DNA of 34,935 nucleotides from Nitrososphaerota archaeon (GTDB lineage Archaea; Thermoproteota; Nitrososphaeria; Nitrososphaerales; Nitrosopumilaceae): the NCBI GenBank assembly GCA_021325595.1, contig JAJPGX010000030.1:79824-114758 (forward strand), given 5' to 3'. Position 1 is the first letter of the stretch, and each line of letters starts with the position of its first letter. Of the stretch, positions 1-34,935 are shown one piece after another. The notes below the pieces were generated by a model that ran no database searches, was not told where the DNA came from, and was given only the letters and a program-made list of their open reading frames with translations. Made by a program: the position numbers and the translations under genes.

Positions 1-408
1 ATAGAACAAGCAAAAAAATTACAAGGACAATTACATTCACAAACTGGTCAACAACAAAGTGTACAGTTGAATGAAAAAATAGCGATGGGTGATTCAATCA
101 TACAAAATAACCTGCAATCAAGTCCATCTCAAAACAATGACAATAACACTCCGTCTTCTCAATTTTACTTTGGAAGTATGCTTTATCCTGTGATCGCAGT
201 AATTGGGGCAGGCATTATTGGTGTGGTGTTGTATCTTAGAAAAACTGGCGTATTCCAGCAATCAAAATCCATAAAACAAAAACATACGATGCCTGAAATC
301 GTTGAACAGGAAGACTACGCCATGATGATCTTAAAAAATAGATTGGCAAAAGGCGAATTAACACTAGATCAATTTCAAGTGATAAAAGATGTATTGTTAG
401 AACCCTAG
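1..408 (+). CDS. C-terminal part of a membrane protein with a SHOCT-like tail (5' truncated)
   Basis: The reading frame is open from the first base of the window, so only the C-terminal 135 residues are seen. A Gln/Asn/Ser-rich, probably extracytoplasmic stretch comes first. One membrane segment follows (around GSMLYPVIAVIGAGIIGVVL), then a cytoplasmic tail ending in AMMILKNRLAKGELTLDQF. That last piece resembles the SHOCT module, a short helical domain at protein termini with an [L]-x3-G-x-[IL]-T-x-[ED]-[EQ]-[FY] pattern, which is thought to mediate oligomerisation. The N-terminal function cannot be known from here. The gene overlaps the next one tail-to-tail by 4 bp. A TTG at 67 could in principle be a start, but the open frame upstream argues for a longer protein. 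Confidence 0.7.
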   Translation: MEQAKKLQGQLHSQTGQQQSVQLNEKIAMGDSIIQNNLQSSPSQNNDNNTPSSQFYFGSMLYPVIAVIGAGIIGVVLYLRKTGVFQQSKSIKQKHTMPEIVEQEDYAMMILKNRLAKGELTLDQFQVIKDVLLEP

Positions 409-1007
409 GTTATGAGTTGGAATCCGTCTAGTCTTGCTAACTGATCATTTATCTGAGTTTCATTCTCATTTCCGTACGAAATAAGAATTCTATCCTTATC
501 TTTTATCACATAATTAGTAATGTCTGGTACTTGGTGGTGATTGATGAAAAATTTTAATGAATATTTATCATCTGTGCAAAATGCTCTTTTGTCTGGGAAA
601 GTAAAGCACTTGTCTGTTAATCCTATGTGTAATGAATCAAACAGGTATCCCAAAGTTACGTTTGTAGCCATCAAGTGTATTGTTTCTCCGTTGCCTTTTT
701 CGAAGTTGATATATGGACTCTTTATCTGGTATGCGGGAGTCGAATAATCAAACTGTTGACCATAGATCATTGTGAGTATTCCTGCATGAACATGTATTCC
801 TCCCAATGGACCTGCACCTAATGGGGCACCTTTTGGTGTTACATGTGAAGATAATTCGTAGAAATTATATCCTGAAATGGCTAAAACCGCAACAACCCCG
901 GCCAGTACACCCAAGCCTATGGCTTTGTACTTGAACTGTTCTTTTTGACGTTTCTGGTAAAAGGTTTCCCTCTCTTGTTCTCGCTCATCACGTTCTTTTT
1001 TACCCAT
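405..1007 (-). CDS. Conserved membrane-anchored protein of unknown function
   Basis: This encodes 200 residues with a highly charged N-terminus (KKERDEREQERE, likely helical and cytoplasmic). One membrane segment follows at about residues 29-48, then a roughly 150-residue domain outside the membrane. That domain starts with a Gly/Pro-rich stretch and GGIHVHAG, and contains two cysteines (CFTFPDKRAFC) that could form a disulfide. I do not recognise a named family, but the arrangement (charged tail, single anchor, His-containing beta-rich domain) is of a kind seen in thaumarchaeal surface proteins. The ATG start is clear and upstream sequence is non-coding. It converges with the preceding gene, with a 4-bp overlap. 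Confidence 0.75.
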   Translation of the reverse strand: MGKKERDEREQERETFYQKRQKEQFKYKAIGLGVLAGVVAVLAISGYNFYELSSHVTPKGAPLGAGPLGGIHVHAGILTMIYGQQFDYSTPAYQIKSPYINFEKGNGETIHLMATNVTLGYLFDSLHIGLTDKCFTFPDKRAFCTDDKYSLKFFINHHQVPDITNYVIKDKDRILISYGNENETQINDQLARLDGFQLIT

Positions 1008-1358
1008 TCGAAATTTAACGTCAATTTTACCCTAAATAACAGTATCTGCCAAATGTTACGAATTCAAATTCAGTGTTCTGATCTACATTCAAATGAAATG
1101 CTAATCTGTTTAATGTAATTTGTAAATCTTTTGCAAGATGTTTGCAAATATTATGTTTGTTTCTATACGCGACCTAGTTTTATCTATTTTATATTTTCTA
1201 TTTTATGCCTTTTAAAAATACAATTAATAAAAACTGATAACTTCGCCAATTATTTCCATTCTCTCTTTTGAAACTACTTTCTATGTCTATCTGATACAAA
1301 AATAGGGGATATTATAACATTGTATTGCTTTAAATAAAATATCTAAATGCATCAGTAT
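1008..1358. other. Gene-free AT-rich intergenic region between divergent genes
   Basis: About 350 bp without a credible gene lie between the divergent membrane protein and HIT genes. It contains a short direct repeat, TTTGCAA at 1130-1136 and 1141-1147 (11 bp apart, one helical turn), and several AT-rich runs that could be TATA boxes. The distal TTTAAATA at 1329-1336 fits the HIT promoter. No tRNA or structured RNA is recognisable. Confidence 0.5.
1329..1336 (+). promoter_or_regulatory. Candidate TATA box of the HIT gene
   Basis: TTTAAATA is centred about 27 bp upstream of the ATG at 1359, the spacing expected for an archaeal TATA box serving a leaderless transcript. It is only about 15 bp from the upstream ATG at 1347, which supports the internal start. 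Confidence 0.4.
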
Positions 1359-1772
1359 ATGGACTGTCTCTTCTGTAATATGATAAACAAAAAACAAGAC
1401 GCTTATGTTGTTTACGAAGATTCCACACATATTGCAATAATGGACAAATATCCTGTACAGGAGGGACATTCGTTAGTAATGCCAAAGGCACATTTTGAAA
1501 AAATTATTGATATGCCGCATGAGGAAGTATCTGCATTATTTTCTAAGGTACCAATTATTGCAAAAGCAATACTAGACGCTACAGGTGCAGATGGCTTTAA
1601 CATTGGACAAAACAATGGAAAATCTGCAAATCAAATAATTCCGCATGTTCATGTTCATATAATACCACGTTATAAAAAAATTGGAAATACATGGGCTAGA
1701 AGAACAATTGCATCTGATGAAGAATTAAAAAATCTTGCAGCAAAAATTAATGCTAAAATTAATTCAAGATAG
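1359..1772 (+). CDS. HIT family hydrolase
   Basis: This is a histidine-triad protein of 137 residues. Members hydrolyse nucleoside phosphoramidates or dinucleoside polyphosphates, with the middle histidine as nucleophile. The signature HVHVHII lies at residues 96-102, which makes His98 the nucleophile. An N-terminal CLFC (Cys3/Cys6) together with a later His is the zinc site found in many prokaryotic HIT proteins. Homologues usually begin MDC-I/L-FC. I therefore prefer the ATG at 1359 over the one at 1347 (MHQYMDC), also because a TATA box sits at the right distance. The 3' end overlaps the convergent thioredoxin gene by 9 bp. The exact substrate is not predictable. Confidence 0.92.
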   Translation: MDCLFCNMINKKQDAYVVYEDSTHIAIMDKYPVQEGHSLVMPKAHFEKIIDMPHEEVSALFSKVPIIAKAILDATGADGFNIGQNNGKSANQIIPHVHVHIIPRYKKIGNTWARRTIASDEELKNLAAKINAKINSR

Positions 1773-2084
1773 ATCTTTTACCAGCGAATCCATATCCGAT
1801 TTTGTTAGTCCGATATGTTTTTTTGCATCACGTCTGGCAATTATATTTCCATTTTCAAACGCTATGATTGTCGGAACTGCTTGTATGTTGAACCTATCCC
1901 ACAATGGATTCTCATCTTCATCTATCAAAGTGCCAATTTTGTTTATTGAATCAGTTTTAGTTAATTCAAAAGTTGGCTTAAAATTAGCACAATAGGGACA
2001 CCAACTTGCATAAAATAACACCAATGTTTTTTTGTTATTTTTTAACACTTTTTCGTCAAATTCTTCCGATGTTATATGTTCCAT
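1764..2084 (-). CDS. Thioredoxin-family protein
   Basis: This is a 106-residue single-domain thioredoxin fold without a signal peptide, so a cytoplasmic thiol-disulfide reductase is likely. The active site is WCPYC (cysteines 29 and 32). CPYC is more typical of glutaredoxins and some archaeal redoxins than the classic thioredoxin CGPC, so the redox potential may differ. The cis-proline loop is AVPTI (Pro71). An in-frame GTG two codons upstream (at 2090) is possible, but the ATG giving MEHIT is the more usual start. It converges with and slightly overlaps the HIT gene. Confidence 0.9.
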   Translation of the reverse strand: MEHITSEEFDEKVLKNNKKTLVLFYASWCPYCANFKPTFELTKTDSINKIGTLIDEDENPLWDRFNIQAVPTIIAFENGNIIARRDAKKHIGLTKSDMDSLVKDLS

Positions 2085-2128
2085 GACCACAAAAGTATTT
2101 TAAAATAATTTAGATGTAACGAAATTAA

Positions 2129-3406
2129 TTATTGTTGATTAGGGTTATATCTCAAAAATGCCCCTACCTTTCCAATACTTGAAAGCATTGCACCATGCTC
2201 GCTTGTACCTGATATAACCTCGATTTTTGCACCTGTTTCTCCTGCTATCAAGGATAGGTAATCAACAATATCGCGGTCTGAAGATTCTAAATCCATGCTT
2301 TTACAATTAGGGCAAGGCTTACTCAATAATTCTTGTATTCTTGGTATTACTTTGGGCCTCTCCAGAATCTCAGTTTGCACATTTTGACATCTTTTACATG
2401 TAATGTCGATTTTTCTTAAATTGGTATCATCTGTAATGAGTACAGTATCTACCACATTTCTTTGCATTAGATCGATGATCTCTTTTAGACCATAAGTGGC
2501 CAACCCTCTAGAATAATGAATATCGTGGAATAGTTTTTCTACTAGTTTTTTTTCTTCCACCATCCTGTAATCTGTTAAAACTTCTTGCGCTCTTGAAAAT
2601 GCTTCCCGTACTCCTTCTGCTCCAGCATAAGATGTATCCAAAGTAGCAATTATCATATTTTGAAGACGATATTCTAAATATTCTTCTTTGATGAAATTTT
2701 CTTTTGTTGGTCCAGGACCTGATATTATTAATCCCTTAATTGGGTAGATGTCAATAAAATATTCTCTTGTAATATGTGCAACTCTGTGATAGTACTCGCC
2801 TAATTCCATCTCTCTTAGCCTTTCAAATCTTCTTGCAGACTGTCCACCTTGACGATGTTTTCCAGCAACACCTGAAGAAGTTTCAGATAATACATCCAGC
2901 TTATCCCCATGCAATAACCCCCAACCTGCATCTTTTGCATCTATTGCGAGAAAACCAATCATGTTATCATCTTTTAGCATGTCTTTTAGAATGTCAACAT
3001 GAAAATGATCATCACATCTATAGAGAAATGTTTGTAGCTCTTTTGGTGGCTCAATCTCGTATAGTTTTATGACTTCGCTGCCTATGGGACCTCCTCCCTC
3101 AGGTGGAAGAGCGCCACAAAACATGACTAGACCATTTGGAGGAGAATTTTTGTAAAGCTTTAATCTTTGAATGACTCTTGAGAGCGCATCTACTACATGT
3201 GATCTAGTCAAATCAGATTTTATGTTATCTGCAGTTCCTTGTTCTTCTCTTAAGCCATTTATGACTTCATGTAATGCCTTTTTTGGTGGTACATAAAGTG
3301 AGATTAATTCAGTACCTCGTCCTGATTTGTCAGATAATTCTTCTAGAGTTTTTCTTAAACGGTATAATTTTACAGAATCTTGTTTTTCAATTTTAGGTTT
3401 GACCAT
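2129..3406 (-). CDS. prf1: Peptide chain release factor aRF1
   Basis: This is archaeal class I release factor, 425 residues, which recognises all three stop codons and triggers peptidyl-tRNA hydrolysis. The NIKS motif used for stop-codon decoding is at residues 61-64. The catalytic GGQ is at 187-189, in the typical context RQGGQSARRFERLRE. The C-terminal domain has a zinc-ribbon-like pair (CKRC ... CPNC). The length matches archaeal eRF1-like proteins. It is a single-copy housekeeping gene on the minus strand, and the downstream thioredoxin gene lies 44 bp away. Confidence 0.97.
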   Translation of the reverse strand: MVKPKIEKQDSVKLYRLRKTLEELSDKSGRGTELISLYVPPKKALHEVINGLREEQGTADNIKSDLTRSHVVDALSRVIQRLKLYKNSPPNGLVMFCGALPPEGGGPIGSEVIKLYEIEPPKELQTFLYRCDDHFHVDILKDMLKDDNMIGFLAIDAKDAGWGLLHGDKLDVLSETSSGVAGKHRQGGQSARRFERLREMELGEYYHRVAHITREYFIDIYPIKGLIISGPGPTKENFIKEEYLEYRLQNMIIATLDTSYAGAEGVREAFSRAQEVLTDYRMVEEKKLVEKLFHDIHYSRGLATYGLKEIIDLMQRNVVDTVLITDDTNLRKIDITCKRCQNVQTEILERPKVIPRIQELLSKPCPNCKSMDLESSDRDIVDYLSLIAGETGAKIEVISGTSEHGAMLSSIGKVGAFLRYNPNQQ

Positions 3407-3428
3407 ATGCGATTACTACCGTGTTATG

Positions 3429-4187
3429 TTAGATGCTGTTAAGCACTTGTTCAAAAACTGATGTTGGTTGGGCACCTACTACTTTGAGTATTTTTTGACC
3501 TGAAAATATTACAAAAGATGGCGTCCCATCGATTCCTATCTGTTGACCAAACTTTTGATTATTCATTACTTTTTGCACATACTTGTGATCAGATATACAT
3601 TTATCGAATGTAGAAAGATCAAGTGAGATATTGGTAGCAAACTTGTCAAGTGATTTTTGATTAATCCAGCCAGTTCTTTCTCCGCCCCAATTGTTGTACA
3701 GTTCATCATGGTACTGCCAATACTTGTTTTGGTCACCTGCACAGTATGATGCCTCTGCGGCTACGACTGAATCTGGACCATTTAGTGGGAAATCACGGAA
3801 TATGAAATTAGCCTTTCCAGAATTTACATATTCTTGCAATATCTGATCTTTTGTATTTTGATGGAATAAATGACAATATGTGCACTGGTAATCGCCCCAC
3901 TCGACTATGGTTATTTTTGCGTTAGGATCTCCCAAGAGAGGTGAACCATTTTCAGTAAGCATTTGTGGAGTAATAGCCAGGTTGGCAGAACTAGTGGGAG
4001 CTGTAAAAGGAGGTGAACCATTTTCAGTAAGCATTTGTGGAGTAATCTGTATTGATTGAGATGATGTTTGGTCTGAATTAGTTTTATCTGAAGTAAAATA
4101 CGGATTAATATTAGTATGAGGATAAAATACAACGACTGCGATTATTATTGCAGCGACTGCAAGAATGGAATAATAGTATTTTTTCAC
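3429..4187 (-). CDS. Membrane-anchored DsbA-like thiol oxidoreductase with duplicated linker
   Basis: This encodes 252 residues. An N-terminal signal anchor (about residues 4-22) places the rest outside the membrane. The thioredoxin-like domain has the active site DYQCTYCHLF (cysteines 102 and 105), a DsbA-type helical insertion, and the cis-proline loop GIDGTPSFV. It probably forms or isomerises disulfides in exported proteins, which are abundant in this window. Between anchor and domain the peptide ITPQMLTENGSP occurs twice (residues 48-59 and 72-83). This reflects a perfect 37-bp direct repeat in the DNA. The repeat unit is 24 codons, so the frame is preserved. The gene lies 22 bp upstream of prf1 and could be read into from either gene. 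Confidence 0.9.
   Translation of the reverse strand: MKKYYYSILAVAAIIIAVVVFYPHTNINPYFTSDKTNSDQTSSQSIQITPQMLTENGSPPFTAPTSSANLAITPQMLTENGSPLLGDPNAKITIVEWGDYQCTYCHLFHQNTKDQILQEYVNSGKANFIFRDFPLNGPDSVVAAEASYCAGDQNKYWQYHDELYNNWGGERTGWINQKSLDKFATNISLDLSTFDKCISDHKYVQKVMNNQKFGQQIGIDGTPSFVIFSGQKILKVVGAQPTSVFEQVLNSI
3938..3974. repeat. 37-bp direct repeat, copy A
   Basis: This is identical to 4010-4046 (offset 72 bp, exactly 24 codons) and lies within the linker of the DsbA-like gene. It encodes the ITPQMLTENGSP peptide. Confidence 0.95.
4010..4046. repeat. 37-bp direct repeat, copy B
   Basis: This is the second perfect copy of the linker repeat. Perfect DNA identity, rather than just protein similarity, suggests a recent tandem duplication or gene conversion. 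Confidence 0.95.
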
Positions 4188-4234
4188 AATTTTTTGGGCG
4201 CATTGTGCGAATATTAAGATTTGTTAAATATGTT

Positions 4235-4963
4235 TTATTTCAAGACCTGTTCATTTTTAACATGTGGTTGAAACTTTTTCCATAACCAGCCAAGAATCAC
4301 AGCATTTGTAATCCAGTATATTGTCATTGTAATCACGGATACTGCTCTAAAACCATTTACAAGTTCCATCGGTGTAGTTATTTTATCCGGGTTTTGAGGC
4401 ATTACAACAAACAAGATTCCAATAAACGCAGTATATCCTGCAAATGCAATGATCTTTTTGTTTTGCAATTTTTTGTAAAGTCTTGAAAAACCAAATGCAC
4501 CAAGACCTGATAGTGCAACAAATATGGCATATGTTGAAGCGCGTAATGTTATGGTGTCTGGTTCTCCTACAGTAGGTGGATTTGCAGGGTATTTCAAAAA
4601 TGGAATAAAATAAAGTACAGCCCACATTATTGTTGCTAATACTAGAGCCTTTTTGATATCATTCTGACTTGGAAGTGAATTTCTAGAATAAGCAAACACC
4701 AACCCAAACAACGCGCCAGTTGCCGTTCCTAATATGGCACCTGCAAAGATGGAGCCTTCTTTTTGCCAGGTTCTATAATCTGTATATTGTTGCCAAAATT
4801 GAGGTGTGTCCTTTATCTGACCTTCTGCAAACATGCGTTGATTTTCAATTCCTATGGCAGCGTCAAGATATGGTTCAACTAGTGCTACATTGACTAGACC
4901 ATGTACTAGTCCTGCTAAAAAACCTGATAAAATAACTATGACAAGAAAAGGAAGGGTTCTCAT
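4235..4963 (-). CDS. cbtA: CbtA family membrane protein (predicted cobalt transporter subunit)
   Basis: This encodes 242 residues with about five membrane segments. It resembles CbtA. The N-terminal half has FLAGLVHGLVNVALVEPYLD followed by a loop, and the middle has the characteristic IPFLKYPANPPTVGEPDTI. CbtA is predicted, from its association with cobalamin genes and B12 riboswitches in bacteria, to take up cobalt; direct biochemical proof is limited. It follows cbtB by 9 bp on the same strand, so the two are surely co-transcribed. Cobalt is relevant here because the window also encodes a cobalamin adenosyltransferase and a B12-dependent ribonucleotide reductase. Confidence 0.88.
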   Translation of the reverse strand: MRTLPFLVIVILSGFLAGLVHGLVNVALVEPYLDAAIGIENQRMFAEGQIKDTPQFWQQYTDYRTWQKEGSIFAGAILGTATGALFGLVFAYSRNSLPSQNDIKKALVLATIMWAVLYFIPFLKYPANPPTVGEPDTITLRASTYAIFVALSGLGAFGFSRLYKKLQNKKIIAFAGYTAFIGILFVVMPQNPDKITTPMELVNGFRAVSVITMTIYWITNAVILGWLWKKFQPHVKNEQVLK

Positions 4964-4972
4964 GTTAAATTA

Positions 4973-5197
4973 CTAGTGGCATGGAAAACCCGATGCATGT
5001 CTCATATCATGAGTCATCTCGTGTAAATATCCAACACCATTCATTTGGGTGTATGCCATTTGGCCTTCTACCATGCTAAATATTTGCCCTTGGTCAAATC
5101 CTACCATAAAGTAACCTAGTCCAAACAACGCGACCAAAGCAACTGCAGCAACTATTGGTACTGTTTGTTTCTTTGTGAGTTGATATCTACTTACCAT
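4973..5197 (-). CDS. cbtB: CbtB family small membrane protein (predicted cobalt transporter subunit)
   Basis: This encodes 74 residues with one membrane segment (about residues 13-31). The C-terminus is rich in His, Met and Cys (LHEMTHDMRHASGFPCH) and is a likely metal-capture tail. This size, the single helix and the His-ending tail are the hallmarks of CbtB. It is the first gene of a two-gene cbtBA operon. The promoter region is shared with the divergent winged-helix gene at 5295 and holds short inverted repeats. Confidence 0.88.
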   Translation of the reverse strand: MVSRYQLTKKQTVPIVAAVALVALFGLGYFMVGFDQGQIFSMVEGQMAYTQMNGVGYLHEMTHDMRHASGFPCH

Positions 5198-5235
5198 TTC
5201 TAAAATTCAACTGAATATCGGTTATTTAAGTAGTC

Positions 5236-5248
5236 GGATAGTTTATCC
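5236..5248. promoter_or_regulatory. Candidate operator in the cbtBA / DUF4443 divergent promoter
   Basis: A perfect inverted repeat, GGATA-GTT-TATCC, lies 39 bp upstream of cbtB. A second inverted pair, ATGATCTG (5271-5278) and CAGATCAT (5301-5308), flanks the start codon of the divergent winged-helix gene. Both are plausible binding sites for that protein, but each is short. Confidence 0.35.
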
Positions 5249-5294
5249 AACAAGAGATCTCAAAATAAATATGATCTGATCCAATGTAAAGCAA

Positions 5295-5936
5295 ATGCAC
5301 CAGATCATAAATCTTCTAACCAAGGTTGCAGAAAGATACGCCCCAAGTAGAGTCTTGAGTTTTGATCAAGGTCATGTTTTTAAGGCCATGCAGATCATGG
5401 AGGAAAAAAAGAAAACAAGCAGAAAGGCATTGATGTATGATCTTGGTCTTGGAGAGGGCGTTGTAAAAACCATGGTAAAACATATGAAAATGAACCGTCT
5501 CGTGGAAAACTCTAATGCAGGAATGTGGCTTACACCAAGAGGAAAAATAATGTATTTGAAATTAAGGACTGTTATTGCTGGTGAAATTGACATTCCAAAG
5601 TGTTCTGTTGCCCTTGGGAAATTTAATCACGCTGTATTAGTGCGAGGATTTGCGTATACTGTAAAAACTGGGATTGAGCAGAGAGATATTGCAATCCGAC
5701 ATGGAGCAATAGGTGCTACTACCTTAGTGTTCAAAGACGACAAGTTGATGATGCCTGGTAAGAATCTAGATTCGTTGAGAAAGGAACCCAAAATATGTGA
5801 ACTAGTGATTACCAGCCTTAAACCAGAAAACGAAGATATTATAATTATAGTGAGTGCAGATGATAAAAGAACTGCTGAAATGGCTGCAAAAGATACTGCA
5901 CTACAAATAATATCGGATCATGAACGACATTTTTGA
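5295..5936 (+). CDS. Winged-helix DNA-binding protein with DUF4443 domain
   Basis: This encodes 213 residues. The N-terminal part (about 20-85) reads as a winged helix (VFKAMQIMEEKKKTSRKALMYDLGLGEGVVKTMVKHM, then a wing ending in LTPRGK). The C-terminal part (about 90-213) is the archaeal DUF4443 domain, an alpha/beta fold likely to bind a ligand. It is divergent from cbtBA with a 97-bp shared promoter. By genomic context it may be a cobalt- or cobalamin-sensing regulator of that operon. That role is inferred from position only. Confidence 0.8.
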   Translation: MHQIINLLTKVAERYAPSRVLSFDQGHVFKAMQIMEEKKKTSRKALMYDLGLGEGVVKTMVKHMKMNRLVENSNAGMWLTPRGKIMYLKLRTVIAGEIDIPKCSVALGKFNHAVLVRGFAYTVKTGIEQRDIAIRHGAIGATTLVFKDDKLMMPGKNLDSLRKEPKICELVITSLKPENEDIIIIVSADDKRTAEMAAKDTALQIISDHERHF

Positions 5937-5967
5937 TATTTGTAAGTAGCAATTAAACTTTACACAA

Positions 5968-6324
5968 TTAGTTTTGATTTGGACTCAAAGTTATTGTTGG
6001 TTCTGGTTTTCTAATGCTTATTTCTGCTTTACTTATTCTACTTTTGTAAACTTTGAACCGTTTTCCATTTTCTGAAATAACCCATTTTTCAATTTTTACC
6101 AATGCGATGTCTTCTAAATCTGTAATTTTTTTATAGACTGAACTTAAGGGGATTCTGTATTTTTCAGATAGCTCTAATGCAGTCTTTCCTTCTTTTACGA
6201 TAGAAAAAAGTATTGTACGAGATTGTGCATCAGCTAATGCTTCTAATACTTTTTGATTAACATCATATTTTTTTAATTGTGCAAATGATGGTTTTCTTTT
6301 CAATATTTTTGAAATTAGGTCCAC
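5968..6324 (-). CDS. Small HTH (ArsR/MarR-like winged helix) transcription regulator
   Basis: This encodes 118 residues. The central stretch DAQSRTILFSIVKEGKTALELSEKYRIPLSSVYKKITDLEDIALV is a typical winged-helix recognition unit, followed by a wing (WVISENGKRFKVYKSRI). The start is GTG, immediately after an in-frame stop, so no upstream start is possible. It is divergent from a ZIP-type metal transporter, with 89 bp between starts that contain repeated TAACTA elements. A role as the metal-responsive regulator of that transporter is likely but inferred. No obvious metal-binding Cys cluster is present. Confidence 0.82.
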   Translation of the reverse strand: MDLISKILKRKPSFAQLKKYDVNQKVLEALADAQSRTILFSIVKEGKTALELSEKYRIPLSSVYKKITDLEDIALVKIEKWVISENGKRFKVYKSRISKAEISIRKPEPTITLSPNQN

Positions 6325-6413
6325 CTAACTATTTAAACGACATGTTAGTTATTCTAATAATCTAGAATGATTCGATCATTTAAATAAAATTAGCTTATCC
6401 TAACTAATGGAAA
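6325..6413. promoter_or_regulatory. Divergent promoter with repeated TAACTA elements and a palindrome
   Basis: CCTAACTA occurs at 6324-6331 and again at 6399-6406, with the inverted form TTAGTTA at 6345-6351. A perfect palindrome, ATGAT-TCG-ATCAT, lies between them at about 6367-6379. The repeats sit next to both start codons, where a regulator could block both transcripts. Confidence 0.4.
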
Positions 6414-7262
6414 ATGATTGATTACTGGCAAGTAGTGATGCTTGGAGCAATTGCTGGCTTTACAATATTTCTGGGTTTGCCAGTGGCTGGTGTAAAAAAT
6501 CTCAGTCCAAATAAAAAAGGATTACTAAATGCACTTGCACTTGGAATTCTAGTATTTCTAATAATTGATGTATTCTCACATGCGTGGGAATCAACAGAAA
6601 ATGCAGTCAAGGCTGCAGCTGGACAAACTGGTTCTGTAACTGAGGCAATACTATCACTTGTTGCAATGTTTGGTGGTGTTGCAATGGGTCTAATTGGTTT
6701 AGTATTGTATGAAAAAAGAATGACGGGCAAATCTACTCCACAAATACTGTCGCTTGAAAGTATCAAAGCAGGCGATGATCATCTAAAACAACTATTCAAT
6801 GAAGCAAATGCGTATAGGATGGCCATGATGATTGCAATAGGAATAGGAGCACATAATTTTAGTGAGGGATTAGCAATAGGGCAATCATACATAGCAGGTG
6901 AAATAGGACTTGCGATTCTTCTAATCATTGGTTTTGGTGCACATAATACCACTGAGGGATTTGGAATAGCAGGACCATTGGCAGGTCTACGTAATAGGCC
7001 CACTATCAGCTTTCTTTTAATGACTGGAATAATTGGTGGTGGTCCAACATTTATTGGAACGATGCTTGGAAGTCTATGGAACTCTGATCTTGCATTTATC
7101 TTGTTTCTATCAATTGCAGGCGGTGCACTAATTTATGTCTCAATGTTAATGTATAACGCAGGACGAAAGTATACCAGCAATACTGTGATGATGGTTGGAA
7201 TTTTGATTGGATTGATAGCCGGCTTTATGACTGATCTTGTGATAAGCCTAGCTGGTGCATAA
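6414..7262 (+). CDS. ZIP family divalent metal transporter
   Basis: This encodes 282 residues with about eight membrane segments. The two ZIP metal-site motifs are present: HNFSEG (147-152) in the fourth helix and HNTTEG (177-182) in the fifth. A variable cytoplasmic loop (about 100-132) precedes them. These motifs coordinate Zn2+ or Fe2+ within the transport path. An ATG at 6407 runs into a stop, so 6414 is the start. It is divergent from a small HTH regulator. The metal is probably zinc or iron; the sequence alone does not decide. Confidence 0.93.
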   Translation: MIDYWQVVMLGAIAGFTIFLGLPVAGVKNLSPNKKGLLNALALGILVFLIIDVFSHAWESTENAVKAAAGQTGSVTEAILSLVAMFGGVAMGLIGLVLYEKRMTGKSTPQILSLESIKAGDDHLKQLFNEANAYRMAMMIAIGIGAHNFSEGLAIGQSYIAGEIGLAILLIIGFGAHNTTEGFGIAGPLAGLRNRPTISFLLMTGIIGGGPTFIGTMLGSLWNSDLAFILFLSIAGGALIYVSMLMYNAGRKYTSNTVMMVGILIGLIAGFMTDLVISLAGA

Positions 7263-7272
7263 ATTCATAGTT

Positions 7273-8298
7273 TCAAGTCACTACTTTTTGTAGTACGTTT
7301 TTGTCTTTTGCAATTTTGACTTCTCGCGCAATTCTTCTACCCATACTCATAGGTTCATTATACATCAATGAGGAATAAGGTGAGCCACTCACATACAGAT
7401 TTGTCCCGGCTACTATCCTTGCAGAAAACTCAAAGCTGGTAAATTTTCCATTGCTGTCATATACCCCTTCAAGACAAAACGGTCCTGTCATACCCGGCGC
7501 AACAAGTCTTTTTGCGGCTTCAACAAATTTCTCACCCATGGAATAAACCTCGTCTAGTAGAGATTCTCTCAAGACAAGCGGGCTATTTCCTATCACATTA
7601 AATGATGGGATAAGATCGACTGCAATTTGTTGCGGAGCCGGAATTCTACCTAGTCCATCAATATCTGATTCATATCTCCTATCCACCCCAAAAAATTCTA
7701 AATCCTCATTTGCGCCAGAATAAAAATACTGTAAATATGCAGAAACCCCAAAAGCGTATTCTTGTATGTATAGATCATTATCACCATCAATGATTCCTTG
7801 TCTTATAAGCTCGTCTCTTTTTTTGTTGTAATCGCTTTCACTTGTAGCAAGAAAATATCCTTTTCCGCCTGCAGCGCCGTGCCTTTTTGCAATTACAAGT
7901 CCTTTGATTTCATTTGGATTTGGGATAGATTTTGGAACCGGCAAGTGCGATTCTAACATTAGCTTTTCTTTCATTTTTCTGTCAGATTCCCATCTTAGAA
8001 TCCATTTGTTTCCAAAGATTGGATTTTTGATTGATTCAATCTCATTAGAGCTCATTTGAGAAATAAGAGTGCCATGTGGAACAATTATAGAATCATTTTC
8101 TTGTAATATCTTTGCACATCGTTGATCTAATATCTCCCTGAAAGAATCTACTAGTATTATTTCATCAATAAATCTGAATCTTTTGTAAAGTCTTTCGCGC
8201 TTTTTCTCACACACTAGGACTGTCTTAAAACCTTCATCTTTTGCTCCTTTGAGCACTTGTAACGCACAGTGTGAACCTAATGTAGCAATTGAGGTCAT
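7273..8298 (-). CDS. purP: 5-formaminoimidazole-4-carboxamide ribonucleotide synthetase
   Basis: PurP is the ATP-grasp ligase of archaeal purine synthesis, making FAICAR from AICAR, formate and ATP in place of the folate-dependent PurH transformylase. The 341-residue length fits the family. Visible family features are an N-terminal GSHCALQVLKGAKDEGF, the block FGNKWILRWESDRKMKEKLM, an ATP-binding loop RHGAAGGKGYF, and the C-terminal EFSARIVAGTN. It lies between a convergent ZIP gene (10 bp away) and a small unknown gene 27 bp upstream on the same strand, with which it may be co-transcribed. Confidence 0.95.
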   Translation of the reverse strand: MTSIATLGSHCALQVLKGAKDEGFKTVLVCEKKRERLYKRFRFIDEIILVDSFREILDQRCAKILQENDSIIVPHGTLISQMSSNEIESIKNPIFGNKWILRWESDRKMKEKLMLESHLPVPKSIPNPNEIKGLVIAKRHGAAGGKGYFLATSESDYNKKRDELIRQGIIDGDNDLYIQEYAFGVSAYLQYFYSGANEDLEFFGVDRRYESDIDGLGRIPAPQQIAVDLIPSFNVIGNSPLVLRESLLDEVYSMGEKFVEAAKRLVAPGMTGPFCLEGVYDSNGKFTSFEFSARIVAGTNLYVSGSPYSSLMYNEPMSMGRRIAREVKIAKDKNVLQKVVT

Positions 8299-8325
8299 TT
8301 ACATCACTTTTCTATGGACAGGTAC

Positions 8326-8538
8326 TTATGAAAGTTCCATATGGTGGTTTGAAATAAAAGAAAAAACGTCATCAATAAGATCCATAGTGAGATGTTTTTT
8401 GTATTCTTGAGGCATATTCTTTAGAATAAAGTCAATTACTGATTGGTTCATCCTCTGATGCTCTTCTATCTTCTCAGAATAGAGTGATATGAGATGAGAT
8501 GTTATTATAGACGTTTTTTCTTTATCTGTTAGGGTCAT
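8326..8538 (-). CDS. Small helical protein of unknown function
   Basis: This encodes 70 residues, acidic and predicted mostly alpha-helical, with no membrane segment or Cys motif. It ends in a short His-containing tail (NHHMELS). I do not recognise a family. The ATG start is followed by plausible codon use, and it lies 27 bp upstream of purP on the same strand. That supports a real gene in a purP transcription unit. Confidence 0.6.
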   Translation of the reverse strand: MTLTDKEKTSIITSHLISLYSEKIEEHQRMNQSVIDFILKNMPQEYKKHLTMDLIDDVFSFISNHHMELS

Positions 8539-8694
8539 AACATCCCAATGATATTGTTTTTAATTTAGACCTTTATTTCCTATTCTTTTAGGATCATACG
8601 TGATTTTATTCTAATTAACAAATGACAAGATGTTTGTCTGTCAAAAATATATGTAACATAATTTAATGACACCTATTTATAAAATTCATAGTTA

Positions 8695-8710
8695 TTTCCA
8701 TTTTTGGAAA
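8695..8710. promoter_or_regulatory. Perfect inverted repeat upstream of the pilin-like gene cluster
   Basis: TTTCCA-TTTT-TGGAAA (6-bp arms, 4-nt loop) lies about 30 bp upstream of the putative TATA box at 8739-8747. It could be an operator for the pilin-like genes or just a chance hairpin. Confidence 0.3.
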
Positions 8711-8738
8711 CCTGTCACTTCACTGGAATACATGCTAC

Positions 8739-8747
8739 TATACAATA
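8739..8747 (+). promoter_or_regulatory. Candidate TATA box of the pilin-like gene cluster
   Basis: TATACAATA is centred 29 bp upstream of the ATG at 8772, right for a (nearly) leaderless archaeal transcript. Confidence 0.4.
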
Positions 8748-8771
8748 TATGCATCCTGGTACGATTTTTAG

Positions 8772-9227
8772 ATGAAGTCAAAGGGATTACCTGCTAGACG
8801 TGGATTAGCATCCATTGTCACAAATGCAATTCTTCTTGTATCAGTTGTCCTGATGGGAACAGGAGCTGTAGTATGGGAAAATGACAAACTCTCTGCAGGT
8901 AAACTCGAATTACTTAATGTTTATTCTACAAAAATTGACAAGATTAATGAAAACTTATCGATTGAAAAAATCTGGTTTGGTACTACACCGCAAAAATTTA
9001 TCAATATTACAATGACTAACCAGAGTCCACTAAGTATTGTTGTAAAACAAGTACAAATTTCAACTTCATCTGGTACAGTGACATTTCCTGTTAATAATCA
9101 AATCATCATGTCAGAAAAATCTGCTTCACTGAAACTTAATTATAATTACATTAGTAATATCTCAAATACGGTAGAAATTACTACGTCAAGAAATTCAACA
9201 TTTTCGACCGTAGTGTCAACCCCATGA
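8772..9227 (+). CDS. Archaeal type IV pilin-like protein (class III signal peptide)
   Basis: This encodes 151 residues. The N-terminus MKSKGLPARRG-LASIVTN is a class III signal peptide: a basic segment ending in RRG, then a hydrophobic helix ending GTGAVVW. A prepilin peptidase would cut after the glycine and leave the helix as the filament core. A beta-rich, Ser/Thr/Asn-rich domain follows. The first ~100 residues match the next gene's N-terminal part in layout (same helix motif, then SIEKIWFGTTPQKF versus TLEKFWYNTPSQKL), so the two are paralogues. It is probably a subunit of a surface filament. No pilus ATPase or prepilin peptidase gene is in the window. Confidence 0.8.
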   Translation: MKSKGLPARRGLASIVTNAILLVSVVLMGTGAVVWENDKLSAGKLELLNVYSTKIDKINENLSIEKIWFGTTPQKFINITMTNQSPLSIVVKQVQISTSSGTVTFPVNNQIIMSEKSASLKLNYNYISNISNTVEITTSRNSTFSTVVSTP

Positions 9228-9280
9228 AAATAATACAAATTAATTTTGTCTACGTAGTGTTATTTCTAGTTTGTAATACC

Positions 9281-10717
9281 ATGCGAAAAATAATCTTTAT
9301 TGGACGCAGAAGGGGCATAATTAATGTAGTAAGCGGTGCAATTTTGCTTTCGGGTGTAACACTAATTGGCACCGGTGCTGTTGTATGGACACAAACAACT
9401 GTTAATACTCGTGAACATGACACTGGGGTTCACTACACCTCAGTAATGAACAAAATTAAAGAATCATTGACATTGGAAAAATTTTGGTACAATACACCGT
9501 CTCAGAAACTTAATCTGGTATTGAAAAATACTGCTGATATAGGTCTTAATGTGACAGAAATAGAAATTCAGGGTTCAAATAATCAAATCATACCTATTGC
9601 TGGCGCTGCTATACTTCCTAATGCGTTTTACACTGCACAGATCAAATATGATTGGCTTGGGGATCCGATTGATATTTTTGTGAAAACAGCACGAGGTTCT
9701 ATCTTCAGAATGCACATAGTTTCACCTACGGATGGGATATTGATTCTCAATAAAGTTTCAGTGCTGGGAAATGGAAATTTTAGTTATGATGGTGATCTTG
9801 GGAAATTTAATGTAACTACTGCAGGATTCACACCAGGTGAGAGTCTTGACGCAAATGGTAATCTTGTCATAACTGGAATCATTCGTGATTTTAATGCAAC
9901 TGGTACACAGGGTGGACATCCAGATTTTGAAAAGCAATGTTGTCCTCCAAGCTATGGTGTTTATACAGGAATAGTTATGCCAACACTTGGCCCTGACAGA
10001 GAACCGGTATATAACAATTACACTACTTCTCCTTGGAATAGTGGTTTTACCAGATTCAATCAATGGTATCATGACACACCTGGCGTTAATGTAAAGCAGA
10101 ATCTGAATATTACATTAATCAGACAAGTTGGTGTAAATCCACCCACGTGGGCATATAACAATGGAAGCTATTTTCCTATCGATAATCAATTATTTTGCAA
10201 ATCTAATCCCACATGTAGTGGTAAAGATGGAAGTGGGAAATGGCATAATTTCCATTTCACATTTGAGGCCCATAGCTCTTTTACATATCAAGGAGGAGAA
10301 AAATTTGTTTTTAGTGGAGATGATGATGTCTGGGTTTTCATTAACAACCGATTAGCATTAGACCTTGGAGGTGTTCACTCAAACCAAACAGCTACTGTTG
10401 ATCTGGACGCGCAATCTTCACAACTGGGTATTACAAAAGGTGGCACTTACAATTTTGATTTCTTTTATGCAGAGCGTCACACAGTTTCATCAGAAATGAA
10501 AATGACCACATCTATAAAACTCAATAAAAATGGATCTGGAAGAACAAGTGCTTTCTTTGTGGATCCTGGAACGTATACTATCAACGAATTAGTTCCAGCT
10601 GGATGGTCACTAACTAATCGTCAATGTGACAATGGATACACTTTGCCAAACTCGACTGAAGTAACAGTAACAGTTCCTAAAGGAGTAACAATATGTACAT
10701 TTACCAATACGAAATAG
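9281..10717 (+). CDS. Pilin-like protein carrying a fibro-slime (PA14-like) adhesin domain
   Basis: This encodes 478 residues from the ATG at 9281; a frame extension to 9224 would put a second hydrophobic stretch before the signal and is unlikely. Residues 1-36 are a class III signal peptide (GRRRG-IINVVSG, helix ending GTGAVVW), and 37-145 are a pilin-like beta domain. Residues 151-183 (LILNKVSVLGNGNFSYDG) and 414-478 (VDPGTYTINELVPAGWSL ... ICTFTNT) look like the two halves of a prealbumin-like/SpaA-type domain. Between them, about 195-412, sits a fibro-slime domain, with VITGIIRDF, HPDFE, EPVY, FNQWYHD and FSGDDDVWVFINNRLALDLG, then FDFFYAERH. Fibro-slime domains occur in bacterial and Dictyostelium extracellular matrix proteins and are thought to bind carbohydrate. 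It is probably a filament-tip or surface adhesin. Confidence 0.85.
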   Translation: MRKIIFIGRRRGIINVVSGAILLSGVTLIGTGAVVWTQTTVNTREHDTGVHYTSVMNKIKESLTLEKFWYNTPSQKLNLVLKNTADIGLNVTEIEIQGSNNQIIPIAGAAILPNAFYTAQIKYDWLGDPIDIFVKTARGSIFRMHIVSPTDGILILNKVSVLGNGNFSYDGDLGKFNVTTAGFTPGESLDANGNLVITGIIRDFNATGTQGGHPDFEKQCCPPSYGVYTGIVMPTLGPDREPVYNNYTTSPWNSGFTRFNQWYHDTPGVNVKQNLNITLIRQVGVNPPTWAYNNGSYFPIDNQLFCKSNPTCSGKDGSGKWHNFHFTFEAHSSFTYQGGEKFVFSGDDDVWVFINNRLALDLGGVHSNQTATVDLDAQSSQLGITKGGTYNFDFFYAERHTVSSEMKMTTSIKLNKNGSGRTSAFFVDPGTYTINELVPAGWSLTNRQCDNGYTLPNSTEVTVTVPKGVTICTFTNTK

Positions 10718-10744
10718 AACTTTACATGAACGGATTGATATTAC

Positions 10745-11947
10745 ATGATCAAAATAAATAATCTGAAAAATAGAAAAGGAATCAGTACCGTTGTAGGCAG
10801 TGTATTTTTCATAATTGTTTTCACTACTGCTGCAGGTTATGTTGTCTATAGCATGAACCAACTTGATAAATTTGGTGAAACTATAATTTCAAAAAGTCAA
10901 GATCTTAGAAATACTCAACAAGAAGAATTCAAAATCACAAGTGTTACAAAAGACAACAATAAATTCAACATAACGATTCAAAATACGGGCCAAATTCCAA
11001 TTAATGTTACTAGGTTGTGGATACAAAATAGAACAGACCCAACATGGCCAATTTCTAAATACACAGTAAATCAAATGGTATCTCCAGGAGAAAGTCTAAG
11101 TAAGATAGGTCAAAATCTGCCAGTTACTGCGTTAGCGACTCAAGCATATGACCTTACTGTTGTAACAGAACGAGGAAACAATGATGAGGTTCTAGTTAAC
11201 TCTGCTAGCGTTAAACCAATCTATATGCAACTTTACGTGTTGCCAGATACCATACAACCCAAATATACAACAACACTTCTTTTTGCAGTAACAAACAACA
11301 TGTCAAGTAATACAGCTTTAACGAATCTTTCACCAAACCCACCCCAAATCACATCATATGGCGCTACTGCTGCATTAGTTTCCGGTCCAGAGCCCTTGCA
11401 ATACAAGTTTCTTGATTCGGGAGATACTGCTTATTTCAAGTGGGTGTATAATATAACAGGAACAACTGGTCAAAAAGTACAATTTCAAACATCACTTCAA
11501 AATGGTTACTTGGGAAACACTGTTTCAAAAAATGTTACTGTAAATGCAATTGTGACCTCTCAACCGACTCATTTCTTAGTAGGTCAATGGGATACTGAAC
11601 GTAGCTTTACGGATATAGGAACATCATTTGTCGATGTATATGCAACTCCTAACTCAAACGGTCACGCCATACAAATTGACACAAATAAATTCTCACAATA
11701 TCAATATCAAATAATTTGGACAAAGGTTGGATCAGGTACTCAGACATGTCAATTGGTAGATGCTGCTAATGGTGCTAACATAATTGCAACCACGGCAAGT
11801 CTTTCCAATGGAATAAACACAGGATCTGATACCGCAATCCCTGCAGGATTGCTAAATTCAATTAAGAATTACAAATGGCAGTGCAAGAGTACAGTTTCAA
11901 GCGATGACCCTACTTTTCTTGCTGCTAGAATATGGCTCAAACCTTAA
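10745..11947 (+). CDS. Large pilin-like surface protein (class III signal peptide)
   Basis: This encodes 400 residues. The N-terminus KNRKG-ISTVVGSVFFIIVFTT is a class III signal peptide with cleavage after RKG. The rest is beta-rich, with many Asn-x-Ser/Thr glycosylation sequons. A middle part (about 150-265) reads like Ig-type beta domains. The C-terminal ~130 residues (from FLVGQWDTERSF to ARIWLKP) form another domain with two cysteines (TCQLV, WQCKS). I do not recognise either domain. It lies 27 bp behind the fibro-slime gene and is the third pilin-like gene in a row. The signal helix differs from the other two (no GTGAVVW), so it is not a close paralogue. Confidence 0.75.
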   Translation: MIKINNLKNRKGISTVVGSVFFIIVFTTAAGYVVYSMNQLDKFGETIISKSQDLRNTQQEEFKITSVTKDNNKFNITIQNTGQIPINVTRLWIQNRTDPTWPISKYTVNQMVSPGESLSKIGQNLPVTALATQAYDLTVVTERGNNDEVLVNSASVKPIYMQLYVLPDTIQPKYTTTLLFAVTNNMSSNTALTNLSPNPPQITSYGATAALVSGPEPLQYKFLDSGDTAYFKWVYNITGTTGQKVQFQTSLQNGYLGNTVSKNVTVNAIVTSQPTHFLVGQWDTERSFTDIGTSFVDVYATPNSNGHAIQIDTNKFSQYQYQIIWTKVGSGTQTCQLVDAANGANIIATTASLSNGINTGSDTAIPAGLLNSIKNYKWQCKSTVSSDDPTFLAARIWLKP

Positions 11948-12041
11948 TAGAATTTAACAAGTTCGATTTTTCATGCTTACTATGATTAAATATCCGATCT
12001 TTTAGCAACATAAATAACACTAGAACATAACTGATGAAAAC

Positions 12042-13352
12042 ATGATAGGAACTGAACTTGGAGACTGGCGTAGGACACATTATTCTACTCAAATTAGTCC
12101 GGCTTTGGAAGGTAATGAAGTCATTGTAATGGGGTGGATCTCAAGCATAAGGGATCATGGTAGTTTGGTATTTGTCATGCTTACCGATAAAGAAGGTGAA
12201 ATCCAGATTACTGCAAAGGCAGGAGCATGCCCTGATGAAATACGTGAGTCATTAGTGAAACTAAAAGAACATTCTACTATTGCAGTAAAAGGAACCATAA
12301 AACCATCCAACAAGGCTCCACACGGTGCAGAAATAATTCCTATTGAATTAAGAATATTTTCTGCTGTCGAAAAAATTGCACCATTTTTACCACAAACAAA
12401 GGAAGTTGCAAATATTGATACCAGACTTGAGATTCGTGCAATTGACCTTCGAAGAAACATATTACAAAATGTATTCAAGATGCGTAACCTTGTTCTAAGA
12501 TCTTTGCGAGATTATTTGTATGAAAATGGATTCGTTGAGGTAAATACACCAAAAATGATTGCAACCGCAACAGAAGGTGGTGCTGCGCTGTTTCCAATAT
12601 TTTATTATAACAAAGAAGCCTTCCTGGCACAAAGTCCTCAGCTTTACAAAGAACAACTGACACTAAGTTTTGAGAAAGTGTTCGAGATTGCACCAATTTT
12701 CAGAGCAGAGCCTTCTAGAACTAATCGACATCTCTCAGAAGCAATTTCAATAGATTTGGAAGAAGCATTTTCTGATTATAATGATATAATGAAACACGTT
12801 GAAAATATAGTGTTCAATTCAATTAATGTTGTAAAACAATATGTAAGTTCAATTGAAAGTACAGATTATATTGTACCAGATACTCCTATTTCAATCCCGC
12901 AATATTCTTACACGGAACTTGTTGAAAAAATGCAAAGCGCTGGTGCAAAGATTGAATGGGGGGATGACTTGTATCCATCACAACTAAAAAAAATAAATCT
13001 CACTGGATTTTATTTTATAAAAGATTGGCCAATGGCACCTAAACCGTTTTATGTAAAAGCAAAAAAAGATAACCCAAAAATTTCAGAATCATTTGATCTT
13101 ATGTTTGGAGATCTTGAGCTTTCATCAGGAAGTACAAGGATTGAAAAAAGATCTGAACTTGAAGAGCGCATGAAAAACAAAGGCTTCAAGCTTGACGCAT
13201 TTGATTATCATTTGAAAGTCTTTGATTATGGAGTTCCTCCTCATGCTGGGTGTGGAATTGGTCTTGAAAGACTAATGATGGCGCTTACAGGAACAGAAAA
13301 CATAAGGGACGCAACATTTTATCCAAGAGACGTAGACAGATTAACCCCATAA
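12042..13352 (+). CDS. aspS: Aspartyl-tRNA synthetase, probably non-discriminating
   Basis: This is a class IIb synthetase of archaeal type, 436 residues. It has an N-terminal OB-fold anticodon-binding domain, then the catalytic domain with motif 2 (FRAEPSRTNRHLSE) and motif 3 (GCGIGLERLMMAL). At the OB-fold position where discriminating archaeal enzymes have Lys (K85 in Thermococcus kodakarensis) this protein has Pro (NKAPHGAEI). The W26-equivalent is Ser. Pro at that site is known from the relaxed enzyme of Methanothermobacter. With gatCAB immediately downstream, it probably charges both tRNA(Asp) and tRNA(Asn) with aspartate. The gap to gatC is 10 bp. TAAATA at 12011-12016 is a candidate TATA box. 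Confidence 0.95.
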   Translation: MIGTELGDWRRTHYSTQISPALEGNEVIVMGWISSIRDHGSLVFVMLTDKEGEIQITAKAGACPDEIRESLVKLKEHSTIAVKGTIKPSNKAPHGAEIIPIELRIFSAVEKIAPFLPQTKEVANIDTRLEIRAIDLRRNILQNVFKMRNLVLRSLRDYLYENGFVEVNTPKMIATATEGGAALFPIFYYNKEAFLAQSPQLYKEQLTLSFEKVFEIAPIFRAEPSRTNRHLSEAISIDLEEAFSDYNDIMKHVENIVFNSINVVKQYVSSIESTDYIVPDTPISIPQYSYTELVEKMQSAGAKIEWGDDLYPSQLKKINLTGFYFIKDWPMAPKPFYVKAKKDNPKISESFDLMFGDLELSSGSTRIEKRSELEERMKNKGFKLDAFDYHLKVFDYGVPPHAGCGIGLERLMMALTGTENIRDATFYPRDVDRLTP

Positions 13353-13362
13353 GTGCATTAGT

Positions 13363-13638
13363 ATGATAGATAGAAAAGAAATTGAGCATCTAAGTGATCT
13401 AATAAAAGTTGAACTAAAGGATCCCGAAAAATACATTAAACAAGTAGAACAAATTTTGAATTATTTTGATAGATTAGATGCGGTAGATTTTGACTCCGAA
13501 GAAACATTAAGAAAAGAAGTAAAAATTGATGGCCTAAGAGATGACAAATATGTGCCATTTCAAGACAACGGTAAACCGCTCATTGACAAACTGAAAAAGG
13601 ATCCGAATAACTACATCCGTGCACCAAAGATGGTATAA
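13363..13638 (+). CDS. gatC: Asp-tRNA(Asn)/Glu-tRNA(Gln) amidotransferase subunit C
   Basis: This encodes 91 residues. GatC stabilises GatA and the GatAB interface. It has the family N-terminus (IDRKEIEHLSDLIKVEL), the YIKQVEQILNYFDRLDAVDF core and the C-terminal LRDDKYVP ... NNYIRAPKMV. Its stop TAA is followed directly by the ATG of gatA, consistent with translational coupling. Confidence 0.93.
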   Translation: MIDRKEIEHLSDLIKVELKDPEKYIKQVEQILNYFDRLDAVDFDSEETLRKEVKIDGLRDDKYVPFQDNGKPLIDKLKKDPNNYIRAPKMV

Positions 13639-15090
13639 ATGAATCTAGGAATTTCTGCCACTGAATTTATTGCTCAAGTGAAAGCAGGTATGATTTCTGT
13701 AGAAGAGTTCCTTGCACAAACTTTTGAAAGAATAAAAAAAATCGAACCGCAAATTCATGCCTTTATAACATTGAATGAAAATGTTGCAATGGTACAAGCA
13801 AAAGATATCGATAAAAAAATCAAGGCCAAAGAAAAAGTTGGTGCTTTCTTTGGCATGCCAATATCTGTAAAAGACAATATCTGTGTAGAAGGCTTGCGTA
13901 CTACATGTGCTTCTAAAATGCTAGACAACTTTGTATCACCCTATGATGCTACAGTGATTACTAAACTGAAATCAGAAGATTCGATAATTGTAGGTAAAGT
14001 TAACTTGGATGAATTTGCGATGGGTTCAACCACTGAATTTAGTTATTTTGGCCCTACGAGAAATCCATGGAACACTGAATATGTTCCCGGGGGCTCTTCA
14101 GGTGGAAGTGGTGCATCAGTAAGTTCAATGGAATGTATTATTTCTCTTGGTTCTGATACTGGTGGATCTGTTAGAAGCCCTGCTAGTTTTTGCTCAGTGG
14201 TTGGATTAAAACCGACATATGGTCTAGTTAGCAGATATGGTTTGATCTCATATTCTAACAGCATAGAGCAAATTGGTCCTATTGCAAGACGTGTTGAAGA
14301 CATTGCACTTGTTTTGGATATTATCTCTGGCGAAGATCCAAGAGACAATACGACTGTATCAAACAAGACTGTTGGTTATGCTAAAGATTTGAACGCTGGT
14401 GTCTCTGGAAAGAAAATAGGAATAATAAAACAAATGACTGGAGAAGGCCTTGATAAAGAAGTCTCTTCTGCCACCAACAAAGCCATATCAAAACTACAAA
14501 GTTTAGGTGCTCAATGCATTGAAATTTCACTTGATGCCGTTGAACATTCAGTTGAGGCGTATTATACCATTGCATCCGCAGAAGCAAGCAGTAACCTTGC
14601 AAGATATGATAATATACGTTATGGTTTTGATTATAGTAATGAAGGTTTTGAATTCAAAGCATACATTTCAAAGGTTCGTAGTAACTTTGGACCAGAAGTA
14701 ACGCGAAGAATGCTACTTGGAGCATTTGTATTATCTGCAGGATACTATGGAAAATATTACTTGAAAGCACAAAAGGTAAGAACAATGATAAAATCTCAGA
14801 TTGATGATGCATTCAAGAAAGTGGATCTGCTATTGTGTCCTACGATGCCGATTTTACCATTTAAAATTGGAGAAAAGGTAGACGATCCATTAAAGCTATA
14901 CCTATCTGACATTAATACAATCACTGCAAACCTTTCTGGAATACCTGCAATCTCAGTACCATTTGAAATATCAAACTCTGGTCTCCCAATAGGAATCCAA
15001 TTGTTGGCCAATTCATTTGAAGAAAAGAAACTATTGCAAGGTGCCTATGCCTTACAAGAATCAACAAAACTGCAGGAGGTACCGATTTGA
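13639..15090 (+). CDS. gatA: Asp-tRNA(Asn)/Glu-tRNA(Gln) amidotransferase subunit A
   Basis: This is a 483-residue amidase-signature glutaminase that releases ammonia from glutamine and passes it to GatB. The Ser-cisSer-Lys triad is intact: Lys78 (PISVKDN), Ser153 in GGSSGGSGAS and Ser177 in GSDTGGSVRSPAS. The start ATG abuts the gatC stop, and the 3' end overlaps the gatB start by 4 bp. In archaea that use GatDE for Gln-tRNA(Gln), GatCAB serves Asn-tRNA(Asn). The adjacent AspRS supports that here. Confidence 0.97.
   Translation: MNLGISATEFIAQVKAGMISVEEFLAQTFERIKKIEPQIHAFITLNENVAMVQAKDIDKKIKAKEKVGAFFGMPISVKDNICVEGLRTTCASKMLDNFVSPYDATVITKLKSEDSIIVGKVNLDEFAMGSTTEFSYFGPTRNPWNTEYVPGGSSGGSGASVSSMECIISLGSDTGGSVRSPASFCSVVGLKPTYGLVSRYGLISYSNSIEQIGPIARRVEDIALVLDIISGEDPRDNTTVSNKTVGYAKDLNAGVSGKKIGIIKQMTGEGLDKEVSSATNKAISKLQSLGAQCIEISLDAVEHSVEAYYTIASAEASSNLARYDNIRYGFDYSNEGFEFKAYISKVRSNFGPEVTRRMLLGAFVLSAGYYGKYYLKAQKVRTMIKSQIDDAFKKVDLLLCPTMPILPFKIGEKVDDPLKLYLSDINTITANLSGIPAISVPFEISNSGLPIGIQLLANSFEEKKLLQGAYALQESTKLQEVPI
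15075..15080 (+). promoter_or_regulatory. Shine-Dalgarno sequence of gatB
   Basis: GGAGGT lies inside the end of gatA, 6 nt before the TTG at 15087. It supports the TTG start of gatB and shows that internal operon genes use SD-led initiation. Confidence 0.75.
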
Positions 15091-16493
15091 CAAAAATAGG
15101 ATTAGAAATTCACTGTCAACTAACAAAACTAGAGAGTAAACTATTTTGTAATTGTAAAGCAGACTATCGCAATTTACCTACGAACCAAAATATCTGTCCA
15201 GTGTGTGTAGGTTTGCCAGGTTCGCTTCCTATGCTTAACAAAAAAGCAGTGGAAAAAGCAGCTCTGATATCTCTTGCATTAGGATGTAAAATACCTTCTA
15301 AAATAGGGTTTTTCCGTAAAAATTACTTTTATCCAGATTTGCCAAAGAACTTTCAGATCACGCAATACAACGCCTATGGTGATACAAGCATAGGCTATGA
15401 TGGAAAAATTGAGATAGAAGGAAAAGAAATCAGAATTCGCAGAATTCAGCTTGAAGAAGATCCAGGTAGACTGGTGTACGAGGGTAGTTCACAACAAACC
15501 ATGATCACTCTAGTTGACTATAACCGAGCTGGAACACCACTTGTAGAGATTGTTACAGAACCTGACTTTGAGACTCCTAAACAAGTACGTGTCTTTCTCA
15601 ATGTTTTGGCAGATTTAGTCGAAAACATTGGAGTTTCTGACCCATATCTTGAGGGAGCACTTCGTGTTGATGGAAACATATCTATAGGAGATGGAAATCG
15701 AGTTGAAATCAAAAATGTAGGATCATTTAGAGATATAGAAAAAGCACTGCATTTTGAAATAACACGACAACAAAGTCTGCTTGATAGAAATATTTCTATA
15801 CATGCAGAAACAAGACACTGGGATGATGCACGAAAAATTACAGTTTCATCAAGATCAAAAGAGGAGGAACAAGACTACAGATATCTACCTGAAGCGGACA
15901 TTCCGATAGTTCTAATTGAAAACAATACTGTTACCAGTTTATCAAAACAAATGCCTGAAAGCATTGTAGCTAAAAAAGAAAGATATGTAAAAAAATATGG
16001 TATCCCATTGCAAGTTGCAAATGTCTTGTCATCTGACAAGTTTTATTCTGACATGTTTGAAAAAGCGCATACGCAAAACAACGCAAAAGAAGTGGCAAAT
16101 ATTATCACTACTGATCTGATGGGATTTGCCGATACCCGCGAGAAAAAATTAGAATTAAAAGTTACACCAAAACATATTTCAGATCTTGCTGATGCGATAA
16201 TCAATAACAAATTAACAAGAAATTCTGGTAAGACGGCTTTGCAGGAAATGATCAAAACTGGAAAGTATTTGAAAGAAATAATGTCTACGCTTGATTTGGG
16301 ACAGGTAAATGATGCATCTTCTATAGAGCAAGTAATATTGGAGGTCTTTTCAGAAGAAGAAAAAGCAGTTTCTGAAGCAAAACAAAATCCTGATACAATA
16401 AATTATCTTGTAGGAAAAGTTATGAGGAAAACAAAAGGAAAGGCCGATCCTACAATCACGTTAGAAATCATACGGAGAAAACTACTTTCCTAA
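15087..16493 (+). CDS. gatB: Asp-tRNA(Asn)/Glu-tRNA(Gln) amidotransferase subunit B
   Basis: This is the 468-residue kinase-like subunit that activates the tRNA-bound Asp/Glu and amidates it. The signature GLEIHCQL is at the N-terminus. Zinc-site cysteines are seen in FCNCKADY ... CPVCVGLPG, then KNYFYPDLPKNFQITQY and the LEEDPGRLVY block. The C-terminal YqeY-like tRNA-binding tail is present (to the end, KADPTITLEIIRRKLL). It starts at TTG 15087 with a strong GGAGGT ahead of it, overlapping gatA by 4 bp. It ends 12 bp inside the convergent FMN-binding gene remnant. Confidence 0.96.
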   Translation: MTKIGLEIHCQLTKLESKLFCNCKADYRNLPTNQNICPVCVGLPGSLPMLNKKAVEKAALISLALGCKIPSKIGFFRKNYFYPDLPKNFQITQYNAYGDTSIGYDGKIEIEGKEIRIRRIQLEEDPGRLVYEGSSQQTMITLVDYNRAGTPLVEIVTEPDFETPKQVRVFLNVLADLVENIGVSDPYLEGALRVDGNISIGDGNRVEIKNVGSFRDIEKALHFEITRQQSLLDRNISIHAETRHWDDARKITVSSRSKEEEQDYRYLPEADIPIVLIENNTVTSLSKQMPESIVAKKERYVKKYGIPLQVANVLSSDKFYSDMFEKAHTQNNAKEVANIITTDLMGFADTREKKLELKVTPKHISDLADAIINNKLTRNSGKTALQEMIKTGKYLKEIMSTLDLGQVNDASSIEQVILEVFSEEEKAVSEAKQNPDTINYLVGKVMRKTKGKADPTITLEIIRRKLLS

Positions 16494-16957
16494 TAATGAA
16501 ACTGTTTCTCCATCCTTATCGATTTTAATTGGAACTCCTGACTCTTCTTTTGGATCTAGGGAATATACTGCTCTTGGAGAAAACATTATGACATCAGGTG
16601 TCTTGTTTTTACTAATTTGTTCAAATACTTTAGTTGATGTCTTACCTGTTACAGAACGTGCTATGATTCTGTTATCTTCATTTTTTCTTTAGGATCTGTA
16701 AGAAATACTACTTTACCTTTCATTTGAAATCCTTTCAATTCTTTCTTGTCAAATACAGCTACGCTAACCCATGGTATGCTGCGAAAATTTCCTTGTGATT
16801 TGTGTTTGAAAAAGTCTAGCCAATATATTGATGATTCTGAAAAATGAAATGATGTCCTTGGAGACAAATTTGCAAGCCCGTTTATATCTACGGATCCCAC
16901 AACGATGAATTTCTGATTTTTCAACATTTCTTGTACATCTGTGGGAATCTTTACCAT
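16482..16957 (-). pseudogene. Pyridoxamine 5'-phosphate oxidase-like FMN-binding protein, single frameshift
   Basis: The first 92 codons (MVKIPTDVQEMLKNQKFIVV ... GSVDINGLANLSPRTSF) encode the split-barrel of a PNPOx-like flavin-binding protein. The frame then ends early at 16661. In the adjacent frame the coding continues without a stop (NEDNRIIARSVTGKTSTKVF ... DGETVSLLGK) to 16482. The total would be about 158 residues, a usual length for the family. The break is at a run of six A's on the coding strand near 16681-16686, and one extra A restores the frame. So this is either a recent inactivation, a slippage site, or a sequencing error. The 98-residue product alone would lack the second half of the barrel. 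Confidence 0.8.
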
Positions 16958-17015
16958 GTGATTGGATTGTATCTCTGTTTATTAAATTAAAAGATTATTC
17001 TCTCTGCTGATAATC

Positions 17016-18266
17016 TTACATCTTGCCAAATTCATCTTCATCCGAGTATGCTCTTTCTGCATGCTCCTCAATATCAAGTCCAGCTTCTTCGACTTTGGGT
17101 GATACTCTGACTCCTATTAGTACATCTATGACTTTCATTATTGCAAATGTCCCGAAAAATCCCATGACTCCTGCAACTCCAACTCCAATGGCTTGAATTA
17201 ACAGCTGTTCGGGATGTCCAAACAGTAGTCCATTTGGACCTGCAGGATTAACTATGCTGCTTGCAAACACACCGATTCCAAGCGAACCTATAATTCCTGC
17301 AACACCGTGAACTGAACTTACATCTAATGCGTCATCTATTTTTAGATGTTCTTTAAAGAATAACACTGCCAAATAAGATACGATTCCTATTGCTATGCCT
17401 AAGACAAAACTGTGTTCAACACTTACATACCCTGATGCAGGTGTAATTCCTGCTAAACCTGCTATTGCTCCATTGATTGCAGATATTATACTTGGTTTTC
17501 CTGTACGCATCCATGATAATCCTACCCAGATAAGAGCAGAAATTGATGAAGCAATATGTGTGTTAATGATGGTATTTCCTGCTAGACTGCCTGAAGCTAA
17601 TGCACTTCCGGCATTGAAACCGAACCATCCTAACCATAATAACGAAGAACCAAGAACTGCAATAGGTATACTGTGTGGAATCATGATTGATGGGCCATAG
17701 TTTAATCTTCTTCCAAGTACTAGCGCTGCAGCTAAGGCCCCCATTCCTGCACTTGTGTGAATGACAATCCCTCCAGCAAAATCTACTACTCCCATCTTTC
17801 CTAGCCATCCTCCGCCCCATACCCAGTGGACTAATGGATAATAGATCAGCCCACTCCATGCTACGATGAATATTACATATGCACTAAACTTCATTCTCTC
17901 AGCAATCGCACCTGTCAAAAGCAGAGGTGTAATTACTGCAAACATCATCTGAAACTTTGCAAACAAAACTCCTGGAATTGTTGGTGCATATGCCAAACCT
18001 GAATCATATGGCACGTTTCTCAAAAACGTCCAATCCATGTTTCCTACAACGCCTACACCAGTATCAGGACCAAATGCTAAACTAAAGCCAAAAGTAAACC
18101 ACATCACACTCAGAATTGCTAATCCAAAGAATATTTGCATGAAAATAGAAACCGTATTTTTTCGTCGTAGTAGTCCAGCTTCAAATAGTCCTAATGCTGG
18201 TATCATAAGCAGTACAAGACTGGATGCTATTAGCATCCATGCTGTGTCTCCCGTATCTATTGGCAA
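17016..18266 (-). CDS. amt: Ammonium transporter Amt
   Basis: This encodes 416 residues with eleven predicted membrane helices. It brings in ammonium, the energy and nitrogen source of ammonia oxidisers. Key pore residues are present: the twin histidines His170 (GGIVIHTSAG) and His320 (SSVHGVAG), the Phe gate (FQMMF at 105-109, WFGFN at 214-218), Trp148/150 in HWVWGGGW, and Asp162 at the ammonium binding site. Translation begins at TTG (MPIDTGDTAW). A TATA-like TTTTTTATA lies about 28 bp upstream. It is divergent from two PII genes, with which it is probably co-regulated, GlnK being the usual plug of Amt. The C-terminal tail (AERAYSDEDEF) is short and acidic. Confidence 0.97.
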   Translation of the reverse strand: MPIDTGDTAWMLIASSLVLLMIPALGLFEAGLLRRKNTVSIFMQIFFGLAILSVMWFTFGFSLAFGPDTGVGVVGNMDWTFLRNVPYDSGLAYAPTIPGVLFAKFQMMFAVITPLLLTGAIAERMKFSAYVIFIVAWSGLIYYPLVHWVWGGGWLGKMGVVDFAGGIVIHTSAGMGALAAALVLGRRLNYGPSIMIPHSIPIAVLGSSLLWLGWFGFNAGSALASGSLAGNTIINTHIASSISALIWVGLSWMRTGKPSIISAINGAIAGLAGITPASGYVSVEHSFVLGIAIGIVSYLAVLFFKEHLKIDDALDVSSVHGVAGIIGSLGIGVFASSIVNPAGPNGLLFGHPEQLLIQAIGVGVAGVMGFFGTFAIMKVIDVLIGVRVSPKVEEAGLDIEEHAERAYSDEDEFGKM

Positions 18267-18309
18267 GATTTGTCTACTTGAAAACTAGCTGTATAAAAAA
18301 ATATTGTTT

Positions 18310-18334
18310 ATTATCAAAACTCGTTAATGATAAT
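18310..18334. promoter_or_regulatory. Paired TGATAAT half-sites in the amt / glnK divergent promoter
   Basis: ATTATCA (18310-18316) and TGATAAT (18328-18334) form an inverted pair with an 11-nt spacer. Each half-site lies 43 bp from the start codon it faces (amt at 18266, glnK at 18378) and just upstream of a TATA-like run. This symmetric placement suggests a common regulator of both transcripts. Related sites with 4-nt spacers occur upstream of other genes in the window. Confidence 0.5.
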
Positions 18335-18377
18335 TATGCAAAAGATTTTTTAATGTGGTTTGGAATTTTGTTTCGTC

Positions 18378-18707
18378 TTGCTGAAGATTGAAACTATAAT
18401 GCCTGAAAATGATATTAAAGCGATCAGTGATGCACTAAAAAAAATCCAAGTTGGAGGAATTACCGCCTATAAGGGCTGGGGTCGAGGAAAAACAATAGCC
18501 CATGAAATTCATGCGTCTAAAGGAACAGAAATCTTCACTCCTGAATTCAGCGAGAGATACATCATTGAAGTTATAGTTGCCAATGAAAAGAAAAATCAAG
18601 TGATTGAAGCCATACGTTCTAACTCAAAATTCGGAAAAATCTTTGTTTCTGATATCGTAGAAGCATTTGATATCCAAACTGATAAGAAAGATGAACAAAC
18701 AATTTGA
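18378..18707 (+). CDS. glnK: Nitrogen regulatory protein PII (GlnK-type), copy 1
   Basis: This encodes 110 residues starting at TTG 18378 (LLKIETIMPEND), which restores the first beta-strand of PII and matches the start of the neighbouring copy. A TTG at 18360 would add six residues with no PII counterpart, and the internal ATG at 18399 would delete the strand. The T-loop region is KGWGRGKTIAHEIHASKGTE. The residue at the position of the uridylylated Tyr51 of enterobacterial GlnK is Ile, so that modification cannot occur. It probably binds ATP/ADP/2-oxoglutarate and controls Amt, which it faces. Confidence 0.9.
   Translation: MLKIETIMPENDIKAISDALKKIQVGGITAYKGWGRGKTIAHEIHASKGTEIFTPEFSERYIIEVIVANEKKNQVIEAIRSNSKFGKIFVSDIVEAFDIQTDKKDEQTI
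18415..18454. repeat. 40-bp direct repeat in tandem glnK genes, copy A
   Basis: This is identical to 18778-18817 (offset 363 bp). It covers the codons of KAISDALKKIQVG. Confidence 0.9.
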
Positions 18708-18740
18708 TAGTTATTACATTGTTCCTCTGGAAGGTCAAAT

Positions 18741-19070
18741 ATGATTCGAATTGATGCGGTTGTCCCACAAAATGATGTTAAAGCGATCAGTGATGCACTA
18801 AAAAAAATCCAAGTTGGCGGAATTACGATTTTTAAAGCACGCGGACGTGGAAAAAGTATAGGTCCAAAATTACACGCTGCAAAGGGAACAGAGGTTTTCA
18901 CCCCCGAATTCACTGACAGGTACATAATTCAAGTTATTGTTTCTGAAAAAGATGAAAATGAGGTGATTTCTCTTATCCGAAATAATACAAAAATTGGCAA
19001 GATCTTCATATCTCCCATCTCTCGCGCAATAGATATTGCGTCTGGAGATGAAGGTGAGAAAGCAATTTAA
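18741..19070 (+). CDS. glnK: Nitrogen regulatory protein PII (GlnK-type), copy 2
   Basis: This encodes 109 residues from ATG (MIRIDAVVPQND), 33 bp behind the first copy. It shares the layout and KAISDALKKIQVGGIT core with copy 1 but differs in the T-loop (KARGRGKSIGPKLHAAKGTE) and at the C-terminus (AIDIASGDEGEKAI). Val replaces Tyr51. The two products may form mixed trimers or serve different partners. Differences are concentrated in the T-loop base and C-terminus, the parts that contact partners and nucleotides. Confidence 0.93.
   Translation: MIRIDAVVPQNDVKAISDALKKIQVGGITIFKARGRGKSIGPKLHAAKGTEVFTPEFTDRYIIQVIVSEKDENEVISLIRNNTKIGKIFISPISRAIDIASGDEGEKAI
18778..18817. repeat. 40-bp direct repeat in tandem glnK genes, copy B
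   Basis: This is the second perfect copy. Silent sites are identical too, although the rest of the genes have diverged. This points to recent gene conversion or unusual constraint. Confidence 0.9.
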
Positions 19071-19135
19071 ATACATCACATTGATTTTGCAAGTTTTACA
19101 ATCTTAGAGACGGCTCACCTCAAATGTTTACCTGA

Positions 19136-19155
19136 AATTATCATCTTTGATAATT
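19136..19155. promoter_or_regulatory. Palindromic element ATTATCA-N4-TGATAAT upstream of a secreted-protein gene
   Basis: AATTATCA and TGATAATT are perfect inverted arms around TCTT. A further TTGATAAT follows at 19159-19166, 12 bp after the one at 19147-19154. The element ends 42 bp before the ATG at 19198, and an AT-rich TATA-like run lies between. Confidence 0.5.
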
Positions 19156-19197
19156 ATATTGATAATATAATATGGATTATTGCGAAATATCAATATC

Positions 19198-19502
19198 ATG
19201 AGAAAAATAATCATGGGTTTACTTTTAGGACTTATTGCAACAACATTTGCAGTTGCCCATGCGGAGTCCAGTACTTTTATCTTGAAAGGTAGCGGAGCAG
19301 CTGTAATTAATTCAGATAATCTAAAATTGTATAATTCTATTTTACACATGTCCTTATCTGGAATATCATCTGTTTCTAATGGTATTGTAATCATGAAAAT
19401 GATAATTTGTCGATAGTTGCACGATTTGTTCCAAACACTTGGTCATTCTCTTATGGTAATGATGGTTCATTAAATGATTGGGGTTCCATGTTTCACACGT
19501 AA
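19198..19502 (+). pseudogene. Small secreted protein gene with a single frameshift
   Basis: The ATG at 19198 opens a clear signal peptide (MRKIIMGLLLGLIATTFAVA, cut near AHA-ES), followed by a beta-type sequence to 19416, where the frame ends. In the next frame the sequence continues sensibly (NDNLSIVARFVPNTWSFSYG ... NDWGSMFHT) to a TAA at 19502. Adding one A in the AAAA run near 19394-19398 joins the two. The full product would be about 102 residues. The family is not recognised. The end overlaps the convergent PEFG-CTERM gene by 33 bp. The loss may be real (neighbouring genes are also broken) or a read error. Confidence 0.6.
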
Positions 19503-20261
19503 TGATCTGGAATAGATAAACAATACTGCCATGGCAAAAGTAAGAACGATGAATGACCATGATCCAAATTCGGGAATTATCTGTGTGCCAGTTATTGTGA
19601 TTTCTTTAGTATCAGATTGGAAAGGAATCGTAAGAGTGCGAGAACTGTCTGATTTTGTTTCCTGAGGTGTTATCTGGCTTCCGTCTTCTTGTACTGAAAA
19701 CTGACTATCCTGCTGTCCCTGTTTGGCATCTATCACGTTTCTGGGCAATATTATTTGTAATGAGCCATTACCTGAAGACTGAATTGAAATGGCAAGAGAT
19801 TTGGTATTGATGACTGGAGTTATTGAGATTATTTTACCATTGGTAATTTTATATGTCGCGTTGTACATTGCACCTTGAATCTCTATTGGATACTTGCTTA
19901 GACCAGTAAACTCAAAAGTAGATTTTGCCGTCGTATCCTTGCTACCATACGTGACATCTATCTCATACGTTCCTGGACTTGTCCAGAGGCTGCCTCCAGC
20001 TGTTACCTGGGTGGAATAACTATTATTTGCATCAGGGCTTGTTTGACCAATCATGACAACACGCTGGTTTGGATCTTTGATTACTATTGATATTGGGATA
20101 CTAATCTGCACACTCACTGTTCCAGATATGATTATTTTGTCTCCATCAGAATATGAGGTTTTATCCGTAGTCAGAGTTATGGTATTAGATGTTTGTCCAA
20201 ATGCGGTATGATATGATAAGACAAGGAGTACAATTACGAATAAGGCAAGACCAGACTTCAT
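19470..20261 (-). CDS. Secreted PEFG-CTERM surface protein with an Ig-like domain
   Basis: This encodes 263 residues. A signal peptide covers residues 1-22 (ending AFGQ). An Ig-like/MG2-type beta domain follows (TLTTDKTSYSDGDKIIISGT, with SIPISIVIKDPNQRVV). Then comes a less defined beta region. The C-terminal sorting signal consists of IIPEFG (PEFG at 230-233), a hydrophobic helix and a basic end (YSRSLRVKHG). PEFG-CTERM is the thaumarchaeal version of the exosortase/archaeosortase tail; such proteins are processed by an archaeosortase and attached to the cell surface. No archaeosortase gene lies in the window. Confidence 0.87.
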   Translation of the reverse strand: MKSGLALFVIVLLVLSYHTAFGQTSNTITLTTDKTSYSDGDKIIISGTVSVQISIPISIVIKDPNQRVVMIGQTSPDANNSYSTQVTAGGSLWTSPGTYEIDVTYGSKDTTAKSTFEFTGLSKYPIEIQGAMYNATYKITNGKIISITPVINTKSLAISIQSSGNGSLQIILPRNVIDAKQGQQDSQFSVQEDGSQITPQETKSDSSRTLTIPFQSDTKEITITGTQIIPEFGSWSFIVLTFAMAVLFIYSRSLRVKHGTPII

Positions 20262-20321
20262 TACTTCAAGCTTGTTGAGTTGGTATTTAAAAACTTCATC
20301 GATCTAAAGCAGTAAATGTGT

Positions 20322-20338
20322 GCATTGCCGTGCAATGC
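20322..20338. promoter_or_regulatory. Perfect inverted repeat in the intergenic region
   Basis: GCATTGC-CGT-GCAATGC has 7-bp arms and a 3-nt centre. It lies 61 bp upstream of the PEFG-CTERM gene and about 58 bp upstream of the CBS pseudogene, between the divergent pair. It is GC-richer than its surroundings. A dimer-binding operator is possible. A single TTGATAAT half-site follows at 20347-20354. Confidence 0.4.
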
Positions 20339-20395
20339 GGTCCTTATTGATAATCGTATTTCCTGCTTAAATTCATTGGAAAAGATAGAGTCTGT

Positions 20396-20827
20396 ATGAG
20401 AGTTCAGGTGCCTAAGTATACTGCGCCAGTAATTACTTTATCGCAAGAAAAAACAATTCACGATGCAGTTTTTTTATTGTTACAAAATGATATAAAAAGA
20501 ATCGTTGTTGCAAAAGATAACATACCAGTTGGAATGTCACAGAACGAGATATTGGTGGATTTCTAGAACGCGATACCTCTTCCCGCACTCTTGATGAAAT
20601 CAGACTTGAAGAAATTATGAGCCAGAACATTGTAACTATAAATGCATAACAAGATGATCTAGCAGCACAAGCGGCAATACATATGGTCACTTTTCAAATT
20701 AGTTCAGTTATTGTAGTTAATGAGGATGTGTATTAGTTGGGATTGTCACAAGTCCGATATTGTAAAAAATTTTGCTCAATTGTTAGGGGAACATACCGTG
20801 TTCGTAACTACATGTCAAAGAAATTAA
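20396..20827 (+). pseudogene. Decayed CBS-domain protein gene
   Basis: Starting at ATG 20396 the sequence encodes a recognisable CBS domain (VPKYTAPVITLSQEKTIHDA ... NDIKRIVVAKDNIPVG). The remaining pieces are out of frame: TERDIGGFLERDTSSRTLDE, then QDDLAAQAAIHMVTFQISSV, then LVGIVTS, then KNFAQLLGEHTVFVTT. At least three frameshifts (near 20535, 20731 and 20754) and an in-frame TAA at 20647 separate them. The intact ancestor would have been a two-CBS protein of about 140 residues, likely adenine-nucleotide sensing. Several independent lesions argue for true decay rather than read errors. Confidence 0.8.
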
Positions 20828-21048
20828 TTACATGTAGAAAATCTGATTTCCTAATGACTTGAAGATCATGCACGATGATTTCCTTGGCAAGTTTCTTTCT
20901 TTTTCTAAAATCACCTATTCTGGAATAATCTGATTTTCCTTTTACGAACTGTTTTATAGTTTCAATCCATTTCTTCCAGAAATTTCATCATTTCGGTAAT
21001 TCTACCTATCCTGATGCCACCAACCGGGCCACATGCCATTATTTGCAT
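20808..21048 (-). pseudogene. Remnant of a small unknown protein gene
   Basis: From ATG 21048 the frame reads MQIMACGPVGGIRIGRITEM to a stop after about 28 codons. The coding character continues in another frame (FWKKWIETIKQFVKGKSDYS ... LAKEIIVHDLQVIRKSDF) to a stop at 20808. The joined product would be a basic, helical protein of about 80 residues. The family is not recognised. It converges with, and overlaps, the CBS pseudogene by 20 bp. Confidence 0.45.
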
Positions 21049-21156
21049 GATTTTAAATGGGAAAATCAGCCATTATAACGATTCTATTTTTTGATAATTT
21101 TCAGATTTGAGATTGGAGAGTCATCTTAAAATATTCATATTTGCTGAATCACTTAC

Positions 21157-21513
21157 ATGCAAGGCACTAGCGCACTTGACAAATATGACGAAAAAAAGGC
21201 ACACAAAGCACTCAAAATGTTATTAACTGACAAAAGCAATGAATTCCGCGAGCTTGCAATTGGTATAGGTTACCCAACCAATACACAAGATTGGGAATTG
21301 ATAATCTTGAATTTCTGCCTTGATTTTGATGATTGTTTTGCTGCATGGTCAGACAAACATAATGCTCCTGATCATATGCAGGTACACAAATGTAATACCT
21401 TGATGAGACAAATAGGACTTGGTAAAACAAATATGCTTGAAGTTACACACTTGCAAAACGCTGCTTATAGAATTGCGGAAGATTTCAAAGCAATCTATAA
21501 AAGAATAGAATGA
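21157..21513 (+). CDS. Soluble protein of unknown function
   Basis: This encodes 118 residues, predicted mostly alpha-helical and cytoplasmic. Notable segments are KALKMLLTDKSNEFRELAI, an acidic patch LDFDDCFAAWSD, and a C-terminal helix ending FKAIYKRIE. It has two non-clustered cysteines and no known motif. The ATG start follows about 100 bp of non-coding DNA that includes one TTGATAAT half-site (21091-21098). It is intact despite lying next to the decayed zone. Confidence 0.6.
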   Translation: MQGTSALDKYDEKKAHKALKMLLTDKSNEFRELAIGIGYPTNTQDWELIILNFCLDFDDCFAAWSDKHNAPDHMQVHKCNTLMRQIGLGKTNMLEVTHLQNAAYRIAEDFKAIYKRIE

Positions 21514-21558
21514 TACAAGTCAACATTTCAAATATGCTTTCTAATTCTTGAAATACAG

Positions 21559-22320
21559 TTAACCTTCTGAGGCTGATTTTCCACCGTCTACATTCAATAA
21601 TATGCCTGAAATCCACCTTGCTTCATCTGATGCAAGATACACGGCAGCATTTGCAACGTCTGACGGTTCTCCTATTTTGTTAAGTGGCTGTCTGTCTTCC
21701 AATGCTTTTCTAGCTTCTGGATATTCAAGATATGATCTTATCATACCCGCATTGACAATTCCAGGATTGATGCAATTGCATCTAATATTTTTTCTTGCAT
21801 ATTCAACTGCTATTCCTTTTGTAAACATGTTTAATGCAGCTTTTGTTGTGCAATACACTGTTAAATGGACTTTTGGGATGGCCCTTTCTGCCGATATTGA
21901 GCCTATGTTGATTATGCATCCTGCTTTGTTTTCTAGCATTTTGATTAATACCAATTTTGTAATTCTGAATGTACCATACAAATTTGTATTAATTAGTGAC
22001 GACCAATCTCTTTCGGACATTTCATGAAAATGTATTGGATCATTAATTATGGCTGCATTATTTACAAGAATGTCTATTTTTCCATAATGGTCCATTATTT
22101 GATTTACAGTCTGAATAACTTGTGATTCGTCTGTTATATCACATGGTATTGCAACTGATCTCGAATTATTTTTAAGAGATGATCTCGCTTTTTCAAGTTT
22201 GTCCATACTTCTTCCTATTAATACGACATTTGCACCTTCTTCAGAAAACTTTCTACATATTTCTGCACCTATGTCGCTAGATGCGCCAGTAACTATAGCT
22301 ACTTTATCCTTTAACCTCAT
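21559..22320 (-). CDS. Short-chain dehydrogenase/reductase (SDR)
   Basis: This is a classical SDR of 253 residues. The NAD(P)-binding TGASSDIG is at 11-18 (Asp instead of the usual Gly or Ala before Ile-Gly). NNAA is at 87-90. The catalytic Ser is near 141-143 (NIGSIS), with Tyr156 and Lys160 in the YCTTK motif. The C-terminal part has the family VDGGKS. ARG-type residues after the second beta-strand (IGRSMDK) hint at NADPH use. Substrate is unknown: a 3-oxoacyl-ACP or sugar/alcohol dehydrogenase-type reaction is possible. It stands alone, convergent with the unknown gene upstream. Confidence 0.93.
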   Translation of the reverse strand: MRLKDKVAIVTGASSDIGAEICRKFSEEGANVVLIGRSMDKLEKARSSLKNNSRSVAIPCDITDESQVIQTVNQIMDHYGKIDILVNNAAIINDPIHFHEMSERDWSSLINTNLYGTFRITKLVLIKMLENKAGCIINIGSISAERAIPKVHLTVYCTTKAALNMFTKGIAVEYARKNIRCNCINPGIVNAGMIRSYLEYPEARKALEDRQPLNKIGEPSDVANAAVYLASDEARWISGILLNVDGGKSASEG

Positions 22321-22422
22321 GTGCTATTTTTGGGAATAATACTATATAATATATTATGAATTCATGCCGTAAGGAACTACGTTGTCATAACGTTTTCATT
22401 TATAGATTTTTGAATTTATTTA

Positions 22423-23325
22423 TTGAATCTTGAATCTAACAAGAAGGGATATGCTTTTGCCATTCTTGCAGCTGCATTTTTCGGATCAGTTTCAACTCTT
22501 GCAAAACCATCTCTTGAATCCATAAACCCAACGCTGCTTACTTGTATGGTGTACCTTATCTCTGCCGCTGCAATAACACCTGCAACACTTCATAAATCGA
22601 TGTCATTTCGAAGAAAAGACTTCTTACTCATTTTAGGTGTAACAATATCAGGCGCAGTCATTGCCCCTTTGATGTATTTTCATGGCTTGCAAATCACAAC
22701 TGCTTCTAATACTGCAGTTCTTTCTAACATGGAGACCGTCTTTACAGTTGCAATAGCAATTCTCTTTTTCAAAGAAAAACTAAACAAAATTGGATACATT
22801 GGACTTGTGATGGTTACTCTAGGTGGTGTAATAGTTATTACTGATCTACGCCTTTCTAATTTTGGTATTCAACTAGATGCAGGAAATTTACTTATCATAG
22901 GTTCATCACTATTTTGGGCATTAGATAATAACATAAGCAAAATAATAACTAAAAGAATAAGTGTACTCAAGATTGCACAACTCAAATCTGTAATTGGTGG
23001 TGGATTATTACTCGCTGTTGCCATGGTCACTAATGTTCCAATTTTAATTAAAATCACAGAAATTCCATTTATTTTATTACTTGGGACGGTTGGCTTTGCC
23101 GCTTCACTATATTGTTTCCTAAGAGCACTTAAAATAATTGGAATAGTAAAGACAATAGTTATTTTTGCAACTTCATCTGTCTTTGGTTTAATTTTTGCAG
23201 TCCTCTTTTTGCATGAAGAAGTAAGCATATACCAAATAGGAGCAATTATAGTTATGATTTCGGGAGTTTATTTGATTAATAGGAAAGGTGAGATTGAACC
23301 AACATTGGTTCCTCCAGAATATTGA
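22423..23325 (+). CDS. EamA/DMT family transporter
   Basis: This encodes 300 residues with ten predicted membrane helices arranged as two EamA repeats. The first repeat ends in the conserved segment ETVFTVAIAILFFKEKLNKI and the second in SVFGLIFAVLFLHEEVSIYQ. It is a drug/metabolite exporter family member, and the substrate (amino acid, nucleoside or other metabolite) cannot be predicted. The start is TTG at 22423 (MNLESNKKGYAF). No ATG or GTG fits at the N-terminus of the first helix. It converges with the universal stress protein gene, with a 3-bp gap. Confidence 0.9.
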   Translation: MNLESNKKGYAFAILAAAFFGSVSTLAKPSLESINPTLLTCMVYLISAAAITPATLHKSMSFRRKDFLLILGVTISGAVIAPLMYFHGLQITTASNTAVLSNMETVFTVAIAILFFKEKLNKIGYIGLVMVTLGGVIVITDLRLSNFGIQLDAGNLLIIGSSLFWALDNNISKIITKRISVLKIAQLKSVIGGGLLLAVAMVTNVPILIKITEIPFILLLGTVGFAASLYCFLRALKIIGIVKTIVIFATSSVFGLIFAVLFLHEEVSIYQIGAIIVMISGVYLINRKGEIEPTLVPPEY

Positions 23326-23328
23326 TCT

Positions 23329-23784
23329 TTAATGTACTATGATTACTGGACAATCTGTTTCTTCAGATATGTTTCTACTGACACTACCCAGAGTCATTAT
23401 TCTTGAGATACCTGAAAGACCACGACTTCCAACCACCACCAAATTGATATTATGTTGCTTGATAAATTGTAACAGTTTTTTAGAAACGGGTCCTTCTAAA
23501 ACAAAACTCTTTATGCTTATACCAAAATTTTCACCGCTTTGTTGTATCTCGTACATTGAAGACTTGGCTGATTCTTTTACTGCTCTTTTTATTTGTTCTA
23601 GACTTTTTTGTTCTGATCTTGAAAAGAATTTTCCCGGAGGTTTAACTTGGCTTATATCTACAACGTTAACCACGTATACTTGTGCTTGATTTATTTTAGC
23701 TAACTGGGTATCTATGTGGAGGGCTTTTTTGGAATATTCTGACCCATCATAAGGTGCTAATATGTTGCGATACGTGCCATTCAT
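23329..23784 (-). CDS. Universal stress protein (UspA family)
   Basis: This is a single Usp domain of 151 residues. The N-terminal strand NILAPYDGSEYSKKAL has the conserved Asp. The ATP-binding loop GSRGLSGISRIMTLGSVS follows the G-2x-G-9x-G-(S/T) pattern. The C-terminus NISEETDCPVIIVH is typical. ATP-binding Usp proteins dimerise and are induced by starvation or oxidative stress. The promoter faces the palindromic TGATAAT cluster at 23836-23858, about 52 bp upstream. Confidence 0.95.
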   Translation of the reverse strand: MNGTYRNILAPYDGSEYSKKALHIDTQLAKINQAQVYVVNVVDISQVKPPGKFFSRSEQKSLEQIKRAVKESAKSSMYEIQQSGENFGISIKSFVLEGPVSKKLLQFIKQHNINLVVVGSRGLSGISRIMTLGSVSRNISEETDCPVIIVH

Positions 23785-23835
23785 AGTTTTACTCTTATCG
23801 ATGTATGAATTAAATCAATTTGTAAATTTCAAACT

Positions 23836-23858
23836 TGATAATTATCATAATTGATAAT
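23836..23858. promoter_or_regulatory. Overlapping palindromes TGATAATTATCA and ATTATCA-N4-TGATAAT
   Basis: A 12-bp perfect palindrome (23836-23847) is fused to an ATTATCA-TAAT-TGATAAT inverted repeat (23841-23858). It lies between the universal stress protein gene and the divergent Cys-rich gene. It matches the element found upstream of other genes in the window. A TATA-like ATTTTATAAA follows at about 23877. Confidence 0.55.
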
Positions 23859-23953
23859 CTTGACGCGAATTCAAATATTTTATAAATTCAATAAGATTGA
23901 CTTGGTTTATCTCAATTTGTCTATTCTATGCAAAGGGTGACTGTATTTTACTT

Positions 23954-24130
23954 ATGAGTAAAAAAGAAACTCGTACTCAAATGCCACGGGATGTTGTTTG
24001 TACCTGTAAGGTTTGTAATCACGGAATTGCTCGAGACTGTATAAAACTGAATTGTGATTGTTGTACTATGGATGATCATTCTATGATATTGGATGGTATG
24101 GTTGGATTTGGATCAATACCCAAAAAATAA
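23954..24130 (+). CDS. Cys-rich small protein, probably zinc-binding
   Basis: This encodes 58 residues from ATG 23954 (MSKKETRTQMPRDVV). It has six cysteines plus a histidine in a compact array: CTCKVCNHG, then DCIKLNCDCC. That spacing suggests one or two metal sites. A TTG further upstream at 23897 would add a hydrophobic 19-residue extension that looks spurious. The 3' end overlaps the alpha/beta hydrolase gene by 38 bp in another frame, implying co-transcription. No named family is recognised. Confidence 0.7.
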   Translation: MSKKETRTQMPRDVVCTCKVCNHGIARDCIKLNCDCCTMDDHSMILDGMVGFGSIPKK

Positions 24131-24785
24131 ATCCGGTAAGAGTTCGGTCAAAATACGGATCGATTCAGTAATACTTCGTGGAGATATTGTTTTTCCAAAA
24201 AACCCTGTAGGGATTGTACTTTTTGTACATGGCAGCGGAAGCAGTAGGCTGAGTCCACGAAATAGGTTTGTTGCAGATGTTTTAAATCAAAACAAAATAG
24301 CTACCCTTCTATTTGATTTATTGACTGCAGAGGAGGAAGAAATTGATTCTATAAGCGGTGCATTGCGATTTAATATAGATCTCTTGTCTGATAGACTAAT
24401 CAAGGTAACTGACTGGGTTCTGAAAAACTATGGCAAATTGAATTTAAAAATTGGATATTTTGGGGCCAGTACTGGTGCAGCAGCTGCACTAGTGGCAGCC
24501 TCAGAAAAATCTACAATGATACACGCAGTTGTTTCAAGAGGAGGTAGACCTGATTTAGCAGAAGATAAACTCGGGAAGGTTAGATGTCCTACATTACTTA
24601 TCGTTGGTGGATATGATGATGTCGTAATAGATCTGAATAAAGAGGCAATGACTAAAATGAATTCAGAAAAAAAACTGGTTATAATTCCAGGTGCAACTCA
24701 TCTGTTTGAAGAAAAAGGAAAACTGGAAGATGTTTCTAAATATGCTTCTAACTGGTTTTTAAAATATTTTGGAGGTACGACATAG
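24093..24785 (+). CDS. Alpha/beta hydrolase, dienelactone hydrolase-like
   Basis: This encodes 230 residues. Visible features are an oxyanion-type HGSGSS (46-51), the nucleophile elbow GASTG (Ser126), a catalytic Asp in GGYDDVV (Asp175) and His203 in GATHLFEE, giving a complete triad. The ATG at 24093 lies inside the upstream Cys-rich gene; TTG codons at 24102 and 24108 are alternatives. The 3' end overlaps the ribosome binding site of the phosphoribosyltransferase. In bacteria such hydrolases are often found next to, or fused with, exactly this kind of phosphoribosyltransferase. That supports a functional pair of still unknown activity. Confidence 0.88.
   Translation: MVWLDLDQYPKNKSGKSSVKIRIDSVILRGDIVFPKNPVGIVLFVHGSGSSRLSPRNRFVADVLNQNKIATLLFDLLTAEEEEIDSISGALRFNIDLLSDRLIKVTDWVLKNYGKLNLKIGYFGASTGAAAALVAASEKSTMIHAVVSRGGRPDLAEDKLGKVRCPTLLIVGGYDDVVIDLNKEAMTKMNSEKKLVIIPGATHLFEEKGKLEDVSKYASNWFLKYFGGTT
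24771..24776 (+). promoter_or_regulatory. Shine-Dalgarno sequence of the phosphoribosyltransferase
   Basis: GGAGGT lies 10 nt before the TTG at 24787. The alternative TTG at 24769 overlaps it, so it is unlikely to be used. Confidence 0.65.
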
Positions 24786-24786
24786 A

Positions 24787-25434
24787 TTGGTTTTTAAAAA
24801 CCGAGAAGATGCTGCAGAAAAACTCGCAAAAAAATTGGAAGGATTTAGAGACGAAAATCCCATTATTCTCGCAATTCCACGAGGTGGTGTAATTACTGGA
24901 GATGTGATTGCAAAAGCATTAGGTGCAAAACTTGACATCGTAGTATCTCGTAAAATAGGTGCACCTAACAATCCTGAATTGGCAATTGGCGCAGTAATGC
25001 ATGATGGTAGTTTCTTTCCTAATTCTGAACTAATACAAATGCTCCAAATTCCTCAATATTATATTGATGAAGAAATTCAATCACAACTTAAGGAAATTGA
25101 ACGAAGACTTGTAAAATTTCGTGGAAGTAAAAATTATGATCTAAAAGGAAAAACTGTAATATTGGTTGACGATGGAATTGCTACCGGTGCAACAATATTT
25201 GTAGCCATACAGTGGATAAAAAAACAAAACCCTAAAAGATTAGTTGTTGCAGTTCCTGTAGGGCCTCAAGATACACTTGAAAGATTAAAACAGATCGTTG
25301 AGGTTGTTGTTTTGGAATCGCCATATTCCTTTGGTGCAGTGGGAGAATTTTATGATGTTTTTGATCAGGTTGAGGATTATACTGTTGCAACTATAATGAA
25401 CGGTTATGGATACCGACCTAAAAATATCTCATAA
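24787..25434 (+). CDS. Phosphoribosyltransferase (type I PRTase fold)
   Basis: This encodes 215 residues from TTG 24787, giving the family-like start MVFKNREDAAEKLAKKL. The PRPP-binding loop is VILVDDGIATGAT (124-136). AIPRGGV (29-35) and VSRKIGAP (53-60) are typical of the stand-alone or hydrolase-linked PRTases of stress clusters (for example the Rv0571c type) rather than of nucleotide salvage enzymes. The base or acceptor is unknown. Its start lies just behind the stop of the hydrolase gene, so coupling is very likely. Confidence 0.9.
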   Translation: MVFKNREDAAEKLAKKLEGFRDENPIILAIPRGGVITGDVIAKALGAKLDIVVSRKIGAPNNPELAIGAVMHDGSFFPNSELIQMLQIPQYYIDEEIQSQLKEIERRLVKFRGSKNYDLKGKTVILVDDGIATGATIFVAIQWIKKQNPKRLVVAVPVGPQDTLERLKQIVEVVVLESPYSFGAVGEFYDVFDQVEDYTVATIMNGYGYRPKNIS

Positions 25435-25506
25435 TTTCATTCCTAATTACACAATAAACACAGAATTTGATTGTGCATTTACTAGTATGAAATGAAAAGT
25501 ACACTA

Positions 25507-25524
25507 ATTCTCACATATGATAAT
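25507..25524. promoter_or_regulatory. ATTCTCA-N4-TGATAAT element
   Basis: This is a near-palindrome with a 4-nt centre (CATA), 40 bp upstream of the ATG at 25565. One mismatch separates it from the perfect form. The same ATTCTCA variant recurs at 31888. Its position argues against a start at 25517, which would lie inside the element. Confidence 0.5.
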
Positions 25525-25564
25525 CTTCTTGGGTGTTGAAATATTTCAAGAAGAAATATTTTTC

Positions 25565-25786
25565 ATGCAAAAACTTTGTCTGAATGACAATTGCTACAAT
25601 ATTGCCAAACAGCTGACAAAGAAACTAGAGTTCTTATCGCATGTATCTCGTTACATCGAAGATGCACAAAAAAGTAAGAACTCGCAGGCTGAATCAGTCT
25701 GGCAAACAATCAGAGCTGGTGAAGAAAAACATGCAGAAATGCTTCGGGATCTAATCATTGCCGAAATAAAAAGCAATAAGCTCTGA
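25565..25786 (+). CDS. Small helical protein with a ferritin-like ExxH motif
   Basis: This encodes 73 residues from ATG 25565 (MQKLCLNDNCYN). Two long helices are predicted: KQLTKKLEFLSHVSRYIEDA and AESVWQTIRAGEEKHAEMLR. The second has the EExHAEMLRDLI pattern reminiscent of half a rubrerythrin/ferritin site. A dimer could form a four-helix bundle. There are two cysteines near the N-terminus. Metal binding is inference; no family name is assigned. It converges with the ornithine cyclodeaminase-type gene, 13 bp away. Confidence 0.65.
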   Translation: MQKLCLNDNCYNIAKQLTKKLEFLSHVSRYIEDAQKSKNSQAESVWQTIRAGEEKHAEMLRDLIIAEIKSNKL

Positions 25787-25799
25787 ATTTCCTTTCTTT

Positions 25800-27029
25800 C
25801 TATCTTTTAATTAGTTTTTGAATTTCTTGTGTAACTAGAGGCAAGAATGCTCCTACATCAGTTACTATTCCTAGGGCTTGCCATGTTCCACGGTCCATTA
25901 GTTTGGTTACTGTTGGCTGATTGATATCAACTACAATTACTTTTACATCTGCCGGAAGCATGTTTCCTGTAGCAATTGAATGCAACATGGTAGAAATCAT
26001 TATTACCATTTTTGCATCTTTTAGAATCTCTTTGTATTTTTTTTGTGCAGACAACATGTCTGTTATAACATCTGGGAGTGGTCCATCATCTCTTAATGAT
26101 CCTGCAAGAACAAATGGAATTTTATTTTTAACACATTCGTACATAATTCCTTTATTGAGTAATTTTTCTTCTACCATCTTTACAATTGAACCAGCTTTGA
26201 AAACTGAATTTATTGCTCTCATATGATTTCTGTGCCCTCGAATTGCAAGTGTCCCGTCTTTTACATTCATGCCAAGTGAAGTTCCAAGCGTAGAATATTC
26301 TATATCGTGTACCGCTAATGCATTTCCTGCAAGAACTGCATCTATGAATCCCAGTCTTATGAGTGATGCAATGGAATCATCTGCACCGGTGTGAACTATG
26401 GCTGGTCCTCCAACTAACACAATTTTTCCTCCCATTTTTTTTGTTTTGTAAATATCTTCTGCCACTTTTCTTGCAATGTGTTGAGTAGGCCTCTCACTTG
26501 AACTACCGCTTCCCATGAATTGAAATAGGTTTACTCCTTCTCTTGGTCTTTCTGGTGGAGTAATTCGTATTCCACGTTCTCCTATCACTATCTTATCTCC
26601 TTTCTTTATCTCTCGTATTGGTGTACAAAATGCACGTCCTGATTTGATTACTATGCATTTGTCCATCATCATATTTTCAACTTTTATCCATTTTCTGTTG
26701 TAATAAATTTCAGTGTGATTATTGGTAGTACTGTAAAAATCATCTGGCATTACCATATCTTTTGGTGCTAATGCGATTTCTATTTCCTGTTGAATTTTTG
26801 ACGTTGCTCCTTCTCGGTAAACGGATTCAAGTATTTGGTTGAGATGTTCTTTGGATTTTCCTTGGATCAACAGCTTTGCATAACTTTCATCTTTCTTGCG
26901 TTTTCCAACTTTGAATTCTTGAACTTGAAACTCTCCTTTCAAATCCATAATTATGTCAAATATCTTTGTAAGGATCATTGAATCTATGAGATGACCTTTA
27001 ACCTCAATTGTGTGCTCAAACTTGGCCAT
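25800..27029 (-). CDS. LOR/SDH-domain protein of the TIGR00300 family, candidate archaeal ornithine cyclodeaminase
   Basis: This encodes 409 residues. The N-terminal ~90 residues resemble the LOR/SDH bifunctional conserved region (MAKFEHTIEVKGHLIDSMIL). The rest has a Rossmann-like nucleotide site (GGKIVLVGGPAIVHTGADDS) and HRNHMRAINSVFKAGS. In Methanococcus maripaludis a TIGR00300 protein acts as an ornithine cyclodeaminase, making proline from ornithine. By that precedent this gene may supply proline. The clear ATG start and single-copy housekeeping style support a metabolic role. It is last in a minus-strand series from 28548. Confidence 0.85.
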   Translation of the reverse strand: MAKFEHTIEVKGHLIDSMILTKIFDIIMDLKGEFQVQEFKVGKRKKDESYAKLLIQGKSKEHLNQILESVYREGATSKIQQEIEIALAPKDMVMPDDFYSTTNNHTEIYYNRKWIKVENMMMDKCIVIKSGRAFCTPIREIKKGDKIVIGERGIRITPPERPREGVNLFQFMGSGSSSERPTQHIARKVAEDIYKTKKMGGKIVLVGGPAIVHTGADDSIASLIRLGFIDAVLAGNALAVHDIEYSTLGTSLGMNVKDGTLAIRGHRNHMRAINSVFKAGSIVKMVEEKLLNKGIMYECVKNKIPFVLAGSLRDDGPLPDVITDMLSAQKKYKEILKDAKMVIMISTMLHSIATGNMLPADVKVIVVDINQPTVTKLMDRGTWQALGIVTDVGAFLPLVTQEIQKLIKR

Positions 27030-27068
27030 TTACTAAATGAGGTGTTTGTGCCAATTTAATCTTGGTGG

Positions 27069-27644
27069 TTAATTTTTCGTAAATTTTCTTGAAATAATTA
27101 TAACACTGATTATTGAAAGCGTAATTGTTAGTCCTGAAAGCATGCCAAATTCAGGTACTGTCTGATGATCAGGATATGGATACCATGTAGAGGTTATACT
27201 TCTACCTAATGAATATGTAAAAGAAACTGTGATTCCATCATCTCCACCCGCAGCGATGTACCCGTCGGTTGGACCACAAACAGGTGAACAAACAGATGTA
27301 GTTGAAGATAGTATCACTTCCCCTGAAAAGATTCCTGTATCAGGACCTGTCTCCTCTAACATGTATGGTATGCTTGCTTCTCTTGTTGATATGGTGACAA
27401 TGCCATTAGAGTCATCACCTATTGTGTCTATGGTATATGGGTTGGAGTTAAAATCAGGAGCATGAATTAGAATATGAATAATAGAGCCTGGCGAATATGT
27501 GTCACTGTAAATGCTTATAGGCGAACTTGCGTCAGCATTTTGTAAAAAACCTTCTTCTGAATTAAATTGTAACAATAACGCAAAAAATACTCTAATCATA
27601 AGATATGTTATTAATTTTTTGTTAATGATTTTGAAAATGTACAT
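27069..27644 (-). CDS. PEFG-CTERM surface protein
   Basis: This encodes 191 residues. The N-terminal hydrophobic stretch (YLMIRVFFALLLQF) is a signal peptide. The mature part contains DTYSPGSIIHILIHAPDFNS and GPDTGIFSGEVIL, a beta-sandwich pattern common in thaumarchaeal PEFG proteins. The sorting signal is VPEFG (PEFG at 164-167), a hydrophobic helix and a basic end (SRKFTKN). An internal ATG at residue 16 is an alternative start. Two cysteines (VCSPVCGP) could pair. It is 39 bp upstream of the cyclodeaminase-type gene and 7 bp behind the 115-residue unknown. Confidence 0.82.
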   Translation of the reverse strand: MYIFKIINKKLITYLMIRVFFALLLQFNSEEGFLQNADASSPISIYSDTYSPGSIIHILIHAPDFNSNPYTIDTIGDDSNGIVTISTREASIPYMLEETGPDTGIFSGEVILSSTTSVCSPVCGPTDGYIAAGGDDGITVSFTYSLGRSITSTWYPYPDHQTVPEFGMLSGLTITLSIISVIIISRKFTKN

Positions 27645-27651
27645 GGTGCTA

Positions 27652-27999
27652 TTATACAGGAAGTGTTACTTCGCCTTTATACTCTGTAATGTTTTCTGCT
27701 TGTAATTTTTTTATTATGTGGTCTTTTCTCTCCATGTTCAATCCACGAACAATTGCCTTTGAAATGCCGTTTTTATCACAAATTACTATCATGTATCCGG
27801 AAACATCTGTAAGGATGTATCCTCCTGCATCATTTAGAACCGCATAAAGATTTTCTTCGCCTACTGGCTCCCACACATTTGTTCTATTGTCCCTTAATGC
27901 TAATGCTGGCATTGCTTGCTCATTTGATAGTTTGTTTAGATATTCTCTTGCCTCTTTGACTCTTTTTTCTCCAATTTTCAATGCCGCAAAATACTGCAT
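27652..27999 (-). CDS. Conserved protein of unknown function
   Basis: This encodes 115 residues, soluble and mixed alpha/beta. The N-terminal helix is IGEKRVKEAREYLNKLS. Strands follow (WEPVGEENLYAVLNDAGGYI, SGYMIVICDKNG), then a final helix RKDHIIKKLQAENI. No catalytic motif is visible and the family is not recognised. It lies 21 bp behind the HD-domain gene and 7 bp before the PEFG gene, so it is probably in one transcript with them. Confidence 0.7.
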   Translation of the reverse strand: MQYFAALKIGEKRVKEAREYLNKLSNEQAMPALALRDNRTNVWEPVGEENLYAVLNDAGGYILTDVSGYMIVICDKNGISKAIVRGLNMERKDHIIKKLQAENITEYKGEVTLPV

Positions 28000-28020
28000 A
28001 AGTAAAAAAATGACTCCTTA

Positions 28021-28548
28021 TTATTTATAGGATATTGTGTCGATTATCTTCAATAACTCATTTGACTTGATTTCTTTTCTTGCAGATTCTACAAATGCCT
28101 TCAACTTATCATTTGGAAATCCTTCTGATGAATACTTTGCCGCTTGTATTGCCATTTCCAGTTTATCAATATCGTGCAGTAAAATTGCTTCTTTTGTAGT
28201 CTGATCTGAATATTCTTTCCAGATTGAATTGTATTCTTTTGCAAGCTCATCTGGTAATTTTGATAAAATTTCATACATTATCTCGTTTTCAATTGTTGTT
28301 TTATCATTCTTTGAAATCTCATCTGGTGTAAAATCTCCCATTATTGATTCTGCTAGATCATGTAATAATGCCATTTTGATGATTTTCTCTGTGTCTAGGC
28401 GCTTTGAATCAGATAAAACCATGGCCATAATAGCCGTGCAATATGAATGATCTGCAACTGATTCTGGATGTTCAATGCCAACTTTACTCTTCCAACCTTT
28501 TCGTGGAACTTTCTTTAGCTCTGATACCAAATAAAAGAAATCAAACAT
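28021..28548 (-). CDS. HD-domain phosphohydrolase, YfbR/HDDC2-like
   Basis: This encodes 175 residues. Metal ligands of the HD fold are His34 (VADHSY), His63-Asp64 (LLHDLAE) and a distal Asp in LLHDIDKLE (126/128). Layout and length match the YfbR/HDDC2 branch, which removes phosphate from deoxynucleoside monophosphates. That would fit a role in nucleotide pool balance, and a ribonucleotide reductase gene is nearby. The start ATG lies back-to-back with the cobalamin adenosyltransferase promoter region. Confidence 0.9.
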   Translation of the reverse strand: MFDFFYLVSELKKVPRKGWKSKVGIEHPESVADHSYCTAIMAMVLSDSKRLDTEKIIKMALLHDLAESIMGDFTPDEISKNDKTTIENEIMYEILSKLPDELAKEYNSIWKEYSDQTTKEAILLHDIDKLEMAIQAAKYSSEGFPNDKLKAFVESARKEIKSNELLKIIDTISYK

Positions 28549-28636
28549 GACGTGTTTAATGAACCAGTCAGTTTTATTCTTTGATTATTATATTGAAAAA
28601 TTCATTTGCGAACAAGATAAAAATGACATGTTAGCA

Positions 28637-29188
28637 ATGAATCTATTGACCAAGATCTATACCAAAACTGGTGACGATGGAACAACTGGATTAATCGGGG
28701 GATTGAGAACTAAAAAATCTAATCCTAGAATTGTGGCCTATGGTTCGGTTGATGAGCTAAACGCATCACTGGGTGTAATTTTATCTCTTAAAAAACTGGG
28801 AGAAGACATACAAGATTTACTTGTACAAATCCAAAATGATCTTTTTATTGTAGGTGCTGATCTTGCAAATCCTAATCTTGATAATAAATCTAATCGGGTG
28901 TCATCTCAGATGATTGCTTATTTGGAAAAGCAAATTGATAAACTCGAAGAGAAATTATCACCTATAACATATTTTATTTTGCCAGGTGGAGATACCATCG
29001 CATCATATCTACACTTATCTAGAACAATATGCAGGAGGGCGGAAACAAACATTGTAAGTTTATCTGAATCCGAATCTATAAACAATAACTGTGTAGTCTA
29101 CATGAACAGATTATCCGATCTTCTTTTTGTTGTAGCACGTATTGTAAACAAACGAAAAAAAATTCGTGACGTTGCTTGGAAAAAATAA
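28637..29188 (+). CDS. Cob(I)alamin adenosyltransferase, PduO type
   Basis: This encodes 183 residues from ATG 28637 (MNLLTKIYTKTGDDG). An ATG at 28628 and a frame extension to 28547 are possible, but family members begin just before the KTGDDG motif. It transfers the adenosyl group of ATP to cob(I)alamin, making coenzyme B12. Motifs are TKTGDDGTTGL, VDELNASLG, SRTICRRAE and NRLSDLLFVVAR. The product is the cofactor of the class II ribonucleotide reductase encoded 0.6 kb away, and CbtAB in the same window may bring in cobalt. Confidence 0.95.
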   Translation: MNLLTKIYTKTGDDGTTGLIGGLRTKKSNPRIVAYGSVDELNASLGVILSLKKLGEDIQDLLVQIQNDLFIVGADLANPNLDNKSNRVSSQMIAYLEKQIDKLEEKLSPITYFILPGGDTIASYLHLSRTICRRAETNIVSLSESESINNNCVVYMNRLSDLLFVVARIVNKRKKIRDVAWKK

Positions 29189-29231
29189 GAAAGACACACT
29201 TTAATTCCCCTATGATTGGACTATCGAATGT

Positions 29232-29305
29232 GCCACCGTAGCTCAGCCCGGGAGAGCACTCGGCTGAAGACCGAGCTGTCGCGCGTTCAAGTCCCGCCGG
29301 TGGCA
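29232..29305 (+). tRNA. tRNA-Phe (anticodon GAA)
   Basis: This 74-nt cloverleaf has acceptor stem GCCACCG/CGGTGGC, D-stem GCTC/GAGC, anticodon stem CTCGG/CCGAG with loop CTGAAGA (GAA), a 5-nt variable loop, and T-loop TTCAAGT. The discriminator base is A, and CCA is not encoded. The T-stem (GCGCG/CCCGC) has one C-C mismatch at 52-62. No intron is present. Confidence 0.95.
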
Positions 29306-29318
29306 CTAGTATTTTCAA

Positions 29319-29745
29319 TTAATATGAAATCATAATTGTTCCTTTTCTGGGTGCTGTATAACTGTCAGATAATCTTCCACTTGTCTATTCTTGGTTGATG
29401 AATTATAGTTGCCCTATCTGCTTCAAACTAAAGTTATCATCGTTAATCTCTACCTGAGAGATTAGCATGTGCCCACCTACGCGTCTAATTTCATAATCAC
29501 CTACTGTTGCCAAGTATAGATCCATCTTTTCATTATATTATCAGTAGAAAATCCCATTCTGTCAAGCTTCTTTAGAACATACTTGCTAATTACTTGATCA
29601 TCAAAACAAGTTTCGTTAACGAATACTTTTCTTGACGAATTCAACAAAATCAATTCCAATGCCACCCCAATACGCCCATCGTCTAAACATGTTTTCTTTT
29701 ACTACGCCGTTTTAGATAAGAACGAATTAGCTGGATATGCAATTA
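29319..29745 (-). pseudogene. Decayed gene of unknown function
   Basis: Between tRNA-Phe and nrdJ no intact frame exists, but protein-like pieces follow each other on the minus strand in shifting frames. The first is IQLIRSYLKRRSKRK. The next is DDGRIGVALELILLNSSRKV through YVLKKLDRMGFSTDN. Then MDLYLATVGDYEIRRVGGHM through NDDNFSLKQIGQL, and at the end SDSYTAPRKGTIMISY. At least three frameshifts separate them. The ancestor would have been about 130-140 residues. Its family is not recognised. The rest of the 490-bp gap holds nothing else I can identify. Confidence 0.55.
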
Positions 29746-29796
29746 CTTAGGTGTAACCTAGATCAGCCGGAGTACACGATTCTAACTTACAAAGCA

Positions 29797-31605
29797 TCAA
29801 TGCGTACATATTATGCCCTCACAACCTCCGCCAAATTCAGAATCTGCAACGATTTGTCTTTCACTATCTCTAGGCGTTTCAATGGTAAGTACCTGATCCG
29901 ATTTACTACCATACCTATAGACTGTCACTCCTTTAGATCTTAATCTATAAGCAAGCAAGTATGCCTTTTTTACATCCTCTATGCTGGCATTTTTTGGAAG
30001 ATTTACCGTTTTACTGACTGCGTTATCGGTATATTTCTGGAATGCCGCTTGCATCTTAATGTGAACAGCTGGAGATATATCTAATGCAGTAACAAATGTT
30101 TTTTTGATTTTTTTAGGAATGTTTGGAATTTTTTGAATGGTTCCTGATTTTACTATCTCATTTAGAAGTTTTTGAGAATAGACTCTGCTCTTTTTAGTCA
30201 TTTTCTTAAATTCACTATTAGTTTCAATTAATCTAACTCCATCCATGACATTTCTTACATATGATATGGAAAATAATGGCTCGATACCAGATGAACATCC
30301 GGCAATGATTGATATTGTTCCAGTAGGAGCGATTGTAGTAACTGTTGCATTTCTCATATTATGATATTTTGTCTTCCACACACTCTTATCAAAATTTGCA
30401 AAGTTGCCTCTTTCTTTTCCCAACTCTTGTGATGCTTTATGTCCTTCATTTTCAATAAATTGCATAATCTTTTCTCCAATTTGGAATGCTTTTTTCGAGT
30501 CATATGAAACATTCATCTTAATCAATGCGTCAGCAAATCCCATTATACCTATGCCTATCTTTCTATTAGATAGTGTAATTTGTCTAATTTGTTCAGAAGG
30601 GTATCTGTTAACATCAATCACATTATCAAGAAATCGAACTCCCGACCATACTATTTTTCGTAATTTTTTCCAATTTATTTTGTTTTTTGAAATCATTTTC
30701 CCTAGGTTAATTGAACCCAAATTACATGACTCCCAAGGAAGTAGTGGCTGTTCACCACATGGATTGGTCGCTTCGATCTCACCTTCTAGTGGAGTTGGGT
30801 TGAAACGATTTATCTCATCAATGAAGATTATTCCAGGATCACCAATTTTCCACGCGTTTGCAATTATTAGATCAAATACTCTTTTTGCATTTAATTTACC
30901 AGTTATTTGTCCATTACGTGGGTTGACAAGAGGATATTCTTCGTCATTCATAACGGATTTCATAAATTTGTCTGTTACTGCAACTGAGATGTTAAAATTG
31001 CTGAGAAATCCTTCTTTTGATTTACATGATATGAATTCTAGTATATCTGGATGATCAACTCGAAGAATTCCCATGTTGGCTCCACGCCTCTTACCTCCTT
31101 GTTTTATGACTTCTGTAGTTTTATCAAAAATTGTCATGAATTTTACCGGTCCAGAAGCTATTCCGCCTGTTGATTTTACTAGATCACCTTGAGGCCTTAA
31201 ATGGCTGAAATTAAAACCTGTGCCTCCCCCACTCTGATGAATGATGGCAGTCCATTTCACAGCGTTGAAGATTTCTTCAAGTGAATCTTCAACTGGAATG
31301 ACAAAACATGCTGACAGTTGACCTGTTTTTGTACCTGCATTCATAAGGGTAGGTGTATTTGGCAAGAATTCCAATCTTGACATCATCTGGTAAAACTGTG
31401 TTTCGATTTTTCTAACATCTGTGGCATGATTAAATTGTGTTTCTGCTGATGCGATAGCTTTTGCTACTCTTTTAAATAATTGGGCAGGTGTTTCAATAGT
31501 TTCTCCTTTCTTATTTTGCAGTAAATAACGTCTTTGAAGAACCTTGATAGCGTTTACCCCTAAACCAATATCGTCTTTTATTCCAAAAATTTGCCTGTGT
31601 TTCAT
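29797..31605 (-). CDS. nrdJ: Adenosylcobalamin-dependent (class II) ribonucleotide reductase
   Basis: This encodes 602 residues and makes deoxyribonucleotides for DNA synthesis. Active-site features are Cys100 (QLSACFV) and Cys294 (ESCNLGSIN), the redox pair, with the thiyl-radical Cys283 in NPCGE (281-285). The phosphate-binding part APTGTISIIAGCSSGIEP is also present. There is no ATP-cone at the N-terminus, so overall activity control is absent. The C-terminus keeps a Cys pair (GGCEGIICTH) likely used for re-reduction. It shares a transcript with the small zinc protein gene 11 bp upstream. Its cofactor comes from the cobalamin adenosyltransferase nearby. Confidence 0.95.
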   Translation of the reverse strand: MKHRQIFGIKDDIGLGVNAIKVLQRRYLLQNKKGETIETPAQLFKRVAKAIASAETQFNHATDVRKIETQFYQMMSRLEFLPNTPTLMNAGTKTGQLSACFVIPVEDSLEEIFNAVKWTAIIHQSGGGTGFNFSHLRPQGDLVKSTGGIASGPVKFMTIFDKTTEVIKQGGKRRGANMGILRVDHPDILEFISCKSKEGFLSNFNISVAVTDKFMKSVMNDEEYPLVNPRNGQITGKLNAKRVFDLIIANAWKIGDPGIIFIDEINRFNPTPLEGEIEATNPCGEQPLLPWESCNLGSINLGKMISKNKINWKKLRKIVWSGVRFLDNVIDVNRYPSEQIRQITLSNRKIGIGIMGFADALIKMNVSYDSKKAFQIGEKIMQFIENEGHKASQELGKERGNFANFDKSVWKTKYHNMRNATVTTIAPTGTISIIAGCSSGIEPLFSISYVRNVMDGVRLIETNSEFKKMTKKSRVYSQKLLNEIVKSGTIQKIPNIPKKIKKTFVTALDISPAVHIKMQAAFQKYTDNAVSKTVNLPKNASIEDVKKAYLLAYRLRSKGVTVYRYGSKSDQVLTIETPRDSERQIVADSEFGGGCEGIICTH

Positions 31606-31616
31606 ATGTAAAAATA

Positions 31617-31841
31617 CTAGTATCCCAAGTAAGTATCAGATATTCCTTGTTCATCAACTATTTTGTGTTTGTTATTACAATCAGAGCAAACCAGTACTGC
31701 TCTCCAACTTTTTACATCTTCATCACTTGTAGGGATGTCTGACCAAAGTCCTATTTTTACTGAAGCCGGTCTTCCACAGTAATAGCATACTCCTCTATCA
31801 GATTCATCAACATGTATGACCCGGTGTTCTTTTTCATTCAT
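31617..31841 (-). CDS. Small zinc-binding protein upstream of nrdJ
   Basis: This encodes 74 residues. Two CxxC pairs (VCYYCGR and LVCSDCNN, about 30 residues apart) make a four-cysteine zinc site. An acidic N-terminus comes first (EKEHRVIHVDESDRG). It is not NrdR: there is no ATP-cone and the finger spacing differs. It lies 11 bp before nrdJ, so it may regulate or support the reductase. Function is unknown. A TATA-like TTTATTAAC lies about 30 bp upstream, with a palindromic element just beyond it. Confidence 0.75.
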   Translation of the reverse strand: MNEKEHRVIHVDESDRGVCYYCGRPASVKIGLWSDIPTSDEDVKSWRAVLVCSDCNNKHKIVDEQGISDTYLGY

Positions 31842-31887
31842 TTTTAATAATTTCTATACTTAATTTAGGTTAATAAAGTTCTAAAAG

Positions 31888-31905
31888 ATTCTCATATTTG
31901 ATATC
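31888..31905. promoter_or_regulatory. ATTCTCA-N4-TGATATC element upstream of the nrdJ operon
   Basis: This near-palindrome with a 4-nt centre (TATT) lies 46 bp upstream of the zinc protein start at 31841. It shares ATTCTCA with the site at 25507 and TATT-TGATAT with the site at 32731. The remaining sequence to pyrE (32036) shows nothing else clear. Confidence 0.45.
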
Positions 31906-32035
31906 AAGAACAGATTGCAGAACAATACCTATCATATTCTAGACGTTGCGACTAATAAAAATGAAACAGAGTTGATTTTATTAATTCTTAATAGTTTTAA
32001 GCAGACGTTACCATATATGAATCTGTGATCACTAT

Positions 32036-32671
32036 TTGATAACACATTCCTCAGTACAAATAGCAAATGCTCTGCTTGGTATTAATGCAGTATCCATAAA
32101 TTTCAATAAACCATTTTTGTATACTTTTGTTTCAGGTATCAAAGGACCAATGTACTGTGATAACAGAAGATTACTTAGTCATCCAAAAAAAAGAAGAATG
32201 TTGGTAAATGAGTTTGTGAAAGTTGCAAAAAAATTAAAATTTGATGTAGTGGGCGGTGTTTCCACTGGCGGAATTCCTTGGGCTGCACTTGTGGCAGAAA
32301 AACTAAACAAGCCAATGATTTACATCCGACCAGAACCAAAAGGATATGGGAGAAAACGTCAAATCGAAGGTGATTTTAAAAAAGGTAGCAAGATTCTCTT
32401 GATTGAAGACCTGATTAGTACTGGTAGTAGTGCGATATCTGCAATTAGAGCAATCCGAAAAAACAATGGTAGCGTTTCTGATTGCATCTTTATTTTTACA
32501 TACGAATTTGACATATCAAAAAAAAATTTTAGTAAAATTAAGTGTAAAATGCATCCACTTCTTACCTTCTCTGATCTAGTGCAAATTGCAACAAAACAAG
32601 GATATCTTAAGAAAAATGAAAGTATTAAATTGATAAAATGGAATGAAGATCCTAAGCACTACAAAAATTAA
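32036..32671 (+). CDS. pyrE: Orotate phosphoribosyltransferase
   Basis: This encodes 211 residues. It makes OMP from orotate and PRPP in pyrimidine synthesis. The PRPP loop LLIEDLISTGSSA is intact, and RPEPKGYGRKRQIEG is the family's flexible catalytic loop. DVVGGVSTGGIPWAAL is the base-site region. Translation starts at TTG 32036. A GTG just upstream is out of frame and runs into a stop. It stands alone on the plus strand. Confidence 0.93.
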   Translation: MITHSSVQIANALLGINAVSINFNKPFLYTFVSGIKGPMYCDNRRLLSHPKKRRMLVNEFVKVAKKLKFDVVGGVSTGGIPWAALVAEKLNKPMIYIRPEPKGYGRKRQIEGDFKKGSKILLIEDLISTGSSAISAIRAIRKNNGSVSDCIFIFTYEFDISKKNFSKIKCKMHPLLTFSDLVQIATKQGYLKKNESIKLIKWNEDPKHYKN

Positions 32672-32730
32672 ACATGTTAAATACGAATTATTTTACATTT
32701 TCCTAAATATCTTGGCTAATCAAGAATAAG

Positions 32731-32748
32731 ATTATCATATTTGATATT
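32731..32748. promoter_or_regulatory. ATTATCA-N4-TGATATT element upstream of the cupredoxin gene
   Basis: This near-palindrome with a 4-nt centre (TATT) has six of seven arm positions matching. It lies 38 bp before the TTG at 32787. A TATA-like TTTATTATT sits between. Confidence 0.5.
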
Positions 32749-32786
32749 GTTCATCATGCTTTATTATTGATGAAAAAAACGCATTT

Positions 32787-33443
32787 TTGTTGATTAGTCG
32801 ATACGCCATAATAGGAATTACAATAGGTGTATTTTTTGTAGGACTATCAATCGGATATATTGTTTTTCAGCCATCTACAAGAATGGTGCAAAATATGTCA
32901 CAGGGTTCAATGATGTGGAATGCGCCAGGATTATCAAACACATGGATGAATGACATGATGACCAATCCTGATCTTATGAAAGAATGGGAAAATTCCATGA
33001 TGAAAAATCCTCAATTTATGAACAAGTGGATGACTGAATTAATGTCCAATTCCGATTTTCGTCAACAGTATATGGGTCCTTGGTTTATGACACAAAATAA
33101 AGAATTTACAAACCAAATGATGAAAATAACCGATGAACAAAATGCAACATTTTACGCTCATCCTATTATCAAAACTAACATGGTTTCAATAGAACCAGAT
33201 GCGTGGCAATATAATAAAACCGAGTCTTATTCTCCAATTATAATACAGATAATAACTGGAACTACAGTTACATGGATTAATAATGACAGTGTAATTCATA
33301 CAGTAACTGATATTGGAGGCACATTTGATTCAGACCTGATACAACCTGATAGCAGTTGGAAACATACCTTCTACAACGAAGGAAAATACACCTATTTCTG
33401 TACAATTCACCCGTGGATGAAAGGAATAGTAATAGTTACCTGA
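32787..33443 (+). CDS. Membrane-anchored blue copper protein (plastocyanin-like) with a Met-rich region
   Basis: This encodes 218 residues. A signal anchor covers about residues 6-27. Residues 33-112 contain 17 methionines in imperfect repeats (MMTNPDLMKEW at 57-67, MMKNPQFMNKW at 71-81, a weaker copy at 85-96). The C-terminal cupredoxin domain has the full type 1 copper site: His171 (IHTVTD), Cys205, His208 and Met211 (FCTIHPWM). Thaumarchaeal ammonia oxidisers use such proteins as extracytoplasmic electron carriers in place of cytochrome c. The Met-rich segment may bind Cu(I) and load the site. It starts at TTG 32787, or at the next codon, also TTG. Confidence 0.93.
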   Translation: MLISRYAIIGITIGVFFVGLSIGYIVFQPSTRMVQNMSQGSMMWNAPGLSNTWMNDMMTNPDLMKEWENSMMKNPQFMNKWMTELMSNSDFRQQYMGPWFMTQNKEFTNQMMKITDEQNATFYAHPIIKTNMVSIEPDAWQYNKTESYSPIIIQIITGTTVTWINNDSVIHTVTDIGGTFDSDLIQPDSSWKHTFYNEGKYTYFCTIHPWMKGIVIVT

Positions 33444-33463
33444 TTATTTTATCTTTTTAATTT

Positions 33464-33841
33464 TTATGCAGTTGTTATTGAATTTCTTGTAGCTTCTTTA
33501 TGCGATTTTAAAGCAAGTATATTTGCAGTAATGAGTAATCCCTGTAAGATATATCCTCCTATAATCAATACTATCCCATTATACAAAGGATGCAGTGTAT
33601 ACATTATTTCAGTATGTTTTGGTGATATTGTGTTTCCTATTATAACGATGATGGCAATAACAAAGTTTGGAATGTATGCATACTGATATTTTTTGGCGCT
33701 GAGAAATGCAAGTACGATGAAAGATGATTCAAGTGCGATGGCTTGTATGATAAATTTAGGGTCACCTATTGGTATGCCAAAGGCACCAACTATCGATATG
33801 GCTCCCAAGACTGCAACAAGGAATTTTTGATGTTTTTCCAA
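33464..33841 (-). CDS. Four-helix membrane protein of unknown function
   Basis: This encodes 125 residues with four predicted membrane helices, short loops and a basic, Ser/Thr-containing C-terminus (SHKEATRNSITTA). No recognised motif is present; a few residues (GIPIGDP after helix 1) look conserved in style. It converges with the cupredoxin gene, with 20 bp between the stops. A membrane partner for redox or metal proteins is possible but unsupported. Confidence 0.65.
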   Translation of the reverse strand: MEKHQKFLVAVLGAISIVGAFGIPIGDPKFIIQAIALESSFIVLAFLSAKKYQYAYIPNFVIAIIVIIGNTISPKHTEIMYTLHPLYNGIVLIIGGYILQGLLITANILALKSHKEATRNSITTA

Positions 33842-33940
33842 TATTTTTGAATCATTTACTGTGAATAAAAATTTGGTTGTTTGGTGTTATTGCGTTAAAT
33901 ATCGAATACATTAAAAATAGCATGTATCACAGATGAAACC

Positions 33941-34297
33941 ATGAGCACAAACGCAACTGCTGGCATGCCGGACTATTGTAAAAAAATACTTGCATTAGAT
34001 CCTCTAATACGATTTGCAGGAAAGATAGTAGGCGATAAGCTGGTTTCCTCTGCAAGAAAAGATGGTGTTATTCCATTATTAGATAAAGATCTTGCAGCTT
34101 TGGCCCATCATCAGGTCTCGGTAAAAGCCATGATGGATAGGATGTTCAATGAAAAATTAGGTAAGACTGATTGGATAGTTGAATCTAAAGGTAAAGTAAA
34201 ACTTTTGACAGTTTTTCAGGAGGATGGAATATTAATAATTTCTACAGAACCAACGGCTGATCATCATCTACTCATTGAAAAATTAAAAAAACTCTGA
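33941..34297 (+). CDS. DUF6659-like small protein
   Basis: This encodes 118 residues, soluble alpha/beta. It resembles a thaumarchaeal family with the pattern CKKIxxLDPxIRFAG-I-V near the N-terminus, a middle segment PLLDKDLAALAHHQVSV, and late strands VKLLTVFQEDGILIISTEP. The fold is probably roadblock/LC7- or profilin-like. Multiple paralogues of this type are common in these archaea. The function is unknown. The ATG start is clear. Confidence 0.7.
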   Translation: MSTNATAGMPDYCKKILALDPLIRFAGKIVGDKLVSSARKDGVIPLLDKDLAALAHHQVSVKAMMDRMFNEKLGKTDWIVESKGKVKLLTVFQEDGILIISTEPTADHHLLIEKLKKL

Positions 34298-34368
34298 GTT
34301 CCTCTCACGATGTGCGAAGATCGGCGTATTTTCATGTATTTTTCTGCTGACTAACAAACAAAGACAAG

Positions 34369-34377
34369 TTTAAAAGG
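34369..34377 (+). promoter_or_regulatory. TATA box of the Lys-rich protein gene
   Basis: TTTAAAAGG is preceded by a purine-rich BRE-like AAGACAAG and lies about 35 bp upstream of the ATG at 34407. It is the clearest promoter-like sequence near the window's right end. Confidence 0.45.
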
Positions 34378-34406
34378 ATGTTACAGCTTGTTGGTTAATC
34401 GTCATC

Positions 34407-34640
34407 ATGGCAAAGGAAAAGAAGAAAGATACCAAAAAACCAGCTAAAAAAGCGAGCAAGAAAAAGGAATCTTCAAAAGGCAAGTCAAAAGAGAAGACCA
34501 AGCTCAAAGAAGATATAGTTCAAGAAGATGCTGGCATAATTGTTGTTGAAGACAATCCTGAAATGGATAAAGAAGCTGAACTTGAAGCACGAAAAGCCTA
34601 CTTGGAAGAAGCACGTTCACAAGAGGCTGGCGATGACTAG
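34407..34640 (+). CDS. Lys-rich small protein with acidic C-terminal half
   Basis: This encodes 77 residues. The first 35 are almost all Lys, Ser, Ala and Pro (KKDTKKPAKKASKKKESS), much like histone-H1 or ribosomal tails. The remainder is acidic and helical (VEDNPEMDKEAELEARKAYL). Charge segregation of this sort suggests a nucleic-acid-binding tail on a helical domain. The family is not recognised. It is followed after 50 bp by an Lrp/AsnC-type gene. Confidence 0.7.
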   Translation: MAKEKKKDTKKPAKKASKKKESSKGKSKEKTKLKEDIVQEDAGIIVVEDNPEMDKEAELEARKAYLEEARSQEAGDD

Positions 34641-34690
34641 TTTTATAGAAACTCATAACACTTATCCATTAGCAGACAGATAGAAACACA

Positions 34691-34935
34691 TTGCGGGCAC
34701 TCTGTTTAATAACAATCAAACCAGGTAAAGTAGATGCGGTAGTAAAGACCATACAAAAGATGCGCAAAATAATTAGAGAAGTTATGGTAGTTACAGGTAG
34801 AGCTGACATTGCTGTAGTGTTACAAGGGACAATTGATGAGATAAACAACACTGTGATAGATTTTAAGAAGATAAAAGAGATTGTTTCAACTGAAACTCTG
34901 ATAGAAGTGGAGGTAGATCTAGGTTGGTCAAGGCC
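34691..34935 (+). CDS. Lrp/AsnC-type ligand-binding (RAM) domain protein, 3' truncated
   Basis: The frame is open from TTG 34691 (MRALCLITIKPGKVDAVVKT) to the end of the window, so the C-terminus is missing. The pattern of strand, helix (VVKTIQKMRKIIRE), VMVVTGRADIAVVLQG and a second helix is the ferredoxin-like RAM/AsnC ligand domain. No HTH lies upstream, because an in-frame TAG sits at 34670-34672. This is therefore a stand-alone effector-domain protein, a common kind in archaea. Confidence 0.75.
   Translation, partial: MRALCLITIKPGKVDAVVKTIQKMRKIIREVMVVTGRADIAVVLQGTIDEINNTVIDFKKIKEIVSTETLIEVEVDLGWSR

Follow-up and report, generated by a model that had tools for sequence, protein, structure and literature searches.

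A putative adhesive pilin of ammonia-oxidising archaea with a fibro-slime domain apparently nested in a split SpaA-type domain

Introduction

Attachment of ammonia-oxidising archaea in soil is poorly known, and what their several type IV pili do is called unresolved in a survey of such pili (PMC7554672). In the window (the whole stretch of DNA analysed here, 34,935 nucleotides), a single gene combines an archaeal pilin N-terminus with a fibro-slime domain, raising the question of how such a head is fixed on its stalk and whether the product serves a pilus at all. The sequence-only reading of this locus had proposed a pilin-anchored adhesin of an ammonia oxidiser with the head inserted in a prealbumin-like domain; the assignment of the host was correct, since its genome encodes an archaeal AmoA (4.4e-106). 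Here, we addressed whether the pilin stalk, the head and the split domain withstand profile, permutation and structural comparison, and how the gene is placed relative to other pilus genes. The most probable interpretation, in our opinion, is a type IV pilus adhesin subunit presenting a Ca2+-dependent sugar-binding PA14 head on an isopeptide-capable split domain.

The gene and its pilin stalk

The gene is an intact open reading frame that follows a small pilin gene, pil1, and the N-terminal part of its product is divided as follows:

8772-9227, plus strand: pil1, small pilin of 151 aa, built from the pilin module that also forms residues 1-149 of the fibro-slime pilin (28% identical)
9281-10717, plus strand: fibro-slime pilin, 478 aa (alternative start at 9224)
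9281-9316, plus strand: class III prepilin leader, residues 1-12 (Gly12 invariant in 10 of 10 orthologs)
9317-9388, plus strand: N-terminal pilin helix, residues 13-36 (alignments A1 and A3)
9389-9727, plus strand: pilin beta-sandwich, residues 37-149 (profile match to 8fk7_A; model strands with pLDDT of about 50-76)

Full-length orthologs number ten, found in the host, in seven congeneric genomes and in two of a second genus of the same ammonia-oxidiser family (51-61% identical). An in-frame ATG located 19 codons upstream of 9281 would extend the product to 497 aa and overlaps the pil1 stop codon (ATGA); since the ortholog from one second-genus genome, Thaumarchaeota isolate TA_20 (L005), also starts with an ATG overlapping the stop of the preceding gene, the true start of the fibro-slime pilin is uncertain, and translational coupling with pil1 via the ATGA overlap is possible.

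The N-terminus reads ...GRRRG followed by IINVVSGAILLSGVTLIGTGAVVW, that is, a class III prepilin leader and a pilin helix. The leader, RRRG/IINVVSGAILL, is conserved in the ten orthologs and has a site of the [RK]G or [RK]A type in front of a hydrophobic helix, while paralogous pilins carry RR[AG] at the equivalent position. A FlaK/PibD-type peptidase would be expected to cut the fibro-slime pilin after RRRG, i.e. after Gly12. Residues 37-149 constitute a pilin module, which also occurs throughout the archaeal family as a separate gene product of about 150 aa. A profile built from 15 sequences of this module (A3) matched PDB chain 8fk7_A, annotated as "Flagellin", over nearly full length with E=0.0013, a value that is weak if taken alone; the whole fibro-slime pilin had no match in PDB by phmmer, and neither this protein nor pil1 matched any named pilin family in NCBIfam. 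Conservation of leader and helix together with this profile match corroborates the proposed pilin stalk.

The fibro-slime/PA14 head

The central part of the protein is occupied by the head:

9860-10522, plus strand: complete fibro-slime/PA14 domain, residues 194-414 (TIGR02148, PA14, alignment to stand-alone proteins, Foldseek)
10319-10324, plus strand: Asp347-Asp348, at the position of the DcisD calcium/sugar site of PA14 lectins (invariant in ten orthologs)

HMM searches, which had been suggested as a check of the fibro-slime assignment, confirmed it with both profiles above their cut-offs: TIGR02148, whose cut-off is 45 bits, scores 122.7 bits over residues 322-414 (E=6.5e-36, model positions 2-90 of 90), and PA14 (PF07691) covers residues 308-417 with 42.4 bits against a cut-off of 24 (E=8.1e-11). 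End-to-end alignment with stand-alone fibro-slime proteins (L006 and L008 among them) sets the limits of the domain at about 194-414, and PA14 as well as SpaA_4 were matched in all ten orthologs. Of two AlphaFold models, produced from alignments of 6 and 4 rows taken from window proteins and related loci, the second has a fibro-slime core with pLDDT of 80-91; its top Foldseek matches are mostly yeast PA14 lectins (Epa1, Epa6, and Flo5), with MpPA14 ranked lower, and their probabilities of 0.84-1.00 are accompanied by low TM-scores, the query model being only moderate.

In PA14 lectins, the Asp-Asp pair of the DcisD motif forms a cis dipeptide holding the Ca2+ ion that contacts the sugar (PMC8092209). 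Asp347-Asp348 align, within a weak match, to the DDG of the PA14 domain in PDB 6qdi, and L028, with Asn in place of Asp347, indicates that this residue varies among fibro-slime proteins at large. By analogy, the head may take carbohydrate through Ca2+ at Asp347-Asp348, attaching cells to polysaccharide surfaces or to other cells. The role of fibro-slime proteins in attaching Fibrobacter to cellulose (PMC4668043, PMC3079729) makes polysaccharide surfaces the first candidate ligands; antibodies to these proteins decreased cellulose adhesion by 62%, as cited in PMC4668043.

Two halves of one SpaA/CnaB-type domain

The segments flanking the head had been read as the first and the second half of one prealbumin-like domain, which matches the SpaA_4 profile:

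9728-9829, plus strand: first half of the SpaA_4/CnaB-type domain, residues 150-183, with Lys158 and Phe167 (excision tests)
9752-9754, plus strand: codon of Lys158, candidate isopeptide lysine (10 of 10 orthologs, 9 of 9 uninterrupted SpaA domains)
10523-10714, plus strand: second half of the SpaA_4/CnaB-type domain, residues 415-478, with Glu436, Cys449, Cys472, and Asn476 (SpaA_4, E=1.9e-8)
10586-10588, plus strand: codon of Glu436, candidate catalytic Glu (10 of 10 orthologs, 9 of 9 uninterrupted SpaA domains)
10706-10708, plus strand: codon of Asn476, candidate partner of Lys158 (10 of 10 orthologs, 9 of 9 uninterrupted SpaA domains)

Scanning of the unspliced protein places SpaA_4 (PF24514; 35.5 bits against a gathering cut-off of 27.3) only C-terminally, at 385-478, where the match overlaps the end of the fibro-slime domain. 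This location, as well as low model confidence in the flanks, would suit an arrangement in which residues 150-183 serve as a linker or contribute one more strand, with residues 415-478 forming a truncated or separate SpaA-like tail. We consider such independence of the flanks highly improbable because of what happens upon excision of the insert. In three orthologs, the C-terminal half alone scores 32.1, 30.3, and 36.0 bits with Pfam SpaA_4 and, joined to the equivalents of residues of about 150-179, it scores 47.4, 47.8, and 47.1 bits, respectively, i.e. the gain is +11 to +17 bits; the C-terminal half covers profile positions 34-107, thus lacking the first strands, and addition of residues 150-184 restores positions 2-107. 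With a model of nine uninterrupted archaeal SpaA domains the score rises from 39.6 for the C-terminal half to 46.6 for both halves, a level reached by 3 of 500 shuffled N-terminal halves (mean 40.3, sd 1.4), and when 80 windows along the protein took the place of the N-terminal half, the one starting at residue 151 scored best. Comparison by hhalign of the ten-ortholog profile with the same nine domains gave 73.3 for both halves against 59.6 for the C-terminal one, and none of 800 column permutations came up to 73.3 (mean 59.8, sd 1.2, maximum 66.9). All seven columns invariant in the uninterrupted domains (K, F, E, C, C, F, and N) are kept: K158 and F167 before the insert and E436, C449, C472, F474, and N476 after it, so that Lys158 and Phe167 fill exactly the two family-invariant positions missing from the C-terminal half. 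The idea of a split domain is therefore borne out at the level of sequence, and assignment of the SpaA match to a C-terminal truncated domain only was rejected by the excision tests.

Structural models give little resolution here: both SpaA halves have pLDDT of about 26-53 in either model, so packing of the two halves in one sandwich is deduced from sequence. On this ground the fibro-slime domain is nested in the SpaA-type one: the pilin domain would run into the first strands of the SpaA/CnaB-type domain, from which the chain would exit to form the complete fibro-slime/PA14 domain and then re-enter for completing the remaining strands. SpaA_4 has been described as a family with predicted Lys-Glu-Asn isopeptide bonds and prevalent disulfides (PMC12617251), and Lys of the first strand, Glu of the middle, and Asn of the last strand correspond to Lys158, Glu436, and Asn476, which we regard as a candidate isopeptide triad. 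Lys158 and Asn476 could form the bond with the assistance of Glu436, a Cys449-Cys472 disulfide being located nearby. Such a bond would tie both stems of the head covalently at its base, whereby the load on a bound head would be shared and the stalk would be made protease-resistant.

Distribution of the architecture

The combination of pilin, split SpaA, and fibro-slime domains was sought in other thaumarchaeal genomes, as had been advised, and is present in nine of them besides the host. Of 250 genomes belonging to the family, 18 have fibro-slime domains, and an even sampling of the phylum (398 genomes) revealed none outside the family of the host. Other fibro-slime proteins of the family (L008, L015-L018, L021, and L023-L028) have fibro-slime domains 39-49% identical; in contrast to the 478-aa fibro-slime pilin, no pilin stalk was found in these other archaeal copies, and most of them reside in long ORFs. 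The latter (L015-L018, L021, L023, L024, L026, and L027) encode about 550-2,000 aa, and several long fibro-slime ORFs of the family adjoin RTX-like GGDGND repeats. Separately, ORFs of 976 and 989 aa matching the pilin N-terminus were noticed at G237:C10:58421-58720 and G235:C35:5042-5353, and these are possibly other large-headed pilins. Phage records gave no match, and viral contigs searched with alignment A1 yielded no relative; the sole viral contig matched by the fibro-slime profile (L085 2650-3663; IMGVR_UViG_3300005577_000804, classed as viral) encodes a fibro-slime protein whose N-terminus is lipoprotein-like.

Genomic context and the pilus machine

The fibro-slime pilin is the middle gene of a three-pilin cassette, a feature overlooked in the sequence-only reading, and its downstream neighbor is the third pilin:

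10745-11947, plus strand: pil3, 400 aa, with UpsA/ArlF/BasA-like N-terminal half (NCBIfam UpsA 8e-9, below the family cut-off)

The order pil1, fibro-slime pilin, pil3 is the same as in the window in 9 of 9 orthologous loci. In all seven relatives with enough flanking sequence for the contig to reach the machine genes (G178, G179, G195, G196, G206, G213, and G237; contigs of G233 and G198 are too short), a type IV pilus locus of Ups/Bas-like kind borders the cassette and includes a T4P ATPase, a TadC-like protein, and other machine genes. Neighbors in the best-covered locus (L088) comprise a MoxR-type AAA ATPase, a VWA protein, a further pilin, T2SSE and T2SSF proteins, a 791-aa Ig-like protein, and a FlaK-type prepilin peptidase; the T2SSE ATPase is FlaI-like (366 bits) and the T2SSF protein is UpsF-like (91.6 bits). 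The pair of MoxR/CbbQ-type AAA ATPase and VWA protein lies within the pilus locus at 7051-9611 of L088 and also at 1176-3646 of L098.

The genome of the host is organized differently: its machine is found on contigs C47 and C10 and the peptidase on C46, apart from the cassette of the window. The cassette beside the host machine consists of pil1 and an 871-aa pil3-like protein (L098, G000:C47, 4906-7518) with a weak LamG match (PF00054, 1.3e-3), and a third one, on C29 (L100, 3812-6193), of pil1 and a 794-aa pil3-like protein matching Laminin_G_2 (PF02210, 2.2e-5). As the host cassette is separate from the machine, which is accompanied by a different cassette, we only infer that the Ups/Bas-like machine would assemble the three cassette pilins together, the fibro-slime pilin probably being a minor or tip component.

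The separate position of the window cassette and the likeness of the assembly genes to Bas (bindosome) components as well as to Ups might also speak for a membrane-anchored surface lectin that has a pilin leader and acts outside any pilus, for example, in bindosome-like sugar capture or S-layer bridging; adjacency to machine genes in seven of seven relatives and the match of the pilin domain to the filament-forming chain 8fk7_A make this quite unlikely. It is unlikely as well that the same split-domain pilin makes up the bulk or the coat of the filament, so that heads would line the whole pilus in a structural or protective role. All three genes of the cassette have pilin N-termini, filaments normally consist of many pilin copies, and the widespread headless pil1 copies could be minor or initiating pilins, all of which would agree with abundance; on the other hand, about 330 aa of head per subunit is bulky, and related cassettes of the same genus comprise only pil1 and pil3, from which it follows that filaments evidently can be built without a head. 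An adhesin subunit of the pilus thus continues to be the reading we prefer.

The cassette of the window lies between purP (7273-8298) and aspS (12042-13352). In G183, G184, and G197, the cassettes harbored by this interval consist of pil1 and pil3 and lack the fibro-slime pilin, and in G179, G181, G203, and G207 the interval contains other genes; it is accordingly variable (window 8298-12042, L134-L140), with pilin cassettes in four and other genes in four of the genomes examined. Beside purP, a 70-aa ORF (8326-8538, minus strand) is kept across the genus with 54-68% identity and has no match in NCBIfam. In the pil3 tree, the window groups with the second genus, away from its own (100/99), while the unrooted fibro-slime tree is undecided and allows vertical descent; as only the first favors lateral transfer of the cassette between genera, we do not claim such transfer. 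These data suggest that the cassettes are modular, with exchange only suspected. A tentative and rather doubtful extension is that pilus heads are exchangeable, one Ups/Bas-like machine serving several mobile cassettes and the isopeptide-locked split domain holding the fibro-slime head. Each cassette would then be composed of pil1, an optional fibro-slime pilin, and a pil3 whose C-terminal head differs from case to case (LamG-like domains, for example) and would relocate between the pilus locus and remote positions, of which the purP-aspS interval is one. If so, exchangeable heads would let lineages switch what their pili stick to, and the isopeptide-locked fibro-slime head would be for type IV pili what tip adhesins are for Gram-positive ones.

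Comparison with known systems

For attachment of ammonia oxidisers in soil, the locus now offers a named subunit, a likely class of carbohydrate ligands, and three residues to mutate. Its machine resembles those of Ups, Bas, the archaellum, and Ups/Bas-related pili of ammonia-oxidising archaea in the FlaI-like ATPase, UpsF-like protein, and FlaK peptidase; fibro-slime/SpaA heads are not described in the sections of PMC7554672 consulted, and MoxR and VWA genes are part of the locus here. With the fibro-slime proteins of Fibrobacter succinogenes (PMC3079729, PMC4668043) it has the TIGR02148 domain in common, while those proteins are bacterial and not described there as pilin-fused or SpaA-nested. 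No archaeal fibro-slime or PA14 pilin was found in the open-licence literature (fibro-slime papers being judged by title). The definition "new kind of surface adhesin" given initially is too strong, since the bacterial RrgA, Spy0125, and RTX adhesins already have an adhesive domain nested within one of the stalk; the archaeal pilin version appears undescribed.

In the RTX adhesins MpIBP, FrhA, and AhLap, heads of PA14, CBM, or peptide-binding type are placed on split domains (PMC10865825, PMC12077191), and the likeness consists in the sideways projection of a ligand-binding domain, including PA14, by a split sandwich domain. The RTX adhesins are of giant size, are exported by type I secretion, and have split domains of the Ig-like kind; the archaeal pilin, of 478 aa, has a split domain of SpaA/CnaB type with a candidate isopeptide triad, and RTX repeats and a giant stalk are absent, the only Pfam matches being PA14, SpaA_4, and SpaA_2. 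RrgA (CnaA-like) and Spy0125/Cpa (CnaB-like) have a large domain inserted between the isopeptide-forming residues (PMC12617251, PMC4282584). With these tip or ancillary pilins of Gram-positive sortase pili, the archaeal protein shares an adhesive domain situated within the isopeptide-type domain of the stalk and the CnaB-like set of Lys, Glu, and Asn. It differs from them in its archaeal type IV pilin anchor, in the PA14/fibro-slime head (theirs being thioester or VWA domains), in having an isopeptide bond that is a candidate deduced from sequence, and in the absence of an LPxTG-like sorting signal, its C-terminus being CTFTNTK. Having neither sortase signal nor RTX repeats, the fibro-slime pilin works like sortase-pilus tip adhesins and RTX adhesins and belongs to neither class. 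The comparison suggests that placing an adhesive domain in an isopeptide-capable stalk domain arose in another class of pilus assembly, apparently independently of Gram-positive bacteria.
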